DNA of 64,000 nucleotides, taken from Thermosulfurimonas sp. F29. Its GTDB lineage: Bacteria; Desulfobacterota; Thermodesulfobacteria; Thermodesulfobacteriales; Thermodesulfobacteriaceae. How positions within the stretch are numbered: the stretch's first letter is position 1; each line of letters opens with the position of its first letter. This document shows positions 1 through 64,000 of this stretch, in pieces. The notes under the pieces are model-generated. The model saw nothing but the letters and a program-made list of their open reading frames with translations. It searched no databases and was not told where the DNA came from. The translations under genes were made by a program, and so were the position numbers. The stretch spans positions 186,001 to 250,000 of the forward strand of contig NZ_JAIFYA010000002.1 in the NCBI RefSeq assembly GCF_019688735.1, read 5' to 3'.

Positions 1-1319
1 TTCCTTTCGACCCACTCCTGAAAAAAAGGGGAGAGGTCATGTCCCGCTCGGGCCGAAAAGGTCCTTTCCAGGTCGTCCCAGTCCGCTTCTTTAAAAAGAA
101 AACGGTTCACAAATTCCCTCAGACTTTCCTGAAAGACCCGCCTTCCCAGCTTTTGTTCAAGCATGTAGAAAAGGAACGCTCCCTTTCCGTATCCTATAGC
201 TTGAGCGCAGCGATTCGTTCTCCGTATAAAACGGGAGAGAGGAAAGAGGTCCTCATTCCCGCACCAGGTCTCGTGAGCGATGAGGAGATCCTTTCGGTAT
301 CTCACCCCCTTTCCCCTTTTTTCCGCCTGTCTCCAGTCCCCGAGATAGGTTACCAGACCTTCTGACCAGTTGGCCTTTCGGGGATAAACTCCACATCCGA
401 ACCACTGATGCAGAATTTCATGAGGTAGGGAGGTTTCCGGAATAAAGGGAAGTCGAAGGACCCTTTCACCGAAAAATATCAGCGTGGGATAAGCTTCCCC
501 TAACTCTTTACTTATTTCCACAATAGAAAGACGTCGATAGGGGAAAGCCCCCAGCAGGTTTTTGTACTCCTCAATGTAGGCAAGAGAGCGTTTCAGGTAA
601 TTTTCGGCAAGCTCCGGATCCGGTTTTTTCAGATAAAGGGCTACGGTAAGAGATCCCCGGGTGCGATAATAATATTCGTATTTTCCGTAAACCAGAGGAG
701 GAGGGGGGGCGGGATGGTTCAGGATAAAAGTATAAATCCTGCGGCGTTTTAGGGTCTTGATTGCCAGCCGTTCGGCCGAGGAGATGGCCTTTAGACCGGC
801 GGGAAGTTCCACGGTAAGGGTGTAATAGGCCAATCCCTCAGGGGAAGGGAACCATGTTCCGAACAGGAGTCCTTCCCGTATTCCCAGGAAGCCCCCTCTT
901 TCCTTCCATTCGGCCGGGGGAAAAATTCCCCTGAAAAGGATCTCCAGTTTTTCCGTCTTACCCACGGTTAGGATCCGTAACTGACCTTCTTCCACTTCCG
1001 GCCGGATGGGCCGTCCACCCAGAAGCACCCTGCCCAGGTAGAGATTCTTTACCAGGATCCTGTTTACCCGATTTCGAGGGAGTTCAATCAGACACCTCCC
1101 GCTCAGAGTATGTCTTTCCGGATTGACCCTGACCCATACTTTAACCCTGGGGAGCCGGGAAGATGAAAGTCCGGTAGAACTTAAGAGGAGGAGTACAAAT
1201 AGACTAAACGAGAAAGTTAGCCACCACTTCCGGCAAAAAACCGAAGTGAAAATGGATGTAAGAGGCCACGAGATTTTCCCGGACCACCCCGAAGGTTTCC
1301 ACCGTGCGTCCTTCCGCAT
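1..1319 (-). CDS. M1-family-like metallopeptidase (gluzincin), C-terminus cut off by window edge
   Basis: Reading the minus strand gives one open frame that runs off the left edge. It carries HEILHQWFG (HExxH zinc motif, codons at 408-422) and, about 15 residues later, a WSEGLVTYLGD segment whose Glu would be the third zinc ligand, as in M1 aminopeptidases. A hydrophobic stretch (FSLFVLLLLSS) near the N-terminus looks like a signal or anchor, so the enzyme probably acts in the periplasm. The only ATG in frame is at 1319, with GAGGTGAG just upstream, but it overlaps the end of the cobyrinate synthase gene by 116 bp and puts about 32 unusual residues before the hydrophobic segment. A non-ATG start near 1250 is possible. 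Substrate unknown. Confidence 0.7.
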   Translation of the reverse strand, partial: MRKDARWKPSGWSGKISWPLTSIFTSVFCRKWWLTFSFSLFVLLLLSSTGLSSSRLPRVKVWVRVNPERHTLSGRCLIELPRNRVNRILVKNLYLGRVLLGGRPIRPEVEEGQLRILTVGKTEKLEILFRGIFPPAEWKERGGFLGIREGLLFGTWFPSPEGLAYYTLTVELPAGLKAISSAERLAIKTLKRRRIYTFILNHPAPPPPLVYGKYEYYYRTRGSLTVALYLKKPDPELAENYLKRSLAYIEEYKNLLGAFPYRRLSIVEISKELGEAYPTLIFFGERVLRLPFIPETSLPHEILHQWFGCGVYPRKANWSEGLVTYLGDWRQAEKRGKGVRYRKDLLIAHETWCGNEDLFPLSRFIRRTNRCAQAIGYGKGAFLFYMLEQKLGRRVFQESLREFVNRFLFKEADWDDLERTFSARAGHDLSPFFQEWVER

Positions 1320-2547
1320 CTCTCACCTCTAAGCCGGAGAGTTCGCCTTTGAGGACCATACTATACCGGAATTCGTGGCCCCTGGCGAGCGAGCCTTTGG
1401 GAAATAAGAAACTGTCCCGGAGAAAACGCACCTCCCGGTACCCCAGAGAGCGCAATCTCCTTTCCATGCGCGCCACTCCGGGAAGGATACCCATCATGGG
1501 ATAAAAGGTTCCCCCGGTTTCTATACCCTCCAGAAGAAACATGAAGCCCCCGCATTCGGCGAGCACCGGAAGCCCCTCCTTTATTCTGCGTAGAAGGGTA
1601 TTCCTGAGATCCGTCCTCCGGGAGAGCTCCTCCGCAAATAGTTCCGGATATCCCCCTCCCAGATATAGGGCCTCCGCCTCCTCGGGAAAGGGGTCCCTCA
1701 GAGGGGAAAAGAAGAGGATCTTCGCCCCGGCCTCCTCGAGAAGATCCAGGTTTTCCCGGTAATAGAAGGAAAAGGCCCGATCCCGGGCCACGGCCACTTT
1801 TTTTCCCGGGATGACCGCAGGGGTGAGCGGGGAGGAGGGGTGGGGCAGGGCAAGGGGTTTTTCGCAGGCCCGATACAGGACGAAGTCCAGGTCCACCCTT
1901 CGGATGAGGGTCTCCCCCCATTGCTCGAGTCTTTCCTCCAGGTCCATTTCCTCGGCCTGTACCAGCCCCAGGTGCCGGGAGGGAAGGGCCAGGATTTCCT
2001 CCCGGGGAATGGCCCCCAGCACCGGGAGATCCAGCCCGGAGACGGCCCGGCGGAGGATCCTTTCGTGTCTGGCGCTTCCCACGCCGTTAAGGATGACGCC
2101 CAGGAAGGTGAGTTCGGGATCGTATTCCAGAAGCCCCTTGAGGAGGGCCGCGGCGGTGGCCGAGAGGCTTTTGGCCGGAAGCACGATGAGCACCGGAAGC
2201 TCCAGGATCCTGGCCACCTCGGCGGTGGAGGCCCGGGGGGTCCCTCCGATCCCGTCAAAGAGCCCCATGACTCCCTCCACCACGGCAAGATCCGCCCCGC
2301 GCATCCCGCGGGACATACTCCTCCGCAGGGCCTCACCCGGGCAGAACCAGGCGTCCAGGTTGTAGCAGGGCCTCCCTGCGGCTCTTTCGAGATAGGCGGG
2401 ATCTATGTAGTCCGGCCCCACCTTGAAGGGGGCCACGGTAATTCCCTTTCGCCGAAAAGCCCTGATGAGCCCGCAGGCGACAACCGTCTTCCCCGCCCCG
2501 CTCCAGGGCGCGGCGATTACAAAGCCACGGACCTTACTTAAGTTCAT
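1204..2547 (-). CDS. cbiA: Cobyrinate a,c-diamide synthase
   Basis: This 447-residue protein amidates the a and c side chains of cobyrinate, using ATP and glutamine, in cobalamin synthesis. The N-terminal BioD-like P-loop is APWSGAGKT, followed by KVGPDYIDPAY and GRPCYNLD, all typical of CbiA/CobB. The C-terminal half is a class I glutamine amidotransferase-like domain with the nucleophile in ECGGFMFLLEG and a late conserved His in SYIHFHFG. I prefer the ATG at 2547 (product MNLSKVRG) over the ATG four codons earlier, because GGTGGG sits 5 nt upstream. It overlaps the end of the preceding pilin-like gene by 14 bp, so it is probably co-transcribed with the pilus genes although unrelated in function. 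No other cobalamin gene is in the window. Confidence 0.93.
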   Translation of the reverse strand: MNLSKVRGFVIAAPWSGAGKTVVACGLIRAFRRKGITVAPFKVGPDYIDPAYLERAAGRPCYNLDAWFCPGEALRRSMSRGMRGADLAVVEGVMGLFDGIGGTPRASTAEVARILELPVLIVLPAKSLSATAAALLKGLLEYDPELTFLGVILNGVGSARHERILRRAVSGLDLPVLGAIPREEILALPSRHLGLVQAEEMDLEERLEQWGETLIRRVDLDFVLYRACEKPLALPHPSSPLTPAVIPGKKVAVARDRAFSFYYRENLDLLEEAGAKILFFSPLRDPFPEEAEALYLGGGYPELFAEELSRRTDLRNTLLRRIKEGLPVLAECGGFMFLLEGIETGGTFYPMMGILPGVARMERRLRSLGYREVRFLRDSFLFPKGSLARGHEFRYSMVLKGELSGLEVRDAEGRTVETFGVVRENLVASYIHFHFGFLPEVVANFLV

Positions 2548-2956
2548 AGCCCACCGCAAGCCAGGCGTAGTCCTGTGTTCCGGGTTTGAAGGCCGCTACC
2601 TCGACATGGTAAAAACGGACTATGAAGAAACGCCGGTCTATGATCTTACAGTAAGCATCGTAGTTCCCGTAGGTTCCCCGGTGATAGTAGTCCGAGGCAA
2701 GGTCTTCCGGGACGGAGTGAGAGGGATTCGCCGGGGGAGAAGGGCAATCTCCTCTCGCACAGGCTTTTCGGATTTCCTCTAGGCAGACCAGGGCTTCGCC
2801 TCTGGCTGCCTCAAGGGCGGTGCTGTATCTTTTTAAGGAGCCGGAAAACCTGGCTCCGTAGAACATTAGAAGGCTTACCCCCAACACCATGACCAGGGCG
2901 GCCAGGGTATAAATCAGGGTGGAGACCAACACGAATCCCCGGCGTTTACCTCTCAC
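2534..2956 (-). CDS. pilX: PilX-like minor pilin / pilus assembly protein
   Basis: A 140-residue protein with an N-terminal prepilin-like segment (RRGFVLVSTLIYTLAALVM) and a short soluble domain holding four cysteines. It sits in the PilX position of a minor pilin operon: its start overlaps the end of the PilW-like gene by 4 bp. Known PilX proteins also begin with a Gly-aliphatic segment without the usual acidic residue, and here residue 5 after the putative Gly-Phe cleavage site is Ser, not Glu. The likely role is in the priming complex at the pilus tip. The family call rests on gene order and the N-terminal segment only. Confidence 0.62.
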   Translation of the reverse strand: MRGKRRGFVLVSTLIYTLAALVMVLGVSLLMFYGARFSGSLKRYSTALEAARGEALVCLEEIRKACARGDCPSPPANPSHSVPEDLASDYYHRGTYGNYDAYCKIIDRRFFIVRFYHVEVAAFKPGTQDYAWLAVGYELK

Positions 2957-3837
2957 AAGGTTCTCCTTTCCAGGTTTTCGAGGGGCGAGTACACTCGAAT
3001 AATCCTCCAGCGATAACCATCGGAGGGAGCCCGCAGAACTTCGTTCACCGGATAACTTATCGGAAATTCGGTAACGGACACGCTCCCGGCCTGACTCTTC
3101 CCCTCCTGAACCAGGAGGTATACGATCACCCGCCGGGCCCGGCGAATCTCCCCGGAGGAAAGGCCCGAGGAGGTCTCACGCCAGGTAAGGGTCCCGTTTC
3201 CTGAAAGATCAAGGCCCACATAAACCCTCATGGCCGCCACGCAATCGAGCACCGGATACGGTCCTCCCGCCGCTCCCACCTCCTCCCTTTCGAGAACGCG
3301 GGTACCCTCTGCGCAATAGTCCGGAACATCTGTGGCTTTCAGGAAATAACGCACCGTGGTGGTACCGTTATAAGCGAATACGAAGTAGAAAGTCTTTTCC
3401 GGACATCCGTCGCAATTACAGGAACAGTTCAAAGGATAGAGTTCATCGTCCAGGGTGATGCAGGATTCCGCTTCCGTAAAGTCACCTTTTCCAAGGTTGT
3501 AAGGGGTTCCATCGAAGCAGTAGCCCCAGCTCAGGGCCCTGCGGCTATCAATATTGGCCGCGGTGGAAAGAAGGGTGATCTCGGTGTCGTTCCAGGAAAG
3601 GATTGGACTGGTTTCGTTTGCGGGAATTCCGAAACCGGTCAGAGAAAGATCTTTTCGGAGGATTTCGATACTCACCGCCTCGGAGAGCTCGCTCTCAAGA
3701 ACGGTTACTTTTCGGACATACTGCCTGAGAAGAATCTGATAGACCTCAAGAAAGGCTCCCAGGGCCAGAAGCCCTATCACCAGGGCTACCAGAAGCTCCA
3801 CCAGGGAAAGTCCCCGGGTCTTATTCCTTCGTCTCAT
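2953..3837 (-). CDS. pilW: PilW-like type IV minor pilin
   Basis: 294 residues. The prepilin peptidase signature TRGLSLVELLVALVIGLLAL (Gly, then Glu5 and a long hydrophobic helix) lies at residues 7-26, followed by a large soluble domain with a CNCDGC cysteine cluster near the middle. Length and position between PilV and PilX match PilW minor pilins of the pilus tip complex. The ATG lies inside the last codons of the PilV-like gene (17-bp overlap), showing tight translational coupling. Confidence 0.75.
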   Translation of the reverse strand: MRRRNKTRGLSLVELLVALVIGLLALGAFLEVYQILLRQYVRKVTVLESELSEAVSIEILRKDLSLTGFGIPANETSPILSWNDTEITLLSTAANIDSRRALSWGYCFDGTPYNLGKGDFTEAESCITLDDELYPLNCSCNCDGCPEKTFYFVFAYNGTTTVRYFLKATDVPDYCAEGTRVLEREEVGAAGGPYPVLDCVAAMRVYVGLDLSGNGTLTWRETSSGLSSGEIRRARRVIVYLLVQEGKSQAGSVSVTEFPISYPVNEVLRAPSDGYRWRIIRVYSPLENLERRTL

Positions 3838-4234
3838 AAGGGGTTATCCAGGTGCGCATTTCCATTTCTTTTTGAACTCCCCGAAAAGAATATTCTACTC
3901 TCACGAAGACTTCCGTTCCGTTTCCGATAAGGGAAGGATCGGTAAAAGTCAGGAGGAAGTCCTTGGAGAGATTCTTTATTCGGTAGGTGTAATTTCCCGT
4001 GCAGGTCCCGCCCCCGCAGTCGGTGAAACCGAAACAGGGAGCGCCCAGACGCAGTTCCTCCAGACAGGCCGCGGCCAGGCGTGCAGCCTCCCGGCGGAAG
4101 ACGGATTCCAGTTCCCTGCTCACGAAGATTCTCATGGCCTCGAGAATTCCCACGGCTATGATGAGAAGAATCATGAGACTCACCATGACCTCCACCAGGG
4201 AGTACCCCTTTAGCGACAGTTTTCGTCGTTGCAC
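3821..4234 (-). CDS. pilV: PilV-like type IV minor pilin
   Basis: About 137 residues with the prepilin motif KGYSLVEVMVSLMILLIIAV near the N-terminus (Glu5 present), then a short globular part with paired cysteines in a Cys-rich CGGGTC loop. I chose the GTG at 4234 (product MQRRKLSLKG), preceded by GGAG at a good distance. The alternative TTG at 4249 would lengthen the overlap with the FimT-like gene. The neighbours (FimT upstream, PilW downstream, PilY1 first) identify it as the PilV member of the tip-initiation complex. Confidence 0.75.
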   Translation of the reverse strand: MQRRKLSLKGYSLVEVMVSLMILLIIAVGILEAMRIFVSRELESVFRREAARLAAACLEELRLGAPCFGFTDCGGGTCTGNYTYRIKNLSKDFLLTFTDPSLIGNGTEVFVRVEYSFRGVQKEMEMRTWITPYETKE

Positions 4235-4713
4235 GGCCCGCCGCTCCAAGTTCCAAAGGATATTCTTACCCTGTTTATTTTGATACAGTTTCGCACCGTC
4301 AGGGTCCCGTTATCCTCCGGGCAGATGCTCATGAGATTAGAGGTGAATCCTTCGGGCTTAAAGAGAATATATCGACTTCGGAGGCTGTGCTGGAAAGTAT
4401 TTCGTAGATTTATAACCTTTATCCGGAGGTCATCTCTATCCTCTATGTCTTCGTCCAAGGGGGAGGAGGCGTCGCAGCGTATTTCAAGGGTATCGAAGGT
4501 TTCTCCTCCGAACCATACCCCGCAGGCCCGTTTGCGGACGAAGGCCAGCCTCTGGGCCTCTTTTAAGGAGGCGTAAATCCTTTCCAGATCCCGTTTAAGG
4601 AACCAGCGATGGAGCACTCCCTGAATCCCCGAAAGTCCGAAACCGGCCAGAACCACCAGCAGAGCCATCACCACCAGAAGTTCTATCAAGGTCAAACCCT
4701 TTACCGGCTTCAC
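4210..4713 (-). CDS. fimT: FimT/GspH-type minor pseudopilin
   Basis: About 167 residues. The prepilin segment KGLTLIELLVVMALLVVLAG is followed by HRWFLKRDLERIYASLKEAQ, the pattern of GspH/FimT-like minor pilins, and then a beta-rich domain with cysteines. The frame stays open far upstream into the PilY1 coding region, but the only sensible start is the GTG at 4713, which overlaps the PilY1 stop codon. That places the prepilin leader (MKPVKG) at a normal length of 6 residues. A TTG a few codons earlier is the alternative. Confidence 0.75.
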   Translation of the reverse strand: MKPVKGLTLIELLVVMALLVVLAGFGLSGIQGVLHRWFLKRDLERIYASLKEAQRLAFVRKRACGVWFGGETFDTLEIRCDASSPLDEDIEDRDDLRIKVINLRNTFQHSLRSRYILFKPEGFTSNLMSICPEDNGTLTVRNCIKINRVRISFGTWSGGPCNDENCR

Positions 4714-7700
4714 TTTTCGAACCAATAGATTATCCGCCCCCGCAGTCCCTCCCCGGGAGAAACCAGAAGGGGCGGGGAAGGGGAAGGCGTGCCCACGAAC
4801 CACCGGGTGGCTCTTCCGCCTTTTAAGGGAAAGTTCTCCGGTTTGATTTCTATTTTCTCTATGTTTCCCCGAGAGAGCTGCAGAAAGAGTGTGCCCACGG
4901 CCCGGGTGATGGAGGAGCCGTTGTCGCATTCCATGGCTAACACCCTGGTCCTTCCTCCGAATCCGCAAACATCCGCGGTGGGTTCCATGGTGACGAATAA
5001 GGAAATGTTGTCTTTGAAGAGGGGATCGGTGATAGAACGCTCCTTACCGTAGGTGATTCCTCCCACGGTTTCTCCGAGATCCAGAGTTACGGACCACTCG
5101 CCATTTAATTCCGTAGAGGCGGCCCAGTTATTTGTGGGATCCAGTTTAATTCCTCCCAGAGTTTCCCTTCCCTCGCCAGATGGATCCTCTTTATAAAACC
5201 AACGGCCTGTAGCGTAGTAAATCCACGGTGCCCCTTTACACTTTCCCGCAAGTACCCGTGTAGTTACGGGACCTATATCGGTTTTGTAAACCTGAAAAGT
5301 CCATTCTAATGAATTAGACGAGTTCACCACCGCCGCCGCAACAATTCCCTTCCAGCTTTGGGTGGAGTTGTCCCAGTAGGTCAGTCCAAAGGGGACGAGA
5401 TCCGTGTTTCCGTCCTCGTTGTAGTCCAGGCCGGAGGTAAAAAGGCGGCCTCCGAAGCCCTTGGTCGAAGAACTCAATCCCAGTGGAGAGTTTAAGTCTA
5501 TTTCGTATATTTTGGGTTTGGGATTAATATCTTCTGTATAAGCCACGGTGTAATTGTCGGGATCCAGCTCCAAAACGAAGGCCCTCGGCGGCAGAGCAGC
5601 ACTTCCGTTGTAGCTGGTAGGTCCGGAAAGGAACATTACAAAGGGTGTACCTTGATAATAAATCAGGGCCGGACCGGAGAGGGTGAAGCCCAGATCCGGA
5701 TCGGCGAATTCCCACAGAAATTTGGGATCTTCAGGATCGGTTACATCCAGGGCGAAGTAGGAGGAAAGCCCCACACAGGAATTAGAGTCCGGTGAATATC
5801 TGCCCGGGCTCGGACAGGTGTCTTCCGGGGGGATAACACAATTAGTGGCATTATCACACCCGACCGCTCCTCCCAGGCGCATTCCTCCGATGAGGATCAG
5901 TTTCTCCGGGCGCCCATCCCGATTTCGATCCACCGGGTAAAGGAAGGGTTCCAGGTCTACATAGTAAAGGTGACAGTATCCCGGATCGGCAAGGTAGCGC
6001 AGGTAGGGAAGGGCGTTTTTCGGAGCAAAGGCCCAGAGCTCTTCACCCAGACGATTCGTCGTACAAAGAATATTCGTATCGTCGCAGATTCTGGCTAGCT
6101 GTCCCTTCCCCAGGCCGTCGTAGCGTTTCTTTCCCAGTCTAAAGGCATGGAGCAGGCCGTCGTTGGCCCCCACATAGACCACGGAATAACCGGGATAGTC
6201 CACCACGAGGGGGGTGGAATATACTATGTCTCCCAGTTTCCAGGTCCTGTTTTCGGTGCCCACCGTAAAGGTCCGGTTTCTCCAGCCGGGCTGATCCTTT
6301 CCGTAGATGTAGTCTATAAGGTCCACCACCGCCAGACCGTTTTCTGAAAAAGTCACCCCTCGAAAACTTTCCCCGTTCTCGTCAACATAACCGTCTTTGT
6401 CCTCGTCTCCTAAAAGGGAATAATCCCTTTGGGATAGGTCCACCAGTTCGTAAGTTGCATTAGTAAGGTCTACCGGGGTTTCGGGAAAGAGGGAATTCAA
6501 GGCGGCGGGGGTGTAGATCTTCCTCTCGTCGGCCCGGGTCTGGGAGAGTTTCCTTCCGGCCTCCCAGACCTTGACGGGGGAGTTCTCTCCGGTGAGGGTG
6601 TTAAGATGGAGGTAGGTCTCTTTTGGGGTGCGGGAGGCCTCGGTGCCGTTGCAGGCACTTTCGTAGGCCTTTATGGTGGTTTCTCCGGTGGCATTTTCTA
6701 CGACGAAATGTAAGATGTAGTCTCCACCGGGCTCTCCCGTGGGAGAACACAGGTCCAGAATTTTGTTTTCCACCGTGTCCTCTCGGATGTTCCTGTTCGT
6801 GCCGAAGGCGTATAGCCAAAAGACATTCACGAACCCCGCCCAGGTAAGATCACTCTCCGGCACCTTCGGATAGAACACGGCCTGTATCAGGTTTACTCCC
6901 ACTTCACGCTTCTGGGTCTGAGCCGACACCGAAGTGCCGGCCGAGGCCCTGGCGAGGATGCTGCGTAGAAAACGGAGTAGATAGTTCTTTATCTGGATGG
7001 CCGTGGAGGCCTTGAGAAATGTGTCCGGCTGACCGTCCCCGTTTTGATCCCAATCCGGAGAGGAAGAGGGCAGAGGAGTACAAGCGCTGCCTTTACCACA
7101 GTTGGGTTCACTACAACAATCATCCATACGACAGGTGTCTTGTGGATATCCTGTAAGATCGTCGGGCCAGTCTCCGTGATTCAGATCAAAGGATCCGTAC
7201 ATGGCTACATTTTTGAGGGACTGTTCTCCGGTACCCCCTAAAAAGAGTCCCAGGGCGTAAACCTGCTGGACGCGGATGTCGGCTCCGTTCAAAGTCCGGA
7301 GCACATCATGGTGCATGCGGTAGGCCGGAACCACCGGATCCGCGGAATTGTCTTCATAGCCCGTATCTATACTACAGGATGGAGTATTCCACTGACCATC
7401 GGAGGCCAGGATGACGAAATTTTTGGCACAGGGCACCGCGGTACAATTAGTGTGGTCGTACGCGCAAAAGTACTGCGGGTCCTTGTAGGTTCCGGGGGCG
7501 AGGTCGAAGTCGTTGGCATAGTTATGGTCGTCCTGTTGTTTAAAGTAATCGTAGGCCTCCCACATGGCCGGGCCTGTACTTGTTCTTCCATCAGGAGATA
7601 TGTAATTTATGAACCGTATAAGGTGGGTATAAGGATGGTCCGGGTCGGCGTTCCCGGGCTGGCCAAAACCGGTGTAGGGATAATCTCCCAAATAAATCTT

Positions 7701-8348
7701 TTCTGCCCTGATCTGAGTAGAGTAAAAAAGGGCCCCAAAGCGAGGGCGGGGGCTCTGCTTCTCCATCTCCTGGAGGACACCTTTAATCCTGCTTGTAGGG
7801 ACTTCTACCAACTCTCCTGAATAAGTTTCTAGAGTACAGGTGTTTTCGTTGCAGGAACTGCTCAGGGCAGGATCACAGTTGGGATCATCAAGACCGTTAC
7901 ATGCCTCTGGCCTTCCTCCGGTAAGAGCCCATCTTAGGAGATCTATCCGAGTCATTAGAGCGAAATTTAATTGGTTGCCAGAACAGATTCCCGAGGGAGA
8001 GAAAATAATGTAACACCCCCTCCTGGTATAAAATACTTGGCCATTTAAATTGCAGTTTATGGGATCGGTGGTTTCTTTCCATATACCTTCTATCTCTTTG
8101 TAATGTTTCTCAGGGATGAAGTATCCTTCGTAAATTTCCGTGCCATTGTAGGAAGGAACATTACATTGCCAGTTACTGAAGTAAGCATTCCAGCTCATGC
8201 TACCGCTCACATCGATGACTAGAAGGATATTCGGAGAAACGGCGGTGGTCAAAAAGGGAGGGGTGGAACAGTAGTTGGCCCCTTCAGCCTTAGGAGTGTA
8301 GAGAAAAAACGAGGCTATGAGAAGGAAAAAAAGTAGAAACCTACTCAT
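4710..8348 (-). CDS. pilY1: PilY1-like type IV pilus tip adhesin
   Basis: 1212 residues. A signal peptide (about residues 1-23, ending in PKAEG) leads into a von Willebrand A-like domain with the MIDAS motif DVSGSMSWN at about residue 46. The C-terminal half resembles the PilY1 beta-propeller, with calcium-loop-like acidic segments such as DRNRDGRPE and DKDGYVDENGE. PilY1 proteins sit at the pilus tip, bind surfaces or host matrix, regulate retraction and prime assembly with the minor pilins encoded next. The gene follows a small exported protein with an 8-bp overlap and leads directly into fimT-pilV-pilW-pilX. Cysteine content is high (for example DDCCSEPNCGKGSAC), suggesting disulfides in the exported part. 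Confidence 0.9.
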   Translation of the reverse strand: MSRFLLFFLLIASFFLYTPKAEGANYCSTPPFLTTAVSPNILLVIDVSGSMSWNAYFSNWQCNVPSYNGTEIYEGYFIPEKHYKEIEGIWKETTDPINCNLNGQVFYTRRGCYIIFSPSGICSGNQLNFALMTRIDLLRWALTGGRPEACNGLDDPNCDPALSSSCNENTCTLETYSGELVEVPTSRIKGVLQEMEKQSPRPRFGALFYSTQIRAEKIYLGDYPYTGFGQPGNADPDHPYTHLIRFINYISPDGRTSTGPAMWEAYDYFKQQDDHNYANDFDLAPGTYKDPQYFCAYDHTNCTAVPCAKNFVILASDGQWNTPSCSIDTGYEDNSADPVVPAYRMHHDVLRTLNGADIRVQQVYALGLFLGGTGEQSLKNVAMYGSFDLNHGDWPDDLTGYPQDTCRMDDCCSEPNCGKGSACTPLPSSSPDWDQNGDGQPDTFLKASTAIQIKNYLLRFLRSILARASAGTSVSAQTQKREVGVNLIQAVFYPKVPESDLTWAGFVNVFWLYAFGTNRNIREDTVENKILDLCSPTGEPGGDYILHFVVENATGETTIKAYESACNGTEASRTPKETYLHLNTLTGENSPVKVWEAGRKLSQTRADERKIYTPAALNSLFPETPVDLTNATYELVDLSQRDYSLLGDEDKDGYVDENGESFRGVTFSENGLAVVDLIDYIYGKDQPGWRNRTFTVGTENRTWKLGDIVYSTPLVVDYPGYSVVYVGANDGLLHAFRLGKKRYDGLGKGQLARICDDTNILCTTNRLGEELWAFAPKNALPYLRYLADPGYCHLYYVDLEPFLYPVDRNRDGRPEKLILIGGMRLGGAVGCDNATNCVIPPEDTCPSPGRYSPDSNSCVGLSSYFALDVTDPEDPKFLWEFADPDLGFTLSGPALIYYQGTPFVMFLSGPTSYNGSAALPPRAFVLELDPDNYTVAYTEDINPKPKIYEIDLNSPLGLSSSTKGFGGRLFTSGLDYNEDGNTDLVPFGLTYWDNSTQSWKGIVAAAVVNSSNSLEWTFQVYKTDIGPVTTRVLAGKCKGAPWIYYATGRWFYKEDPSGEGRETLGGIKLDPTNNWAASTELNGEWSVTLDLGETVGGITYGKERSITDPLFKDNISLFVTMEPTADVCGFGGRTRVLAMECDNGSSITRAVGTLFLQLSRGNIEKIEIKPENFPLKGGRATRWFVGTPSPSPPLLVSPGEGLRGRIIYWFEK

Positions 8349-8658
8349 GAATAATTTTCTTTTCCTTACCTCTAATAGGGATGATTTCCTCGGGTTTTAA
8401 GGAAAAACTTTCCTTTTGACACCTGGAGCCAGGTAGACTAACGCAGATCGTGGAACCGGGAGATAATTCAGGGAAACTACCCTTTAGGCTTATCCTTTTT
8501 TCACCCCTGCAGGTCTCCTGAGGAAAGTAAACCACCAGGGAAGAACCTTTCATTCTCTTAACTTTTCCGCAAAGAAGCAACTCGTCTAAAGCCCGGAGAG
8601 GGGCTCCTTTTAAGTTTAGAAAAACCATAAATATAGTCAACCAGTAGAACTTTTTCAT
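8341..8658 (-). CDS. Small exported protein of unknown function, first gene of pilus tip operon
   Basis: 105 residues with a clear signal peptide (KKFYWLTIFMVFLNLKG) and a small basic domain with four cysteines (LLCGK, ETCRG, TICVS, SRCQK) spaced so that two disulfides are possible. I do not recognise a family. It overlaps the PilY1 start by 8 bp, so it probably works with the pilus tip proteins, for example as a periplasmic pilot or regulator. AT-rich sequence just upstream (TATTAT at about 8665) may hold the operon promoter. Confidence 0.6.
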   Translation of the reverse strand: MKKFYWLTIFMVFLNLKGAPLRALDELLLCGKVKRMKGSSLVVYFPQETCRGEKRISLKGSFPELSPGSTICVSLPGSRCQKESFSLKPEEIIPIRGKEKKIIHE

Positions 8659-8735
8659 ACTTTCATAATATTATTTGCCTTTTTCTCCTGCGTGAAGTGT
8701 CCGCGCAAAATTCGTGGAAAAATCGTGGAAAAATT

Positions 8736-8886
8736 TTAAAGCAAGCGGGCTTCGAGATCCGAAACCGTCCGGCGTTTCGGATCAAAGGCCACCGCCATGT
8801 ACAGACGCCCCGGTGATTCAAAACCTCGGCCTCTACCCGGTGGCCCAGGAGATTGAGCGCCAGATAGAAAACCGTGTGGAAGAATC
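8736..8886 (-). pseudogene. Remnant of a PD-(D/E)XK nuclease-like (DUF1703/PDDEXK_9) C-terminus
   Basis: On the minus strand one frame encodes FHTVFYLALNLLGHRVEAEV, which matches the typical entry into the nuclease-like domain of the AAA-ATPase/DUF1703 family. Another frame immediately downstream encodes RLYMAVAFDPKRRTVSDLEA followed by a stop at 8736, which matches the typical last residues of the same family. The roughly 80 residues normally between them, including the catalytic D/E-x-K strand, are absent, and the two pieces are in different frames. It is therefore a decayed gene with an internal deletion. The rest of 8660-9024 shows no other coding signal. Confidence 0.55.
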
Positions 8887-9024
8887 AGCCTATTCTTCCT
8901 TAAGTGCAATTTAAAACCGATTTCTTATCAATGCTTTCAAAAATCCTGCTTTCCGTTAACCAGAAACCAGGGTAGGAGCAACCGGACGGTCTCGTGGAGG
9001 CAAGAGAGGCAAAGACAAAGAGGT

Positions 9025-9843
9025 TCACACCCACTCAAAGCTCTGCACCACGACCATACCCGCCCGCTCCGCCCGCTCCAGAACCTTGGGTAACGCAAAG
9101 TGGGTAACGACTATGGGTACCACCTCCCCGCCTATCTCCTCTTTTACCGCCTCCACCTTCTTCCACACCTGTTTCAGCTTCGCCACATCATCCAGCTTCA
9201 GCACGGCCTCCCCCACAAGGAGCACCTCTTCCCCGTTCCTTCTGGCCCGGGCAAAGATGTTTATCTCCTCTCCTGCCACAAAGGTGCGTACTATTTTTTC
9301 CTGCACCTCAAGCCCCAGCTTTTCCTTGAGAAGTGAAGGCAGATGACGGTAGGCTTCGTTCTCAAGAGCATAGGAGATGGTGCGTGAAAGCCCGCCGACC
9401 TCCTTTCTCACCCTCTGAAGCCCACGGGCAAGCTTGGCTATCTCTTCCTCGGTGCGTTTTTGGGCCTCGGCAAGTTCGTTGAGTCTTTCCTCGGTGCGTT
9501 TTTGGGCCTCGGCAAGTTCGTTGAGTCTTTCCTCGGTGCGTTTTTGGGCCTCGGCGAGTTCGTTTATGGCCTGCCACACGCGTTTGAAATTTTCCTCTGT
9601 CTGCCTCTCAAAGTGCTCAAGCCGCTCCTCGGTGCGTTTCTGGGCCTCGGCAAGCTCCTTTACAGTCTCGCCAAGATCACGGACGATCTCCTTGAGCTCG
9701 TTAAATTCGCTTCGGGTAACCTGCTCCTCCATCCGGGCATACTGCCTTTCCATTTCCTCCAGGATGGCAAAAAGCACTTCCCTCAGAGGCGGAGAAAGCT
9801 CACTTATCTTTCTCATAAGGGATACACCGGACATCACATACAC
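9025..9843 (-). CDS. Coiled-coil repeat protein with DUF3782-like (PD-(D/E)XK-type) C-terminal domain
   Basis: 272 residues. The N-terminal part is helical and the middle is a long coiled coil built from 14-residue repeats (LAEAQKRTEERLNE, about three near-perfect copies). The last 110 residues (from YALENEAYRHLP through LLVGEAVLKLDD to VVPIVVTHFALP) form the conserved domain shared with the gene at 12079-13152. Such proteins are common in thermophiles and cyanobacteria and are classed as DUF3782, with a distant nuclease-like fold; no activity is established. The start is either 9843 or the ATG three codons in, which has GAGGGG upstream. It lies in an accessory region next to a nuclease-family remnant and a toxin-antitoxin pair. 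Confidence 0.7.
   Translation of the reverse strand: MYVMSGVSLMRKISELSPPLREVLFAILEEMERQYARMEEQVTRSEFNELKEIVRDLGETVKELAEAQKRTEERLEHFERQTEENFKRVWQAINELAEAQKRTEERLNELAEAQKRTEERLNELAEAQKRTEEEIAKLARGLQRVRKEVGGLSRTISYALENEAYRHLPSLLKEKLGLEVQEKIVRTFVAGEEINIFARARRNGEEVLLVGEAVLKLDDVAKLKQVWKKVEAVKEEIGGEVVPIVVTHFALPKVLERAERAGMVVVQSFEWV
9446..9571. repeat. 42-bp in-frame tandem repeats in coiled-coil gene
   Basis: Three consecutive units of 42 bp, beginning at 9446, 9488 and 9530, are nearly identical and each encodes 14 residues of coiled coil. A diverged fourth unit lies near 9626. The 42-bp period preserves the frame, so copy-number change would alter coiled-coil length without breaking the protein. 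Confidence 0.9.
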
Positions 9844-9916
9844 CCCTCAGAGCTTTTTAAATTAAGGATAAAGAGGGATCAGGGAAAGGGCAAGCTACGG
9901 AGGTTTGCGGGATGGT

Positions 9917-9966
9917 GGAAGTGGCCTAAGCGGAGAGGAGCACCCAGAAGCGATTGCGGCGGGATT
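9917..9966. repeat. 50-bp direct repeat, copy 1 (displaced 3' end of histidine kinase gene)
   Basis: 50 bases identical to 10619-10668. The second copy is the native 3' end of the histidine kinase gene, including its stop codon. This copy is a detached duplicate without the rest of the gene. The two copies bracket the RHH/PIN toxin-antitoxin cassette (unit length 702 bp). Confidence 0.95.
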
Positions 9967-9975
9967 TTTAAGAAC

Positions 9976-10004
9976 TTGATCCGAAAAACAAGGAACCTTA
10001 AATT
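9976..10004 (+). promoter_or_regulatory. Candidate promoter of toxin-antitoxin cassette
   Basis: TTGATC (9976-9981), a 17-bp spacer and TAAATT (9999-10004) form a plausible sigma-70 type promoter just inside the left 50-bp repeat and 40 bp before the antitoxin start. A good ribosome site (AGGAGAACG) precedes that ATG. Confidence 0.45.
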
Positions 10005-10044
10005 GTAAATGAAAGAGAGAAGAGAATCCGATTAGGAGAACGAG

Positions 10045-10308
10045 ATGACTATTCGCAGATCTGTCCGTTCCTCCAAGAAAAGGGTCAAGAAGGTTTCGGT
10101 TCTCTTTCCCGTTGATCTTTTGCGGAAGGTTAAGATGGTGGCGGCCATGAGGCAGGAGAACACCAGCCAGGCGATAGTAAGGCTTACGATGGAGGGCTTG
10201 AAGAAAGAGATGGGGTCCGGAGAGGCCAATCTCGATCTTTTAGATCGGCTTGTAGGGAGTATTCCGGCCGGAGGAGACGCGGTGGAGGACTCCAGGGAGG
10301 CTTTTTGA
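10045..10308 (+). CDS. Ribbon-helix-helix-like antitoxin
   Basis: 87 residues. A basic start (RSVRSSKKRVKKV) is followed by VSVLFPVDLLRKVKMVAAMR, the beta-strand plus helix pattern of CopG/RHH DNA-binding proteins, and a second helix (TSQAIVRLTMEGLKKEM). The acidic C-terminal tail would bind the toxin. Its stop overlaps the ATG of the PIN-domain gene by one base, the usual arrangement of VapBC-type modules in which the antitoxin neutralises the toxin and represses the operon. The module has its own promoter and lies between 50-bp direct repeats. Confidence 0.7.
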   Translation: MTIRRSVRSSKKRVKKVSVLFPVDLLRKVKMVAAMRQENTSQAIVRLTMEGLKKEMGSGEANLDLLDRLVGSIPAGGDAVEDSREAF

Positions 10309-10604
10309 TGGAGACGGTCCTGGTGGACACAAGTTTCCTGGTGGCGCTTTTGTGCCGGCGGGATGTGCATCAATTTTCTTTTAGAGAGACGGTGGATGTT
10401 TTGAGGAGGATGGTTCCGAATCCGGCGCAGTTTGCCTATTATTTGGCGTGGAAGTTCTGGGATGTTTGGGATCTGGCGATTGAGAGCCAGGGACGGTTAA
10501 CCTTCAATGACGCTTTGCTCGTAATAGGATGCAGGGAGGAAGGGGTCAGAAGGATAGCCAGTTTTGATCGGGGATTTGAGGGGTATCTGGAAGTTTTGAA
10601 ATAA
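10308..10604 (+). CDS. PIN-domain (VapC-like) toxin, internally shortened
   Basis: 98 residues. The first strand with the catalytic Asp (VLVDTSFLVALL) and the C-terminal core (FNDALLVIGCREEG, then IASFDRGFEGY) are classic PIN ribonuclease features. PIN toxins are usually about 125-140 residues. The middle region, where the second catalytic acidic residue and two helices normally lie, is short and Trp-rich here (YYLAWKFWDVWD). The enzyme may be a compact variant or may have lost activity through an internal deletion. A TTG one codon upstream is an alternative start. The target would be RNA, possibly tRNA, if active. Confidence 0.65.
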   Translation: METVLVDTSFLVALLCRRDVHQFSFRETVDVLRRMVPNPAQFAYYLAWKFWDVWDLAIESQGRLTFNDALLVIGCREEGVRRIASFDRGFEGYLEVLK

Positions 10605-10618
10605 GGGGCTCCGTAAGA

Positions 10619-10668
10619 GGAAGTGGCCTAAGCGGAGAGGAGCACCCAGAAGCGATTGCGGCGGGATT
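10619..10668. repeat. 50-bp direct repeat, copy 2 (native 3' end of histidine kinase gene)
   Basis: Identical to 9917-9966. It covers the last 41 bases of the histidine kinase coding sequence and 9 bases beyond the stop, so this is the original location. Confidence 0.95.
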
Positions 10669-11425
10669 CTATACGGAGCCGCAGACCCAGGTGTTCGCTC
10701 AGGCGGCGGGAGAGATAGAGCCCTAGGCCGCTTCCGGGAGAAGGGGAGGGGCGGCAGTCGTTGCCCAGGGCCAGATAGACCCGGCCCCGGAAGCGTCCGG
10801 CCCGAAGGTAAATCCACTCCCCTCCGTGTCGATAGGCGTTCTCGAGAAGGAGGTAGAGTAGAAGCTCCCCCTCCGGAGAACGCAGGAAGTTCGGGAGTCG
10901 CTCAAGGCGCAGGCGGATTTTCCTTCTCCCCCAGTCCGCCTCGAGTCTCTTAAGGACCCGTTCCGCCACCTCCCGGGGAGGTTCCTCGTAAGCCGCGGGG
11001 CCTTCCTCCAGAAAGTACCGGAGGAGTTTCAGCAGACGGGCAAGATCTTTTTCCATGAGGGAGAGGCTTTCCCTGAGCTCGGAGAGGGCCTCGGGGCGGG
11101 ACTCGGCCAGGGAGAGTTTTACCTTCTGGGCGGAAAGGAAGTTGCCGAAGCGGTGGGAGAGGGAGAGGATCAGGACCCGGAGGAAGAGTTCCTGGCGACG
11201 GGCGTGTCTTTCATAGGCCCGGAAAAAGACGAAAAGGAGGTAGGCCAGGGCCACTCCGGCCAGGGCCACCCAAAAAAAGAGATAACGGGCGAACTCCGCC
11301 GGGGGGAAAGGGGTCTCGGCGGAGACCGTAAAACCCAGGAGAGCGGCGAGATAAACCAGGATCAGGGAAAGCACCAGGATGAGTAAAGCCAGACGAAAAA
11401 GTTCTCCGGGGGTGCGGATCCTCAC
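10628..11425 (-). CDS. Membrane sensor histidine kinase
   Basis: 265 residues. Two N-terminal transmembrane helices (about residues 10-31 and 47-68) enclose a very short periplasmic loop, so the signal is probably sensed in the membrane or by a partner. The dimerisation/phosphoacceptor segment is SLSHRFGNFLSAQKVKLSLA, with the His of SHRFGN as likely phosphorylation site. The ATP-binding domain shows the N box ENAYRHGG and a G2 box SGLGLYLSRR. It follows the response regulator gene with a 4-bp gap and is its presumed partner. A detached copy of its 3' end lies at 9917. Confidence 0.85.
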   Translation of the reverse strand: MRIRTPGELFRLALLILVLSLILVYLAALLGFTVSAETPFPPAEFARYLFFWVALAGVALAYLLFVFFRAYERHARRQELFLRVLILSLSHRFGNFLSAQKVKLSLAESRPEALSELRESLSLMEKDLARLLKLLRYFLEEGPAAYEEPPREVAERVLKRLEADWGRRKIRLRLERLPNFLRSPEGELLLYLLLENAYRHGGEWIYLRAGRFRGRVYLALGNDCRPSPSPGSGLGLYLSRRLSEHLGLRLRIESRRNRFWVLLSA

Positions 11426-11429
11426 CGGT

Positions 11430-12071
11430 TCAATCCAGACGATAACCTCTTCCCTTGAAGGTCTTTATAGCCTCGCGGGGGAGCACCCGGCGCAGCTCCT
11501 TGATGTAGCTGCGCAAGGTTTCCTCGTTCACGATGACATCGCTCCACACATTTTCCAGGATCTCCTCCTTGCTCACTATGCGGCCCCGGTTCCGGAGGAG
11601 ATAGAGAAGAAGGTCCCAGGCCCGACGGGAAAGCACGACCTCCTCGTCTCCCCGACGGAGGACCCCGGCCTCGAGGTCCACTATGAGCTCTCCGATCTCC
11701 ACCCGTGAGGCCGGGGGTCTTTCCCGGCGCCTCAGCAGGGCCCTGAGGCGCAGCTCGAGCTCCAGCACCTCGAAGGGTTTCACCAGGTAGTCGTCGGCCC
11801 CGGATTCGAAACAGACCTTCTTGCTCTCCAGGTCCTCCTTGGCCGTGAGTATCAGGACCGGAAGGGAGGGATGTCGGCTCTTCAGTTCCCTGAGGATGTG
11901 CTCTCCGGGAATGTGGGGTAGTATGAGATCCAGTACCACCGCCTCCCAGGGGCGGGAAAGGGTTTCACGCCAGAGCCTTTCGTCGCCGAGCCAGAAGGCC
12001 TCAAACCCCCGTTCCTTAAGGTAATCCCTCAACGAGGGGCCCAGAAAGGGATCGTCCTCGATGATGAGCAC
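11430..12071 (-). CDS. OmpR-family response regulator
   Basis: About 213 residues. The receiver domain shows the acidic pair in LIIEDDPFL, the phosphoacceptor in VVLDLILPH, Thr in LILTAKED and Lys in DDYLVKPFE. The C-terminal winged helix (LSRRAWDLLLYLLRNRG, then RSYIKELRRVL and TFKGRGYRLD) is of OmpR/PhoB type. The frame is open to an ATG at 12155, but that would add about 28 residues overlapping the upstream gene. The GTG at 12071 puts the product start right before LIIEDD. It is transcribed after the coiled-coil gene (7-bp gap) and before its cognate kinase. Confidence 0.88.
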   Translation of the reverse strand: MLIIEDDPFLGPSLRDYLKERGFEAFWLGDERLWRETLSRPWEAVVLDLILPHIPGEHILRELKSRHPSLPVLILTAKEDLESKKVCFESGADDYLVKPFEVLELELRLRALLRRRERPPASRVEIGELIVDLEAGVLRRGDEEVVLSRRAWDLLLYLLRNRGRIVSKEEILENVWSDVIVNEETLRSYIKELRRVLPREAIKTFKGRGYRLD

Positions 12072-12078
12072 CCGGGGG

Positions 12079-13152
12079 TCAGGGGATCCACTCAAAGCTC
12101 TGCACCACCAGGATACCCGCTTTTCTGGCCCTCTCCAGGACCTCGGGATGGGCAATATGGGTTACGATCACCGGAAGGACCTCTCCGCCGAACTCTTCTT
12201 TGACCGCCTCCACCTTGCGCCAGATGGAGCGCAGCTTCTCCCGATCGTCCAGTTTGAGCACCGCCTCGCCCACCAGGAACATCTCCTTTCCGTTGCGGCG
12301 CACCTTTCCGAAGAGATCCACCTCCTCGCCGTCTATGTAGGTGCGGATCAGACGTTCCACCGTCTCGATTCCGTGAACCCTCCTGAGGAAGGAGGGAAGA
12401 TGCCGGTAGGCCTCGTTTTCCAGGGCGTAGGCCACCGTGCGGGAAAGTCCCCCCAGCTCCTCCCGGGTGCGCTCAAGCCCCCGGGCGATCCTTTCCACCT
12501 GTTCGGTGAGCCGATCCACCCGTTCGGTGAGGCGGTCCACCCGTTCGGTGAGCCGCTCTATGGCCTCCCAGACGCGCCGGAAGTTCTCCTCGGTCTCCTT
12601 TTCGAATTTTTCCTGGCGTTCGGCCATGCGGTCCAGGGCTTCCCAGACGCGCCGGAAGTTCTCCTTGGTCTCCTTCTCGAACCTTTCCTGGCGTTTAGCC
12701 ATACGGTCCAGAGTTTCCCATACGCGCCGGAAGTTTTCCTTGGTCTCCTTCTCGAACCTTTCCTGGCGTTTAGCCATACGGTCCAGAGTTTCCCATACGC
12801 GCCGGAAGTTTTCCTTGGTCTCCTTCTCGAACTGTTTCTGCTGTTCGGCCATGCGGTCCAGTCGTTCGGAGAGTCTGTCGATGGTCTCCCAGACCTTCTT
12901 GAATTTCTGGTCCAGCTCCTTCTCGAACCGTTTACGCTGCTCGGCCGTCTCGTTCAGGATCTTCCAGATGCGGTTGAAGTTTTCCTGAGTTCTTTCGGCG
13001 AAGGCCTCAAATCGACGGTCGAATTCCTGAAAGTCCCGCCGGGTGACCCTTTCGCCTATTTCCCGATCCACCAGCTCCGCAAAACGCAGGAAGGCCTCCC
13101 TCCATTCCGGAGGCAGCGTCTCCAGTATCTCCAAAAGCTTCCGATCTATCAT
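12079..13152 (-). CDS. Long coiled-coil repeat protein with DUF3782-like C-terminal domain
   Basis: 357 residues. The middle is a coiled coil of 25-residue units (for example RQERFEKETKENFRRVWETL), at least four copies, and then 7-residue VDRLTER units. The last 110 residues (YALENEAYRHLP, FLVGEAVLKLDD, VLPVIVTHIAHP, VVQSFEWIP) are clearly paralogous to the end of the gene at 9025. The start ATG at 13152 has GGAGGA upstream. It shares a divergent promoter region with purQ and lies directly ahead of a two-component system. Function unknown; a scaffold or a tethered nuclease-fold protein are possibilities. Confidence 0.75.
   Translation of the reverse strand: MIDRKLLEILETLPPEWREAFLRFAELVDREIGERVTRRDFQEFDRRFEAFAERTQENFNRIWKILNETAEQRKRFEKELDQKFKKVWETIDRLSERLDRMAEQQKQFEKETKENFRRVWETLDRMAKRQERFEKETKENFRRVWETLDRMAKRQERFEKETKENFRRVWEALDRMAERQEKFEKETEENFRRVWEAIERLTERVDRLTERVDRLTEQVERIARGLERTREELGGLSRTVAYALENEAYRHLPSFLRRVHGIETVERLIRTYIDGEEVDLFGKVRRNGKEMFLVGEAVLKLDDREKLRSIWRKVEAVKEEFGGEVLPVIVTHIAHPEVLERARKAGILVVQSFEWIP
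12593..12841. repeat. 75-bp in-frame tandem repeats in coiled-coil gene
   Basis: Units with a 75-bp period (for example starting at 12671 and 12746) are almost identical over two copies, with diverged units on both sides. Each encodes 25 residues of coiled coil. Confidence 0.9.
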
Positions 13153-13188
13153 CAGTTCCTCCGTTTAACCGGAAACCCGAATCCCCTC

Positions 13189-13222
13189 TTGCTATTTTAT
13201 AAACCGCTGTGTTAAATGTAAA
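13189..13222. promoter_or_regulatory. Overlapping divergent promoters between coiled-coil gene and purQ
   Basis: Rightward: TTGCTA (13189-13194), 17 bp, TTAAAT (13212-13217), ending only 9 bp before the purQ ATG, which would make that mRNA almost leaderless. Leftward: TTTACA (13222-13217 on the minus strand), 17 bp, TAAAAT (13199-13194). The two elements overlap, so the genes may compete for polymerase. Confidence 0.4.
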
Positions 13223-13226
13223 TGCC

Positions 13227-14048
13227 ATGAGACCCAGGGCGCTGGTTCTTTCGGGCTACGGCATAAATTGCGAGCGGGAGACGGCCCATGTGTTGCGTCT
13301 CGCCGGAGCGGATCCCGAAATAGTCCACCTCTCCGAGCTCCTTTACGGGGAGAAACACCTTCGGGACTATCATCTTCTCTGCTTCCCGGGGGGATTCCTG
13401 GACGGGGATCATCTGGGGGCGGCCCAGGCCGCGGCCCATCGCCTGCGACACGCCCGCATAAGAACCTCCGGCGAACGCTTTATGGATCATCTCCTGGAAT
13501 TCATTAAAGCCGGGAAACTCATCATCGGGATCTGCAACGGTTTCCAGCTCCTGGTGAAACTGGGCTTGCTCCCCGGGCTGGAGGGACGCTACGGGGAACG
13601 CCTGGTGAGCCTTACCTACAACGACTCCGGACGCTTCGAGGACCGGTGGGTGAGCCTCAGGGTCAACCGTGATTCTCCCTGCGTTTTTACCCGGGGTTTC
13701 AAACGCCTTTACTTTCCGGTGCGTCACGGTGAGGGGAAGTTTGTAGTGCGAGACCGGGATGTTCTGGAGAGGTTAATTTCCGGGGGACAGATCGTTCTTC
13801 AGTACACCCATCCTGAAACCGGTGAACCCACCCAGGAATATCCCTACAATCCCAACGGTTCGGTGATGGCCGTGGCCGGGATCTGTGATCCCACCGGGCG
13901 CGTTTTCGGCCTCATGCCTCATCCCGAGGCCTTCAATCATCCTACCAATCATCCCCGCTGGAGGCGGGAAACGATTCCGCCGGAGACCCCAGGTCTTCGT
14001 CTCTTTAAGAATGCGGTGGAGTACCTCCGCGAAACTCTCCTTTCATGA
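13227..14048 (+). CDS. purQ: Phosphoribosylformylglycinamidine synthase, glutaminase subunit
   Basis: 273 residues. The product is a class I glutamine amidotransferase that supplies ammonia to PurL in step 4 of purine synthesis. Visible features are the start of the fold (ALVLSGYGINCERET), the nucleophile Cys in IGICNGFQLLVKLG and the catalytic His-Glu in MPHPEAF. The length and the C-terminal NHPTNHPRW tail fit the longer PurQ type. ATG 13227 is chosen over an in-frame upstream start at 13209 because it begins directly before the first beta strand. The neighbour tatC overlaps its end by 4 bp. Confidence 0.9.
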   Translation: MRPRALVLSGYGINCERETAHVLRLAGADPEIVHLSELLYGEKHLRDYHLLCFPGGFLDGDHLGAAQAAAHRLRHARIRTSGERFMDHLLEFIKAGKLIIGICNGFQLLVKLGLLPGLEGRYGERLVSLTYNDSGRFEDRWVSLRVNRDSPCVFTRGFKRLYFPVRHGEGKFVVRDRDVLERLISGGQIVLQYTHPETGEPTQEYPYNPNGSVMAVAGICDPTGRVFGLMPHPEAFNHPTNHPRWRRETIPPETPGLRLFKNAVEYLRETLLS

Positions 14049-14755
14049 AGGAAGATTCCGCGGTAAAGTCCCTGGCCGAGCTTCTGCTTGATCTGCGCCG
14101 GTATCTCCTGCGGATGGTCCTGCTGCTGGTGTCGTTCAGCCTGGCCGCGCTGGCCGCGGCTCCCCGCGTGCTCCTCTGGCTGGAGACGCGTTTCGGCCAG
14201 AGACTGGCCTTCTTCGGAGTGGCCGAACCCTGGCTGGCCCTTCTCAAGACGGCATTTTTTCTGGCCGTGGTGGTTCTCTTTCCCTACTTTCTGTGGCTCC
14301 TATACCGCACGGCGGCTTCCGTGTTCCACCTGAAAAGAGTGCACGGGGTTTTCATGGTTCTGGGAGGAATGCTCCTCTTTTACGCCGGAATTGCCTTTTG
14401 TTTCTTCGTCACCCTCCCTTACGGAATGAAATTCCTCCTCTCCTTTCAGAAGGAGGACATCGTTCCTACCATCTCCGTGGGGCACTTCGTCAATTTCGTG
14501 GCCCTTTTTCTTCTGGCCTTCGGCCTCATCTTTGAACTCCCCCTTTTTATGATTCTCCTGGCTCAGGTGGGACTTCTCAATCCCCACCGGGCGGCCCGTT
14601 ATCGACGGCACGCCATCCTTATCATCACCATCGTCGCCGCGGTGCTCACCCCCACCCCGGATGTTTTCAATCTCAGCCTCATGGCGGTGCCCCTTTACCT
14701 CCTCTTCGAGGTCGGGCTCCTGGGTGCCCGATTGGTAGCCCGCAAACGGGTCTAA
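14045..14755 (+). CDS. tatC: Sec-independent protein translocase TatC
   Basis: 236 residues with about six hydrophobic segments. The family signature region is visible in FGLIFELPLFMILLAQVGLL (conserved FE-P) and AAVLTPTPDVFNLSLMAVPL, with the final YLLFEVGLL helix. TatC recognises twin-arginine signal peptides of folded exported proteins in the inner membrane. The ATG overlaps the purQ stop (ATGA). The gene converges with motE, their 3' ends overlapping by 4 bp. No tatA/B gene is nearby. Confidence 0.9.
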   Translation: MKEDSAVKSLAELLLDLRRYLLRMVLLLVSFSLAALAAAPRVLLWLETRFGQRLAFFGVAEPWLALLKTAFFLAVVVLFPYFLWLLYRTAASVFHLKRVHGVFMVLGGMLLFYAGIAFCFFVTLPYGMKFLLSFQKEDIVPTISVGHFVNFVALFLLAFGLIFELPLFMILLAQVGLLNPHRAARYRRHAILIITIVAAVLTPTPDVFNLSLMAVPLYLLFEVGLLGARLVARKRV

Positions 14756-15285
14756 AACTTCTGCGGGGATATACCCGAAAGGGCCTCGGCCAGGGGAGCG
14801 GCCTTTTCCGGAGGCATGGCCGCAAGGATCCGGGCCACCTGGTCGCTCTTCATGGCCGAAAGGATCCTGACCGCCATGTCCGGATCCATGTTCATCAACA
14901 ATCGCGCCGCCTTGGAGGGACGCATCTCCGAGTAGGCCTTGACCAGCAGGTTGAACCTTTCGGTTTCGATTCGCCGAATCTCTCTGAGCTTCTCATCCAG
15001 CGAATCCTCAAGCTCAAGAAGAGCCGCAAGTCTCCTCTCCACCTGTTTTTCGAGAAGTTTAAGTCTTTTTTCCCTCAGGTCGATTTCTCTCGCTCTTTTC
15101 TCAAGCTTGCGGCGCTCCGCCCGGAGGGCCTCAAAGATTTCCGGGGGGCACTGTCCTAGGGGGGAAGAAGGGACCTTCGTGGAGCGCACTTCGGCCTGAA
15201 GATTTCTTTCAAAGGCGGTAATGGCCAGAATAAGCTTGAGGAGAGCCAGAAAAGCCAGCACGAAAAACAGACGAGCCGGCTTCAT
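14752..15285 (-). CDS. motE: MotE-like flagellar protein (MgtE-N-like domain)
   Basis: 177 residues. An N-terminal transmembrane helix (ARLFFVLAFLALLKLILAI) is followed by a long charged coiled coil (about residues 55-115) and a C-terminal helical domain (MRPSKAARLLMNMDPDMAVR, ILAAMPPEKAA) that resembles FliG and the MgtE N-domain. MotE proteins chaperone MotC or organise the stator-side of the motor in several phyla. The start is the ATG overlapping the fliJ stop (ATGA). A longer frame exists upstream but would overlap fliJ. Last gene of the basal-body operon. Confidence 0.75.
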   Translation of the reverse strand: MKPARLFFVLAFLALLKLILAITAFERNLQAEVRSTKVPSSPLGQCPPEIFEALRAERRKLEKRAREIDLREKRLKLLEKQVERRLAALLELEDSLDEKLREIRRIETERFNLLVKAYSEMRPSKAARLLMNMDPDMAVRILSAMKSDQVARILAAMPPEKAAPLAEALSGISPQKF

Positions 15286-15713
15286 CTCCGCCCCCTGCGC
15301 ATCAGGGTTAGATCGTCCAGTTCCCGGTAAAAGGCCTTTTCCTCCTCCCGTCGGAAGCGTTGCCATAGCTTTTCGTGATATTTTTCAGCCACTTTTTTTT
15401 CTAGATGAGCCTTTTCCAGTTCTTTTTTAAGATTTTCTACCTCCTTCATACGGGCCCGGAGTTTTCTCTCCAGGCGATCGGTTTCTCTAAAGGTGGCCTC
15501 CAGCCCTTCTCCGTAAAGCCGGAGATCCTTTCCGGAAAGCACTGCTCCGGAAAGACGGTTGTACACGGCCCTGCGATTCTCCCGAACCTCCTTCAGATCC
15601 CGACGGGCCGCATCCAGAGCCGAAAGGGCTCCCGAGAGTCTATCCCGAGCCCGTTCCTCCCGGAGTTCCCTTAGGTAAAGCAGGGTATTCAGGATTCGCG
15701 GAGGCCTTCTCAC
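15282..15713 (-). CDS. fliJ: Flagellar export protein FliJ
   Basis: 143 residues, almost entirely an antiparallel coiled coil rich in Arg, Glu and Leu, as in FliJ, the central stalk-like subunit that couples the FliI ATPase ring to the FlhA export gate. GTG start at 15713 overlaps the fliI stop codon. Identified mainly by size, composition and its position directly after fliI. Confidence 0.8.
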   Translation of the reverse strand: MRRPPRILNTLLYLRELREERARDRLSGALSALDAARRDLKEVRENRRAVYNRLSGAVLSGKDLRLYGEGLEATFRETDRLERKLRARMKEVENLKKELEKAHLEKKVAEKYHEKLWQRFRREEEKAFYRELDDLTLMRRGRR

Positions 15714-17017
15714 GAAATCGCCTCCTTAAGGGCCCGAATGCTCTCCTCGAAACCGGCCCGTTCCTCCACTTCCTGACGCAGAAAGGCCTTGACGGCCTCG
15801 ATTTTTTCAAGAGCACGATCGATCTCCGGGTTGCTTCCCCGCACATAGGCTCCGATGTTGATGAGATCCTCGGCCCGCCGGTATACGGCAAGGAGTTTTA
15901 CCAGTTCTTGGGCGGCTTTATAGTGTTCCCTTTCGGCGAGATCCCGCATCAGTCGACTGACGCTGGCTAGAACATCAATGGCCGGATAGTGCCCCTCCTG
16001 TGCCAGTTCCCGGGAGAGCACGATGTGCCCGTCCGCGATGGCCCGTACGGCATCCGCCACCGGTTCGGTAAAGTCATCCCCCTCCACCAGCACGGTGTAA
16101 ATACCGGTGATGCTTCCTCCCTCGGTGCGTGGTCCCATGCGTTCCAGGAGACGCGGAAGCTGCGCAAACACCGAGGGAGTGTATCCCCGGGCGGTGGGGG
16201 GCTCGCCTACGGAAAGCCCCACCTCCCGCCCGGCCATGCAAAATCTGGTAAGGGAGTCCATCATGAAGAGCACATCGAGCCCCTGATCCCTAAAGTACTC
16301 CGCGATGGCCGTGGCGTAATAGGCGCCGCGCATCCTTAACGGAGGAGGCTCGTCCGCGGTGGCCACCACGACCACCGATCTCCGCAATCCCTCCTCACCC
16401 AGATCCCTTTCGATAAATTCCCGCACCTCCCGGCCCCGCTCCCCTATGAGCGCGATTACATTTACATCAGCCCGGGTATGCCGGGCCATCATGCCGAGAA
16501 GCGTACTTTTTCCCACCCCTGAGCCGGCCATTATGGCGATACGCTGTCCCTTGCCCACGGTAAGAAGGGCGTTTATGGCTCTTATCCCCACATCGAGAGG
16601 CTCTGTTATGCGGGCCCTCTCAAAGGGTTTGAGTGGCTCGTTGTAAAGGGGATAGGTCTCCGGAAGGTAGGGCAGGGGTTTCCCGTCTAGGGCCTCTCCC
16701 AGCGCATTTATGACCCTTCCCAAAAGTTCCCTTCCCACCCGGGCCTCGGCCCTCTCGCAGGCATAAACCCGATTCCCCGGTTCTATCCCTATGGGGCTTC
16801 CCAGGGGAAGAAGAAGGAGCCTTTCGTCCCGGAATCCGGAAACCTCGGCCAGGATTTCTCCGGAGGAGGTTTCTATTCGACAGAGGTCCCCCACCCGGAG
16901 AGGAGGCCCCTCCGCTTCCACCACCAGTCCCACCACCTGTTTTACATGTCCGCACACCTTAATGGGTTTAACCCCCTCCAGAACCAGTCGATATCTTTCG
17001 AGAGAACTAACCCTCAC
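15710..17017 (-). CDS. fliI: Flagellum-specific ATP synthase FliI
   Basis: 435 residues, an F1-beta-like ATPase of the flagellar type III export apparatus. Walker A is AGSGVGKST, Walker B region is VLFMMDSLTRF, and the family motif GERGREVREFIERDLG is present. GTG start at 17017 overlaps the end of fliH by 11 bp. It works with FliH (regulator) and FliJ encoded on either side. Confidence 0.95.
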   Translation of the reverse strand: MRVSSLERYRLVLEGVKPIKVCGHVKQVVGLVVEAEGPPLRVGDLCRIETSSGEILAEVSGFRDERLLLLPLGSPIGIEPGNRVYACERAEARVGRELLGRVINALGEALDGKPLPYLPETYPLYNEPLKPFERARITEPLDVGIRAINALLTVGKGQRIAIMAGSGVGKSTLLGMMARHTRADVNVIALIGERGREVREFIERDLGEEGLRRSVVVVATADEPPPLRMRGAYYATAIAEYFRDQGLDVLFMMDSLTRFCMAGREVGLSVGEPPTARGYTPSVFAQLPRLLERMGPRTEGGSITGIYTVLVEGDDFTEPVADAVRAIADGHIVLSRELAQEGHYPAIDVLASVSRLMRDLAEREHYKAAQELVKLLAVYRRAEDLINIGAYVRGSNPEIDRALEKIEAVKAFLRQEVEERAGFEESIRALKEAIS

Positions 17018-17708
17018 CGTCGGAAACCTCTTTCAGGGTTTTCAGGAGCTCCTCCCAGCGTCTCTCCAGGGTGGCATCCACCAGACCGAAGTTGGTTTCT
17101 ATCAGGCACCCTCCGGGGGTGATGGAGGGGTCGGCCACAATCTCCAGGGCCGGAAGACTCTTCTGGGAAAGGGCCGAAAGGTCGAACCGCTTGAGAAACT
17201 CGGCCTCCCTTGGATGGACCCGTATCTTTATCCGGGCCCCCTCTACCACCTCTTTAAGAGCTTCGCGTATTACCCTGAGGATGAGGGTTTCGTCCTTCAG
17301 GGCCTCCTTAAAGAGGAACTTTCTGGCCATAACCTTCAGAAGAGAAAGGACCTCACGATCCAGAGAAAAAATTCCCCCGGATATTTCCCTCTTTAAGGAT
17401 TCTAATAGTTCATCTAATTCTTTAATTTTATTACCTAACTCGGTCTCAAGTTGGGCTTTCTTTTGAGATAACTCCTTATCGGCACGGTGGCGTCCCTCCC
17501 TATACCCTTTTTCAAATCCCTCGGTACGGCCCTCCTCAAAACCCTCCCGGTATCCTTCTCTGTAAGCCTTTTCCCGGGCCAGAGCTACCTCCCGTGAGAA
17601 CTCCTTTTCTGAAGAGGGCTCAAGGGTATTCCCCTCCTGGATCGGGGCGGCCTCCATCAGCCGGAGGCGGCGCATCCTGATCATGGAGGACTTGAGAATC
17701 TTAGACAA
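17007..17708 (-). CDS. fliH: Flagellar assembly protein FliH
   Basis: 233 residues. The N-terminal half contains Gly-x3-Gly-like repeats (AYREGYREGFEEGRTEGFEK), the hallmark of FliH/SctL helices, followed by a coiled coil and the conserved C-terminal domain (PGGCLIETNFGLVDATLERR). FliH binds FliI and links it to the C-ring. The TTG start at 17708 has AGGAGG just upstream and overlaps the fliG stop by 8 bp. The ATG at 17684 is the alternative. Confidence 0.9.
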   Translation of the reverse strand: MSKILKSSMIRMRRLRLMEAAPIQEGNTLEPSSEKEFSREVALAREKAYREGYREGFEEGRTEGFEKGYREGRHRADKELSQKKAQLETELGNKIKELDELLESLKREISGGIFSLDREVLSLLKVMARKFLFKEALKDETLILRVIREALKEVVEGARIKIRVHPREAEFLKRFDLSALSQKSLPALEIVADPSITPGGCLIETNFGLVDATLERRWEELLKTLKEVSDGEG

Positions 17709-18711
17709 ATTCCTCCTCCCCGCGTCCCAGGATTATCTTGCCCTCCTGTTCCAGGCGCTTGGCCACCTTGATGATGTTCTGCTGCGCCTTTTCCACCTCG
17801 GAAACCCGCACCGGCCCCATGACCTCCAGGTCCTCCCGGAGGAGGGTGGCGGCGCGTTCGCTCATGTTGCGCAGGAACTTCTCCCGCACCTCCTCCGAGG
17901 CCCCCTTGAGGGCCAGACGCAGATCGTCGGTGGAAATCTCCCTGAGGATGGTCTGGATGGCCAGATCGTCCACCTGGAGGAAGTCCTCGAAAGTGAAGAG
18001 ATACTTGCGAATTTCCTCGGCAAGATTGGGATTTTCCTCCTCGATGTCCGAGAGAATTTCGTCCTCGAGCTCGCGTCCGGCATGGGTGAGGATCTCCGCG
18101 GCCTTTTCCGTGCCTCCCAGCTTGCGCCCCAGCACCCCACCCACGGCCTGAAGCTCCTCCTCAAGGGCGTTGCTGATCTCCTGCACGATATCCGGATCAA
18201 CTTTATCCAGAAGCGCAATGCGCAGAAGGACCTCTCCCCGGATCTTCTCCGGCAAAAATTGCAGAATCTGCCCGGATTGGTCGGGATCCAGATGTACCAG
18301 AACGATGGCGATGGTCTGCGGATGCTCGTTGCGCAGGAAGTTGGCCACGGTCTTGGGATCGAGTTTCTTGAGCTTCTTGAAGGTCTCCGGACCGATCTCT
18401 TTCTTTATCTCCTCCCAGATCTGCTTTCCCTTCTCCCCGTAGGCCTTGATCAAACTCTCCTTGAGGAACTCCTCCGGGGAGACGGAGAGGTCGGCCATTA
18501 ATTCCTTGGCCTCAAGATTGGCCTCCTCGAGCACCTTTTTCACCGCCTCCGCGGGCACATATTCCAGCTTAGCCATTTCCACGCCGATGCGTTTTATGTC
18601 TTCCTCGTCCAGATACTTGTACACCTCGGAGGTGAACTCCTCTCCCATGACCATGAGAAAGATGGCCGCCTTCTGGGGACCGGTCAATTTTTCCGGATCT
18701 ATCTTGGCCAT
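17701..18711 (-). CDS. fliG: Flagellar motor switch protein FliG
   Basis: 336 residues, normal length. The EHPQTIAIVLVHL motif marks the middle domain, and the C-terminal torque helix carries charged residues (LVFED-type segment FTFEDFLQVDDLAIQ). FliG sits on the cytoplasmic face of the MS-ring and interacts with the stator. It starts 1 bp after the fliF stop. Confidence 0.96.
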   Translation of the reverse strand: MAKIDPEKLTGPQKAAIFLMVMGEEFTSEVYKYLDEEDIKRIGVEMAKLEYVPAEAVKKVLEEANLEAKELMADLSVSPEEFLKESLIKAYGEKGKQIWEEIKKEIGPETFKKLKKLDPKTVANFLRNEHPQTIAIVLVHLDPDQSGQILQFLPEKIRGEVLLRIALLDKVDPDIVQEISNALEEELQAVGGVLGRKLGGTEKAAEILTHAGRELEDEILSDIEEENPNLAEEIRKYLFTFEDFLQVDDLAIQTILREISTDDLRLALKGASEEVREKFLRNMSERAATLLREDLEVMGPVRVSEVEKAQQNIIKVAKRLEQEGKIILGRGEEEFV

Positions 18712-18712
18712 T

Positions 18713-20275
18713 TTAAGCCGCCTCCTTCAGGGCCTTGGCCCTTTCCTCCGCGGATTCCTCAAGCAACCACTTTTTTACGAGAATGGCCGCCCGTTCGGGA
18801 CTGCTCTGGACTATGCCCAGGGCCATCTCGTGGGGAAGAGGCTGGGCCTCCTCCCGGGCCTCCACTTCCGGAGCCCTTTCCCCTCTCTCCAGGGCCTCTA
18901 TTTCGGCCTCGGTGGGTTTTTTCTCCAGAATACTCTTTAGAAGCGGGCGTATCACCAGAAGTAGGACCAGAACCGCGATCAGAAACTCAAGCAGCGGCTT
19001 GACCAGGCGACTCGCATATTCCATCCACACCGCCGGTCCCTTCACCTCCTCGGTGCGGAAGGGGAAGGTGGATACCTCGACCACATCCCCTCGATCGGGA
19101 TTATATCCCACCGCTCCCTTAACCAGTTTCTCTATCCATTCAAGTTTAGCCTGTTTGTCCTTTCCGGCTACAGCGTTCTCGTCCACCAGCACGGCCACAG
19201 AGAGGCGTTTTATCTTTCCCGGAGCGATGGAGATTTGCTTGAGGACCCGGCTGGGTTCGTAATTACGGATAATCTTCTTCTTTGAAGAAACCTCCCCCCG
19301 ACCCGCAAGTCCCAGGTTGCCCTCGGCCTTGGCGGCAAGAGCCCCTTTCACTCCGGCCGGTCCCCCTTGACTGCGGCTGCTCTTACTGGATTCCTCTACC
19401 GACTCGGAGACCACCGCGGTCATCTCCGGATCGTAGGTCTCCTCCCGTATAGCCCCTTTGTCAAAGTCCACCTCCACCGAGACCTGAGCTACGGCCCGGC
19501 CCGGTCCCAGAGCCCGGCTTAGTAAATCCTCTATTTTCGAGCGGTAGCGTTCCTCAAGACTTCGCTGATAGGCCAGCTGAGTGGCCGAGACCTCCTCTTC
19601 CTCCTTTTTACCCCTATAAAGGATCCGGCCGGTGGAATCAATAATGCTTATGTTTTCCGGGGTGAGGCCGGTAACCGCCCCGGAGACGAGATTGACTATT
19701 CCCAGGATCTCTTTTCTGGTAAGGGTATAACCCGGCCTGAGGCTGACGAAGACCGAGGCCTTGGGGGGTTTTTCCTCCTCCACAAATAAACTCTCCCTGG
19801 GGAGGGCCAGGTGAACACGAGCATACTTTACCTCCCGCAAACTCATGATGGTGCGAGCCAGCTCTCCCTCAAGGGCCCTCTGGTAGTTGACCCTCTGAAC
19901 GAACTCCGTGGCCCCGATGCGTCCCTTGTCGAAAAGCTCAAAACCGGGACCCGGCCCCCCCACCAACCCCTGTCCGGCTATCTCCATCCGTAGCTCCAGC
20001 ACTTTATCCTTGGGTACCTTAATGGATCCTCCGGGGCCGATCCGGTAGGGGATGTTTTTGTTCTTGAGATAATTTACGATCTCACCGGCGGTTTCCTCGG
20101 GAAGACCTCGATAAAGAAGGGCCCATTCCGGCCTCGAGGACCACAGGATGAGGGCAGCAAAACCGGCCACCGCCAGAAGTAAAAGGATACTCCCTATGAT
20201 CTTTTGCTGTCGATTCAAACCCTCGTAAAAGGTCCGAAGCTGACCGACCACCTCTCGCGGTTGAGGCCACTTCAT
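18713..20275 (-). CDS. fliF: Flagellar MS-ring protein FliF
   Basis: 520 residues with two transmembrane helices (about residues 27-46 and 422-443) flanking the periplasmic ring-building domains. Recognisable parts are the AVLVDENA segment, VNYQRALEGELARTI and RVHLALPRESLF typical of the YscJ/FliF domain, and an acidic, Glu-rich C-tail that binds FliG. It is the base on which the C-ring and rod assemble. Confidence 0.96.
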   Translation of the reverse strand: MKWPQPREVVGQLRTFYEGLNRQQKIIGSILLLLAVAGFAALILWSSRPEWALLYRGLPEETAGEIVNYLKNKNIPYRIGPGGSIKVPKDKVLELRMEIAGQGLVGGPGPGFELFDKGRIGATEFVQRVNYQRALEGELARTIMSLREVKYARVHLALPRESLFVEEEKPPKASVFVSLRPGYTLTRKEILGIVNLVSGAVTGLTPENISIIDSTGRILYRGKKEEEEVSATQLAYQRSLEERYRSKIEDLLSRALGPGRAVAQVSVEVDFDKGAIREETYDPEMTAVVSESVEESSKSSRSQGGPAGVKGALAAKAEGNLGLAGRGEVSSKKKIIRNYEPSRVLKQISIAPGKIKRLSVAVLVDENAVAGKDKQAKLEWIEKLVKGAVGYNPDRGDVVEVSTFPFRTEEVKGPAVWMEYASRLVKPLLEFLIAVLVLLLVIRPLLKSILEKKPTEAEIEALERGERAPEVEAREEAQPLPHEMALGIVQSSPERAAILVKKWLLEESAEERAKALKEAA

Positions 20276-20294
20276 GCTCTTAGGTCCCTCCTAC

Positions 20295-20585
20295 TTAAAT
20301 CTGCATGCGCATGATCTCCTGATAGGCCTCAAGGACCTTGTTCCGGATTCGCACCACTAGTCGAAAGGAGAGATCCGCTTTGGCCAGGGATAGAGTGAGT
20401 TTCGTGAGATCCGTATCGCGTCCCGAGGCGAAATCCCGAAGGTGCGCAAGGGCCTGCTTCTGGATGCGATCGGTTTCTCTGAGCTTTTCCTTCAGGAGTC
20501 TCCCGAAATCTTTCTCCCGTTTCAGGACATCCTTCCCGGTTTCCACCGGGAACAGACCGGACCAGGAAGAAGGCAAAATTTTCAT
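20295..20585 (-). CDS. fliE: Flagellar hook-basal body protein FliE
   Basis: 96 residues, the usual size. The C-terminal segment (LSLAKADLSFRLVVRIRNKVLEAYQEIMRMQI) is the conserved FliE signature. FliE joins the MS-ring to the proximal rod. It sits between flgC and fliF in the standard order. Confidence 0.93.
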   Translation of the reverse strand: MKILPSSWSGLFPVETGKDVLKREKDFGRLLKEKLRETDRIQKQALAHLRDFASGRDTDLTKLTLSLAKADLSFRLVVRIRNKVLEAYQEIMRMQI

Positions 20586-20599
20586 GGACTTATCCCTCC

Positions 20600-21010
20600 T
20601 TATCCACGGATTATGTCTATGGTTTTGATGGCCAGATCCTTGGTAATGTTTATCACGGTAAGGTTGGCCTCGTAGGCCCTTCCCGCCGAAAGCAATTCCA
20701 CCATTTCCGTTAACACATCCACATTGGGGTACCTGACCATTCCCCGTTCGTCGGCATCGGGATGAGTGGGATCATAGACCTCCCGGAAAGGAGCCGGGTC
20801 GTCCACGATCTCGGCCACCTTCACCTCCGAGACTCCCTCTTCGTCTGGAAGGGGGTCGGAGGTCAGAATTACATCCTTGGCCCGATAGGGGCCCCCCTCG
20901 GCTGTACGGGTGACCTGGGCGTTGGCCAGATTCATGGAGGCAATGTTGAGCCTTACCCTTTGAGCAGTAAGGCCGCTTCCGGCGATCTTAAGGGCGGTCA
21001 GCAGTTTCAT
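20600..21010 (-). CDS. flgC: Flagellar basal-body rod protein FlgC
   Basis: 136 residues. The N-terminal rod motif (ALKIAGSGLTAQRVRLNIAS) and C-terminal motif (VELLSAGRAYEANLTVINIT) are both present. Proximal rod component secreted through the flagellar export gate. It follows flgB after 2 bp. Confidence 0.95.
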   Translation of the reverse strand: MKLLTALKIAGSGLTAQRVRLNIASMNLANAQVTRTAEGGPYRAKDVILTSDPLPDEEGVSEVKVAEIVDDPAPFREVYDPTHPDADERGMVRYPNVDVLTEMVELLSAGRAYEANLTVINITKDLAIKTIDIIRG

Positions 21011-21012
21011 GA

Positions 21013-21408
21013 TTACTTACCTCCTTCGGTAATGGCTTCACGCATGATCTGGATCTCCTTTATCAGGGCCTGAACCGTGGCCTGATAAAGGAGATGATTT
21101 TCTATAAGTTTGGACATTTCTTCCTCGAGCGAGACATTGTTGGGAGTGCCCACATCCTCGGCCTCCACCACCCGGGGAGAGACCTCCGGGGAGACCAGGG
21201 AGAGGTGTTCCGGACGGGTTCGGCGCAGGGGGAGTTCACCCTCCCCTAGATAGGCCCGCATTAACTTCTCGAAAGGCACATCCTTGCGCCGGTAACCGGG
21301 TGTGTCCACATTGGCCACATTGGAGGCCAGAACCTCATGGCGCAGGATCCGAAGCCGGAGACTGCGGGCCACCAGATCCCAGGTTTTCTGGAAGACCCTT
21401 CCGAACAT
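21013..21408 (-). CDS. flgB: Flagellar basal-body rod protein FlgB
   Basis: 131 residues with the rod N-motif (RHEVLASNVANVDTPGYRRKD) and the C-terminal KLIENHLLYQATVQALIKE helix. First structural gene of the basal-body operon. A sigma-54 promoter lies just upstream, inside the end of the regulator gene. Confidence 0.95.
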   Translation of the reverse strand: MFGRVFQKTWDLVARSLRLRILRHEVLASNVANVDTPGYRRKDVPFEKLMRAYLGEGELPLRRTRPEHLSLVSPEVSPRVVEAEDVGTPNNVSLEEEMSKLIENHLLYQATVQALIKEIQIMREAITEGGK

Positions 21409-21429
21409 TACGAACCTCCCGAGGGATTT

Positions 21430-22755
21430 TTATAGCAAACCCTGTGCCCGATAGAGCCTAAGTTTGTTACGCAGGGTGCGCACGCTTATTCCGAGAAGCT
21501 CCGCGGCCCGGGTACGGTTGCCCCCGCAGGCCCTTAGGGCCTCCAGAATGGCCTCTCTTTCCAGTTCCCGGAGAGGTTTGAACTTTCCCGACGCAGATGA
21601 ATTCCCCATCGTGGAATGGTCGAAGGGAGTTCGGGAAGACCACAGGAGATCCTCCAGTGTAATCCAGGGCCCCTCACACAGAAGGACGGCTCTTTCAATG
21701 AGATTCTTCAATTCGCGCACATTTCCCGGAAATTCGTATCCTTTCAGGGTGTCGAGGACTCCGGGAGCAAATCCTCGAATGTTTTTTCTGTACAGCCGGG
21801 TAAATTCACGAAAAAAATATTCGGCCAGAAAGGGGATGTCCGAGGGCCTTTCCCGGAGGGGGGGGAGTCGCACCGGGATGACATTTAGCCGGAAGTAAAG
21901 GTCCTCCCGGAAACGACCGGCGGACACTTCGGCTTCGATATTCCGATTGGTGGTGGCTATGACCCGTACATCCACCTTAACCGGATAGGCTCCTCCCAGG
22001 CGATCTACCTCTCCCTCCTGAAGCACCCGCAGGAGTTTGGCCTGAAGGGTAAGGGGCATTTCGGTGATTTCATCCAAAAGAATAGTGCCCCCGTCAGCCA
22101 GCTCGAACTTACCTTTTTTCCGGGTTAGAGCTCCGGAAAAGGCCCCCTTTTCGTAGCCGAAGAGTTCCGATTCCAGAAGGGCCTCGGGGAGGGCCGCACA
22201 GTTAATAGCCAGGAAGGGGCCCCTAGTCCGATCACTTATCCGGTGAATCCACCGGGCCAGGACCTCCTTTCCGGTGCCGGATTCACCCATTATGAGAATC
22301 GGAGCCCTACTGCGGGCCACCGGTCTAAGTTTTTCCAGCAGGGACCTGAGGCGCGGATCCCGCGTAAGAAAGTCCTCACTCTCTATGGAGGTTCGATGCT
22401 CCCTCCATGCGGTAAGGATCAATCTTTTTAGTATCTCCGGATCCGTATCGAGAAGTCGGAAGTCATAAGCTCCCTCTCGAACCGCGGCTACGGCCTCTTC
22501 AAGGGAGACCCTTCGGGCCAGGAAGATTATAGCGGGCTTTTTTTTGCGCTTTTTAAATTCGTCAAGAATTCGACGGGGAGAGGGTCCCTGCCCTGACACT
22601 TCTATCACTACCACCGCCGGATTCCCGGAATCAAGAATTTCAACAGCCTGAAACCATTCCGGTGCCTGCAGGATTTCCAGCCCTTCCGAGCGGAGCTTTT
22701 CGGAAAGGGTGGTGAGTTCATGACTCTGAGAAACGAAAAGGATCTGACCGGACAT
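21430..22755 (-). CDS. FlrC/FleR-like sigma-54 activator with degenerate receiver domain
   Basis: 441 residues: receiver-like domain (1-115), AAA+ domain (about 130-360) and Fis-type helix-turn-helix (GGNRTRAAELLGISVRTLRN). Walker A is GESGTGKE and the sigma-54 contact loop is GAFSGA instead of GAFTGA. The receiver is degenerate: the acidic pair after the first strand is replaced (LFVSQSHEL), the phosphoacceptor position reads IEVSG (Glu for Asp) and the Lys switch region reads FRLLDTD. It is probably not controlled by normal phosphorylation. Position directly upstream of flgB and its sigma-54 promoter marks it as the flagellar class regulator. Confidence 0.87.
   Translation of the reverse strand: MSGQILFVSQSHELTTLSEKLRSEGLEILQAPEWFQAVEILDSGNPAVVVIEVSGQGPSPRRILDEFKKRKKKPAIIFLARRVSLEEAVAAVREGAYDFRLLDTDPEILKRLILTAWREHRTSIESEDFLTRDPRLRSLLEKLRPVARSRAPILIMGESGTGKEVLARWIHRISDRTRGPFLAINCAALPEALLESELFGYEKGAFSGALTRKKGKFELADGGTILLDEITEMPLTLQAKLLRVLQEGEVDRLGGAYPVKVDVRVIATTNRNIEAEVSAGRFREDLYFRLNVIPVRLPPLRERPSDIPFLAEYFFREFTRLYRKNIRGFAPGVLDTLKGYEFPGNVRELKNLIERAVLLCEGPWITLEDLLWSSRTPFDHSTMGNSSASGKFKPLRELEREAILEALRACGGNRTRAAELLGISVRTLRNKLRLYRAQGLL
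21434..21449 (-). promoter_or_regulatory. Sigma-54 promoter of flgB operon
   Basis: On the minus strand the sequence reads GGGCAC, 5 bp (AGGGT), TTGCTA. It matches the -24/-12 consensus TGGCAC-N5-TTGCW except for the first base. The start of transcription would be about 21422, 14 bp before the flgB ATG. The site lies within the last codons of the upstream sigma-54 activator gene. Confidence 0.72.
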
Positions 22756-22769
22756 ATGCCTTCACAGAA

Positions 22770-24689
22770 TTAATATATAACCTTCCGTGCAGCTTCTACC
22801 AGTTCCAGACTCCTGAGAATCCCCTTAGCCAGGCGCCCCTCCGTGGAATTTTCACTAGCAAGAGCCCTCCATATCTCCAGTGCCTCCCGGCGTCCGGTTT
22901 TTTCATAATACACCCCGGCCAGCCACTTGAGGGTAGTGGAATCGGGAAACTTCTTCCGGGCCATTTTTAGAATCTTTTTGGCTCTCAGGTAGTCCTGATT
23001 TTCAAGGGCAAGCTGAACGAGAAAGGCAAAGTCATCATCGGTGGTCTTAAATCCCGGGGCCGAGATGATCTGCAGCGCAAGGTCTATATCCTTGGTGGTC
23101 AGCGCCAGCGATAGATAAGTCTGGAGTATTCTCTGGCGCAGCGAGGCGGAACCCACCTTTTGTTTAAAGAGATCCGCCAGGATCCCGCGGGCACGCCGAT
23201 AATTTCCGATGGAATACCAGTAAGAAGCTTCAAGGTACCGATAACGGGGGTGTTGGGCATAGAAGGGAAATTTTTTCACAAAAGTCCGGAGGAGATCCCG
23301 GGCCTCCGGGAGATGTCGTTCGCGGAGAGCATCTTCGATAAGGGAGAGATAGAGTTCCGGTTGATAGGCATCAGGGACTCCCCACTCAAAGGCCTGAAGG
23401 AAATAGGCATCCTTTACGATGTCCAGATAGAAATGCTCGTAAACCTTTCCCACCCAATAAAAGTGCGCTCCACAGGTGGCCTTGCGGGCAAATTTCTGAT
23501 AACGGCGATCAAGAGACAATATAGCCGAGAAATTTTTTTGGGCAAAGAGCTCGGAGAGGTAGAGATTTTCGGCCTCACACAGGAGACGATATACCCGGGC
23601 AAGATGTCCGGACTTCGGATACCTCTGGACGAAATCCAGGGCGGTTTCGAAGGCCTTTCGGGGCTTCCTGTCCTCGAGATACAGTTCGATCTCGAAGGAC
23701 TGGGCCTCCTCGGTGATGGGATTTTCGGGGTGTTTTCGCCGGAGTTCGTTTATAATGGGAATGAGAGCCTTGCGCTGTTCCAGGGTGGGGAGCCCCAGGC
23801 GTTTTCTCAGAATATAGGTCAGGTGATAGAGCCTGAATTTGGCAAACTGGGCCTCGTCCCGATGCGGCCAGACCGTGGCAAGCAACTTGTAATAGAGTCT
23901 GGCCCTGCGCACCTCCCCGCGGTGAAAGGCCGCCTCGGCCAGTTTCAGAAGGATGGGAGGGGCTTCCTCCTCCCTTCCCGACAGATTTAGATAGCGGAAA
24001 TAGAACCGTTCCGCTTTGGGGAGGCGTCCCTGCGAAAGAAACTTATCTCCGAGATATTTAAAAATTTTGGGAGCATAAAGCTTTAAATTAGGATTTTGTG
24101 CAAGATATTTCTGGACCTCTCTCACAGGGACACCGGCCTCCAGAAGAATTTCCAGGGCCAAGGCCACCGTCTCATCGGAGCAGGAATCCTTTAAAATCTT
24201 TCTGGCCATCAGGAGGGCTTTTTGATGAATTCTGTTGAGCAGATAGGCTCGTGCAGCTATGACTCTTGCTTCACAGATCACGCCCGGCTTTCGGGCTTTT
24301 TTCTCCGCAAGATGAGCATAAAAGAGGGCATTTCCGGGATTCTGTACATCCAGATAGGCGCGGGCCAGGAGGAGGAGATCCTCCGGAGCAAGTTCGTAAG
24401 AAAGGGAGAGGGGGCCCAGAATATCAACGCATTCTTTGACTTTACCCAGATCGTAAAGGATACGGGCTTCTAGTACGGCCAATCTTTCATGTCCTCGTCC
24501 CGGAAAACGACGGCGGGCTTCTTTTACTATATATAAAGCTCCGAGAAGGTCTCCCTCACCATAGGCAAAACGGGCCTGACTCAGCCACCAGGCCGGATCC
24601 TTTTCGGGCTCGTCCTGAGCCCCCACCGCACAAACGCCCACCAGAAAAATCAGGGCCACAATGAGAGCAAAACGACCGACACTTTTCAT
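22770..24689 (-). CDS. Exported tetratricopeptide-repeat protein
   Basis: About 639 residues. A signal peptide (SVGRFALIVALIFLVGVCAV) is followed by helical repeats throughout, with TPR-type motifs such as PGNALFYAHLAEKKA, GRLPKAERFYFRYLNL and GNYRRARGILADLF. I chose the ATG at 24689 over 24704 because it has a GGCGAG ribosome site. It lies between two sigma-54 activators of the flagellar region, so it may be a periplasmic assembly or envelope-sensing factor, but no family-specific function can be read from it. Confidence 0.75.
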   Translation of the reverse strand: MKSVGRFALIVALIFLVGVCAVGAQDEPEKDPAWWLSQARFAYGEGDLLGALYIVKEARRRFPGRGHERLAVLEARILYDLGKVKECVDILGPLSLSYELAPEDLLLLARAYLDVQNPGNALFYAHLAEKKARKPGVICEARVIAARAYLLNRIHQKALLMARKILKDSCSDETVALALEILLEAGVPVREVQKYLAQNPNLKLYAPKIFKYLGDKFLSQGRLPKAERFYFRYLNLSGREEEAPPILLKLAEAAFHRGEVRRARLYYKLLATVWPHRDEAQFAKFRLYHLTYILRKRLGLPTLEQRKALIPIINELRRKHPENPITEEAQSFEIELYLEDRKPRKAFETALDFVQRYPKSGHLARVYRLLCEAENLYLSELFAQKNFSAILSLDRRYQKFARKATCGAHFYWVGKVYEHFYLDIVKDAYFLQAFEWGVPDAYQPELYLSLIEDALRERHLPEARDLLRTFVKKFPFYAQHPRYRYLEASYWYSIGNYRRARGILADLFKQKVGSASLRQRILQTYLSLALTTKDIDLALQIISAPGFKTTDDDFAFLVQLALENQDYLRAKKILKMARKKFPDSTTLKWLAGVYYEKTGRREALEIWRALASENSTEGRLAKGILRSLELVEAARKVIY

Positions 24690-24728
24690 CGTCTCGCCAG
24701 GCATTATGCAAAAATCGGACCGAAATCT

Positions 24729-25685
24729 TTAATCCAGGCCAAGACGTTTCATCTTTTCTATGAGGGTGGTGCGCTTGATTCCCAGAAGCCTGGCTGCCCG
24801 GCTTTTTACCCCTCCGGAAATTTCAAGGGCCTGAAGAATAAGCTCTCTCTCAAACTCTCGAAGGGCCCGGGGGAGGCTGAATCCATCCACGGGAAATTTC
24901 CCGGGAGGACATATGGGAACAGGAGAAGCGGATCGGATATGTTCAGGGAGGTCTTTTTCTTCGATAATTTCTCCCTCGGTCAGGATGACCAGCCTCTCCA
25001 TCAGATTTTCAAGTTCTCGTACATTGCCGGGCCAGTGATATTCCATAAGTCTTCGAAGTGCCCCATCGGAAAGTTTCTTAAGAGGCAAGTCCTCCCTTTC
25101 ACAAAAACGGGCCAGGAAGTGCTTCGCCAGCAGGGGAATGTCCTCTTTTCTTTCACGAAGAGGCGGCAGCTTGATGGGAATCACATTCAGACGAAAATAG
25201 AGATCCTCTCTAAACCGGCCTTCCGCCACCTCCCTTTCCAGATCCCGATTGGTGGCGGCAATGATCCGAATATCCACCGGAAAGGCCCTTTCACCTCCCA
25301 GACGCTCTACCCGGCGCTCCTGGAGGATGCGAAGAAGCTTGACCTGAAGTTTGGGACTCATTTCAGCGATTTCGTCCAGAAATATGGTGCCTCCGTGGGC
25401 TAGTTCGAAACGACCGGGCTTGCTACGAGTGGCTCCGGTGAAGGCCCCCCGTTCATAACCGAAGAGTTCACTTTCGAGTAGTTCCTCCGGGATGGCCCCG
25501 CAATTGACCGGCACAAAAGGACCATGCCGTCGCCGACTCCTGGCGTGAATGGCCCGGGCTACCAGTTCCTTCCCGGTCCCGGACTCTCCCAGAATAAGCA
25601 CCGTGCTTTCCGTGGGAGCCACCTTATCGATCAGACGGAAAACCTCACGAATAGCCCGGCTTTTTCCAATGATTTCCTCCGCCAT
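24729..25685 (-). CDS. Sigma-54-dependent activator without receiver domain
   Basis: 318 residues: AAA+ domain (about 1-230) with Walker [15 protein letters not shown] loop ([11 protein letters not shown]) and Walker [11 protein letters not shown], then a C-terminal Fis-type helix-turn-helix ([20 protein letters not shown]). There is no N-terminal sensor, so activity must be set by a partner or by expression level, as in FlrA/FlgR-like or PspF-like proteins. Genome position suggests a master regulator of the flagellar genes that follow. Confidence 0.85.
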
Positions 25686-25773
25686 ACTTTAAGTTCATAA
25701 CACGGAAAAAAAGAAGGTGTCAAATTTTTGAACAATCCGGAGATGGTTCGTTGACCGCGTTTCATCCGGTTAG

Positions 25774-27247
<1,474 letters not shown>

Positions 27248-27328
27248 ATCTAAGGGTTAGTTATTAATTTTATAATTTGCAATATATGGCTACAGATTAC
27301 TTATCGGAAATTCAAGGAGTTCGGATAA

Positions 27329-27760
27329 GTGCCGGAACGAAGCCGGGACTGGTTGCGCCAGGCGGAAAGAGACCTCGAAAACGCCCGATGGGAGATAAAG
27401 GGAGGATTTTACGAATGGGGATGTTTTGCCGCTCATCAGGCCGCGGAAAAAGCTCTCAAAGCGGTGTATCAGAAACTGGGAGGGGCAGCGTGGGGACATT
27501 CCTTGTTGCATTTATTGAGGGGCTTAGAGGAAAGGATTTCGATTCCGGAGGACCTATTCGAATTGGCACGGAAATTGGATGTGTATTATATTCCTTCACG
27601 ATATCCCAACGGATGGGAGGAGGGGGCGCCGCGGGATTATTACACCGAGAAGGAGGCGCTTTATGCCGTCGGTGCTGCGGAGGAGATCCTACGGTTCTGT
27701 AAGGGTCTTCTGGCTGGATCGGGATCTGGCTCTGAAAAATCTCAGGGAAAGTGCTCTTAG
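27329..27760 (+). CDS. HEPN-domain protein (toxin of HEPN/MNT pair)
   Basis: 143 residues. The helical HEPN signature is clear: RDWLRQAERDLENARWEI, FAAHQAAEKALKAVYQ, GHSLLHLLRGLEE and the Tyr/Arg-rich YYIPSRYPNGW. HEPN proteins are often ribonucleases or substrates of the partner nucleotidyltransferase. GTG start at 27329. The 3' end overlaps the start of the MNT gene by 98 bp, a strongly coupled pair. Confidence 0.82.
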   Translation: MPERSRDWLRQAERDLENARWEIKGGFYEWGCFAAHQAAEKALKAVYQKLGGAAWGHSLLHLLRGLEERISIPEDLFELARKLDVYYIPSRYPNGWEEGAPRDYYTEKEALYAVGAAEEILRFCKGLLAGSGSGSEKSQGKCS

Positions 27761-28049
27761 GCTGGTGAGAGAAAAACCTGAGGTGGAAGAGGTGAGGCTT
27801 TTCGGTTCCCTGGCTGAGGGACGGGCCGTTCCCGGAAGTGATGCCGATATCCTTCTCGTTTTAGGGAAGGAAGAGGGGTCCTTTTGGGAAAGGCCTTTAA
27901 AGTATCTGAACTATTTTGAAGAGATCGGGCTTCCGGTGGAACTTTTCTGTTATACCCGGGAGGAGATACGGGAAAATTCCTTTGCCGCGGAGGCCTATCG
28001 TCGTAGTTTAAAACTTGCGGAAAAAAACACCGGAGGAGGTGAAGGATGA
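27663..28049 (+). CDS. MNT-type nucleotidyltransferase (antitoxin of HEPN/MNT pair)
   Basis: About 128 residues. The minimal nucleotidyltransferase motif GSLAEGRAVPGSDADILLV carries the two metal-binding Asp residues. I chose the ATG at 27663, which has AGGAGG 7 nt upstream; the open frame extends further back inside the HEPN gene. MNT proteins neutralise the HEPN partner, in studied cases by adding AMP. Its stop overlaps the fbp start (ATGA), so the pair is in one transcript with the gluconeogenic enzyme. Confidence 0.8.
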   Translation: MPSVLRRRSYGSVRVFWLDRDLALKNLRESALRLVREKPEVEEVRLFGSLAEGRAVPGSDADILLVLGKEEGSFWERPLKYLNYFEEIGLPVELFCYTREEIRENSFAAEAYRRSLKLAEKNTGGGEG

Positions 28050-29191
28050 AGATTACGCTATCGGTGATCAAGGCGGATATAGGGGGCTTTGTAGGCCACT
28101 CCACCACCCATCCCGAGGTCGTGGCCAAGGTGCGGGAGGTGGCCGAGACCGGCAAGGAAAAGGGTACTATCCTTGATGTTTCGGTGATCACCTGCGGTGA
28201 CGACATCGCCATGGTTATGACCCACACTCAGGGCGTGGATGCCGAACCGGTGCACAAGCTGGCCTGGGACGCCTTCATCGCCGGCACCGAGGTGGCCAAG
28301 AGGCTCAAGCTCTACGGAGCCGGGCAGGACATCCTCTCCGACGCCTTTTCCGGCAATGTGAAGGGCATGGGGCCCGGGGTGGCGGAGATGGAATTCGAGG
28401 AACGCAAGAGCGAGCCGGTGATCGTATTCTTCGCCGACAAGACCGCCCCCAGCGCCTGGAACCTGCCCCTCTACGAGATGTTTGCCGATCCCATGAACAC
28501 CGCCGGTCTGGTGATCGATCCCTCCATGCACGACGGGTTCACCTTTGAGGTGATGGATGTGTATTCCGGAAAGGCCATCCTGCTGAAGACCCCGGCGGAG
28601 CTTTACGACCTTCTGGTCTTCATCGGGGCCACCAGCCGCTATGTGGTGCGGGCGGTTTACCGCAATTCCGATGGCGAGATCGCCGCGGCGGCTTCCACGC
28701 AGAAGCTCTCCCTCATGGCCGGCCGTTATGTGGGCAAGGACGATCCGGTGCTCATCGTCCGGGCGCAGAGCGGTTTTCCGGCGGTGGGCGAGATACTCGA
28801 GCCCTTCGGGAGACCCTGGCTGGTGGAGGGCTGGATGCGGGGTTCGCATACCGGGCCCCTCATGCCGGTTTCCTTCTCCCAGGCCAAGCCCACCCGGTTT
28901 GACGGTCCTCCGAGGGTGATCGCCGCCGGATACCAGATCTGCGAGGGACGCCTCATAGGACCGAACGATCTCTTTGACGATCCGGCCTTCGATGTGGCTC
29001 GCGAGCGGGCGGCCCATCTGGCCAACTTCCTCCGCCGGCAGGGGATCTTCGAGCCGCACCGGCTGCCCCCGGAGGAGATGGAGTACACCACCCTTCCCAA
29101 GGTGCTGGAGAAGCTCAAGGACCGTTTCAAAGACATAGGAGAACCCGGAGCCAAGGCGCCGGGCTCCGGCCAGGGTGAGATCCACGAATAA
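28046..29191 (+). CDS. fbp: Fructose-1,6-bisphosphate aldolase/phosphatase
   Basis: 381 residues of the archaeal-type class V bifunctional enzyme that makes fructose-6-phosphate from triose phosphates in gluconeogenesis. The family start is unmistakable (KITLSVIKADIGGFVGHST), followed by the metal-binding CGDDIAMVMTH, the Lys/Tyr active-site region and SGFPAVGEILEPFGRPWLVE. The enzyme is typical of thermophilic archaea and deep-branching thermophilic bacteria, so it supports an autotrophic, thermophilic lifestyle. It is flanked on both sides by HEPN/MNT genes. Confidence 0.94.
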   Translation: MKITLSVIKADIGGFVGHSTTHPEVVAKVREVAETGKEKGTILDVSVITCGDDIAMVMTHTQGVDAEPVHKLAWDAFIAGTEVAKRLKLYGAGQDILSDAFSGNVKGMGPGVAEMEFEERKSEPVIVFFADKTAPSAWNLPLYEMFADPMNTAGLVIDPSMHDGFTFEVMDVYSGKAILLKTPAELYDLLVFIGATSRYVVRAVYRNSDGEIAAAASTQKLSLMAGRYVGKDDPVLIVRAQSGFPAVGEILEPFGRPWLVEGWMRGSHTGPLMPVSFSQAKPTRFDGPPRVIAAGYQICEGRLIGPNDLFDDPAFDVARERAAHLANFLRRQGIFEPHRLPPEEMEYTTLPKVLEKLKDRFKDIGEPGAKAPGSGQGEIHE

Positions 29192-29376
29192 TGAAGCGAC
29201 ACGGGGACTGGCTGACTCAGGCCCTGAGGGATCTCCGCCAGGCCGAGATCTCCCTCGGGGCCGGCCTTTTCGAATGGGCCTGTTTCGCCGCTCAACAGGC
29301 CGCCGAAAAGGCGGTAAAAGCCCTATACGAATATTTAGGGGGCGAGGGGTGGGGACACACTATTTCCAACGGATGA
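29191..29376 (+). pseudogene. Truncated HEPN-domain gene
   Basis: The first 57 residues (MKRHGDWLTQALRDLRQAEI, FAAQQAAEKAVKALYEYLGG, GWGHT) match the N-terminal half of a HEPN protein such as that at 27329. After GWGHT the frame hits a stop within four codons, and the following sequence already encodes the N-terminus of an MNT protein in another frame. A deletion of about 80 codons has joined the two genes, so the HEPN partner is lost. Confidence 0.75.
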
Positions 29377-29404
29377 GATCATCCGGAATTTAAGGAATCT
29401 GGCC

Positions 29405-29683
29405 TTGGAACTCCTCAGAAGAGAACGGAGGGTGGAAAAGGTCGTTCTTTTCGGATCTCTTGCGGAGGGAAGAGCCACGACCAGAAGCGACGCTGATCTT
29501 CTCATCATAACGGACGGCGACTTTCGGGACAGGTGGACGGAATGGATTTTGCACTTCACCCGGGCACCTTTACCGGTGGATGTTATCCCGGTAAAAAAGG
29601 AAAGGCTTGATCTGCCGCTGGCAAGAAGGGCTCTAACCAGGGGGATAGTCCTTGCGGAACGGGATGAGGTTGAAGCTCTATAA
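29405..29683 (+). CDS. MNT-type nucleotidyltransferase, orphaned partner of truncated HEPN gene
   Basis: 92 residues or slightly more, with VVLFGSLAEGRATTRSDADLLI (nucleotidyltransferase GS...DxD motif) and a compact C-terminus. Frame analysis shows DEIIRNLRNLALELL just upstream in the same frame, so the original N-terminus began near 29375 but its start codon seems lost with the deletion. The TTG at 29405 is the best remaining start. Its 3' end overlaps cysS by 20 bp. Expression is uncertain. Confidence 0.6.
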   Translation: MELLRRERRVEKVVLFGSLAEGRATTRSDADLLIITDGDFRDRWTEWILHFTRAPLPVDVIPVKKERLDLPLARRALTRGIVLAERDEVEAL

Positions 29684-31127
29684 CACGCTGACCCGGCGGA
29701 AGGAGGTCTTTGAACCTCTGAGGCCTCCGCGGGTCACCATGTATGTGTGCGGCATCACCGCTTACGACGAGGCCCATCTGGGACACGCCCGGGCCGCGGT
29801 GGTCTTCGATGTCCTTTACCGGTTTCTGCGGTATCTGGGCTACGAGGTCACCTATGTGCGCAATTACACCGACATCGACGACAAGATTATCAATCGCGCG
29901 CTCCGGGAGGGGCGTCCCTGGCGCGACATAGCCGAGCAGTACATCCGGGAGTATCAGGAGGAAATGGCCGCGCTGGGGGTGGCCCCCCCCACGCACGAAC
30001 CCCGGGCCACGGAGCACATTCCCGAGATGATTGATCTGGTGCGGAGGCTCCTTGAGCGGGGGGTGGCCTATGTGGCCGATGGAGAGGTGTACTTTGCGGT
30101 GGAAAGGTTCCCGGGCTACGGAAAGCTTTCCGGTCGGAGGCTTTCGGATCTTATTGCCGGAGCCCGGGTGGAGGTGTCCGACAAGAAACGAAATCCCCTG
30201 GACTTTGCCCTGTGGAAGGCGGCCAAACCCGGGGAACCCTTCTGGGAGAGTCCCTGGGGCCCGGGGCGTCCCGGCTGGCACCTGGAGTGCTCGGCCATGA
30301 GCCTCAAGTACTGCGGGGAGACCCTGGACATCCACGGCGGGGGGCTGGACCTCATCTTTCCCCATCACGAGAACGAGATCGCCCAGAGCGAGGCGGCCAC
30401 AGGAAAACCCTTCGTGCGGTTCTTCGTGCACAACGGCCTCATCACCGTAGGCGGTGAGAAGATGGCCAAGAGCCTGGGGAATTATGTCAGCGTGAAGGAC
30501 ATGCTCTCCCGGTATCATCCCGAGGTGATCAGGCTCTTCCTTCTGACCAAACATTATCGCAGCCCCCTGGATTACACCGAGGAGGGTATGCGCGAGGCGG
30601 AAAAGGCCCTTTACGGCCTTTACGGGAGTCTTTATTTCCTCAAACGGGTGAGGCCCGCACGGGAGGGGGAATTGCGCAAGGGGGGTAAACGCCTGGAAAA
30701 GGCCCTGAACGCTTTTCGGGAGGGGTTTCTGGCGGCTCTCTGCGACGATCTCAATACCGCCGAGGCCATCGGGGAACTCTTCAGGTTTCTCTCCGAGATC
30801 AACCGGTTTTTGCCGGCGGCCAGGGAGGCCACCTCCGTGGAGGCGGAATTGTCCGAAAGGGTGCTTTCCGCGATCCGGGAGCTTTCCGGAGGCATTCTGG
30901 GCCTGGGGGCCCGGGATCCCGAGGAGTTCATCGAAGGGGAGAGGGCGAGGAAGCTTTCCTCTCTCGGTATTTCCCGGGAGGAGGTGGAGGAGAAACTCGC
31001 CGCCCGCGAGGAGGCCCGCCGGAAGAAGGACTTTGACCGGGCCGACGCCCTGCGGGAGGAACTGGGCCGCCGGGGAATCGAGGTCCGGGACACGCCCTGG
31101 GGACCGTTCTGGATGGTGACGGCATGA
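29664..31127 (+). CDS. cysS: Cysteinyl-tRNA synthetase
   Basis: 487 residues, class I synthetase. The zinc Cys and HIGH-like motif are in [20 protein letters not shown], further zinc ligands in WHLECSAMS and [12 protein letters not shown], and KMSKS as KMAKSLGN. It charges tRNA-Cys, which may include the selC-like GCA tRNA encoded at 35481. I use the ATG at 29664. Directly followed by cvpA with an ATGA overlap. Sequence and length are ordinary, so nothing indicates a specialised second CysRS. Confidence 0.96.
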
Positions 31128-31657
31128 AGCTTCCCTGGTTTGACCTGGTAGCGCTGGCGGTGATCCTGTGGTTCGTCATCCGCACGGCCTGGATCGGGTT
31201 CTTCCGGGGGCTTTCCTCCCTGGCCGGGCTCGTTCTCGGGTTCATCTACGCCGGGACTCTGGCTCCCAGGGTGGAGGGCATTCTGGCCCCCTGGTTCAGG
31301 GGCTATCCCTGGTTTGAGGCGGTGTGCTGGCTTCTGGCCTTTACCCTCATCTTCCTCTCCGTGTTCATCCTGGCGGAGATACTTACCCGCATATTCGAGG
31401 CCGCTCACCTCTCCTTTTTCAATCGTCTCCTGGGGGCGGCTCTGGGGCTGGTCAAGGCCTGCGTGCTCCTTTCCGTGATCTTCTTTTTTCTGGTGAGTTT
31501 TTATCCTCAGGGGGCCGGTCTGGTGCGTCGTTCCGTGGTGGCTCCCTTCATCTTCAAGACTACCCGGGCCCTGCTGGAACTGGTGCCCTCGAAGTGGAAA
31601 CACCGCTTCAACTACCACTGGCGGCACTACTTCGGTTCGGAGAGAAAGGCCATCTGA
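31124..31657 (+). CDS. cvpA: CvpA family membrane protein
   Basis: 177 residues with four hydrophobic helices (for example LVALAVILWFVIRTAWIGFF, VCWLLAFTLIFLSVFILA and GLVKACVLLSVIFFFLVSF). The arrangement and the IGFFRGL segment after the first helix are characteristic of CvpA/colicin V production family proteins, of unclear function in envelope maintenance. Start overlaps the cysS stop by 4 bp. Confidence 0.8.
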   Translation: MKLPWFDLVALAVILWFVIRTAWIGFFRGLSSLAGLVLGFIYAGTLAPRVEGILAPWFRGYPWFEAVCWLLAFTLIFLSVFILAEILTRIFEAAHLSFFNRLLGAALGLVKACVLLSVIFFFLVSFYPQGAGLVRRSVVAPFIFKTTRALLELVPSKWKHRFNYHWRHYFGSERKAI

Positions 31658-32454
31658 TGAGTCCACCGGAAGCCCTTTTTCGAAAACTGCTGGAGATCGT
31701 GGCCCGCCTGCGTGCTCCCGACGGTTGTCCCTGGGATCGCCAGCAGACCCCGGAGAGCCTCCGCAAGTATCTGGTGGAGGAGGCCTACGAGGCCTACGAG
31801 GCCATAGGCGAGGGGGCGGTGGAGGAGGCCCGGGAGGAACTGGGAGACCTCCTCTTCCTCATTCTCATGGTGGCGCACATCTATCAGGAGAGAGGGGACT
31901 TCACCCTGGAGGAGATGCTCGAACTCTGTGCGGAAAAGATGATCCGTCGTCATCCCCATGTCTTCGGCGAGGAGCGGGCCGCAAGTGCCGAGGAGGTCCT
32001 GGCTCGCTGGCAGAGGATCAAGGAATCCGAGAAATCCGGGAAAAGCAGCGTGCTGGGGAATCTGCCCCGCAGCCTTCCGGCCCTGCAACTGGCCTTTCGT
32101 CTGGGGGAGCGGGCCTCGCGGGTGGGATTCGACTGGTCCTCCCCGGAGGAGGTCCTGCCGAAGCTGCGGGAGGAGTGGCGGGAGATAGAGGAAAATCTGG
32201 CCGGGGCCTCCCGGGAACGCCTGGAGGAGGAGATCGGGGATTTCCTTTTCACCGTGGCCAATCTTTCCCGCAAGCTGGGAATCAACCCCGAGGAGGCCCT
32301 GAAAAAGAGTCTGGCCAAGTTCAGACGGCGTTTCGAGGCCATGGAGGAATACTTCCGCGGTCAGGGGCGGGATCTCCGGGAGGTCTCGCTCGAGGAAATG
32401 GATCAGGTGTGGGAGAGGGTGAAGACCCGTGAGAACGCCGGTAATAGAAGTTGA
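31657..32454 (+). CDS. mazG: Nucleoside triphosphate pyrophosphohydrolase MazG
   Basis: 265 residues with two MazG helical domains. The N-terminal one has CPWDRQQTPESLRKYLVEEAYE and EELGDLLFL (EExxE...ExxD metal site), and the second repeats this as LREEWREIEENL and EEEIGDFLFTVANL. The enzyme removes non-canonical or excess NTPs. ATG at 31657 shares one base with the cvpA stop; the frame is open further upstream inside cvpA but without similarity. Confidence 0.93.
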   Translation: MSPPEALFRKLLEIVARLRAPDGCPWDRQQTPESLRKYLVEEAYEAYEAIGEGAVEEAREELGDLLFLILMVAHIYQERGDFTLEEMLELCAEKMIRRHPHVFGEERAASAEEVLARWQRIKESEKSGKSSVLGNLPRSLPALQLAFRLGERASRVGFDWSSPEEVLPKLREEWREIEENLAGASRERLEEEIGDFLFTVANLSRKLGINPEEALKKSLAKFRRRFEAMEEYFRGQGRDLREVSLEEMDQVWERVKTRENAGNRS

Positions 32455-33169
32455 GGGAGTGAGTTTCGCTTACGAGGAGGAACTCATCCTGGAGGAGGTA
32501 TCCCTCAGGCTCTTTGCCGGGGATTTCTGCGCCCTCATCGGGCCGAACGGCTCCGGGAAATCCACCCTGCTCAAGATCATGGTGGGGCTCCTCTCCCCCC
32601 GCAGGGGAAGGGTGAAGCTTTTCGGACGCGAACTCCCGGAGTTTCGCGAGTGGTGGAGGATAGGGTATGTGCCCCAGAAGGTCACCGCCCTGGTGGACAG
32701 GGTCCTTCCCCTTACCGTGTTCGAGACGGTGGCACTGGGGCTCGTGGGTAAACCCCTCTCTTCGGGAAGCGAGCGCCGGGAGCTGGTGCTTTCCGCCCTT
32801 GAACGGGTGGGGCTTTCCGGATACGAGGGGAGACTCCTCCGGGAGCTTTCCGGTGGCCAGCAACAGCGCGTCTTTCTGGCCCGGGCGCTTGCCGGTCGTC
32901 CGGAGGTGCTCCTTCTTGACGAACCCACCACCGGGGTGGATTTCGCCGCTCAGGAGAGGTTTTACGAACTTCTGGGAAGCCTCAACCGGGAGGGCCTCAC
33001 CATCCTCATCGTGACGCACGACATCGCCGTGGTGGATCGACATGTGCGGCAGGTGGCCTGTCTTAATCGTCGCCTGGTCTTTCACGGAGAGCACGAGGAA
33101 TTCTGCCGGAAACCGGAGGTGTGCGCCTTTCTCCCCGGGGATCATCACCTGGTGGGGCACCGACACTGA
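32429..33169 (+). CDS. znuC: ABC transporter ATP-binding protein, zinc/manganese type
   Basis: 246 residues. Walker A is GPNGSGKST, the signature is LSGGQQQRV, Walker B is VLLLDEPTTG and the switch His is VTHD. Sequence style (LILEEVSLRLFAGDF, GYVPQK) is that of ZnuC/MntB-like metal importers. GTG start overlaps mazG by 26 bp, and the permease follows with a 1-base overlap. Metal specificity is inferred from the permease family. Confidence 0.85.
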   Translation: MRTPVIEVEGVSFAYEEELILEEVSLRLFAGDFCALIGPNGSGKSTLLKIMVGLLSPRRGRVKLFGRELPEFREWWRIGYVPQKVTALVDRVLPLTVFETVALGLVGKPLSSGSERRELVLSALERVGLSGYEGRLLRELSGGQQQRVFLARALAGRPEVLLLDEPTTGVDFAAQERFYELLGSLNREGLTILIVTHDIAVVDRHVRQVACLNRRLVFHGEHEEFCRKPEVCAFLPGDHHLVGHRH

Positions 33170-33966
33170 TGGAGATCTGGCACTACGCCTTTTTCTGGAA
33201 GGCCCTTGCCGCCGGGGTGGCTCTGGGGGTCTCCGCCGGACCCGCCGGGGTCTTCCTGATCCTCAGGCGCGACAGCCTCCTTCCCCACGCCCTCACCCAT
33301 GTGGCCTTTGTCGGGGTGGCTCTGGGGTTTCTGCTAAGGGGTGCGCCCCTTGCCCTGGCCCTGGCGGTTACGGTGGCTGCGGCCTTTGCCGTGATGGAAA
33401 TCCGCGAACGCGCGGGCATTTACGAGGACACCGCGGTGGGGATTCTCGCCGGGCTGGGGCTGGCCCTGGCGGTGGTGCTGGCCTCGCTGGCCCGGAGCTA
33501 CGATGTGCGTCTTCTCACCTACCTTTTCGGAAACATACTGGTGGTGACCCGGGAGGAGACCCTGCTTGCCCTGGGGCTGCTGGTGGTTACGCTGGCCGTG
33601 CTACACAGGTTCAGGGAAGCTCTGCTTTTCGTTTCCTTTGACGAGGAATCGGCCCGGGCCGCCGGACTATCGGTTAAGACCCTGAAACTGCTGCTGGCCA
33701 CCCTCACCGCTCTTCTGGTGGTGATCGGTATGCGCATGGTGGGGCTCCTCCTGGTCTCGGCCCTCATGGTCATCCCCGGGGCCGCCGCCCTGGAGGTGGC
33801 CCGAAGCTTTCGCCAGTGTCTGTGGCTTTCCGGACTCTTCGGCGGGATCTCCGTGGCCGGAGGCCTTGCCGTCTCCGTCACCCTGGACCTCCCTCCCTCC
33901 GGAGCCATAGTGCTCTTTTCCGGCCTGCTTTTCCTTTTGTGTCTCTTCGCAAGGAGGGTAAAATAG
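33169..33966 (+). CDS. znuB: ABC transporter permease, ZnuB/TroC family
   Basis: 265 residues with eight to nine hydrophobic segments. RRDSLLPHALTHVAFVGVAL and MVGLLLVSALMVIPGAAAL are the conserved parts of the ABC-3 metal permease family. It forms the membrane channel with the ATPase encoded upstream. No substrate-binding protein gene (ZnuA) lies in this window, so the third component is encoded elsewhere. Confidence 0.87.
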   Translation: MEIWHYAFFWKALAAGVALGVSAGPAGVFLILRRDSLLPHALTHVAFVGVALGFLLRGAPLALALAVTVAAAFAVMEIRERAGIYEDTAVGILAGLGLALAVVLASLARSYDVRLLTYLFGNILVVTREETLLALGLLVVTLAVLHRFREALLFVSFDEESARAAGLSVKTLKLLLATLTALLVVIGMRMVGLLLVSALMVIPGAAALEVARSFRQCLWLSGLFGGISVAGGLAVSVTLDLPPSGAIVLFSGLLFLLCLFARRVK

Positions 33967-33972
33967 GGCCCC

Positions 33973-34728
33973 ATGGAACTGGTGGACACCCACGCCCATC
34001 TGAATCTTCCGGGCTACGAGGATCTACCGGAAGTGCTCCTGAGGGCCCGGCGGGAGGGCCTGGTCTCCATAGTGGTGGTGGGCATTGACCTCAAGACCTC
34101 TCACCTGGCCCTGGAACTTGCGGAAAAGCATCCCGGCTTCATCTTCGCCACCGCCGGCATCCATCCGCACGAGGTGAGGAACCTTACCGAGGAGGGCTAC
34201 CGGGAGCTCGAGAGCCTTCTTTCCCGGGTGGTGGCCCTGGGGGAGGTCGGTCTCGATTTCGCCAAGGAATATTCTCCCCGGGATCTCCAGAGGGAACACT
34301 TCGAAAGGCAGCTGGCCATGGCCCGGGAGAGGGGACTTCCGGTGGTCCTGCATGTGCGCGAGGCCTACACCGAGGCCCTCACCATCCTGAAAAAGTACCT
34401 CCCCCTCAAGGCGGTGTTTCACTGCTTCGCCGGAACCGTTGAGGAGGCAAGGAAGGCCCTGGATCTGGGGTGTCTCCTCTCCGTTACCGGTATAGTCACC
34501 TTTCCCCGGGCCGAGAACATCCGGGAGGTGGTCCGGTTCGTCCCGCTCGAGGCCCTCATGCTCGAGACCGACTGTCCCTTCCTCACCCCCGTGCCCTTTC
34601 GGGGTCGGCGCAACGAGCCGGCCTATGTGCGCTATGTGTGCGAGAAGGTGGCGGAGGTGAAAGGGATCTCCACGGAGGAGTGCGCATGGCGGACCACCGA
34701 GAACGCCCGGGTCTTTTTCGGAATTTGA
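33973..34728 (+). CDS. tatD: TatD family metal-dependent hydrolase
   Basis: 251 residues, TIM-barrel amidohydrolase-like. Metal ligands are visible in [42 protein letters not shown] and [10 protein letters not shown]. Members act as 3'-5' DNases/RNases or D-aminoacyl-tRNA-related hydrolases. It begins 6 bp after znuB and its end overlaps maf. Confidence 0.92.
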
Positions 34729-35306
34729 GGCCCCTGGTCCTGGCCTCGGCCAGTCCCCGCCGGCGGGAGCTTCTCGCCTCGCTGGGGATTTCCTTCGAGG
34801 TTCGTCCGGCGGAGGTAGAAGAGGAGGTGCCGGCGGGACTCTCTCCCGCGGAAACAGTCCTTTATCTGGCTCGTGGCAAGGCCCTGGCCGTGGTAAGAAG
34901 GTGTCCGGGAAAGGCGGTGCTGGCCGCGGACACGGTGGTGGTCAGGGAGGGGCGTATTTTCGGGAAACCCGGGAGCCCCGAGGAGGCCCGGGCCATGCTG
35001 CGGGCACTCTCCGGAAGCACCCATCAGGTGTTCACCGGGGTGGCCCTGTGCCTGGAGGGGAAAACGGAGACCCTGGTCTCCGAGACCAGGGTCCGTTTTC
35101 GCCCGCTTTCCTCCGGGGAGATCGAGGCTTATCTGGCCACCGGAGAGCCCTACGACAAGGCCGGGGCGTACGGGATCCAGGGGCTGGCCGCGGCCTTCGT
35201 GACCGAGGTGCACGGTTCGGTCACCGGTGTGGTGGGACTGCCGCTTGCCGAAACCGTGGCCCTTCTTCTCCGGCTTAAAATCATCGCCCCGGCCTCGTCC
35301 GGATAA
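34686..35306 (+). CDS. maf: Maf family nucleotide pyrophosphatase
   Basis: 206 residues. The family start [14 protein letters not shown], the catalytic [16 protein letters not shown] segment and GYxIQG-type [18 protein letters not shown] are all present. Maf enzymes hydrolyse dTTP/UTP or modified nucleotides. I chose ATG 34686, which has GGAGGAG 5 nt upstream inside tatD. The alternative TTG at 34725 would give a shorter product starting [13 protein letters not shown]. Confidence 0.88.
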
Positions 35307-35307
35307 A

Positions 35308-35391
35308 CCTAGAAGCTGAAACTCAACCTTACCCCTCCGAAGAAGTGGTCGTGGTGATTGTCCCAGGAGCCGTCCTCGATCAGGGTGTCGG
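35308..35391 (-). pseudogene. Detached 3' end of an outer-membrane protein gene; 73-bp direct repeat copy A
   Basis: Bases 35319-35391 are identical to 37663-37735, the 3' end of the TorF-like outer-membrane protein gene. On the minus strand it encodes the last 27 or so residues including EDGSWDNHHDHFFGG and ending SFSF plus a stop. The final 12 bases differ from the intact gene only by synonymous changes and a different stop codon (TAG for TAA), so this is the tail of a homologous gene, not a perfect slippage copy. No upstream part of the gene remains. Confidence 0.88.
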
Positions 35392-35441
35392 GATTACCCC
35401 CACCAGCCAATACCTCTTTTCAATTTTATTGATAAAATCAA

Positions 35442-35471
35442 TTACTGTAATAGATAAATTTGAGATATAAT
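35442..35471 (+). promoter_or_regulatory. Promoter of the selC-like tRNA
   Basis: A perfect TATAAT lies at 35466-35471, with a weak TTACTG (35442-35447) 18 bp upstream. Transcription should start around 35478-35480, at or just before the first tRNA base, in an AT-rich stretch (35410-35475) within a GC-rich genome. Confidence 0.65.
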
Positions 35472-35480
35472 TTCCGTGAG

Positions 35481-35575
35481 GGCCGGGAGAGGGGGCTGGT
35501 GCTCCCCTGGGGCTGCAAACCCCGTGGGCCCCCTTGAAAGGGGGGGGCTGGCCGGTTCGATTCCGGCCCCGGCCT
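35481..35575 (+). tRNA. selC-like tRNA with cysteine anticodon GCA and long variable arm
   Basis: 95 nt that fold as a selenocysteine-type tRNA. Acceptor: GGCCGGG with CCCGGCC. D-arm: 6-bp stem GGGGGC/GCUCCC with a 4-nt loop UGGU, as in bacterial tRNA-Sec. Anticodon arm: UGGGG/CCCCG with loop CUGCAAA, anticodon GCA. Variable region: 26 nt, stem CCCCCUU/GGGGGGG around GAAA. T-arm: GCCGG/CCGGC with loop UUCGAUU. The discriminator is U35575, a cysteine identity base. Alternatively G35480-U35575 pairs as an eighth acceptor pair, making G35576 the discriminator as in tRNA-Sec (8+5 helix). CCA is not encoded. Ordinary tRNA-Cys has neither a long variable arm nor a 6-bp D-stem. The anticodon reads UGC/UGU, not UGA. 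Confidence 0.85.
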
Positions 35576-35604
35576 GGAAACTCTTCGGTGATGGAGGCAT
35601 TACC

Positions 35605-36864
35605 ATGGATCGCGAAGAGTTATGGCAGATCCTGGGGCTGGATCTTGAAGCCCACCGGAGACTCCTTGAGGCTCTCGGCCCCCTTTACGAAGAAATCTAT
35701 CTCTCCCGGGAGAATCGGCCCCAGGGTATGGCGTATTTTGACTCCGTAGTAGTGGATATCCACGGAGCGCGGGTGGCGGAGCTCCTGCAAATTCGTGAAA
35801 GCGGCAACCCTGTGGTGGGGACCTTCTGTGTGTTCGTGCCGGAGGAAATCATCTGGGCCGCCGGAGGGGCGTGCGTGGGCCTCTGCGCCGGAGTGGAGGT
35901 GGCCCCCGAAAGGGTAGATAAGGTCCTACCCCGGAATCTGTGTCCCCTCATCAAGGCTTTCTTCGGCTTCAAGCTGGCCCGTCTCTGCCCCTACATGGAG
36001 GTCTGCCACTTTCTCGTGGGTGAAACCACCTGCGACGGCAAGAAAAAAGCCTACGAGATCTTTGACCGTTACAAGCCAATTTATGTCATGCAGGTTCCGC
36101 ACAAAAAAGACTTCGCCAGCTTGGAACTCTGGATCAAAGGAGTCCGAGATTTTGCACTCTACATAGAAGGAGTTTCTGGAAAACCCATTTCTACCGAGGA
36201 TCTCCGGGAGGCCATCGAACTTATAAATCGAAGACGCGAGGCCCTTAATCGGCTAAACCGTTTACGTTGCCACGATCCACCGCCTATTTCAGGACGGGAC
36301 GCCCTTCTCATCAATCAACTGGCTTTCTTCGACGACCCCGAAAGATTCACCGTTCGCTTAAACGAACTCTGCGACGAACTGGAGGAGAGGGTCCGGGCCG
36401 GGGAGGGAGTGTGTCCATCGGGAACCACCAGAATAGTGCTCTCCGGATGTCCCATGGCTATTCCTAACTGGAAGGTACCTTACCTCGTGGAATCCACGGG
36501 AGCCGTGATCGTAGCGGAGGAATCCTGTGTAGGCACGCGCCACACTAGAGAACTGGTGCAGGTTTCGGAAAACTCGAAAGAAGGGCTCCTCAGGGCCCTT
36601 GCCGAAAGGTACTTTCGGATTGACTGCGCCATCTTTACCCCCAATCCGGAGCGTCGCGCAAACCTCGATCGGATGGTAAGGGAATTTTCCGCTCACGGTA
36701 TCATCCATTATGCTCTGAAGTTCTGTGATCCCTACACCATCGAGGCCTATCAGATAGAAGAGGGTGCGCCGGTTCCGGTCCTGAAGATCGAAACCGATTA
36801 CAGCCAGGAGGACCGGGAACAGCTTCGCACCCGCATCGAGGCCTTTCTGGAGATATTGAGGTGA
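35605..36864 (+). CDS. 2-hydroxyacyl-CoA dehydratase-like protein; candidate double-cubane cluster protein
   Basis: 419 residues of the HgdB/BcrB/FldB family. Likely cluster cysteines sit in conserved spots: GETTCDGKKKAYE, LSGCPMAIPNW and LKFCDPYTIEAY, with more Cys in AGGACVGLCAG and RLCPYMEVC. A single subunit gene of this type paired with one activator gene, instead of the alpha/beta pair of true dehydratases, is the pattern of double-cubane cluster proteins (DCCP), which carry an [8Fe-9S] cluster and reduce small molecules such as acetylene. ATG 35605 has GGAGG 7 nt upstream; the frame is open back through the tRNA but that part is not protein. The 29 bp between tRNA and start suggest one transcript. 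Function is inferred; a true 2-hydroxyacyl-CoA dehydratase is the alternative. Confidence 0.75.
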   Translation: MDREELWQILGLDLEAHRRLLEALGPLYEEIYLSRENRPQGMAYFDSVVVDIHGARVAELLQIRESGNPVVGTFCVFVPEEIIWAAGGACVGLCAGVEVAPERVDKVLPRNLCPLIKAFFGFKLARLCPYMEVCHFLVGETTCDGKKKAYEIFDRYKPIYVMQVPHKKDFASLELWIKGVRDFALYIEGVSGKPISTEDLREAIELINRRREALNRLNRLRCHDPPPISGRDALLINQLAFFDDPERFTVRLNELCDELEERVRAGEGVCPSGTTRIVLSGCPMAIPNWKVPYLVESTGAVIVAEESCVGTRHTRELVQVSENSKEGLLRALAERYFRIDCAIFTPNPERRANLDRMVREFSAHGIIHYALKFCDPYTIEAYQIEEGAPVPVLKIETDYSQEDREQLRTRIEAFLEILR

Positions 36865-37607
36865 GGGTGGCGGGTCTGGACATAGGTTCGCGAACCGTAA
36901 AACTGGTCATAGTAGATGAGTACGGAGTTATTGAGCGACGGTGTGTTGAAACCTCGGCCCGCCTGGGGGAACAACTTCATGCCCTCCTCTCCGGTCTCTC
37001 CTTCGACCGGCTGATCGCCACCGGTTACGGCCGTAATCTGGCCGGTAAACTCTTCGGGGCCGAAACCCTTACCGAAATCAGGGCCCACGCTATGGGCGTG
37101 AGAAGCCTTTTCCCCGAGGTGAGAACCGTTCTCGACATCGGAGGACAGGATAGTAAAGCTATACTTCTGGATCCCGAGGGGCGGATAGTAAAATTCGAGA
37201 TGAATGACCGCTGTGCTGCCGGGACGGGGCGTTTCCTGGAGGTCATGGCCTTAACTCTGGGCGTAAGACTTGAAGAGCTGGCCGAACTGGCCCTTAAAGC
37301 GGATCAGGCGGCAAGTATCAGTGCCCTGTGTACGGTCTTTGCCGAAAGCGAGGTGGTGGGCCTCATCGGACGGGGGGAGAAGCCGGAGCGAATCGCCCGC
37401 GGGATCATTTGCTCCATTGTTAAGCGTTCCCTGAGCCTTCTCAATCGTGTATCTTCGGTCCCCCCTCTGGTTTTCACCGGTGGAGTGGCCCGTAACCGGG
37501 CCATGTTGAAAATTCTAGAGGAGAAATTGGGGTTTCCGATCCTGGTTCCCGAAGACCCGCAGATCACGGGTGCCCTGGGAGCGGCCCTTTACGGAATGAA
37601 AGGTTAA
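36861..37607 (+). CDS. ATP-dependent activator/reductase of the adjacent dehydratase-like protein (HgdC/DCCPR-like)
   Basis: 248 residues of the ASKHA (acetate/sugar kinase, Hsp70, actin) fold. The phosphate motifs are GLDIGSRTVKLVIVD and DIGGQDSKAI, and the adenosine motif is FTGGVARNRAM. Two cysteines that bridge a [4Fe-4S] cluster across the homodimer are in NDRCAAGTGRF and SALCTVFAESEV. The protein uses ATP to push low-potential electrons into its partner. The start GTG overlaps the partner gene stop (GTGA). Confidence 0.9.
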   Translation: MRVAGLDIGSRTVKLVIVDEYGVIERRCVETSARLGEQLHALLSGLSFDRLIATGYGRNLAGKLFGAETLTEIRAHAMGVRSLFPEVRTVLDIGGQDSKAILLDPEGRIVKFEMNDRCAAGTGRFLEVMALTLGVRLEELAELALKADQAASISALCTVFAESEVVGLIGRGEKPERIARGIICSIVKRSLSLLNRVSSVPPLVFTGGVARNRAMLKILEEKLGFPILVPEDPQITGALGAALYGMKG

Positions 37608-37613
37608 TTACTC

Positions 37614-37634
37614 GGGCCCGGCCCGGCCGGGCCC
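37614..37634 (+). terminator. Hairpin after activator gene
   Basis: A 9-bp perfect stem (GGGCCCGGC/GCCGGGCCC) with a 3-nt loop starts 6 bp after the stop codon. The run of U is weak (TGTTTC). It may also serve the converging outer-membrane protein gene. Confidence 0.6.
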
Positions 37635-37652
37635 TGTTTCACAACATGAATC

Positions 37653-38462
37653 TTAAAAGGAAAAACTCAACCTTACCCCTCCGAAGAAGTGGTCGTGGTG
37701 ATTGTCCCAGGAGCCGTCCTCGATCAGGGTGTCGGCGTCGTCGGAAAGGGAAAAGCTGTAGTAAACCTCGGGAGTCACGGTTAGGTACCGGCCCACCGGG
37801 ATGTTGATCTCGGCCCCGAGTTGCATGTAGAGCCAGCCGGAAAAGGCATCGTCGGGATCGTCGGGATCGGGATAGGCCCCCTCGTCGTCGGAGTCGAGAT
37901 ACATGGCCGAGGCCGAAAGACCGAGGGTGGCCCCGTGCCAGGGAAGCTCAAAGTCCCGCCCGGCCGAAAGTTCCACCCATGTACCGGGGTAGTGGGAGAT
38001 CTCCCGATACACCGTGAGTCCGAAGTTGATCCCGGTCTTCGGACAGGTGGCCGAAAGACCCAGGTAAAGCTCGAAGGAATCGTCCCCCTCCAGGGCGTAA
38101 TAGATGGATCCGGCGTCCAGAGTGAGCCCGTAAGGAAGTCCATCGTAGGTATATCCCAGGGTGAAGTCCGTCTCGTTCCAGTCCGCTCCGTCGAGGCTCT
38201 TGTCGTGTTCGTTGTTGCGATCGGTGTCGTAATTTCCCCAGAAATTCACATAGGCCCCCCGGTAGGACACGGTCACGGAGGGTTGAATCACCACCGAGTC
38301 GTCGGAGAGCGCAAAGCCCCGCCAGACATACTGCGAGAGCACATCCACGGACAGATCCGTGGACGGGCGGGGCTCCTCCGCCCGGATCCCCCGGGCCATA
38401 AATCCCACCAGCACCAGTACCACCAACCCTACCAGCACTCCTCTCAAACCCGTCCTTCTCAT
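37653..38462 (-). CDS. TorF-like outer-membrane beta-barrel protein
   Basis: 269 residues with a signal peptide (GVLVGLVVLVLVGFMARGIRA) and alternating beta strands. The first part, DLSVDVLSQYVWRGFALSDD, matches the putative porin family TIGR02001/TorF, and the C-terminus ends in Phe (VRLSFSF) as expected for barrel insertion. ATG 38462 is preceded by AGGAGGGAG; an upstream extension lacks similarity. It follows amt and glnK on the same strand, so it may be a nitrogen-related porin, but the substrate is unknown. Confidence 0.72.
   Translation of the reverse strand: MRRTGLRGVLVGLVVLVLVGFMARGIRAEEPRPSTDLSVDVLSQYVWRGFALSDDSVVIQPSVTVSYRGAYVNFWGNYDTDRNNEHDKSLDGADWNETDFTLGYTYDGLPYGLTLDAGSIYYALEGDDSFELYLGLSATCPKTGINFGLTVYREISHYPGTWVELSAGRDFELPWHGATLGLSASAMYLDSDDEGAYPDPDDPDDAFSGWLYMQLGAEINIPVGRYLTVTPEVYYSFSLSDDADTLIEDGSWDNHHDHFFGGVRLSFSF
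37663..37735. repeat. 73-bp direct repeat, copy B (inside outer-membrane protein gene)
   Basis: Identical to 35319-35391 at a distance of 2344 bp. The two copies bracket the selC-like tRNA, the dehydratase-like gene and its activator. Confidence 0.95.
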
Positions 38463-38522
38463 CTTCTCCCTCCTTTTAACATTTTTGTTTCTTTTGTTAA
38501 CTAACTTGTAACACAACCGTCC

Positions 38523-38861
38523 TTAAAGGGCCTCCTCACCCCTTTCGCCGGAGCGGATCCTTAGGGCCTCCAGCACCGGATAGACGAAGATTTTTCCGTC
38601 TCCGATCTCTCCGGTGCGGGCCGCCCCGGCTATAGCTTGCAATAATTGTTCCACTTCTTCATCTCTGCAGACGATCCGCAACTCCAGCTTGGGCAGAAGA
38701 TCCACCCTGAATTCCCGTCCCCGGAACTGTTCCACCAGTCCGGCCTGTCGGCCGTGCCCCTCCACCTGGTAGACCGTGACTCCGGGGTGTCCGATCCTTT
38801 CCAGGGCCTCCAGAACCTCCTGCAGTTTTTCCGGTCTGATAATGGCTCGTATTTCTCTCAT
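38523..38861 (-). CDS. glnK: PII signal protein GlnK, without the uridylylation tyrosine
   Basis: 112 residues. PII features are REIRAIIRPEKLQEVLEAL at the start and ARTGEIGDGKIFVYPV. The T-loop reads GLVEQFRGREFRVDLLPKL: the tyrosine that GlnD modifies in proteobacterial PII (Tyr51) is Phe here, as is Tyr46. Control is therefore probably by ATP/ADP/2-oxoglutarate binding only. It starts 3 bp after amt and should block the ammonium channel when nitrogen is plentiful. Confidence 0.93.
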   Translation of the reverse strand: MREIRAIIRPEKLQEVLEALERIGHPGVTVYQVEGHGRQAGLVEQFRGREFRVDLLPKLELRIVCRDEEVEQLLQAIAGAARTGEIGDGKIFVYPVLEALRIRSGERGEEAL

Positions 38862-38864
38862 GTT

Positions 38865-40244
38865 TTACCTCCTTACGGTGTAGAATTCGGGATAGGCTGG
38901 GGTACCGTGCTCGAAGAGATCGAGTCCCTGGATCTCTTCCCGCGGCGAGACCCGGATTCCGATAATGACATCGAGCAATTTGAAAAGGACGAGCCCCATA
39001 CCGAAGGCCCAGGCGAATAGGGCCACCGCGCCTATCAGCTGGGCGATGAGCTGTCCGGCACCGCCGCCGTAGAGAAGCCCCTTCACAAAGGGTGGTTCGA
39101 TGGCATAGTTTCCGTAGGTACCGTCGGCGAAAAGCCCCACGGCGATGAGTCCCCAGAGGCCGTTGAAGCCGTGCACCGGAACGGCTCCCACCGGGTCGTC
39201 CACCTTTATGGCCTCAAGAAAATAGACTCCGGCTACCAGAATGACTCCCGCTACGATACCGATCACCACCGCGGCCCAGGCCTCAACCCAGGCGCACGGA
39301 GCGGTAATGGCCACCAGACCCGCAAGCACCCCGTTTAAGGCCATACCCAGGTCAAATTTCCTGGTCTTGGCCAGGATTAGGAGCAGGGCCGTGAGAGAGG
39401 CCGCGGAGGCGGCCAGGGTGGTATTCACCGCTATCACCGAGATGCGCAGGTGGTGTGCGGAAAAGGTGGATCCGGGATTGAAGCCGTACCAGCCGAACCA
39501 GAGGATGAAGACTCCCAGTGCGGCAAGCGGAATGTTGTGCCCGGGGATGGCCCGGGGTTTGCCGTTTTTGTCAAACTTTCCGAAACGCGGTCCGAGTACT
39601 ATGGCCCCGGCAAGTCCCACCAGGCCTCCCACCGCGTGTACCACTCCCGAGCCCGCAAAGTCCAGGTGTCCGAGACCGAAGGGGAGCTTCGAAAGCCAGC
39701 CCCCGCCCCAGACCCAGTGGGCGTAAACCGGATAGATGAAAGCGGTTATGGCCACGGAATAGAGAAGATAGGCCTGAAATTTGATGCGTTCGGCCACCGC
39801 TCCGGAGACGATGGTGGCCGCGGTGGCGGCGAAGACCATCTGCCAGAAAAAGGAGAGATAATTTCCCACATCGTAACCCTTGCCGGCCAGGAAAAAACCC
39901 GTGGTCCCGATAAGCCCCCTCCAGTCGGCTCCGGTGATGAGGGCGTAACCCACGGCCCAGAAGGCCAGGGACCCCACCACAAAATCCATGAGATTCTTGG
40001 TGAGGAGGTTGGTGGCATTTTTGGCCCGGCAGAAGCCGGCCTCCACCAGGGCAAAACCCGCCTGCATGAACATCACCAGAAAGCCGCACACCAGCACCCA
40101 CACATAGTCCACCGCCAGGCCGGGATTGGCCTTGAGGGTCGTGGCCCCCGTGGGATCCCCGGCCATGGCTACCCCCGATCCTAGCAAAAACACCGCCGAT
40201 AAGATCGGCCCCACTCTTTTACCCGGAAAAAACCTGCCACTCAT
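38865..40244 (-). CDS. amt: Ammonium transporter
   Basis: 459 residues, with a cleavable signal peptide (ending GVAMAGDP) and eleven membrane helices. Typical Amt segments are GFALVEAGFCRAKNATNLL, FWQMVFAATAATIVSGAVAER, YPVYAHWVWGGGWL and DFAGSGVVHAVGG, with the twin pore His residues. Coupled to glnK downstream. A -24/-12 sequence lies 37 bp upstream, so it is probably under NifA/sigma-54 control. Confidence 0.96.
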   Translation of the reverse strand: MSGRFFPGKRVGPILSAVFLLGSGVAMAGDPTGATTLKANPGLAVDYVWVLVCGFLVMFMQAGFALVEAGFCRAKNATNLLTKNLMDFVVGSLAFWAVGYALITGADWRGLIGTTGFFLAGKGYDVGNYLSFFWQMVFAATAATIVSGAVAERIKFQAYLLYSVAITAFIYPVYAHWVWGGGWLSKLPFGLGHLDFAGSGVVHAVGGLVGLAGAIVLGPRFGKFDKNGKPRAIPGHNIPLAALGVFILWFGWYGFNPGSTFSAHHLRISVIAVNTTLAASAASLTALLLILAKTRKFDLGMALNGVLAGLVAITAPCAWVEAWAAVVIGIVAGVILVAGVYFLEAIKVDDPVGAVPVHGFNGLWGLIAVGLFADGTYGNYAIEPPFVKGLLYGGGAGQLIAQLIGAVALFAWAFGMGLVLFKLLDVIIGIRVSPREEIQGLDLFEHGTPAYPEFYTVRR

Positions 40245-40280
40245 ACCTTACCTCCTCCTTCAATTTTTACCAATCTTGAA

Positions 40281-40296
40281 TACAAAATTTGTGCCA
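40281..40296 (-). promoter_or_regulatory. Sigma-54 promoter of amt-glnK
   Basis: On the minus strand: TGGCAC, AAATT, TTGTA. The -24 half is perfect, and the -12 half has GT in place of GC. Transcription would start near 40270, 25 bp before the amt ATG, which has GGAGGAGG as ribosome site. The remainder of 40297-40492 is AT-rich without a gene. I found no clear NifA site (TGT-N10-ACA) in it. Confidence 0.65.
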
Positions 40297-40492
40297 AAAA
40301 TGAAAAGACTTGCAACAGTTAAATACCGGAATGATCCACAGAAAGCAATTCCATGATTTTTATGACATTATTGTTAATAACGAATCTGACAAATATAACA
40401 GAAGCGTAATTTAAGAGATCGGAAACTGACCCTCTGAGATGTTTTTTTGTGGGAGGTAAGGCTTTTGCGGAAGAGAGTTCTTGCGGTTCGGA

Positions 40493-41767
40493 TTACAAAG
40501 CTCTAAGGCGCCAGACCGGAGCCGAAAGAATGCGCACCAGATTATTCACGAAATTGATAAAGCCTTTATAACCGGTATAGGGGCCGCGTCTGCGCTCCTG
40601 AGGGAAGGAGAGGGTTGGAAAACCGAGTTTTACCGCTCGCCACTGCTCCCGGGCGTTGGTGATCACGAGGTCGGGCTTAAGCGCTAAAAGCGCCTTTTCA
40701 AACTCGTCGTCTCCGGGATCGTCGGTAAGAAAACCGGAAAAAGGGGCGGCCTCCCGGTGATCTTCAGGACTCCCGAAGACCGAAGCCGCCCCTGTGACCT
40801 CAAACCCAAGTTCTCTTAGCATCCTCCCAAGGGGCCCGAGTCTTCCGGCCCCGAGCACCACGAGCACCCTTTTCCCGGAGAAGAGTTTGAGCCAGGACCT
40901 GATCTCCCGAAAGGCCCGCGCCTCTTCTTCCCGGATGACCGCCTCCACCTTTGTTGAAGATAGGCCCAGGACCTCTCCCACCTTGCGGAGGGAAGCCCCC
41001 ACGGCCGAAAGCCCGTAAAAGGAGACCTTTAGGTAAGGAAGGCCGAAGCGCTCCTTTAAGCCCAGGGCAAACTCCCGGGCCGTTGAACCGCAGAAAAGGA
41101 GATTCAGATGAGCCCGGGAAAGACGCTCTATCTCCGGAAAACTGGTATCTCCGGTAAGGACCGTGTGGACCTTAATGCCGAGTTTCTCAAGAAGTCGCTT
41201 TATTTCCCGCGCCTCTCCGGCCACATTGTACTCTCCGATAAGATTTACCGTGGGGTGTTCGGCCCTGGGTGAGGATCGAACCAGGTTAAGCAGACTCCGG
41301 TAGGCCACGGCGTGGCCCCCGGCCTGGCTCTTTCCGGAAAACCCCGGGCAGTCCACCACGACGACCCTGCGACCTGAGTATCTCTCAACCTCGCGGGCAA
41401 GGCCCGTAAGATCCTCTCCGATAAGCCCCGTCGTGCAGGTGGCATACAGGAAGGCCCCGCGGGCGGAGGGGCGGAGGGAGAAGGCCTCAAGGATGGCCCT
41501 TCTCAATTTTTCAAGGCCTCCGAAGATCACCTCCCTGGCCGAAAGCGCGGTCCCGTAAAGATCTTTGGCCTCGCCCCGGACCATAGAGCCATAGTACCCG
41601 CAGCCCACGGGGCCATGCACCAGATGCACCGCCTCCCGGATCGGCCCGAGCACATATCGAGCCCCGAAATAAACGCAGCTTCGCTGGGTCATGCCCCCGG
41701 GCTCGCTTGCAAGCCCGCAGGGCTTAATCCGAAGAGGCACACAGCCGTAAGCGCCGCAGACATCCAT
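40493..41767 (-). CDS. nifE: Nitrogenase cofactor scaffold protein NifE-like
   Basis: 424 residues of the NifD/K/E/N family. Features include the Cys positions QRSCVYFGARYVLGP, LVHGPVGCGYYG and LYATCTTGLIGEDL, and VNLIGEYNVAGE. It lacks the FeMo-co-binding His context of NifD and fits NifE, which carries the FeMo-co precursor. The normal partner NifN is not encoded next to it, so the scaffold may be a homodimer, or NifN lies elsewhere. Starts 16 bp after nifK. Confidence 0.82.
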   Translation of the reverse strand: MDVCGAYGCVPLRIKPCGLASEPGGMTQRSCVYFGARYVLGPIREAVHLVHGPVGCGYYGSMVRGEAKDLYGTALSAREVIFGGLEKLRRAILEAFSLRPSARGAFLYATCTTGLIGEDLTGLAREVERYSGRRVVVVDCPGFSGKSQAGGHAVAYRSLLNLVRSSPRAEHPTVNLIGEYNVAGEAREIKRLLEKLGIKVHTVLTGDTSFPEIERLSRAHLNLLFCGSTAREFALGLKERFGLPYLKVSFYGLSAVGASLRKVGEVLGLSSTKVEAVIREEEARAFREIRSWLKLFSGKRVLVVLGAGRLGPLGRMLRELGFEVTGAASVFGSPEDHREAAPFSGFLTDDPGDDEFEKALLALKPDLVITNAREQWRAVKLGFPTLSFPQERRRGPYTGYKGFINFVNNLVRILSAPVWRLRAL

Positions 41768-41783
41768 TTTTTAACCTCAAACC

Positions 41784-43268
41784 TTACTGGTGGGTGCGGT
41801 CATCGGGATAGTGGTGGTCAAGGAGAGTATTCACGATAAGGGAGAGGAAATACTCTCCTCCCCGGTAACCCACTATCGCCCGCCGTTGATAGCCCACCCG
41901 ATCGTAAACCGGGAAACCGAACCGCACAAGCGGCACCCTTATCTCCCGCGAGATATTCACGCAGCGGGAGTGTCCGAGAATGAGATCCGGGGGATCGTGC
42001 TTTAAAGCGTATTCCCATTCAAACTGATCGCTTCCGTTCATGAGAATCGGTTTGTGGTTGTATTCCTCGCAGACGGAGAGAACCTCCCCCTCGGCCGAGG
42101 CACTCCTGGTGCCCACCAGAATGTAGGTGGGGATCATACCGAGTTCGCAGACGAAGCGTGTGGCTGCGGCCACGAAATCCGGATCTCCGGCCAGCGCTAC
42201 CCGTTTCATCATGGTATAGTGCAGGGTATCGGCCATAGCATCAAGGAGGATGCCCCTCTCCCAACGTACGGCTTCCGGAATGGGCCGTCCCGAGACCTCA
42301 CTTATGGCTTTAAGTAGTCGGTCGGTGTTGCCCACCCCCACGGGCATGGGAAGCACAAGGGCCGGTACCTTGTGGCGACGGGAAAGCCATTTCGCCCCGG
42401 CTCCTCCGGCATCAGGCGAAAGCGCGAAGATGGCCCTGGCGTCGCCTGCCCGAACGAATTCCTCCACCCGTGTGCCTCCCGGGGGATAATAGGGGATCCT
42501 CTCGGGCATGCCCACCAGCGGGCAGTCCAGGGTGTCACTTATGTCAAAGAGGATATGATAGGAGATCCCCATGAGCTCAAAGAGGTGTTTCAGCTCCCGC
42601 AGGTCTCCGGGCATGAGGAATCCGGGGATGAAGTACAGGTCTTCGGAAGGTTGACCGGTCTTGCGCGAGAGGGCCTTGAGGAACTCGCGTGCGGCCCGGT
42701 TGTAGCCCTCCACATGTGATCCGGCAAAGCTCGGGGTGTTCACCGTCACGAACTTCGTGAGGTCGAGTATTTCCGGTCCGAATTCTTCCTCCATAAGCTC
42801 CAGGGCCTCGGCGAGAAAGCTCTGGATGTCGTCTCCTATGACTTCGCTTGAACAGGTGGTGACGATGGCAATGAGTTCCGGCCTGTAGCGGCAGACGAGG
42901 TTCCGCACCCCGCGAATGAGGTTTTTACGGCCGCCGAAGACGGCCGCGTCCTCGTGAAAGGAGGCGCTGGCGATGGATGCCGGCTCCCGGAAGATACGGG
43001 CGAAGGTGTAGCGCACATAGGTGGTGCACCCCTGGGCTCCCTGCACGAAGGGAATGGCCCGGTGCACCCCCAGTGTGGCCCACATGGCCCCGAGGGGCAT
43101 GCAGGTGCGGCTGGGATCAATGCAGACCGAACGGTTGGTCGCCGGTACCAGCTCCGGCGGTGGGGGGATGTATTCCGGCGTAAGTGGCCTCTTTTCTATG
43201 TGAAGCTCTTTGTAGGTGATGCCCTCGACCGGAATCTCTGAAACCCGATTTATTTTCTGGTTGATCAT
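41784..43268 (-). CDS. nifK: Nitrogenase molybdenum-iron protein beta chain
   Basis: 494 residues. The three P-cluster cysteines of the beta chain are intact: RTCMPLGAMWATLG, QGAQGCTTYVRY and IVTTCSSEVIGDDI. EDAAVFGGRKNL and NTPSFAGSHVEGY are standard NifK segments. Style is that of the methanogen/Firmicute/Nif groups with NifI control. No vnfG/anfG-type delta subunit gene is present, so a molybdenum enzyme is most likely. It begins 18 bp after nifD. Confidence 0.93.
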   Translation of the reverse strand: MINQKINRVSEIPVEGITYKELHIEKRPLTPEYIPPPPELVPATNRSVCIDPSRTCMPLGAMWATLGVHRAIPFVQGAQGCTTYVRYTFARIFREPASIASASFHEDAAVFGGRKNLIRGVRNLVCRYRPELIAIVTTCSSEVIGDDIQSFLAEALELMEEEFGPEILDLTKFVTVNTPSFAGSHVEGYNRAAREFLKALSRKTGQPSEDLYFIPGFLMPGDLRELKHLFELMGISYHILFDISDTLDCPLVGMPERIPYYPPGGTRVEEFVRAGDARAIFALSPDAGGAGAKWLSRRHKVPALVLPMPVGVGNTDRLLKAISEVSGRPIPEAVRWERGILLDAMADTLHYTMMKRVALAGDPDFVAAATRFVCELGMIPTYILVGTRSASAEGEVLSVCEEYNHKPILMNGSDQFEWEYALKHDPPDLILGHSRCVNISREIRVPLVRFGFPVYDRVGYQRRAIVGYRGGEYFLSLIVNTLLDHHYPDDRTHQ

Positions 43269-43286
43269 GATCGGACCTCCTCTCCT

Positions 43287-44717
43287 TTAAATTTCGGTGC
43301 GGGAAAGCCGCCACACCGGGGCGCAAACGGCCTGGTAAATATCCCGGGCAAAGTTCACGAAGCCCCGAAAACCGGCGTAGGGCCCCTTTTCGTAAGAGTG
43401 GGAGTTAAGCGTTGGCACACCGAACTTGCGCACGAGATACTTCTCCTTGAGACCGGTGAGAAAAAGATCGGGCCTGCGGGTCTCTATCATTTCTTCGATC
43501 TCGAACTCGTTGGGATTGTCTATGACGAGAAGACCGGGTTTTGCGCGTTCGTTTATCTTGGCGTAGTCCTCCCTGTGGCCGAAGGTGGTCATGACCGCCA
43601 CCACCTCCATTCCCAGTTCCTCCATGACTTTGATCCAGTGCCACACCCGCGGGGCCCCCACATAGATGGCTACCCGCTTTCCGGAAAGCCTTTCCCGATA
43701 CCAAGAAAGGGCCGCCTCCACCGCCGCGGTTTCCTCTTCAATGATCTCTTCAGCCCGCCGTTTCATCTTTTCTTCCCCGAACCAGGCAGCCACATCCCAC
43801 AGGGCCTTAGCGGTCTGCGAAAGTCCAAAAAGACTCACCCGCACAAAGGGCACCTCAAAGCCCTGCTTGATGAGCTCGGCAATATAGGTGGCTGAACGCT
43901 GGCAGTGCACGATGTTGAGCCTGGCGTCCGGAAGGCGGAAGAGGTCTGAAAGCCTTGCGTTTCCGGTAAAGACATTGAGTATCCTCAGGCCCAGCTTCTC
44001 GAAGAGGGGGACCACCACGGCTTCGTCCCAGTCAATGTTGTATTCCCCGATCAGGTTCACATCGTAGGAGGTCCTCTCCTCCTCGGGGAGTACCACTTCC
44101 GGGTGTTTCTTTCGGTACTCTATGAGCCACTTGTAGAATTGGAAATTAAACTCGTGGTGTCCTTTAGACTGGGAGACTCCGCAGAAGCCCGGGGAGGCGC
44201 AGGCAAAGACGGGTTTTCCGACTTCGGCCGAGACCTCACGGGCCACCTGCTCTATATCGTCGCCGATAAGGGCGGTGGAGCAGGTGTTGTATATGACGGC
44301 CCCTCGGGCTCCGGGATTGAGCCGAAAGGCCTCAAGAAGGGCCCTTTTTAATTTTTCCGCTCCGCCGAAGATAATGTCCTGTTCGGTCATGGCCGTGGTG
44401 TAGCAGTGGCGGCGATGGTGGGCCTCGTTCTCTAACACCCCGGGGGCGGCCCAGCCGTAAAGATCCCCCAGATGCCGGCGCGTGCCCCAGGTGTAGTAGG
44501 CACAGCCCACCGGAGCATGTACCATCTGAATCACATCCACAATCGGTCCGCCCACGACCCCGCGGGCACCGGCAAAAGCTCACCCGCGCTCGGTGAGATC
44601 GCCCGGCACCGTGGGGGCGTTGCACCTGGGTAGCACCTTCTTATCTTCATCAACGAGGTAAATGTGTTCGGTCCTTTCGGGGATGCAGGCGTTACATTTC
44701 ATCGGATAGTAACCCAT
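43287..44717 (-). CDS. nifD: Nitrogenase molybdenum-iron protein alpha chain, with in-frame UGA at a P-cluster cysteine position
   Basis: 476 codons if UGA is read through. The ATG at 44717 (GGAGG upstream) opens MGYYPMKCNACIPERTEHIY, a normal NifD start. At codon 46 (44582-44580) the frame has TGA in TERG-x-AFAGARGVVGGP; NifD proteins have Cys here, alpha-Cys62 of Azotobacter, a P-cluster ligand. The frame then continues without damage: APVGC (second ligand), YNTCSTALIGDD (third), VHCQRSATY (FeMo-co Cys) and LNSHSYEKGPYAGF (FeMo-co His). A SECIS-like hairpin follows the UGA. The intact remainder and the conserved operon argue against a dead gene. Readings are selenocysteine, cysteine at UGA, recent nonsense mutation or a sequencing error (one base from TGC). 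Confidence 0.9.
44544..44571 (-). promoter_or_regulatory. SECIS-like hairpin downstream of the nifD UGA
   Basis: In the mRNA the hairpin starts 8 nt after the UGA. The lower stem is CGGU/ACCG, with a 2-nt GG bulge on the 3' side. The upper stem is GCCCGC/GUGGGC (one G-U pair), and the apical loop is GGGGUC, beginning 18 nt after the UGA. In Escherichia coli fdhF the loop (AGGUCU) begins 17 nt after the UGA, and a G and U in the loop are needed for SelB. Spacing, loop size and the GGUC core match. High GC makes chance hairpins possible. Confidence 0.6.
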
Positions 44718-44733
44718 GGCTTCCCTCCTTCGT

Positions 44734-45567
44734 TTAGGATGAGAGGGCGGCGCAGAAGGCCGCCTGCGGAAGGTCCCCTTCGCCGGGGACCCCTGCGGCG
44801 TCGGCCCGGCAGCGTCGGCAAGAGAGGAATTGCGGCATGAAACGCGAAGCCAGCCTGCGGGCCCAGCGAAGTTCCGTCTCCGTGGGCGGTCGCCGATGGC
44901 GGAAATGCGCAAGCGGAATGAGAGGTATGATGTTCATGAGATGAGCTCCAGCCTCCCATACCCGCCGGGCGATTTCGGCCACCTCCACATCGTTTATTCC
45001 CGGAACAAGCACGGTGTTGACCTTGACCCTTAAGCCCGCTTCCGCCGCCGCGGCAATGCCTTCCAACTGCCGGGAAAGGAGAAACTCCGAGGCTTCCCTG
45101 CCGGAGAGCCTTTTTCCCCGGTAGCGCACCCAGAGGTAAACTTTTTCGGCGGTTTCCGGGGTTGCGGCGTTTACCGTGACCGTAAGAAATCGCACTCCCA
45201 GATAAACCAGATCTGCAAGTTTTTCTTTAAGGAGAAGTCCGTTGGTGGAGACGCAGAATTTAAGTTGCGGGAAGCTTTCCCGCACGCGGGATAGGGCCTC
45301 GAAAGTTTCCTCGTTGGCCAGCGGATCCCCGGGACCGGCCACACCTACGACTTCTATACGGGGCTCAAGGGTAAGTACCGTTTCCACATAGGCCGGGGCC
45401 TCTTCCGGGGAAATCACCCTGCGGGAGGCCCCGGGACGATTTTCGCTTACGCAGGCGTAGCGCCGGTCGCAGTAGGCGCACCGGACATTGCATCGCGGAG
45501 CCACCGGAAGGTGAAGCCTTCCCACGAGCCGGTGCGCCTCCTCATCAAAACAGGGATGTCTTATCAT
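44734..45567 (-). CDS. nifB: Nitrogenase cofactor biosynthesis radical SAM protein NifB
   Basis: 277 residues, the short NifB form without the C-terminal NafY-like domain. The radical SAM triad is RCNVRCAYCDR, the start HPCFDEEAH is diagnostic of NifB, and further cluster cysteines are near the C-terminus (LSCRRCRADAAG). It fuses two [4Fe-4S] clusters with a carbide to make NifB-co. Its place between nifI2 and nifD, 16 bp before nifD, is less usual than a separate locus. Confidence 0.92.
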   Translation of the reverse strand: MIRHPCFDEEAHRLVGRLHLPVAPRCNVRCAYCDRRYACVSENRPGASRRVISPEEAPAYVETVLTLEPRIEVVGVAGPGDPLANEETFEALSRVRESFPQLKFCVSTNGLLLKEKLADLVYLGVRFLTVTVNAATPETAEKVYLWVRYRGKRLSGREASEFLLSRQLEGIAAAAEAGLRVKVNTVLVPGINDVEVAEIARRVWEAGAHLMNIIPLIPLAHFRHRRPPTETELRWARRLASRFMPQFLSCRRCRADAAGVPGEGDLPQAAFCAALSS

Positions 45568-45591
45568 CTTGAAACCTCCTTTCGCTGTTCT

Positions 45592-45969
45592 TTAAAAAAG
45601 AGCGGAAAGGCCCGTCTCACCGGTGCGCACTCTCAGGACCTCCTCCACCGGGAGCACGAAGATCTTGCCGTCTCCGTGCTCACCGGTCTGATTTACCCGG
45701 ATGATTCTCTCCACCACCCTGGGGACCATGGCCTCCGGCACCACCACCGAAAGGAGCCTTTTAGGTATAAAGGCGTAAGAGGTGGTCTCGAGCTTCTCGG
45801 CCACCTCAGGGCTTACCCGATAGGCGAGCTCCTTGAGCCTTCCTCCCTGTTTCCCCCGGCCGAGGACCTTAAAGGCCGTAAAGGAGGAAAACCCCATCTC
45901 CTCAAGGGCCCTTTTGGTAGAAAGCATTTTGTTGGGTCTCACGATGGCGATTATTTCCTTAAGGATCAT
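45592..45969 (-). CDS. nifI2: Nitrogenase PII-like regulator NifI2
   Basis: 125 residues, PII fold with the longer T-loop of NifI2 (GRGKQGGRLKELAYRVSPEV...TSYAFIPKRLLSVVV) and GEHGDGKIFVLPVEEV. Together with NifI1 it inhibits the nitrogenase MoFe protein post-translationally when 2-oxoglutarate is low. Located 10 bp after nifI1, the arrangement known from methanogens and sulfate reducers. Confidence 0.92.
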   Translation of the reverse strand: MILKEIIAIVRPNKMLSTKRALEEMGFSSFTAFKVLGRGKQGGRLKELAYRVSPEVAEKLETTSYAFIPKRLLSVVVPEAMVPRVVERIIRVNQTGEHGDGKIFVLPVEEVLRVRTGETGLSALF

Positions 45970-45979
45970 GATTCACCTC

Positions 45980-46297
45980 CTAGAGTTCGGCCTTTCCGGT
46001 GCGGATGGTGTAGGCCTCCTCCACCGGGGAGACAAATATCTTGCCGTCTCCGAAGCGCCCGGTACGGGCGGCCTCTATCACGATGCTGCAGACCCGTTTG
46101 ACCTCCTCGTCCGGCACCACCAGGAGAAGGAGGCTTTTGGGAAGCTCGTCATAAACCACCTCCCCCACGGCAAGACCCCCCTGCTTTCCGCGCCCCACCA
46201 CATCCACCCGGGTGAGCGCGAGGAATCCCTCCCGGGCCAGGGCCTCCACCACCTCTTCCGTCTTTTCCGGCCTTATTACGGCTTTGATCATTTTCAT
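45980..46297 (-). CDS. nifI1: Nitrogenase PII-like regulator NifI1
   Basis: 105 residues, PII family: MIKAVIRPEKTEEVVEALAR, GRGKQGGLAVGEVVYDELPK (T-loop) and ARTGRFGDGKIFVSPVEEAY. It follows nifH by 29 bp and works with NifI2 as a heteromer that binds the MoFe protein. The ATG has GGAGG 6 nt before it. Confidence 0.92.
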   Translation of the reverse strand: MKMIKAVIRPEKTEEVVEALAREGFLALTRVDVVGRGKQGGLAVGEVVYDELPKSLLLLVVPDEEVKRVCSIVIEAARTGRFGDGKIFVSPVEEAYTIRTGKAEL

Positions 46298-46326
46298 GAT
46301 GTCCCTCCTGCAAAGTTTTTGTCCCC

Positions 46327-47190
<864 letters not shown>

Positions 47191-47197
47191 TCAGGGA

Positions 47198-47213
47198 AGC
47201 AAGGAGGGTGCCA
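47198..47213 (-). promoter_or_regulatory. Sigma-54 promoter of nifH operon
   Basis: Minus strand TGGCAC, CCTCC, TTGCT: a perfect match to TGGCAC-N5-TTGCW. Start of transcription near 47186, about 25 bp before the nifH ATG. NifA encoded at 48500 is the expected activator. Confidence 0.88.
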
Positions 47214-47328
47214 CAGACCGAAATCCTCGAATAACGGGATTTTCCGGGCAAAGAGCCTCTTTTGACAAAACTCACCTGGAGCCTTTGGGAGTTTCGTTTG
47301 GAGGTTTTGTAAGTTTTTTTCGCCGGAG

Positions 47329-47344
47329 TGGAACGGTTTTTGCT
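47329..47344 (+). promoter_or_regulatory. Sigma-54 promoter of nifV
   Basis: TGGAAC, GGTTT, TTGCT: one mismatch in the -24 half. The predicted start of transcription (about 47355) is only some 4 bases from the nifV ATG, so the message would be nearly leaderless. It diverges from the nifH promoter across 115 bp. Confidence 0.7.
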
Positions 47345-47358
47345 TTGAATTCCAGGTG

Positions 47359-48465
47359 ATGCGACTCCTGGACACTACCCTGAGAGAGGGAATTCAACGG
47401 TGGGGAGTATATTTCCCTCTCGGGGTAAGAAGGGAGATCGTGAAGCGCCTTGCGGATATCGGGGTGGAGGAGGTCGAACTCGGGGTGGTGGGAGAGGAGA
47501 AGTTGCGGGTTCTGATTCTTGCGGCCCGGAGGGTGTGCCCCAAGGCGCGATTCAGCATCTGGTTGCGATTGCGGAAGGAAGACATAGAGCGGGCCGCGAG
47601 GCTTCCGGAGGTGGGGTTTAACCTGGGGGTGCCGGTCTCCGGGATACAGCTTGAGCGCAGGTTGCGGCTCACCCCGGAGGCCCTCCTTAAAAGAACGGAG
47701 GAGATGGTGGCGCTGGCTGCCTGCTACTCTCCCTGCGTAACCCTTGGGCTTGAGGACGCCTCCCGGGCTGACAGGACCTTTATTTTTCAAATTTGTAGAG
47801 TGGCTATTACGGCCGGGGCCAGACGGATAAGGATCTCGGATACCTTGGGCCTTCTCAATCCCCTGGAGGTGGCGGACCTAATACGGGATCTCAAAAAGAC
47901 CTTCCCCGGAGCCGAGGTGGGGTTTCACGGGCACAACGACTTCGGCCTGGCCACGGCCAACGCCGTCTCGGCCCTTGCCGCCGGAGCGTCCTGGGTGGAT
48001 GTAAGTATTCTGGGGCTTGGCGAGAGGGCCGGCATCGCCTCCCTTGAAGAGGTTATGGCCTATCTCTATTTCCGAAAAGGCCGAAAACATTACCGCATCG
48101 AGCTTCTCCCGAAACTTTCCCATTATGTGGCCTGGCAGGCCGGAGAGATTATTCCGGAATTCAGACCCGTGGTGGGCCGGAAACTTTTTTACTGCGAAAG
48201 CGGCCTCCATGTGGAAGGACTTAAAAAGGCTCCGGAACTCTACGAACCCTTCCCTCCGGAAACCCTCGGGCTTAAGAGGGAACTATCTCTCGGAGCCAAA
48301 AGCGGGCGGGCGGCGCTTGCGGCCCTGCTTGAGGAGTGGAATCTAGATCTTCCCGTAGAAAGAATCGAAACTCTGGTAAGAGAAATCCGCAAACTCTCCT
48401 CCAGACTGGGCCGACCGTTGAGTAAACAGGAGGTGAAGAAACTGATCCGGACTATAATCGTCTAA
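47359..48465 (+). CDS. nifV: Homocitrate synthase NifV-like
   Basis: 368 residues. The DRE-TIM metallolyase start [15 protein letters not shown], the [15 protein letters not shown] metal site (HxH) and [19 protein letters not shown] identify the isopropylmalate/homocitrate synthase family. With nif context it most likely makes the homocitrate of FeMo-co. ATG 47359 follows AGGTG. It is followed after 34 bp by nifA, probably one transcript. Confidence 0.85.
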
Positions 48466-48499
48466 TATTTGTCAGTTTTGCTTTTACGGAAATGTAAAA

Positions 48500-50092
48500 A
48501 TGAAGACACTGGAAGCCCTGAAGCTGGAGGTCCTTTACGCCGCCCACGAGCTTATAGGACAGGCTCTGGAACTTGAGAGGGCTCTGCGCCGGATCCTCCG
48601 GATACTCGGGGAGAAACTGGACATGAAGAGGGCCTCTATTGTGCTCTGGGACGAGGCATCGGAACGGCTCAAGATCAAGGCCTCCTACGGTCTGAGCCCG
48701 GAGGAGGAGGCCCAGGGAATTTACGAGATCGGGGAGGGTGTGACCGGGAGGGTTTTTGTCTCCGGGGAACCCTGTGTGGTCTCGGATGTGAGCCGGGAGC
48801 CGCTCTTTTTGAACCGCACCGGGGCCCGTAGTCTCGCCAAGGAAGTGATCTCCTTTATTGCGGTGCCCATCCGGATCGAAAACGAAATTCTGGGTGTTCT
48901 ATGGGTAGACCGGCTTTTCGGGTATCAGGTGGCCCTGGAGGAGGATGTAAAGTTCCTGGAGGTGATGGCCTTTCTCATCGCTCAATTCATAAAACTCAAA
49001 AAGAAAGTGGAAGCCAGAGAGATCCGTCTCCGGGAGGAAAATCTGGATTTGAGGGATGAGCTGGAAGCCCGTTTCAGTGAATTTATGTATGGTTCCCGCA
49101 GTCCGAGGATGAGGGAGGTCCTAAGTCTGGTCAGACAGGTGGCTCCCACCCGGGCTACGGTGCTGCTTCTCGGGGAGTCCGGAACCGGAAAGACCCTTAC
49201 AGCCAGACTTATCCATGAACTCAGTCCCCGACGAGGGAAACCCTTTGTTAAGGTAAACTGCGCGGCCCTTCCGGAGAATCTCCTTGAGGCCGAGCTCTTT
49301 GGCTACGAGAAGGGGGCCTTTACCGGAGCGGTGGCAAGCAAACCCGGACGCTTTGAAATAGCCGACGGTGGAACGATATTCCTGGACGAGATCGCGGAAT
49401 TGCCCCTGCCGCTTCAGGGCAAACTCCTGCGTTTCATCCAGGACCGGGAATTTGAACGCCTGGGAAGTACCCGGACCCGGCGGGTGGATGTGCGCATCAT
49501 TGCGGCCACCAACCGGGATCTGGAAAAACTCGTTCGGGAGGGAACCTTCCGTGAGGATCTATTTTATCGCCTCAATGTCTTTCCCATCTACATTCCCCCG
49601 CTTCGTGAGCGCCGGGAAGATCTTCCGGGCCTCATCAAGTTTATTCTACGCCGTATAGAGCAAAATTACGGCCGGAGACTCGTCCTTTCCCCCGAGGCCC
49701 TGCGGAGACTTGTAGAATACCCATGGCCGGGGAATGTACGGGAGCTGGAAAATGTGCTGGAGAGACTTTTTATCGTGTGCGAGAGGAACCCCGTGCCCGA
49801 GGAAATGGTTTCCCGGCTTTTAGATCGTGAAGAAAAATCCGGAGAAGATCCCTCTGCGAAGGGGCCTTTTTTTCCTCCCGAAAGGGAACCGTCTCCGGAG
49901 GAGATCCTGGAGACGCTTCGAAGGAACGATTTTATTATAGCCCGCGCGGCCCGGGAGATGGGTCTTTCTTTCCGGCAACTAAGATATCGAATCCGGAAAC
50001 TGGGACTGGAGAAGTACTTTTCCGTTCGGAAGGGAAGACCACCGGCCGGAAAAACGAAAGGGCTATCCCCAAAAGACAAAGGGGGCGGGTAA
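48500..50092 (+). CDS. nifA: Nif-specific sigma-54 activator NifA
   Basis: 530 residues: N-terminal GAF domain (about 20-165, with [18 protein letters not shown]), AAA+ domain (Walker A GESGTGKT, sigma-54 loop [11 protein letters not shown], Walker [11 protein letters not shown]) and a C-terminal helix-turn-helix ([20 protein letters not shown]). Domain order equals NifA. It lacks the Cys-x4-Cys oxygen-sensing linker of rhizobial NifA. It should drive the sigma-54 promoters before nifH, nifV and amt. Confidence 0.88.
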
Positions 50093-50102
50093 CCCCGCCC
50101 CC
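50081..50102. terminator. Hairpin between convergent nifA and cytochrome genes
   Basis: A perfect 9-bp GC stem (GGGGGCGGG/CCCGCCCCC) with a 4-nt loop includes the nifA stop codon and lies 9 bp beyond the end of the cytochrome gene. It has the position of a shared terminator. Confidence 0.65.
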
Positions 50103-50110
50103 GGATATTA

Positions 50111-51352
50111 TTACTTCCCGGCCTGCTCGCGCATCTCCTGAGCCATTTCCTTGATCTCGGCCAGGGTCTTTTTCATCTCCGCCCAGCCGTACCAGTGGGA
50201 GTAATCCGGATTCATGTGGAAGGCCCCCTGGAAGGTGCGCATCCGGTATTCCATGAACATCATGTAGAGCTTCTGCTCGATGGGATAGGGCGTTTCGTAA
50301 AAGCGCAGGAGGTCGGGGTAGGGATTGCCGTCCTTGTGTTTGATGATCCCTTCCCGGGCGAGATCGGCTACGATTTCAATGGCCTGGGCCATGAGTTTGT
50401 CCGCGGCCTTGAGCATCATGTCCGCCTGGTGGAGCTGCTCATCCACGAAGTTTACATTGTGACACTGCATACAGATCTTGCGCATCCGGTCGCGCTCGGC
50501 CTGCCATTCCTCCTTGCTGAGCCGGGCCACCTTTCCGGCCTTGACCACCTCCAGCCGCTTGGTGAACTTTCCGTCCGGGGTGAGCACATGGAGGGCCTTA
50601 AGGATGGTCACCCGATAGCCCCACCACTCCTTGTCATCCTCGGGAACCCGCAAACCCAGAAAGCCCCAGGCGGTCATAACCCGGTGGTCTCCGTTGGGCA
50701 TGTGGCAGGTCTGACACCGGGGGCCGCGACGTTCCTCGATGGGACGCCCCAGAAGACGGTCGATGATGTAGGCCGCTCCGTGCTTGGAGGTGGACCACAT
50801 CTCCCACTGCGGATGGTCAAAGCCCATGTGACAGGTCATGCAGGCCTCCGGCTCGCGGGCCTCCTTCACGGAGAAGGCGTGCCGGGTATGGCAATTCTGA
50901 CAGTCCATGGCGTACTTGGGATAATAAGGGTTCTTTTTGGCCTCCCGGGTGGCCCCGAGAGAGTGACAGCCCCCGCATCCCTTGCGGCCCTTGGTCACCG
51001 GACCGGGCTGCATGTGGGTGGTGGGCATGGCCTCCATGGCTATCCAGCCCAGAAAGTGTTTTCCGGACATGTACTGTTTGGCCTGCTTGGGATGGCAACG
51101 CTTGCAGGTCTCAATGGTTGGGAGTTTGGCCTTATCCACATCGTCTGCACTCATGTGGGATTTTCCGTGGCAACTATAGCAAGCAAGGGCCTTGGACATC
51201 TTGGAACGGTGAAAGTCCTTCACGATTCCCGGTGTGACCCTGGCATGACATTCCTCACATTTGGAGGGTCGAGCCTGACTCAGAGAGGGCCAGGCCAGCG
51301 GTAAAACGAATAACATCAACCCAAAAAATCGTAAAAATACCTTTTTTCTCAT
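50111..51352 (-). CDS. Octaheme cytochrome c, hydroxylamine oxidoreductase-like
   Basis: 413 residues with a signal peptide (FLRFFGLMLFVLPLAWPSLS) and eight CxxCH haem sites: CEECH, CYSCH, CKRCH, CGGCH, CQNCH, CMTCH, CQTCH and CMQCH. Haem spacing and the following helical domain (HQADMMLKAADKLMAQAIEI) resemble the Hao family. In bacteria without nitrification such proteins reduce nitrite or hydroxylamine in the periplasm. ATG 51352 has GGAGGGGG upstream; an upstream extension would put the signal peptide inside. An FNR-type palindrome lies in its promoter region. Confidence 0.87.
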   Translation of the reverse strand: MRKKVFLRFFGLMLFVLPLAWPSLSQARPSKCEECHARVTPGIVKDFHRSKMSKALACYSCHGKSHMSADDVDKAKLPTIETCKRCHPKQAKQYMSGKHFLGWIAMEAMPTTHMQPGPVTKGRKGCGGCHSLGATREAKKNPYYPKYAMDCQNCHTRHAFSVKEAREPEACMTCHMGFDHPQWEMWSTSKHGAAYIIDRLLGRPIEERRGPRCQTCHMPNGDHRVMTAWGFLGLRVPEDDKEWWGYRVTILKALHVLTPDGKFTKRLEVVKAGKVARLSKEEWQAERDRMRKICMQCHNVNFVDEQLHQADMMLKAADKLMAQAIEIVADLAREGIIKHKDGNPYPDLLRFYETPYPIEQKLYMMFMEYRMRTFQGAFHMNPDYSHWYGWAEMKKTLAEIKEMAQEMREQAGK

Positions 51353-51409
51353 AAGCCCCCTCCTTTTAAATTTTGATTTTTCCCTTATCATAAAGCCATA
51401 GAATTGCAT

Positions 51410-51423
51410 TTGACTTAAGTCAA
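51410..51423. promoter_or_regulatory. FNR/CRP-family type palindrome between cytochrome gene and scpA
   Basis: TTGACTTAAGTCAA is a perfect 14-bp palindrome of the form TTGAC-N4-GTCAA, as bound by FNR/Dnr/NnrR-like regulators. For the leftward cytochrome gene a TATGAT lies 17 bp downstream, so the site would occupy the -35 region as in class II activation. It ends 3 bp before the scpA ATG, where binding would block scpA expression. Confidence 0.55.
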
Positions 51424-51426
51424 GGG

Positions 51427-52092
51427 ATGGCTGAAGAACTCCCCCGCATATACGACGAACTTTCGGAAAGGATAAAAAGTCGCCCCCTGAGCGTTCTGGA
51501 TCTGGATCTACGGCACCTGACCCACCTTTATCTGGAGGAACTGGACCGACTTCTTCCGGCTCGATTCGAAAAGGCCTCGGAGTACCTCTGGTTTACCTCC
51601 TACCTTCTCTATCTTAAAAGTCGATTGCTTCTGCCCCGGGAAGAAGGCCCTCCGGAGGAGAAGGTCGAGGAAGCTCCTGTTGGGACCTTCGAAGGGAATG
51701 ATGCCCTGGGGGAGGTTCTTCTCTCGCGGGAAATCCTGGGGTGGGATGTTTTTTGTGCCCCTCCTGCCGCTCCGCCGGAGCCGGAGCTCGAGGCCGACCT
51801 CGGAGGCCTGATAGCGGCCATGGCCCGGGTGCTAGAAAGAGAAAACCCTCCCACCGTGGAAATCCGGCGTCTGGAACCTCTCTTCAAAAAGATGGCGGTC
51901 TGGCTCAGAGAAGAGCTTATGGCCAGGAAAAGATTGATCCTCAGCGAATTGTACAGAGAACTTGCGGATCGTTCCGAAAAACTGGCCCTCTTTCTGGTTC
52001 TTCTCGACCTTTCTTTTCGAGAATTCTGCCTTCTCGTGCAGAATGCACCCTGGGGAGAGATAGAAATTCTTCTCCGGGAAAAGGATCTTTAG
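51427..52092 (+). CDS. scpA: Segregation and condensation protein A
   Basis: 221 residues of the kleisin family: SVLDLDLRHLTHLYLEELDR and YLWFTSYLLYLKSRLLLPRE are the conserved N-terminal helices that bind Smc, and the C-terminal winged helix is FLVLLDLSFREFCLLVQNAPWGEIEIL. With ScpB (not in this window) it closes the Smc condensin ring. Standing alone next to respiratory genes is unusual. Confidence 0.85.
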   Translation: MAEELPRIYDELSERIKSRPLSVLDLDLRHLTHLYLEELDRLLPARFEKASEYLWFTSYLLYLKSRLLLPREEGPPEEKVEEAPVGTFEGNDALGEVLLSREILGWDVFCAPPAAPPEPELEADLGGLIAAMARVLERENPPTVEIRRLEPLFKKMAVWLREELMARKRLILSELYRELADRSEKLALFLVLLDLSFREFCLLVQNAPWGEIEILLREKDL

Positions 52093-52133
52093 ATCCGGGG
52101 AGAAAATCCCCGCAAAAAGGGGAAAAATTCCCC
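52083..52133. terminator. Chain of alternative hairpins after scpA
   Basis: GGATC-TTTA-GATCC overlaps the scpA stop. It is followed by alternating runs GGGGA, TCCCC, AGGGG and TCCCC, each separated by A-rich loops, so that successive runs can pair in different combinations. It may terminate scpA transcription. Confidence 0.4.
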
Positions 52134-52163
52134 GCAAGTTTAGGCCACCGAGGAAGGTCAAGG

Positions 52164-52194
52164 TTGACTTTAAAATGACTTTTTGTCTTATATA
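52164..52194 (+). promoter_or_regulatory. Promoter of ferredoxin-nuo operon
   Basis: TTGACT (52164-52169) with TTATAT (52188-52193, 18-bp spacer) or TATATA (52189-52194). Transcription would start within 0-2 bases of the ferredoxin ATG at 52200, and no ribosome site precedes it, so the mRNA is probably leaderless. Confidence 0.6.
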
Positions 52195-52199
52195 GAGCC

Positions 52200-52667
52200 A
52201 TGCCGTACACGGTAGCCCACGATTCCGAAAAATGTGATGGTTGTCTTTCCTGCGTTTCCGCCTGTGCCGAGGCTCACGAGGGGGTGGCCAACTGCTGGGT
52301 GGTCAAGGTCGGGGACAAGTTCGCCTACTTTTCCTGTATGCAGTGTAAGAAGCCGCAGTGTGAGGCGGCCTGTCCCACCGGGGCCATCCGGCGGGAGGAC
52401 GGGGTGGTGCTTCTGGTGCGGGAGATCTGTGTGGGGTGCGTCAATTGCGTTTACGCCTGCCCCTGGGGGTTTCCCCAGTTCAATCCCGCCACCGGAAAGG
52501 TCAACAAGTGTGATCTCTGCAAGGAGAGGGTGGCCGCGGGAGAGAAACCGCACTGTGTGGCGGCCTGTCCCAATCAGGCCCTTGCGGTGAAGGAGGTCAA
52601 GCCGCCGGCCAAGAAGCCGGCCAAGAAACCGGCGGCCAAGAAGGCGGCTTCGGGCAAGGAGGGTTAG
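52200..52667 (+). CDS. Polyferredoxin-type electron transfer subunit (4 x [4Fe-4S]) with Lys/Ala/Pro tail
   Basis: 155 residues with four CxxCxxC-type clusters: CDGCLSCVSAC, CMQCKKPQCEAACP, CVGCVNCVYACP and CDLCKERV...HCVAACP, the pattern of HycB/CooF/DmsB-like subunits. The last 25 residues form a basic tail (KKPAKKPAAKKAA). It is the first gene before nuoA, spaced 1 bp from it, so it may feed electrons into the NuoB/I branch in place of the missing NADH module. The physical link is inference. Confidence 0.82.
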   Translation: MPYTVAHDSEKCDGCLSCVSACAEAHEGVANCWVVKVGDKFAYFSCMQCKKPQCEAACPTGAIRREDGVVLLVREICVGCVNCVYACPWGFPQFNPATGKVNKCDLCKERVAAGEKPHCVAACPNQALAVKEVKPPAKKPAKKPAAKKAASGKEG

Positions 52668-52668
52668 G

Positions 52669-53040
52669 GTGGGGGAGACGGTTCTGGCGGTTAAATATCT
52701 ACCGATTCTGATCCTGGCGGCTCTGGTCTGCGTGATAGGGCTTTCCATGATCATCGTCAACCAGATCCTCGGTCTGCACCGACCCTATCCGGAAAAGAGG
52801 ACCCGGTACGAGTGCGGTCTCCCGCCCTCCGGCGAGCCCAGGCACCCCTTTTCGGTCAAGTTTTACGCTATAGCCATACTTTTCGTGGTCTTCGATGTGG
52901 AGGCGGTGTTTCTCTATCCCTGGGCGGTTTCCTTCGGGAAACTGGGGGCCCTGGCTTATGTGGAAATGGTCGTCTTCATTGTGCTCTTGCTGGTGGCCTA
53001 TGTCTACGCCTGGATCAGGGGGGCTTTTCAATGGGAGTAG
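52669..53040 (+). CDS. nuoA: NADH-quinone oxidoreductase subunit A-like
   Basis: 123 residues with three membrane helices. The conserved [23 protein letters not shown] and [16 protein letters not shown] segments are diagnostic. GTG start at 52669 directly follows the ferredoxin gene. Membrane arm subunit near the quinone site. Its 3' end overlaps nuoB by 10 bp. Confidence 0.95.
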
Positions 53041-53546
53041 AAAAACACACCGTAGAGGTAGCTCCGGATGTACGCCACATTCCCGGCACACCGGCCTTTA
53101 TTACCCCTCTTGACAAGCTCATTAACTGGGCCCGCACGGGATCACTATGGCCCATGACCTTCGGGCTGGCCTGCTGTGCCATCGAAATGATGGCCACCGG
53201 CGCCAGTCATCACGATCTCGATCGTTTCGGGATCATCTTCCGGGCCTCACCCCGGCAGGCCGATGTGCTGATCGTGGCCGGGACGGTGACGAAGAAGATG
53301 GCTCCGGTGGTGCGCCGGGTCTACGATCAGATGCCCGAGCCCCGGTATGTGATCGCGATGGGCAGCTGCGCCTGTTCGGGAGGCGTGTTCCGCACCTATT
53401 CCACGGTGCAGGGCTGTGACGAGTTTCTCCCGGTGGATGTCTACATCCCCGGCTGTCCGCCGCGCCCCGAGGCCCTGATGTACGGGCTTATGAAGTTGCA
53501 GGAAAAGATCCGGCGCGAGGCCGGACGCTGGGGATTCTGGAGATAG
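53031..53546 (+). CDS. nuoB: NADH-quinone oxidoreductase subunit B
   Basis: 171 residues carrying cluster N2: [11 protein letters not shown] (tandem Cys), [11 protein letters not shown] and [11 protein letters not shown]. It hands electrons to quinone at the interface with NuoD. ATG at 53031 lies in the last codons of nuoA. Confidence 0.96.
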
Positions 53547-53549
53547 GCC

Positions 53550-54098
53550 ATGAGCGTGGTGGAAAAGTTAAAAGAGCGCTTCGGTTCCGCGGTGTACGGT
53601 GAAGAGGTCTCGGTAGATCAGACCAGCGTTTATGTGGAGCGGGAGAGGGTGGTGGAGGTGATGCGTTACCTCCACGACGAGCTCGACTTCAAGCATCTGG
53701 CGGATCTGTGCGGGGTGGATTACCTGGGCTGGAAGGGAAAGGGGAAGAGACCGGAGCGTTTTGAGGTGGTCTACAACCTCTATTCCCTTTCCCGTAGGGA
53801 GCTTCTGCGGGTGAAGGTGGCCGTTCCGGAAAACGATCCCCGGGTTCCCTCGGTTACGGGCATCTGGCGGGTGGCCAACTGGTTCGAGCGGGAGTGTTAC
53901 GACATGTTCGGGATTCGGTTTGAGGGGCATCCGGACCTCCGGCGCCTTCTCATGCCGGAGGACTGGTCCGGGCATCCCCTCAGGAAGGACTATCCGCTTG
54001 AGCCCGAGGAGGAGTGGCCCGGATATGAGGAGCTTCGGAGGAAGGCCCGTGAGCTTTCCCGCTACGAGTGGGGAGATCGGCGGGTGAGGGGGGGATAG
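53550..54098 (+). CDS. nuoC: NADH-quinone oxidoreductase subunit C
   Basis: 182 residues. The 30-kDa subunit signature [27 protein letters not shown] and HPLRKDYPL near the C-terminus is clear. Peripheral arm subunit next to NuoD, here as a separate gene and not fused to nuoD. Confidence 0.95.
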
Positions 54099-54099
54099 C

Positions 54100-55329
54100 A
54101 TGGCACCCACGGTGGAGATTCGCAGTCGTCAGATCGGCCATCCGGAGTGGGAGGAGCCCTTTGTGGTGAACATGGGGCCCCAGCATCCCTCCACCCACGG
54201 GGTGCTCCGGCTCTACCTCGAGCTTGACGGAGAGAACATCGTCCGCTGTGATCCGCGGATCGGTTATCTCCACCGGGGACTTGAGAAACTTTCCGAAAAT
54301 CTCACCTACAGTCAGGCCCTGGTTCTCACCGATCGGCTGGACTACATCTCCTCCGCGGCCAACAACACGGGATACTGTCTGGCGGTGGAAAAGCTTCTGG
54401 GGCTTTCCGTTCCCCGTCGGGCCAGGTTGCTTCGCACCATCGTCTGTGAAATGGCCCGTATTTCCAGTCACCTTTTGTGGCTGGCCACTCACGCGCTGGA
54501 CATCGGGGCCATGACGGTCTTCCTTTACTGTTTCCGCGACCGTGAGTGGTTGCTGGACATCTACGAGAAGATCTGCGGGGCCAGGCTCACGGTTAGTTAC
54601 ACCCGTATCGGGGGCGTGCGCCTGGACTTTACCTCGGAGATCGTGGACGAGCTCTATCGCTTTACCGAGGAATTCCCCGGTCGCATCACCGATTACGAGA
54701 CCCTGATTGATGTGAACCGGATCTGGCTCAAGCGCACCAGGGGCATTGCGGTGGTGCCTCCGGAAAAGGCCCTGAATCTGGGGCTTACCGGTCCCTCCCT
54801 TCGGGGGTCCGGGGTGCCCTACGATGTGCGCAAGTTCCGTCCTTACGATGCCTACGACGAGGTGGAATTCGAGGTTCCGGTGGGGAAGGTGGGCGACACC
54901 TACGATCGGTACCGGGTGCGCATGGAGGAGTTGCGTCAGGCCAACCGGATCATTCGGCAGTGTCTGGACAAACTTCCGGAGACCGATGGGGAGCCGGTGG
55001 TGGCCGAGGGCGCACCGGATCTTCTGATGCCCGAGAAGAAGAAGGTTCCGCAGGCGGCTCCTCATCCCAAGAAAGGGTTTCTGGTCAAGGGGGCCGAGGT
55101 GCCGGTGGTGCCGGAGGGGGAGGTGTATGTTTCCATAGAGGCCCCCAAGGGGGAGCTCGGCTACTACATCGTGAGCGACGGGTCGGGGAGACCCTGGCGG
55201 GTGCGGGTGCGGGCGCCTTCTTTCGTACACATTTCGGCCATTCCCGAACTGGTAAAGGGGCACATGGTGGCGGACATTATCGCGGTGATCGGAACCCTGG
55301 ATGTGGTGCTCGGGGAATGCGATCGATAG
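54100..55329 (+). CDS. nuoD: NADH-quinone oxidoreductase subunit D
   Basis: 409 residues, the 49-kDa quinone-site subunit: [15 protein letters not shown] at the start (quinone His), [17 protein letters not shown] and [19 protein letters not shown]. One stretch (about residues 305-340, [17 protein letters not shown]) is Lys/Pro-rich and replaces the SMEALIHHFK-type segment usually found before the GEVY motif. This is an oddity but not a loss of the active site. Confidence 0.95.
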
Positions 55330-55341
55330 GGGAGGTAGGGG

Positions 55342-56331
55342 ATGGGGGAGATCCTTAAGGCTATACTTCCGGGTCTGATCCTGGTGGTCGAGGCGCTGAT
55401 ACTTCTCGTGGTGGCGCTCCTCCATGTGGCCTACACCACCTATGCGGAGAGAAAGGTCATCGGGCGCATGCAGCAGCGTCTCGGTCCCAACCGGGTGGGT
55501 CCCCGGGGACTTCTTCAGCCCATCGCCGATGTCTTGAAGCTTCTCACCAAGGAGGACATCGTACCCCAGGGGGCCACAAAAAGCCTCTTTTACCTGGCCC
55601 CCTTTATTTCTCTGGTGGCAGGGGCCACCAGTCTGGCGGTGATTCCGGTCTGGCAGAAGTTCGTTCTGGCCAATGTGAATGTGGGGCTCCTGGTGATTCT
55701 GGCCCTGAGCTCACTTTCCTCCTACGGGGTCATCCTTTCAGGCTGGGCCTCCAACTCCCGCTACGCCTTTCTGGGAGGGCTGCGGGCCTCAGCCCAGGTG
55801 GTCAGCTACGAGGTGGCCATGGCCCTTTCCCTGGTAGGGGTCATGCTGATGGCCGGATCCATGAACCTTTCCGACATCGTTCGGGCCCAGGTGGCCAGTC
55901 CATTCAAGATTTACGCCATTCCCCAGATCGTGGGTTTCTTCGTCTTCATGGTTTCGGCCATTGCGGAGACCAACCGGGTGCCCTTCGATCTTCCGGAGGC
56001 GGAAACGGAGCTCGTGGCGGGATACTTCGTGGAATACAGTGGAATTCGGTTCGGTCTTTTCTATCTGGCGGAGTACTTCGGGATGGTGGTGATGAGCGCC
56101 GTGGCGGTGACCTGTTTCCTCGGGGGCTGGGCCGGTCCCTTCGAGGTGCCGGGTATACCCTTTTTCTGGTTCCTGGTGAAACTTTACGCCCTTCTCTTTT
56201 TCTACATCTGGGTGCGGGCCACCCTTCCCCGTTACCGCTACGATCAGCTCATGGGGCTGGGCTGGAAGGTTTTGATTCCCCTTTCGCTTCTCAATATTCT
56301 GGTTACCGGGCTGATCAAGCTCTGGGTGTAA
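55342..56331 (+). CDS. nuoH: NADH-quinone oxidoreductase subunit H
   Basis: 329 residues with about eight membrane helices. ERKVIGRMQQRLGPNRVGP and AETNRVPFDLPEAETELVAGY are the classic NuoH motifs that line the quinone channel. Confidence 0.96.
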   Translation: MGEILKAILPGLILVVEALILLVVALLHVAYTTYAERKVIGRMQQRLGPNRVGPRGLLQPIADVLKLLTKEDIVPQGATKSLFYLAPFISLVAGATSLAVIPVWQKFVLANVNVGLLVILALSSLSSYGVILSGWASNSRYAFLGGLRASAQVVSYEVAMALSLVGVMLMAGSMNLSDIVRAQVASPFKIYAIPQIVGFFVFMVSAIAETNRVPFDLPEAETELVAGYFVEYSGIRFGLFYLAEYFGMVVMSAVAVTCFLGGWAGPFEVPGIPFFWFLVKLYALLFFYIWVRATLPRYRYDQLMGLGWKVLIPLSLLNILVTGLIKLWV

Positions 56332-56340
56332 GGAGGGGAG

Positions 56341-56877
56341 ATGAATCCGGTTCGAACCATATTTCTCACCGAGATCGCCAGGGGATTGCTTCTCACCCTG
56401 CGCAAGATGTTCTCCCGGCCGGTCACGGTGCAGTACCCCGAGGAGAAAAAGCCGGTGGCCCCGGGATTTCGCGGGCGTCACGCCCTGGTGCGGGATCCGG
56501 AGACGGGTCGGGAGCGTTGCATCGGCTGTCTTCGCTGTGCCAAGGTCTGTCCCTCGAAATGCATTTACATCGAGACCGAAAGGGATCCGGAGACCCGGCG
56601 CATGGTGGTCAAGCGTTACGATGTGGAGGTGTTGCGTTGCGTGTTCTGCGGCTATTGCCAGGAGGTCTGCCCGGTAAACGCCATCGTGCTCACCGAGTTT
56701 TACGAGTACGCGGGGTACAGCCGCGAGGATCTTTATTTCGATAAAGAGAGGCTTCTCAGGAACTGGGACGAATTCCTGGTGACCCAGAAGCGACCCTACT
56801 TCAATCCTTACTGGAAACCGCGCGGGATACCGGAGAAGATGCTTCCGGCTCCTAAGAGGAAGGCGGAGGGGGTGTAG
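56341..56877 (+). CDS. nuoI: NADH-quinone oxidoreductase subunit I
   Basis: 178 residues with two [4Fe-4S] motifs: CIGCLRCAKVCPSKC and CVFCGYCQEVCPVNA. It passes electrons from the input module to NuoB. In complexes without NuoEFG this subunit is the likely docking point for ferredoxin or another donor. Confidence 0.95.
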   Translation: MNPVRTIFLTEIARGLLLTLRKMFSRPVTVQYPEEKKPVAPGFRGRHALVRDPETGRERCIGCLRCAKVCPSKCIYIETERDPETRRMVVKRYDVEVLRCVFCGYCQEVCPVNAIVLTEFYEYAGYSREDLYFDKERLLRNWDEFLVTQKRPYFNPYWKPRGIPEKMLPAPKRKAEGV

Positions 56878-56880
56878 GGT

Positions 56881-57399
56881 ATGGAGAAGGCACTTTTTGC
56901 CTATCTGGTGCTGGCCATTCTGGGAACTTCCCTTCTGGTGGTTACCTCCAGGAATGCGGTAAAGGCGGTGCTCTGGGCCCTGGTTATGTTTTTACACCAG
57001 GCCGTGCTTTTTCTCACCCTTCAGGCCGAGTTTCTGGCGGCCATTCAGGTCCTGGTCTATGCGGGAGCGGTGCTGGTGCTCTTTCTCTTCGTGGTTTACA
57101 TGATCAACCTTCGGGAGGAGGTACGATTTCCCCGTTTTGTGGGGACTTCGCCGTGGGCCTTCCTGGTGGTGTTTTTCCTTCTGGTTCTCTCCGGAGCGGC
57201 GCTTTCCGGGTTCAGGGTGGCTTCCTCTAAGGGAATTCTTACCCCGGCGGCGCTTCTTTCTCGGGGGCATGTGCGTATTCTGGGAGAACACCTTTTCAGG
57301 GAATACATTCTGGCCTTTGAGGTGGCCGGAGTGCTGCTTCTGGTGGCGGTCCTGGGAGCCGTGGTGCTGGTAAGGCGTCTCAGGGAGGTGGAGAGATGA
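56881..57399 (+). CDS. nuoJ: NADH-quinone oxidoreductase subunit J
   Basis: 172 residues with five membrane helices. VLWALVMFLHQAVLFLTLQA and FLAAIQVLVYAGAVLVLFLF are the conserved TM2-TM3 region. Overlaps nuoK by 4 bp. Confidence 0.94.
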   Translation: MEKALFAYLVLAILGTSLLVVTSRNAVKAVLWALVMFLHQAVLFLTLQAEFLAAIQVLVYAGAVLVLFLFVVYMINLREEVRFPRFVGTSPWAFLVVFFLLVLSGAALSGFRVASSKGILTPAALLSRGHVRILGEHLFREYILAFEVAGVLLLVAVLGAVVLVRRLREVER

Positions 57400-57698
57400 T
57401 TCCCCTTCAGTGGTATCTTTACCTGGCTCTGGCGCTTTTTGGGGTGGGGCTTTTCGGTTTTGTGGCGCGCCGGAATGTGATCATCATGCTCCTTTCCATA
57501 GAGATCATGCTCAATGCGGCCAATGTGGCCCTTGCCGCTTTCGGCACGGCCATGCAGGATGTGGCCGGGCATATCGTAGTATTTTTCGTGATTGCCGTGG
57601 CCGCGGCGGAGGCGGCCATAGGGCTTTCCCTGGTGGTGCTCCTTTACAAGAGGTTCCGTGAGGTGCACATGGACGAAGTAAAGATGCTCAAGGGGTAG
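57396..57698 (+). CDS. nuoK: NADH-quinone oxidoreductase subunit K
   Basis: 100 residues, three helices. LLSIEIMLNAANVALAAFG and VIAVAAAEAAIGLSLVVLLY include the two Glu residues in membrane helices that are essential for proton pumping in NuoK. Confidence 0.96.
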   Translation: MIPLQWYLYLALALFGVGLFGFVARRNVIIMLLSIEIMLNAANVALAAFGTAMQDVAGHIVVFFVIAVAAAEAAIGLSLVVLLYKRFREVHMDEVKMLKG

Positions 57699-57702
57699 GG
57701 CC

Positions 57703-59694
57703 ATGCATGCCGAGACCGCAAAATACGCAAGCGACGCACTCCATTATGTAGTCTGGATTCCCGGTCTTCCGCTTCTGGCTTCGGTGATCACCCTTATTTT
57801 CGGCAGGCGTTACATTCGGGACAAGGCCCACTGGCTTCCCTGTGCGGCGGTCTTCGGGTCCTTTCTCCTTTCCCTGAAGGTGCTGTGGGAGGTCATCCAC
57901 GGCACCTGGGCCAATTTCGATCTCTTTACCTGGCTGGCCGCCTCCGGAATTAAGGTGGGGGTGGGGTTTCAGATCGATCCCCTTTCGGCCATGATGCTGG
58001 CCATGGTCTGTTCCCTTTCCTTCCTCATTCATGTGTACTCCATCGGCTACATGGCCGACGATCCCGGCTATTATCGGTTCTTTTCCTACATCTCTCTTTT
58101 CACCTTCTCCATGCTCATGCTGGTTTCGGCCAACAACTTCCTGCAACTCTACTTCGGCTGGGAGGCGGTGGGGCTCTGTTCCTATCTTCTCATCGGTTTC
58201 TGGTACGAGAAGAAGAGCGCGGCGGATGCGGCCAAAAAGGCCTTTATCGTGAACCGTTTCGGGGATTTCGGATTTGCCCTGGGGGTGTTCCTGGTCTTCG
58301 TGTTCTTCGGGAGTCTCTACTATCAGGATGTTTTTACCCGGGTGCACGACATTGCCGGACGGCACCTGAACCTCCTGGGGCACGAGGTAGCCGTCCCCAC
58401 CCTGATAGCCCTTCTCCTTTTCTGCGGGGCTCTGGGCAAGAGCGCTCAGTTTCCGCTGCATGTGTGGTTGCCGGATGCCATGGAGGGTCCCACTCCGGTT
58501 TCGGCCCTGATTCACGCTGCCACCATGGTGACCGCCGGGGTCTTCATGGTGGCACGGTGTCACGCCATTTTTGAGCTCTCGCCGGTGGCCATGGCCGTGG
58601 TGGCGCTTGCGGGAACCATAACCTGTTTCATGGCCGCCACCATCGCCCCCACGCAGTTCGACATAAAACGGGTAATCGCCTATTCCACCCTCTCCCAGCT
58701 GGGCTACATGTTCATGGCCTGCGGGGTGGGGGCCTTTGCCGCGGGTATGTTTCACCTCTTCACCCACGCTTACTTTAAGGCGCTGCTCTTTCTGGGGGCC
58801 GGAAGCGTGATTCACGCCATGCACCACGCTCCGGATCCCAACGACATGCGTTACATGGGAGGGCTTCGGAGGTACATGCCCGCCACCTACTGGACCTTTC
58901 TCATCGCCTCGCTTTCCATCTCCGGAGTACCGGGCCTGGCCGGATTCTTCAGTAAGGACGAGATTCTGGCCTCGGCCTTCTTTTCCGTGTATCCCTGGGG
59001 GCGGTGGGTGTGGGCGGTGGGCACCTTTGTGGCGGCCCTTACGGCCTTTTACTCCTTCCGGGTGGTCTTCATGGCCTTTCACGGAGAGTTCCGCGGGCGC
59101 GAAGTGCTCCACGGAAAGGAGCCCCACGAGTCTCCCAAGGTTATGACCGTTCCGCTGATGCTCATTGCCATCGGAGCCGTGGCCGCGGGCTGGGTGGGTA
59201 TTCCCGAGGTCCTGGGAGGAAGCAATCACTTCGCGCATTTTATGGCTCCGGTGCTCGGACATCCGGAATTTCGGGTGCCCGCCGGGTTTGAGCATTCGGA
59301 AAAGGCCCTGGAGTTCGCTCTCATGGGCGTATCCACCCTGGCCGGCCTTTTGGGGATTGCCCTGGCCTGGCTGGTTTACATCCGCCGTCCCTCGCTTCAG
59401 CAGCTGGTACCTCAGAAGTTGCCGCTTTTCTACCGTTATCTCTATCGGAAGTGGTACTGGGATGAGATCTATCTCTACACCATCGTAAAACCCACCCTCT
59501 GGGTTTCCCGGACCTTTGTGGGGCTTATCGTGGATACCTTCGTCATCGAGGGGACCGTGAACGGGGTTCCGGAGGCGGTACGGCTCGGTGGTAGCGGGCT
59601 CAGGCGTTTCCAGTCGGGGGTGGTACAGTACTATGCCCTGATCATGGCCTGCGGTGCTCTGGCCCTATTCGTGTTGCTACACTATTACTTTTAG
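57703..59694 (+). CDS. nuoL: NADH-quinone oxidoreductase subunit L
   Basis: 663 residues, an antiporter-like proton-pumping subunit: FGWEAVGLCSYLLIGFWYEK, KSAQFPLHVWLPDAMEGPTP and TMVTAGVFMVARCHAIFE. The C-terminal amphipathic lateral helix and last TM (AALALFVLLHYYF type) are present, so it is full length. Confidence 0.96.
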   Translation: MHAETAKYASDALHYVVWIPGLPLLASVITLIFGRRYIRDKAHWLPCAAVFGSFLLSLKVLWEVIHGTWANFDLFTWLAASGIKVGVGFQIDPLSAMMLAMVCSLSFLIHVYSIGYMADDPGYYRFFSYISLFTFSMLMLVSANNFLQLYFGWEAVGLCSYLLIGFWYEKKSAADAAKKAFIVNRFGDFGFALGVFLVFVFFGSLYYQDVFTRVHDIAGRHLNLLGHEVAVPTLIALLLFCGALGKSAQFPLHVWLPDAMEGPTPVSALIHAATMVTAGVFMVARCHAIFELSPVAMAVVALAGTITCFMAATIAPTQFDIKRVIAYSTLSQLGYMFMACGVGAFAAGMFHLFTHAYFKALLFLGAGSVIHAMHHAPDPNDMRYMGGLRRYMPATYWTFLIASLSISGVPGLAGFFSKDEILASAFFSVYPWGRWVWAVGTFVAALTAFYSFRVVFMAFHGEFRGREVLHGKEPHESPKVMTVPLMLIAIGAVAAGWVGIPEVLGGSNHFAHFMAPVLGHPEFRVPAGFEHSEKALEFALMGVSTLAGLLGIALAWLVYIRRPSLQQLVPQKLPLFYRYLYRKWYWDEIYLYTIVKPTLWVSRTFVGLIVDTFVIEGTVNGVPEAVRLGGSGLRRFQSGVVQYYALIMACGALALFVLLHYYF

Positions 59695-59707
59695 GCGGGG
59701 TTAGCCT

Positions 59708-61249
59708 ATGATGGATCTTAAGATGGCGGAATTTCCCTTGCTTTCACTGATCATCTGGCTTCCGGTGGCGGGTGCGGCCCTGCTCTTCGTGGTGCCCCGC
59801 AGGGCGGAGGGGCTTATCAAGGCCCTGGCCCTGGTGGTGGCACTGGCGGACTTTGCGGTTAGTCTCCCTCTGTGGTTCTCCTTCGACAGGGGTTTTTCGG
59901 GTTTCCAGTTCGTGGAAAAGCATCCGTGGATAAAGGCCCTGGGGGTGCAGTACTTCCTGGGGGTGGACGGTATAAGTCTTCTCTTCATCCTCCTTTCCGC
60001 CCTTATCACCATCCTCTGTATTCTTATCTCGTGGGAATCCATCACGGAGAAGGTCAAGGAGTTTTACATCGCGCTTCTTCTCACCTCGGCGGCCATGATC
60101 GGGGTCTTCTGTGCGCTGGATCTCTTCCTCTTCTACATCTTCTGGGAGGCCATGCTCATTCCCATGTATCTCATCATTGGTATCTGGGGAGGTCCGCGGA
60201 GGCTCTACGCCACCATTAAGTTCTTCCTCTATACGCTGGTGGGCTCGGTTTTGATGCTCATCGGTATTATCGTGATTTACTTTAAGGCCGGGACCTTTGA
60301 GATCCCCTCTCTCATGCGGATGGGCCTTCCCTACGGCTTACAGATCCTTCTCTTTCTGGCCTTTATGGCGGCCTTTGCGGTCAAGGTGCCCATGTGGCCG
60401 GTGCACACCTGGCTTCCCGACGCCCACACCGAGGCCCCCACGGCCGGTTCGGTGATCCTGGCCGGAATTCTCATCAAGATGGGGGCGTACGGATTCCTGC
60501 GCTTCTCCCTGTCCTTTTTCCCCAAGGCCACCCTGGCCCTGGCGGTACCCATGCTGGTTCTTTCCATCGTGGCCATCATCTACGGGGCGCTGGCCTGTCT
60601 GGCTCAGAGTGATCTCAAACGGCTCATCGCCTATAGCTCCGTAAGTCACATGGGGTTCGTCACCCTGGGGATCTTTTCTCTCACCGCCAACGGGATGGAA
60701 GGGGCCATCCTCCAGATGGTCAACCACGGGGTGGTCACCGGGGCGCTCTTTATGTGCGTGGGGATCGTTTACGACCGTACGCACAGCCGGGAGATCTCCC
60801 ATTATGGAGGCCTGGCCACGGTCATGCCGGTTTATGCGGCCTTCTTCCTGGTCTTCACCATGGCCTCCATCGGTCTTCCTGGGACCAACGGGTTCATAGG
60901 CGAGTTTCTCATCCTGCTGGGCACCTTCCAGGCCAAGAAGTGGGCGGCGGCTTTTGCCGCCACCGGGGTGATCCTGGGCGCCTGCTACATGCTCTGGCTC
61001 TATCAGCGGGTCTTCTGCCAGAAGATAAACCCGACCATAGCCGGACTTCCGGACATGAAGTTGCGCGAGACGGTGGCTCTCCTCCCCATGCTCATTCTGG
61101 TCCTCTGGATCGGGATCTATCCCAAGCCGTTTCTTTCCTTCATGCATGTTTCGGTGAACGGTCTGCTTACCCATGTGCATTCAGCCGGTCCGGTACTCTC
61201 TTTAAGCCAGCTCATAAAGGAGGGGCTCCATGCCGTTTTCGCTGGTTAA
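59708..61249 (+). CDS. nuoM: NADH-quinone oxidoreductase subunit M
   Basis: 513 residues, antiporter-like. FFYIFWEAMLIPMYLIIGIW-type segment and VPMWPVHTWLPDAHTEAPTA are typical. A second ATG directly follows the first at 59711. Overlaps nuoN by 20 bp. Confidence 0.96.
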   Translation: MMDLKMAEFPLLSLIIWLPVAGAALLFVVPRRAEGLIKALALVVALADFAVSLPLWFSFDRGFSGFQFVEKHPWIKALGVQYFLGVDGISLLFILLSALITILCILISWESITEKVKEFYIALLLTSAAMIGVFCALDLFLFYIFWEAMLIPMYLIIGIWGGPRRLYATIKFFLYTLVGSVLMLIGIIVIYFKAGTFEIPSLMRMGLPYGLQILLFLAFMAAFAVKVPMWPVHTWLPDAHTEAPTAGSVILAGILIKMGAYGFLRFSLSFFPKATLALAVPMLVLSIVAIIYGALACLAQSDLKRLIAYSSVSHMGFVTLGIFSLTANGMEGAILQMVNHGVVTGALFMCVGIVYDRTHSREISHYGGLATVMPVYAAFFLVFTMASIGLPGTNGFIGEFLILLGTFQAKKWAAAFAATGVILGACYMLWLYQRVFCQKINPTIAGLPDMKLRETVALLPMLILVLWIGIYPKPFLSFMHVSVNGLLTHVHSAGPVLSLSQLIKEGLHAVFAG

Positions 61250-62645
61250 TCTCAAGGCTGTATCGCCCGAGATATTTCTCATCGTGGTGGCTTCGTTTAT
61301 GGTTCTTTTCGATCGGGCGGTTCGGGCCAAGGCCTTTTTCTTCTGGCTGGCCCTGGTGGGGACGGTGCTGGCCTGGTGGCTGTGCCGGGAGAGCCTCGGA
61401 GGGGCCTTTGCCTCCAGTTATGTGGCCGACCACTACGGGTTCTTCCTGAAGACCGTATTTCTCCTGAGTCTTTTCCTTTCTATTCTGATTTCTCCGGTTT
61501 ACGCGGAAAGAGAAGGGTTTCATTTCGGGGAATATTACGGGCTCCTTTACTTTGCGGTGTGCGGAATGATGTTCATGGCCTCGGGAACGGATCTTCTGGT
61601 CATTTATCTGGGACTCGAGCTGATGAGTCTTTCCATCTATGTGCTGGTGGCCATGGGATTTCGTGATCCCCGGAGTCTGGAGGGGGCGCTCAAGTATTTC
61701 CTTCTGGGGTCGCTAGCCTCGGCCTTTCTGGTTATGGGGTTGGCCCTTATTTACGGTCTTTCCGGAAGTCTCAATCTTTTTGAAATTCAAAAAGCTCTAT
61801 CCGGGATATCTTCCCGTACGGCGCTCCTTTCCGGCATTCTCTTTTTCCTGATCGCTCTCGGTTTCAAGGTGGCCATGGTGCCCTTTCACATGTGGGCTCC
61901 CGATGCCTACGAGGGGGCTCCCACGCCTATCACGGCCTTCATGTCCGTGGCGGCCAAGGCGGCCGGTTTTGCGGCCTTTGGAAGGATCTTCCTTCTCGCC
62001 TTTGCTCCCGCGCACGAGCTCTGGGTGAAGTTCCTCGTGCCTTTTGCGGTGCTCACGATGTTCGTGGGTGCGATGCTCGCGGTGGTTCAAACCAATATCA
62101 AACGCATGCTCGCTTACTCCTCCGTGGCCCACGCGGGTTACATTCTTCTGGGGCTGGTGGCCGGCACCCGTGAGGGGCTTTCCGCGGTCCTTCTTTACCT
62201 GTTTATCTACGCCTTTATGAACATCGGGGCCTTCGGTATGGTGACCCTGCTTCAGCGGGAGGCGGGGATAGGGGAGAACATTTTCGATTATCAGGGTCTG
62301 GCCAAGCTGTCCCCGCTTCCGGCCTTTTTCATGTTGCTTTTCATGTTTTCTCTGGCCGGAATTCCGCCCACCGCCGGATTTATCGGAAAATTTTATGTGT
62401 TCCGGGCGGCGGTGCACGCCGGATATCCGGTGCTGGCGGTGCTGGCGGTGCTGGCGAGCACCATAGCCGCCTATCCCTATCTTAGGATCGTCATGCTCAT
62501 GTACATGAAGGAACCGGCGGGGGAGATTCGCACTGCTTCCTCACCCTATCTCTGGGCGGCTCTGGGGCTTTCCGCCCTGGGGGTGCTTCTTATCGGAATC
62601 TATCCGGGCTCCCTTATCCATACGGTATTTTCCAGCGCCTTCTGA
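61230..62645 (+). CDS. nuoN: NADH-quinone oxidoreductase subunit N
   Basis: 471 residues, antiporter-like: YLGLELMSLSIYVLVAMG, FKVAMVPFHMWAPDAYEGAP and IKRMLAYSSVAHAGYILLGL. Last gene of the nuo operon, converging with tonB (3-bp gap). No nuoE, F or G follows. Confidence 0.95.
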   Translation: MPFSLVNLKAVSPEIFLIVVASFMVLFDRAVRAKAFFFWLALVGTVLAWWLCRESLGGAFASSYVADHYGFFLKTVFLLSLFLSILISPVYAEREGFHFGEYYGLLYFAVCGMMFMASGTDLLVIYLGLELMSLSIYVLVAMGFRDPRSLEGALKYFLLGSLASAFLVMGLALIYGLSGSLNLFEIQKALSGISSRTALLSGILFFLIALGFKVAMVPFHMWAPDAYEGAPTPITAFMSVAAKAAGFAAFGRIFLLAFAPAHELWVKFLVPFAVLTMFVGAMLAVVQTNIKRMLAYSSVAHAGYILLGLVAGTREGLSAVLLYLFIYAFMNIGAFGMVTLLQREAGIGENIFDYQGLAKLSPLPAFFMLLFMFSLAGIPPTAGFIGKFYVFRAAVHAGYPVLAVLAVLASTIAAYPYLRIVMLMYMKEPAGEIRTASSPYLWAALGLSALGVLLIGIYPGSLIHTVFSSAF

Positions 62646-62648
62646 TCA

Positions 62649-63515
62649 CTACGGGTTCAGTTCGAACCGGATGGGGATGGTGAACTTTCTGGGGAAGGGC
62701 CCCAGAGTGGGGGGCGGTGCAGGAAAGGGGGCGGCCCGGTGCACCATCCGGAGGGCCGCGCGATCCAGCACCCGATGACCCGATCCCTTTAGTATCCTCA
62801 GGTCCACCAGTTCCCCGGAGGCCCCGATGGTTACGGCCAGAATAACCCGTCCCTCATATCCCCGGATCCGGGCCAGTCGCGGGTAATAGCGGTGTGAGGC
62901 GATGCGGGCCAGAAGCAGGCTCACATAAGAGGTCTCCGCCTGCTCATCGAGGGAGGAACCCGGACGGGCACTTCTCTCCGGAGAGGCCGGGCCGGTTTGA
63001 GATGTGCGGTGTGTCGGGGGTGAAGGGCCCTCCCGGGGGGAAACCCTTTCGGAAGACTTTGCGGAGGCGGGTTTTCGGGGAGAAGACCCCGACCCGGAGC
63101 GGTTCCTGGCGAGGTTTTCTGAGGTGCGGGATCGGGATCTGTTTTCGGGGGATGGCGTGCCCCCCGAGGGGGGACCCGTTTCGGGAAGAAGGGGTTTCGG
63201 CTTAAGGGAAGTTGGAGGAGAAATCGGGGGTTTTCGGCGTAGGCGGATTCTTTTCGGCGGCGAAGGGGAGCGCAGGCGATGGAGCGATTTCCGGGACTTC
63301 GGTTTCGATGAGCGATGGCGGGACCCTGAGGACGGGAGGGAAGGGGAGGGGTGAGCGTTTCCTTTCCCGGGAACAAGGAAGATTTCAAGGGAGGTGCCGG
63401 ACCTTTGCGGGGCTCGTCTTTCGGTCCGGGGAAGACCGTAAAGAATAGCCAGGTGGAGGAGAATAGAGAGTGTGAGAGCCAGAAAAAAAGAGAGACCGGG
63501 AGGAGTTTCTCTCAT
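62649..63515 (-). CDS. tonB: TonB-family energy transducer
   Basis: 288 residues. An N-terminal membrane anchor (LSFFLALTLSILLHLAILYG with the conserved Ser/His pattern) is followed by a very long Pro/Ser/Arg-rich periplasmic linker (about residues 50-195) and the C-terminal TonB domain (YYPRLARIRGYEGRVILAVT and LDRAALRMVHRAAPFP). It transmits the proton-motive force to outer-membrane receptors. The linker is strongly basic, unlike the usual Pro-Glu/Pro-Lys one. Starts in the last codon of exbD. Confidence 0.9.
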   Translation of the reverse strand: MRETPPGLSFFLALTLSILLHLAILYGLPRTERRAPQRSGTSLEIFLVPGKGNAHPSPSLPSSGSRHRSSKPKSRKSLHRLRSPSPPKRIRLRRKPPISPPTSLKPKPLLPETGPPSGGTPSPENRSRSRTSENLARNRSGSGSSPRKPASAKSSERVSPREGPSPPTHRTSQTGPASPERSARPGSSLDEQAETSYVSLLLARIASHRYYPRLARIRGYEGRVILAVTIGASGELVDLRILKGSGHRVLDRAALRMVHRAAPFPAPPPTLGPFPRKFTIPIRFELNP

Positions 63516-63919
63516 GGTTTGGGCCGGGATCTTACGGCCAGGGCCACTCCTCTGGCTCCGGCTCTGCGGGCCACCTCCATGACCGAGACCACCGCCTGGA
63601 GGGGGGCGCGGCGATCGGCCCTAATGAGAACCGAGCGTGTCTTACCGCTAGCGATTTTCCGGTTCAGGAGATGCTCCAGACCTTCCGTGGAAAGAGGCCG
63701 GCCCTCGAAGAAGATTCCTCCCCTTCGATCCACCTCCACCACTATGGGCCCGGTAACCGGAGCGGAGGTCCCGGCCTCGGGAAGTTCGAGTTTTAGACCC
63801 GTGCGGGAGACGAAGCTCGAGGTGAGGAGAAAGTAGATCAGGAGGAGGAAGACCACATCGATAAGGGCGGCCAGGGGCACGACTACCCGGGGACGGGATC
63901 TGTATCCGAGCTTAAGCAT
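63512..63919 (-). CDS. exbD: Biopolymer transport protein ExbD/TolR
   Basis: 135 residues. One membrane helix with the proton-carrying Asp (VVPLAALIDVVFLLLIYFLL) and a periplasmic domain (KLELPEAGTSAPV...VLIRADRRAPLQAVV). Forms the motor with ExbB and drives TonB. Start overlaps the end of exbB by 8 bp. Confidence 0.93.
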   Translation of the reverse strand: MLKLGYRSRPRVVVPLAALIDVVFLLLIYFLLTSSFVSRTGLKLELPEAGTSAPVTGPIVVEVDRRGGIFFEGRPLSTEGLEHLLNRKIASGKTRSVLIRADRRAPLQAVVSVMEVARRAGARGVALAVRSRPKP

Positions 63920-64000
63920 GTCGCGTTCTTTCGTGAAGGGCCTTGAGAACCACGGCTCCGGCTTCTTCCAGTTCGGCCCGGATTCTGGCCAGGCGTCCTT
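63912..64000 (-). CDS. exbB: C-terminal end of ExbB/TolQ-like proton channel (partial)
   Basis: The minus strand is open from the right edge to a stop at 63912 and encodes LARIRAELEEAGAVVLKALH and a short basic tail. Only about 28 residues are visible. Identity is inferred from position before exbD and the helical C-terminus. Confidence 0.55.
   Translation of the reverse strand, partial: GRLARIRAELEEAGAVVLKALHERTRHA

Follow-up and report, generated by a model that had tools for sequence, protein, structure and literature searches.

A selC-Shaped tRNA-Cys(GCA) of the 7/5 Type beside a Double-Cubane Reductase Operon in Thermosulfurimonas sp. F29: A Candidate Cysteine Fallback for Selenocysteine Codons

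The 64,000-nucleotide stretch of the thermophile Thermosulfurimonas sp. F29 analysed here (contig NZ_JAIFYA010000002.1, positions 186,001 to 250,000; hereafter the window) contains a genuine tRNA gene at 35481-35575 (+) that combines a cysteine anticodon with the body of a selenocysteine (Sec) tRNA. Our best reading, to which we assign a probability of about 0.5, is a Cys tRNA of the selC*/ReC kind that substitutes cysteine for Sec at UGA codons under selenium shortage. We take selC* tRNA-Cys and what is also called tRNA-ReC to be the same kind. The fold of the tRNA, its identity elements, its co-occurrence with the Sec machinery and its conserved neighbourhood can all be observed directly. 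In several phyla they connect a Cys tRNA of the recoding type with genes that handle selenium, which supports, on independent genomic grounds, the view that bacteria hold cysteine as a fallback at Sec codons. Genomes and loci are cited below by working handles (G and L numbers) where they must be told apart.

Results

A Sec-type tRNA body. Positions 35481-35574 (+) are a full-length match to the Rfam tRNA-Sec family RF01852 (58.5 bits, E = 2.8e-9), so that the covariance-model scoring proposed by the first-pass annotation gave a value above the gathering score of 47. ARAGORN calls a tRNA-Cys (gca) at 35479-35576, the sole tRNA in the window. The single-strand fold is a cloverleaf with a 7-bp acceptor stem, a 6-bp D-stem, a 4-nt D-loop, a 9-bp variable stem and a 5-bp T-stem, in which all stem pairs are intact. 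Model match and fold together bear out the long D-stem, small D-loop and long variable arm described in the first-pass annotation. The parts are as follows.

35481-35575, +, selC-shaped tRNA-Cys(GCA), 95 nt, 7/5 type (RF01852, ARAGORN, fold, covariation)
35481-35487/35568-35574, +, acceptor stem, 7 bp
35488-35490, +, linker, 3 nt
35491-35496/35501-35506, +, D-stem, 6 bp, with the 4-nt D-loop at 35497-35500
35509-35512/35520-35523, +, anticodon stem, plus U35508.G35524
35515-35517, +, anticodon GCA in the loop CTGCAAA (sequence, ARAGORN)
35527-35535/35541-35549, +, variable stem, 9 bp (single-strand fold)
35551-35555/35563-35567, +, T-stem, 5 bp
35575, +, U73

The acceptor/T branch is thus 7/5 (12 bp), with A.C at the eighth acceptor position, and it lacks the G49.U65 pair that is present in the tRNA-Sec of the same genome. 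No CCA is encoded after U73, as is also the case for 13 of the 49 tRNAs of this genome. The fold energy (z-score -1.95) is weak if taken alone, and the strong evidence is comparative. To find homologues, we searched 198 related genomes at the DNA level, scanned 84,980 species genomes with a pattern and ran a covariance model over 395 genomes of the phylum. Homologues turned up in Thermodesulfobacteriaceae, in further families of the same phylum, and in Ammonifex, another Clostridia MAG, a Spirochaetes MAG, UASB270, Syntrophaceae and two Planctomycetota-type records. The same tRNA type is found at L105:3332-3435 and L114:451-553, in records labelled Planctomycetota/Gemmatales; the pattern matches L100, L116 and L130 (motif site) were discarded as chance. 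The tRNA is rare: at a strict cut-off the covariance model finds it in 9 of the 395 genomes, and the DNA search detected none in the incomplete assemblies of two members of the genus (G001, G003).

In an alignment of 15 homologues (7/5-like tRNAs) 96.9% of cells are paired and 14 pairs have changed on both sides. None of 500 shuffles performed as well, and slid controls reached at most 63% paired. Single mismatched pairs in G002 (4:69), G004 (2:71) and G008 (T-stem) suggest a weaker constraint in this family. Bulged 8-bp acceptor forms occur in G112, G144, Ammonifex and Clostridia. When the anticodon is masked, the 7/5-type tRNAs stay together in the tRNA tree, which does not separate grouping of the bulged 8/4-type with them from grouping with tRNA-Sec.

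Discriminator and amino acid. U73 is invariant in the 22 sequences compared, base -1 before G1 may be A, G, C or T, and CCA is encoded directly after U73 in eight relatives (G077, G112, G132, G144, two Ammonifex, Clostridia and UASB270). U73, and not a G, is therefore the discriminator. This result keeps the 3' end at 35575, where the first-pass annotation had placed it, and argues against its alternative, a G35480:U35575 pair that would make an 8-bp acceptor with a G discriminator. The anticodon GCA is likewise found in 22 of 22 sequences, which were selected partly by the GCA motif. With the ARAGORN call, this comparison upholds the earlier recognition of GCA and U73 as cysteine identity elements. 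Both ordinary tRNA-Cys of the F29 genome end in U73-CCA; the tRNA-Sec of the genomes compared has G73, and that of F29 ends in G73-CCA. Given a U73 discriminator and GCA, charging by CysRS is to be expected, and CysRS identity should be regarded as a strong prediction from these two elements.

Sec machinery and CysRS. The F29 genome encodes one normal tRNA-Sec(UCA), one SelB, one SelA and two normal tRNA-Cys(GCA). A CysRS gene lies in the window, 4.4 kb upstream of the selC-shaped tRNA-Cys.

29652-31127, +, cysS, normal full-length CysRS (TIGR00435, 530 bits)

Its product, together with a 778-aa CysK-CysRS fusion (L010:565-2901; CysRS part at C3:186331-187716 of the F29 genome), is the likely charging enzyme. 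Of the Thermodesulfobacteriota genomes checked, nearly all carry a CysRS frame of this kind (700-850 aa) in addition to a normal CysRS, whether or not they have the odd tRNA. Since the fusion is general in the order, and both it and the normal CysRS are also found in relatives lacking the selC-shaped tRNA-Cys, we rejected the fusion as a dedicated CysRS*. A truncated CysRS* linked to the tRNA, as in the selC*-cysS* system of Desulfobacterales, is absent, and both CysRS of F29 are full-length. Two small nucleotidyltransferase-like ORFs with a GSLAEGRA..SDAD motif (27579-28049 and 29405-29683) lie near cysS.

Among whole genomes with the tRNA (tRNA-bearing genomes only), SelB is present in 14 of 14 and SelA in 13 of 14; a separate tRNA-Sec was found in 13 of 14, the exception being G002, an 86%-complete assembly. 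The genome without a SelA match is G077, a single contig that has tRNA-Sec(UCA), SelB and a Cys-type Sec-shaped tRNA (8/5). At the G077 loci (L146, L166, L153) YedE is split into two frames.

A conserved selenium-related neighbourhood. Directly downstream of the tRNA lie the following features.

35593-35597, +, putative GGAGG ribosome-binding site of the downstream gene (sequence; between tRNA and ATG)
35605-36864, +, double-cubane-cluster anaerobic reductase, HGD-D/YjiM family, 419 aa (NF040772)
36861-37607, +, acyl-CoA dehydratase activase, partner ATPase of the reductase (TIGR00241, 233.7 bits, cut-off 125.4)

The reductase scores 453 bits against the NCBIfam equivalog NF040772 (cut-off 350), is the only copy in the genome and starts 29 nt after U73. 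By a rough estimate, a tRNA in a 2-Mb genome would fall by chance within 100 nt of one given gene pair, and on its strand, with a probability of ~5e-5. A selenium, reductase/activase or selB neighbour stands within ~1.6 kb of the tRNA in 12 of the 14 whole genomes. Reductase/activase genes are near it in G000, G002, G004, G005, G036, G097 and G132, so that dehydratase-like genes beside the same tRNA, suggested earlier as something to look for in other genomes, do recur. In G036 and G097, which belong to other families, the tRNA sits just behind the pair and not ahead of it, and the order in G132 is activase, tRNA, YedE, DUF3343. Recurrence in other families, with the tRNA on the opposite side of the gene pair, shows that the linkage is not a local accident. 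No in-frame stop that could be a recoding target was found in any reductase match. To our knowledge, the reductase/activase pair has no known natural substrate; the linkage nominates it as part of selenium metabolism.

YedE, a putative selenium transporter, and/or DUF3343 lie near the tRNA in G060, G077, G132 and G216. YedE is 14-133 nt from it in Clostridia, Ammonifex, G060 and G132, the shortest spacings (14-17 nt) being those of an Ammonifex and a Clostridia MAG. The order is YedE-DUF3343-kinase-tRNA in G216 and Syntrophaceae (with YedF downstream in the latter), tRNA-DUF3343-kinase-split YedE in G077, and YedE-SclA-like Sec lyase-tRNA-YedF-SelD in UASB270. A second selB adjoins the bulged 8-bp form in G112 and G144. 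G008 and G033 have no selenium or reductase gene beside the tRNA (~1.6 kb). At L134:3797-7424 a Sec-shaped tRNA-Cys stands between a gene for a large subunit of the NiFeSe-hydrogenase family and a second selB, which places a possible recoding target next to it.

Promoter and upstream block. Two elements precede the tRNA.

35429-35459, +, conserved AT-rich dyad block TTGATAAAATCAATTACTGTAATAGATAAAT, candidate operator (alignment of five loci)
35466-35471, +, TATAAT -10 hexamer (sequence)

The first-pass annotation had credited the tRNA with its own TATAAT promoter. The hexamer is present and is kept in three of four close relatives (G002, G005, G008), but scanning the + strand for consensus sigma-70 promoters turned up none that has a -35 box. 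The 31-nt dyad block contains the palindrome ATTACTGTAAT and aligns in F29, G002, G004, G005 and G008. These five sites score 44-50 bits; the next best match in ~1.04 Mb scanned scores 29, lies inside a nitrilase-like ORF and was rejected as a further site. The SelA, SelB and tRNA-Sec regions gave no match to the motif. In the window there is one exact match to the dyad pattern and one overlapping match with two mismatches on the other strand. Such a palindromic AT-rich block is unusual upstream of a tRNA gene, and we regard it as a candidate operator. In G008 (Thermosulfurimonas dismutans S95) both tRNA and block are retained in the absence of the reductase, with Gcw_chp-PII-Amt next door as in the window, so that the tRNA and its promoter form a stable unit there. 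In the window, the genes for the Gcw_chp protein, PII and Amt occupy 37656-44555 together with the nitrogenase-like genes that follow them on the minus strand; this gene order is common to T. dismutans S95 (L126), which is without the reductase/activase pair.

Discussion

The published Desulfotomaculum nigrificans case and the selenium-gene setting make a cysteine fallback for Sec codons the best reading of this locus. The tRNA would have descended from, or been remodelled on, tRNA-Sec, and would accept cysteine from CysRS by way of U73 and the GCA anticodon. Its Sec-type body, with the 6-bp D-stem and the long variable arm, would keep it linked to the machinery that decodes Sec and let cysteine enter at Sec UGA codons during selenium shortage, presumably with delivery by SelB. 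The gene would be transcribed from its own, probably regulated promoter, with selenium as the presumed signal, and is most likely cotranscribed with the double-cubane reductase and activase genes. The 12-bp 7/5 branch is the weak point of the SelB part of this model, because bacterial SelB recognises its tRNA mainly by an 8-bp acceptor stem (PMC7609411). Lacking this acceptor stem and the G49.U65 pair, the tRNA may be open to EF-Tu, and the 7/5 members offer a direct test of whether EF-Tu or SelB is used. We also count against the fallback model the single mismatched pairs in G002, G004 and G008, the two genomes without a selenium or reductase neighbour (G008, G033) and the one without detectable SelA (G077).

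The same 12-bp branch, with its eighth pair unformed and no pair of the G49.U65 type, would suit an additional elongator that is charged with cysteine, carried by EF-Tu and reads UGC/UGU, as the GCA anticodon would allow. We consider this reading rather unlikely, since the genome already has two normal tRNA-Cys for these codons, the neighbours are selenium genes, and neither EF-Tu nor CysRS would have any use for the conserved features of the body (6-bp D-stem, 4-nt D-loop, long variable arm); moreover, the relative in D. nigrificans reportedly shows no interaction with EF-Tu (PMC11415595). We consider it quite unlikely that the gene has decayed to a relic or pseudo-tRNA, or that it is a tRNA-like leader whose sole role lies in how the reductase mRNA is processed. 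The mismatches in G002, G004 and G008, the missing CCA and the position 29 nt ahead of the reductase start codon would fit such a role. However, the F29 copy is fully paired, covariation is strong across phyla, and 13 of 49 tRNAs of the genome also lack an encoded CCA; in addition, G008, where the reductase was lost or never present, still has the tRNA and upstream block in the shared gene order, and in G036, G097 and G132 the tRNA is found at the opposite end of the operon.

The first-pass annotation had also considered serylation by SerRS, conversion by SelA and insertion of Sec at UGC/UGU. The D-arm would suit SelA, the long variable arm would suit SerRS, and a tRNA-Sec with a GCA anticodon is known in Aeromonas salmonicida (PMC11415595). 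Nevertheless, SerRS requires G73 (PMC7609411), as found in tRNA-Sec, whereas U73 is invariant here and UCCA is encoded in eight relatives; with a normal tRNA-Sec(UCA) already in the genome, this proposal is scarcely credible. Finally, the 7/5 tRNAs could be a distinct branch that acts as a selenium-state-responsive partner of the double-cubane/YedE pathway and not mainly as a UGA recoder, with a dedicated regulator bound to the dyad and the tRNA serving in EF-Tu decoding or as a tRNA-bound cysteine donor. We regard this scenario as very unlikely.

Comparison with Known Systems

The tRNA from D. nigrificans was reportedly named tRNA-ReC by Vargas-Rodriguez et al. in 2018. Sec-shaped tRNA-Cys that coexist with a true tRNA-Sec have been described as selC* in anaerobes including Thermodesulfobacteria (Mukai et al. 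2017, via the review PMC7609411), and the D. nigrificans tRNA is reported to insert cysteine at Sec UGA codons, carried by SelB and not EF-Tu (PMC11415595). These reports confirm the earlier remark that selC-derived tRNAs with sense anticodons are known (PMC7609411, PMC11415595), and they overtake its description of an extra tRNA-Cys of unknown purpose, since both the type and its action at Sec UGA codons via SelB are published (PMC11415595). That action also differs from the other option it raised, Sec insertion at UGC/UGU.

The F29 tRNA shares with selC* the tRNA-Sec-like cloverleaf with a long variable arm, an anticodon from the GCA (or UCA) set, U73 and coexistence with canonical tRNA-Sec and SelB. 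It differs in its 7/5 branch, where the reviewed consensus is a modified 8/4 branch with a bulged A51a, and in having no linked selB* or cysS*; the second selB against the tRNA in G112 and G144 is as published for selB*. Because all tested features except the 8/4 branch are present, we file it as a 7/5 variant of selC* and not as a strict member. With D. nigrificans tRNA-ReC, for which alone function has been tested and UGA recoding published, it has in common a Cys tRNA (GCA) in a Sec-like body, although the Clostridia and Ammonifex relatives have 8-bp acceptors and F29 has 7. Like canonical tRNA-Sec (RF01852) it has a 6-bp D-stem, a 4-nt D-loop and a long variable arm, but it is not a member of that class, having GCA in place of UCA, U73 in place of G73 and a 12-bp in place of a 13-bp branch. 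Nor is it an ordinary tRNA-Cys, which would have a short variable loop and a 4-bp D-stem.

YedE, YedF and DUF3343 have been linked to selenium, with a dehydratase subunit and an activase as associates (Lin et al. 2015, PMC5322559). The selC-shaped tRNA-Cys family sits in clusters of this kind; the passages of that paper on the clusters already link reductase subunit and activase through STRING, and mention no tRNA as a member. Compared with selC* as presented in the reviews, three leads seem to be new: the linkage to selenium and double-cubane genes, the 7/5 branch, and the conserved block upstream of the tRNA.

Follow-up and report, generated by a model that had tools for sequence, protein, structure and literature searches.

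Probable selenocysteine at a P-cluster ligand position of the Group III-type nitrogenase alpha subunit of Thermosulfurimonas sp. F29

Selenocysteine nitrogenases reported from sequence

Nitrogenase is among the most studied of metalloenzymes, and sequence-based reports of a natural selenium-ligated version go back to 2013. In that year, selenocysteine (Sec) was described at alpha-62 in the Group III NifD of Thermodesulfatator indicus, Desulfotomaculum kuznetsovii, and Ca. Desulforudis audaxviator, and a covariation of alpha-Sec62 with Ala at position 92 of the beta subunit was published (Howard et al., 2013; PMC3760896). The codon is printed there as 'amber TAG', evidently a slip, as every case encountered here is TGA. 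The same authors pointed out that terminal selenolate ligands barely shift the potential of model Fe-S compounds (PMC3760896). More recently, a 2026 review listed a selenoprotein family named 'Nitrogenase component I subunit alpha' with the model TIGR01862, the motif RxU, and the accession WP_153802866.1 (PMC13188914). A literature search, with most subscription journals outside its reach, found no bench work on a Sec-type nitrogenase and, for Thermosulfurimonas sp. F29, no data on protein, selenium, or growth. The genome paper of the relative T. dismutans covers the nif genes of that organism without mention of selenium; it asserts diazotrophy in its discussion, growth on N2 not having been analysed in the original description.

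The DNA analysed here, referred to as the window, is the whole stretch of 64,000 nucleotides from Thermosulfurimonas sp. F29. Its nifD resembles the published alpha-Sec62 genes in having a UGA at codon 46, a bacterial SECIS (bSECIS), Sec genes in the genome, a Group III-type alpha chain, no accompanying nifN, and beta-Ala92; Thermodesulfatator, the genus of T. indicus, is represented among its nearest NifD relatives. It differs from that set in coming from another organism, and in the wider set compared here beta-Ala92 occurs in Cys-type relatives as well. With the entry of the 2026 review it shares the family model and the Arg-x-Sec motif (R-G-U in the window), whereas WP_153802866.1 is given there as a GenBank annotation only (PMC13188914). 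The Cys-type Group III NifD of PDB 9spz has the same ligand set and N-terminal motif, TERG[C/U]xFAGARGVV, but its residue 46 is Cys, and Ser stands in the place of beta-92. Judged by sequence, the NifD of the window is a further member of the published alpha-Sec62 Group III family. The preliminary description of this DNA knew of no described selenocysteine nitrogenase, a statement contradicted by the three species of 2013 (PMC3760896). What the sequence comparisons add is a wider distribution, the selective maintenance of the SECIS, the repeated exchange of Sec and Cys, and evidence for beta-Ala92 as a trait of a clade.

The nifD gene and its neighbourhood

The nifD frame runs on the minus strand from an ATG at 44717 to a TAA at 43287, and its sole internal stop is the TGA of codon 46 (44582-44580), flanked as TERG-*-AFAGARGVV. 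With Cys read at the TGA, the product scores 522.9 bits against the NCBI model of the nitrogenase component I alpha chain (TIGR01862). In an end-to-end alignment, codon 46 falls on Cys46 in the alpha chain of PDB 9spz, the closest solved Group III-like protein; this is the position of the invariant P-cluster ligand Cys numbered alpha-62 by Howard et al. (2013; PMC3760896). The remaining P-cluster ligand positions are filled by two Cys in NifD and three Cys in NifK. NifD also has the Cys and the His of the cofactor site. The preliminary description is thereby upheld in its claims of an intact frame with one TGA at codon 46, of the placement of this TGA at the first alpha-chain P-cluster Cys, and of the presence of all other cluster ligands in both subunits. 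This ligand set, together with nifH and nifB, is as expected from sequence of a functional nitrogenase. The features of the region are as follows.

38523-38861, minus strand: PII gene beside amt
38865..40244, minus strand: amt, ammonium transporter
40493..41767, minus strand: nifE-like gene (PF00148 match)
41784..43268, minus strand: nifK, beta subunit; P-cluster cysteines present, beta-Ala92 equivalent at about 43035-43037
43287..44717, minus strand: nifD, nitrogenase component I alpha subunit, Group III type; 476 codons when read through the TGA, TIGR01862 score above the cut-off
44580..44582, minus strand: TGA codon 46 of nifD, probably read as selenocysteine (alpha-62, Azotobacter numbering); 18 distinct NifD share this TGA, the others having TGC/TGT (Cys)
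44734..45567, minus strand: nifB, short radical-SAM form (TIGR01290 284.9 bits, below its cut-off)
45592..45969, minus strand: nifI2, PII-like regulator (PII families; nifI name from its position between nifH and nifD)
45980..46297, minus strand: nifI1, PII-like regulator (PII families; nifI name from position)
46327..47160, minus strand: nifH (TIGR01287 459.9 bits, above cut-off)
47198..47213, minus strand: sigma-54 promoter-like site TGGCACCCTCCTTGCT upstream of nifH (exact match)
47329..47344, plus strand: sigma-54 promoter-like site upstream of the nifV-like gene (one mismatch)
47356..48465, plus strand: nifV-like homocitrate synthase (311 bits, below cut-off)
48500..50092, plus strand: nifA-type sigma-54 activator (504.7 bits, just under the cut-off of 528.85)

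Sites resembling sigma-54 promoters, with at most one mismatch, number seven in the window against 1.17 expected, and one of them lies upstream of amt. A complete nif operon with regulators and sigma-54 promoters had been described initially; the PII-like and nifA genes and the sigma-54-like sites agree with this, but nifN does not belong to the set. No nifN was found in the genome, where the PF00148 proteins are three only (NifD, NifK, and NifE), and the cluster is complete only in the nifN-less style of Group III.

The NifK of the window has the sequence QGAQGC, and hence beta-Ala92. Ala occupies this place in all Sec-type NifK and also in 14 Cys-type relatives, Ser being confined to an outer group of five (L096-L100); because of this sharing, beta-Ala92 is, on the sequences compared, a trait of the clade that contains Sec rather than a Sec-specific partner. 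Its covariation was consequently rejected as support for Sec, being non-specific, although Ala at this position may have been permissive.

Reading of the UGA codon

Decoding of UGA by SelB with the aid of a bSECIS hairpin is established. The limits given for such hairpins are a loop of 3-9 nt, an upper stem of at least 4 bp, a G in the first two loop positions, and a spacing of 16-37 nt (PMC13188914). The nifD of the window has a predicted hairpin within these limits (-16.8 kcal/mol), with its apical loop starting 19 nt after the UGA.

44544..44571, minus strand: predicted bacterial SECIS hairpin; 7-bp upper stem, GGGU apical loop, short lower stem
44550..44564, minus strand: SECIS core CGC GGG GTC GTG GGC, codons +6 to +10 counted from the TGA; identical in all 18 Sec-type nifD

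The folding criterion is weak by itself: the hairpin reaches only z = -1.3 against shuffles, and many Cys-type genes fold a passing hairpin too. The decisive test is a comparison of silent sites among relatives. The nearest 11 NifD loci, found in a search of genome contigs, have TGA at the codon in nine cases and TGT in two. Among 395 sampled genomes of the phylum to which the organism belongs, Thermodesulfobacteriota, 18 gave a NifD match at E <= 1e-100, seven of them with one TGA; the corresponding numbers for 398 genomes of Bacillota, the phylum of Desulforadius, were 22 matches (E <= 1e-130) and again seven. Removal of duplicates left 18 distinct Sec-type and 19 Cys-type sequences, the former still including the near-copies L012/L022, L013/L026, and L015/L016. 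The Sec-type NifD span both phyla with a lowest pairwise protein identity of 60%, and in every Sec-type gene found the TGA stands exactly at the metal-ligand Cys codon. When the test was restricted to codons that have at least four synonyms and encode the same amino acid in every Sec-type gene, five of seven in the SECIS region were frozen to a single codon as against none of 105 elsewhere in nifD (Fisher p = 1.6e-7). This frozen run encodes Arg-Gly-Val-Val-Gly and forms the upper stem and loop of the hairpin, the core of which is without variation across the Sec-type genes. In the 19 Cys-type genes the same codons are not frozen, with four to six synonyms each. Kinship cannot account for such a contrast within one gene because all of its columns have one common tree. 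The pattern argues for strong selection on the SECIS in both phyla and for Sec as a real and maintained trait.

The genome, with a completeness of 99.95%, encodes the machinery that such decoding would employ. Family searches identified selA (606 bits), selB (375 bits), and selD (364 bits) along with a selC with a UCA anticodon (83.9 bits). The selD gene has one in-frame TGA of its own (L051, G000:C3:42811-43743), and its product, selenophosphate synthetase, is probably itself a selenoprotein. The preliminary description had proposed searching for these four genes and aligning the NifD of relatives at the codon; all four were found, and the alignment returned TGA in 18 distinct NifD and TGC or TGT in the Cys-type ones.

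One base separates the TGA from TGC or TGT, and an error of sequencing, or a recent nonsense mutation as nifD decays, might be entertained as its source. This reading is refuted, and merits virtually no credence: the same TGA followed by the same frozen hairpin codons recurs in the 18 distinct sequences, which come from independently sequenced isolates and metagenome-assembled genomes of two phyla and have an otherwise intact frame. The initial argument that chance would scarcely place a nonsense mutation at this codon is borne out by that recurrence. No more probable is an altered genetic code that gives UGA the meaning of Trp or Cys throughout, with no SECIS needed, despite the continuation of the nifD frame past the UGA. 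Of the 47 coding-like ORFs in the window that reach or exceed about 150 codons, 15 have TGA as their stop; the RF2 gene prfB is present (522 bits), the tRNA-Trp has the anticodon CCA, and selC is the sole tRNA found with a UCA anticodon. On these grounds an altered code was rejected: the code is the standard one, and any recoding is necessarily local. A scan of the window for further genes with TGA readthrough gave no candidate, being so strict that nifD itself was also missed. An in-frame TAA in prfB was dropped as an oddity, as it resembles the usual programmed frameshift site.

An insertion of Cys at codon 46 by a suppressor tRNA, at least when selenium is scarce, would follow what has been proposed for selC* tRNA-Cys (UCA) of Desulfobacterales. 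As cited in reviews, Mukai et al. (2017) proposed Cys insertion at UGA for selC*-type tRNAs with a UCA anticodon, and the window does contain a selC*-like tRNA-Cys, 9 kb from nifD. That copy, however, has a GCA anticodon, which reads UGC and UGU rather than UGA, and the genome has a standard selC with UCA, making this route quite improbable. Insertion of Sec is strongly favoured because the TGA is conserved, the SECIS codons are frozen, the Sec machinery is complete, and other homologs have Cys, and the original proposal of selenocysteine at the P-cluster Cys is supported on the same grounds; alpha-Sec62 was also arrived at independently for three other species (Howard et al., 2013). The nifD of the window is thus very probably a selenoprotein gene. 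SelB with Sec-tRNA(Sec) would bind the hairpin just 3' of the UGA, the ribosome would read codon 46 as Sec, and the resulting NifD would have Sec in place of Cys at alpha-62, its selenolate ligating one iron of the P-cluster. Termination at the UGA would yield a peptide of 45 residues, some of which may be made.

Exchange of Sec and Cys and the possible role of selenium

A tree of NifD computed without the Sec column requires at least six changes between Sec and Cys (bootstrap range 5-7). The sister of the window sequence, L027, is of the Cys type and is nested within Sec-type sequences with support of 100/97, a placement that points to replacement of Sec by Cys. Two further Cys-type nifD, L021 from Thermodesulfobacteriales (6001-7263) and L084 from Bacillota, have the SECIS sequence with the exception of one change, the same silent G-to-A that breaks a stem pair. 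Given the codon use of each gene, such a match has a chance of 0.03 and 0.02, respectively, and these sequences are probable, though not proven, remnants of a SECIS whose Sec codon has been lost, one in each phylum. The return to Cys would not be due to a lost Sec machinery because the Cys-type genomes tested keep selC. An identical hairpin in two phyla suits a single origin followed by losses, possibly with lateral transfer.

With Cys and Sec forms interleaved on the tree, Sec appears dispensable, and its recurrent substitution by Cys speaks against its being strictly required. Selenium may serve the chemistry of the enzyme, its repair once oxidized, or a control of NifD synthesis that depends on selenium. 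The last of these was suggested by Howard et al. (PMC3760896), and in its fullest form Sec decoding would chiefly cap or adjust NifD production in step with selenium status, the selenolate having no chemical role. The UGA does lie early in the gene and Cys does work in close relatives, but any early codon could provide the same control and in every Sec-type gene found the UGA is at the metal-ligand Cys, so that this account is considered unlikely. With somewhat less than even confidence, the selenolate at alpha-62 may instead alter the working of the P-cluster, be it the redox potential, protonation, or the rate of oxidation-linked rearrangement, and may have been selected in hot, anaerobic, selenium-replete habitats. 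The repeated exchange with Cys suggests tuning, for instance a quicker reassembly, an effect on redox or radical behaviour, or a checkpoint in translation. If Sec is indeed inserted, near-identical natural enzymes (the window versus L027, L029 versus L021, and L087 versus L084) would constitute matched Sec/Cys pairs, permitting the role of a P-cluster ligand to be tested without engineering.

Some observations on tRNA genes were made in passing. The tRNA-Cys at 35479-35576 on the plus strand has a GCA anticodon, a long variable arm, and an 8-bp acceptor stem; it scores over the cut-off of the tRNA-Sec family and belongs to the selC* tRNA-Cys type, which has been reported from Thermodesulfobacteria. 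The genome has two other tRNA-Cys genes, so that this one is an extra copy, and it adjoins genes for a double-cubane-cluster reductase and its activator (35479-37607, plus strand). The L021 genome likewise has selC* beside double-cubane-cluster reductase/activator genes, with the order reversed (L067, 1-1593). T. dismutans has a comparable tRNA-like sequence, which ARAGORN did not call, some 6 kb away from nifD, and another genome (G130, locus L074), the NifD of which is of the Cys type, has a second UCA-anticodon Sec/Cys-like tRNA next to its standard selC.

Follow-up and report, generated by a model that had tools for sequence, protein, structure and literature searches.

The nif locus and the in-frame UGA of nifD

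The window, a stretch of 64,000 nucleotides from Thermosulfurimonas sp. F29, contains a minus-strand operon in the order nifH, two P-II genes, nifB, nifD, nifK and nifE. The gene for the nitrogenase iron protein, nifH (46327-47160; TIGR01287, 459.9 bits, above the cut-off), is followed by two genes for nifI-like regulators of the P-II family (45980-46297 and 45592-45969), a nifB-like radical SAM gene (44734-45567; TIGR01290, 284.9 bits, below the cut-off), nifD (43287-44717), nifK (41784-43268) and a nifE-like gene (40493-41767), for which the best NCBIfam match, TIGR01283, is also below the cut-off. Several of the nif genes score below the NCBIfam curated cut-offs, which would be expected of a divergent Nif group. 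A homocitrate-synthase-like (nifV-like) gene is encoded on the plus strand.

The nifD gene encodes the α subunit of nitrogenase component 1. With TGA translated as selenocysteine (Sec) its product is 476 residues long, has Sec as residue 46 and matches TIGR01862 above the cut-off (522.9 bits). Codon 46 (44580-44582, minus strand) is the sole in-frame UGA of the gene and takes the place of the invariant Cys in the ERGCAFAG motif of NifD homologues. By homologue comparison and in the numbering of Howard et al. (2013; PMC3760896) this is the α-Cys62 position, which these authors name as a P-cluster ligand position; an in-frame UGA at α-62 is a hallmark of a Sec-containing NifD. The locus also has the features of Group III: Sec predicted at residue 46, Ala at the β-92 position of the β subunit encoded by nifK (QGAQGC), and no match above the cut-off in a search for nifN, the best match being nifK itself.

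A candidate SECIS hairpin 3′ of the UGA

The first-pass annotation had proposed that a SECIS-like hairpin follows the UGA (44544-44571, minus strand). A base-by-base check finds each of its parts in the sequence: a lower stem of CGGU (44571-44568) and ACCG (44547-44544), a bulged GG (44549-44548), an upper stem of GCCCGC (44567-44562) and GUGGGC (44555-44550), and an apical loop GGGGUC (44561-44556; GGAGUC in one gene with a TGT codon and a relic hairpin) at 18 nt from the UGA. RNAfold closes an extra G-C pair within the loop, which leaves a GGGU loop at a spacing of 19, and assigns the 28-mer an energy of -16.8 kcal/mol. The bSECIS model asks for an apical loop of 3-9 nt, an upper stem of 4-16 bp, a spacing of 16-37 nt from the UGA, a G among the first two loop bases and a minimum free energy (MFE) of -7.5 kcal/mol or lower. 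With a loop of 4-6 nt, a stem of 6-7 bp, a spacing of 18-19 nt, G as the first loop base and the energy given above, the hairpin obeys these bacterial rules, as had been claimed.

Taken by itself, the window sequence places the hairpin only slightly above chance. With the UGA as the first codon of the folded strand it is the MFE structure; once the 5′ flank is added, a competing fold is preferred, and relative to dinucleotide shuffles its z-score is only -1.0 to -1.9. Against a null set of 20,000 synonymous sequences drawn with the codon usage of nifD itself, P was 0.011 for the upper stem-loop and 0.028 for the 28-mer. Given the weak single-sequence statistics and the competing fold, the caution attached to the original proposal, that part of the hairpin may be coincidence in a GC-rich coding sequence, was justified. 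The z-score of -1.3 obtained on folding the plus strand here was set aside as meaningless, the mRNA being the minus strand.

These marginal statistics would also fit an explanation in which the UGA is a real stop codon, through a pseudogene, a sequencing error or a split gene, and the hairpin is a by-product of GC-rich coding. A GTG-started open reading frame of 422 amino acids 3′ of the UGA also fits this explanation, and in its split-gene version the locus would encode a 45-residue peptide and a 422-residue protein from the downstream GTG. Starting at that GTG would, however, cost the protein one P-cluster ligand.

Comparison of UGA-containing and Cys-encoding nifD genes

A close NifD homologue is present in 12 of 41 genomes of the class Thermodesulfobacteria. 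The UGA is found in 11 of the 12, and all 11 have the same 21-nt core. A wider scan covered 84,980 species genomes with two search patterns, one of which required Cys; the matches listed include Thermosulfurimonas dismutans, Thermodesulfatator atlanticus, Desulfovirgula, Desulfofundulus thermosubterraneus, Carboxydothermus islandicus, Desulforadius tongensis and one further Bacillota genome. At least six Bacillota genomes have the UGA at the same codon, and the number of distinct UGA genomes is at least 17, a count in which loci apparently from the same record are merged. Among the matches listed, 15 of the 17 distinct UGA genomes have an identical core (GCCCGCGGGGTCGTGGGCGGA); they include four Bacillota in which it is retained despite NifD proteins that are only ~63-65% identical.

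The conservation of this segment exceeds what coding demands. In codons 51-57, residues shared between the UGA genes of Thermodesulfobacteria and Bacillota use the same codon in 100% of cases, compared with 41.5% elsewhere in the gene. Across 25 Cys genes from the same clade, codon identity over the nine codons 50-58 is 0.29, which places this stretch 467th of 468. Judged by codon identity, the synonymous sites are thus frozen in the UGA genes only. Folding of the 18-nt core gave a median MFE of -12.2 kcal/mol for 14 UGA genes and -2.6 kcal/mol for the 25 Cys genes (Mann-Whitney p of 3e-6, a value that overstates independence as the rows are related). Comparison with Cys-encoding homologues had been suggested as a check on the hairpin, and its outcome, a weaker hairpin and relaxed synonymous sites in the Cys genes, favours a SECIS. 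Where the single sequence is weak, the comparison across phyla makes the case decisive. It also renders a genuine stop codon highly improbable: the same UGA stands in at least 17 independent genomes of two phyla, in reading frames that are otherwise intact, and the freezing of synonymous sites is confined to UGA genes.

The correspondence between UGA and hairpin has exceptions on both sides. The nifD gene of Desulfovirgula thermocuniculi (L048, around 4377) has the UGA but encodes RDVVGG in place of RGVVGG and matches the shared hairpin poorly; it may have an alternative SECIS or be a decaying gene. In the UGA gene of Desulforadius tongensis the hairpin is shifted. Some Cys genes (L054, L045 and L058) retain a fair or good hairpin and, since L045 and L058 lie outside the Sec groups, the hairpin alone is not diagnostic.

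Extent of the element

Identity among the UGA genomes and synonymous constraint delimit a conserved putative SECIS core of 21 nt, GCCCGCGGGGUCGUGGGCGGA (44547-44567, minus strand), which comprises the upper stem, the loop and the bulged GG. The lower stem of the original proposal exists in the window, but its outer pairs (44568-44547 and 44571-44544) are not kept in other UGA genes, as the variable third bases of codons 50 and 58 show. The amino acids dictate the two inner G-C pairs of this stem, which are therefore uninformative. The element supported by the comparison is the upper stem and loop with the adjoining GGA. Within this element the near-invariance of the UGA genes leaves too little variation for covariation evidence.

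Nearly all UGA genes have GGG as codon 45, directly 5′ of the UGA (44583-44585, minus strand). The identity of this codon is 0.88 between phyla in UGA genes versus 0.31 among Cys genes, a constancy that may be a UGA context effect.

Selenocysteine machinery and a selC*-like tRNA

The genome encodes selA, selB, selD and a tRNA-Sec(UCA), the complement expected alongside a Sec-containing NifD. The selD gene (L124, G000:C3:42811-43743) itself contains an in-frame TGA, with a strong predicted hairpin (-26.0 kcal/mol) after it, and is probably a second selenoprotein gene in this genome.

A further tRNA gene in the window (35479-35576, plus strand; Rfam RF01852, 58.5 bits) is tRNA-Sec-like with a long variable arm but has a GCA (Cys) anticodon, and fits the published selC* tRNA-Cys class. 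Directly 3′ of it (35605-37607, plus strand) are genes for a double-cubane-cluster reductase (NF040772, 453.6 bits) and its ATPase activator (TIGR00241). TRNAs of the selC* class occur in Thermodesulfobacteria, some with a UCA anticodon (PMC7609411), and the presence of a tRNA with Cys features in the same window as nifD raises the question of whether a suppressor of this type decodes the UGA as Cys. An opal suppressor would have a UCA anticodon, however, and the GCA found here does not read UGA; the same holds for two related copies that were typed with ARAGORN, the second tRNA copies of genomes G025 and G005 (G022 holds another copy). The idea that the selC*-like tRNA inserts Cys at the UGA was rejected on the basis of this anticodon and, with a normal tRNA-Sec(UCA) and all of the sel genes present, there is very little probability that the UGA is read as Cys.

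Taken together, the contrast between UGA and Cys genes, the frozen synonymous sites, the relic hairpins described below and the Sec machinery support the SECIS reading. From this comparative evidence, the nifD hairpin is very probably a bacterial SECIS within the coding sequence that directs insertion of Sec at the UGA in place of α-Cys62. In the proposed mechanism the stem-loop 18-19 nt 3′ of the UGA in the mRNA would be bound by SelB carrying Sec-tRNA-Sec(UCA), and decoding of the UGA as selenocysteine would yield a NifD with Sec as the P-cluster ligand at α-62.

Exchange of Sec and Cys during NifD evolution

The best NifD tree has eight Sec/Cys changes, at least five of which are forced by well supported branches. 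Several Cys genes nested beside Sec genes have a TGT codon and a near-intact hairpin bearing one lesion, located in the loop in Desulforudis sp. J_13 (L054, the tree position of which is unsure owing to a long branch) and in the stem in Moorella stamsii (L059) and in Thermodesulfobacteriales (L077/L132). The lesion is a G>A change in the L054 loop and likewise in the stem of L059 and L077. Cys genes with a good hairpin look for the most part like recent Sec-to-Cys losses in which the hairpin is a SECIS relic. In genome G065, the Cys-containing NifD of which is 85% identical to the window protein, the hairpin is wholly gone.

Among residues that might track the exchange, the strongest raw contrasts between Sec and Cys proteins are at NifD 375 and NifK 53. 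An independent-pair test of low power, with results listed for a subset of columns to which NifK 53 does not belong, gave no significant column in that subset, the pairs that differ being too few for 0.05 to be attainable, and no NifD or NifK residue could be shown to track Sec. Repeated switching without a residue shown to track it suggests that NifD tolerates either ligand.

This apparent tolerance bears on what the Sec codon is for. Even if Sec insertion is real, the main reason for keeping the UGA and SECIS could be a selenium-dependent gating of NifD synthesis and not the chemistry of the P-cluster, an idea raised for NifD by Howard et al. (PMC3760896). The position of the UGA early in nifD, the repeated switching among closely related enzymes and the outcome of the low-power residue test are all in line with a gate, while retention of the UGA in 11 of the 12 genomes of the class is equally compatible with a chemical benefit of Sec. 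We regard the gate as an unlikely main role. The same goes for its broader form, in which the SECIS would be an old frozen module in Thermodesulfobacteria and Bacillota that serves chiefly to gate synthesis by selenium as the ligand flips between Sec and Cys; on the sequences compared here it appears doubtful.

The nifD gene of the window and its G065 counterpart form a natural Sec/Cys pair suited to probing what selenium does in the P-cluster. Gene callers that treat UGA as a stop would truncate such nifD genes, so that nifD surveys can miss them.

Comparison with known systems

The SECIS of Escherichia coli fdhF is a short stem-loop directly 3′ of the UGA with GGUC in its loop. The nifD element resembles it in the GGUC of the loop, in being a short stem-loop and in a spacing of 17-18 nt, but differs in stem sequence, and a bulged U was not seen in the nifD upper stem.

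The Cys-containing NifD proteins of the same clade (for example those of G065, Moorella and Desulforudis sp. J_13) share the protein clade and β-Ala92 with the window protein, and some have near-identical hairpins. They differ in having TGC or TGT at codon 46 and a hairpin that is absent or, in several, lesioned.

The closest known system is the Sec-NifD of Howard et al. (2013; PMC3760896), who described Sec at α-62 in three species with a predicted bSECIS and sel genes; for these known members no selenium in purified protein is reported in that paper. A 2026 review lists the nitrogenase α subunit among selenoprotein families, as annotated in GenBank (PMC13188914). The UGA at α-62 (residue 46 of Group III NifD), the bSECIS, the sel genes, β-Ala92 and the absence of nifN are common to these proteins and to the present one, whereas the organism is another. 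The paper names the codon as TAG, a statement that can be amended, since here it is TGA. Howard et al. further proposed that Sec62 and β-Ala92 covary, with Ala92 occurring only together with Sec62. Among the matches listed (L009-L079), however, QGAQGC is found in the NifK of 25 Cys62 genes as well as of 14 Sec genes. On these alignments β-Ala92 marks the clade in which Sec occurs and does not covary with Sec62, which amends a second statement of 2013 and removes β-Ala92 as a Sec-specific partner. Sec-NifD and its predicted bSECIS have been known since 2013, and this genome is a further example. The present comparison adds more than a dozen further genomes and evidence of Sec-to-Cys loss, leaves the lower stem out of the model and narrows the RNA signal down to the 21-nt core; a dataset far larger than the three genomes of 2013 now supports the existence of nitrogenases that encode Sec as a P-cluster ligand.
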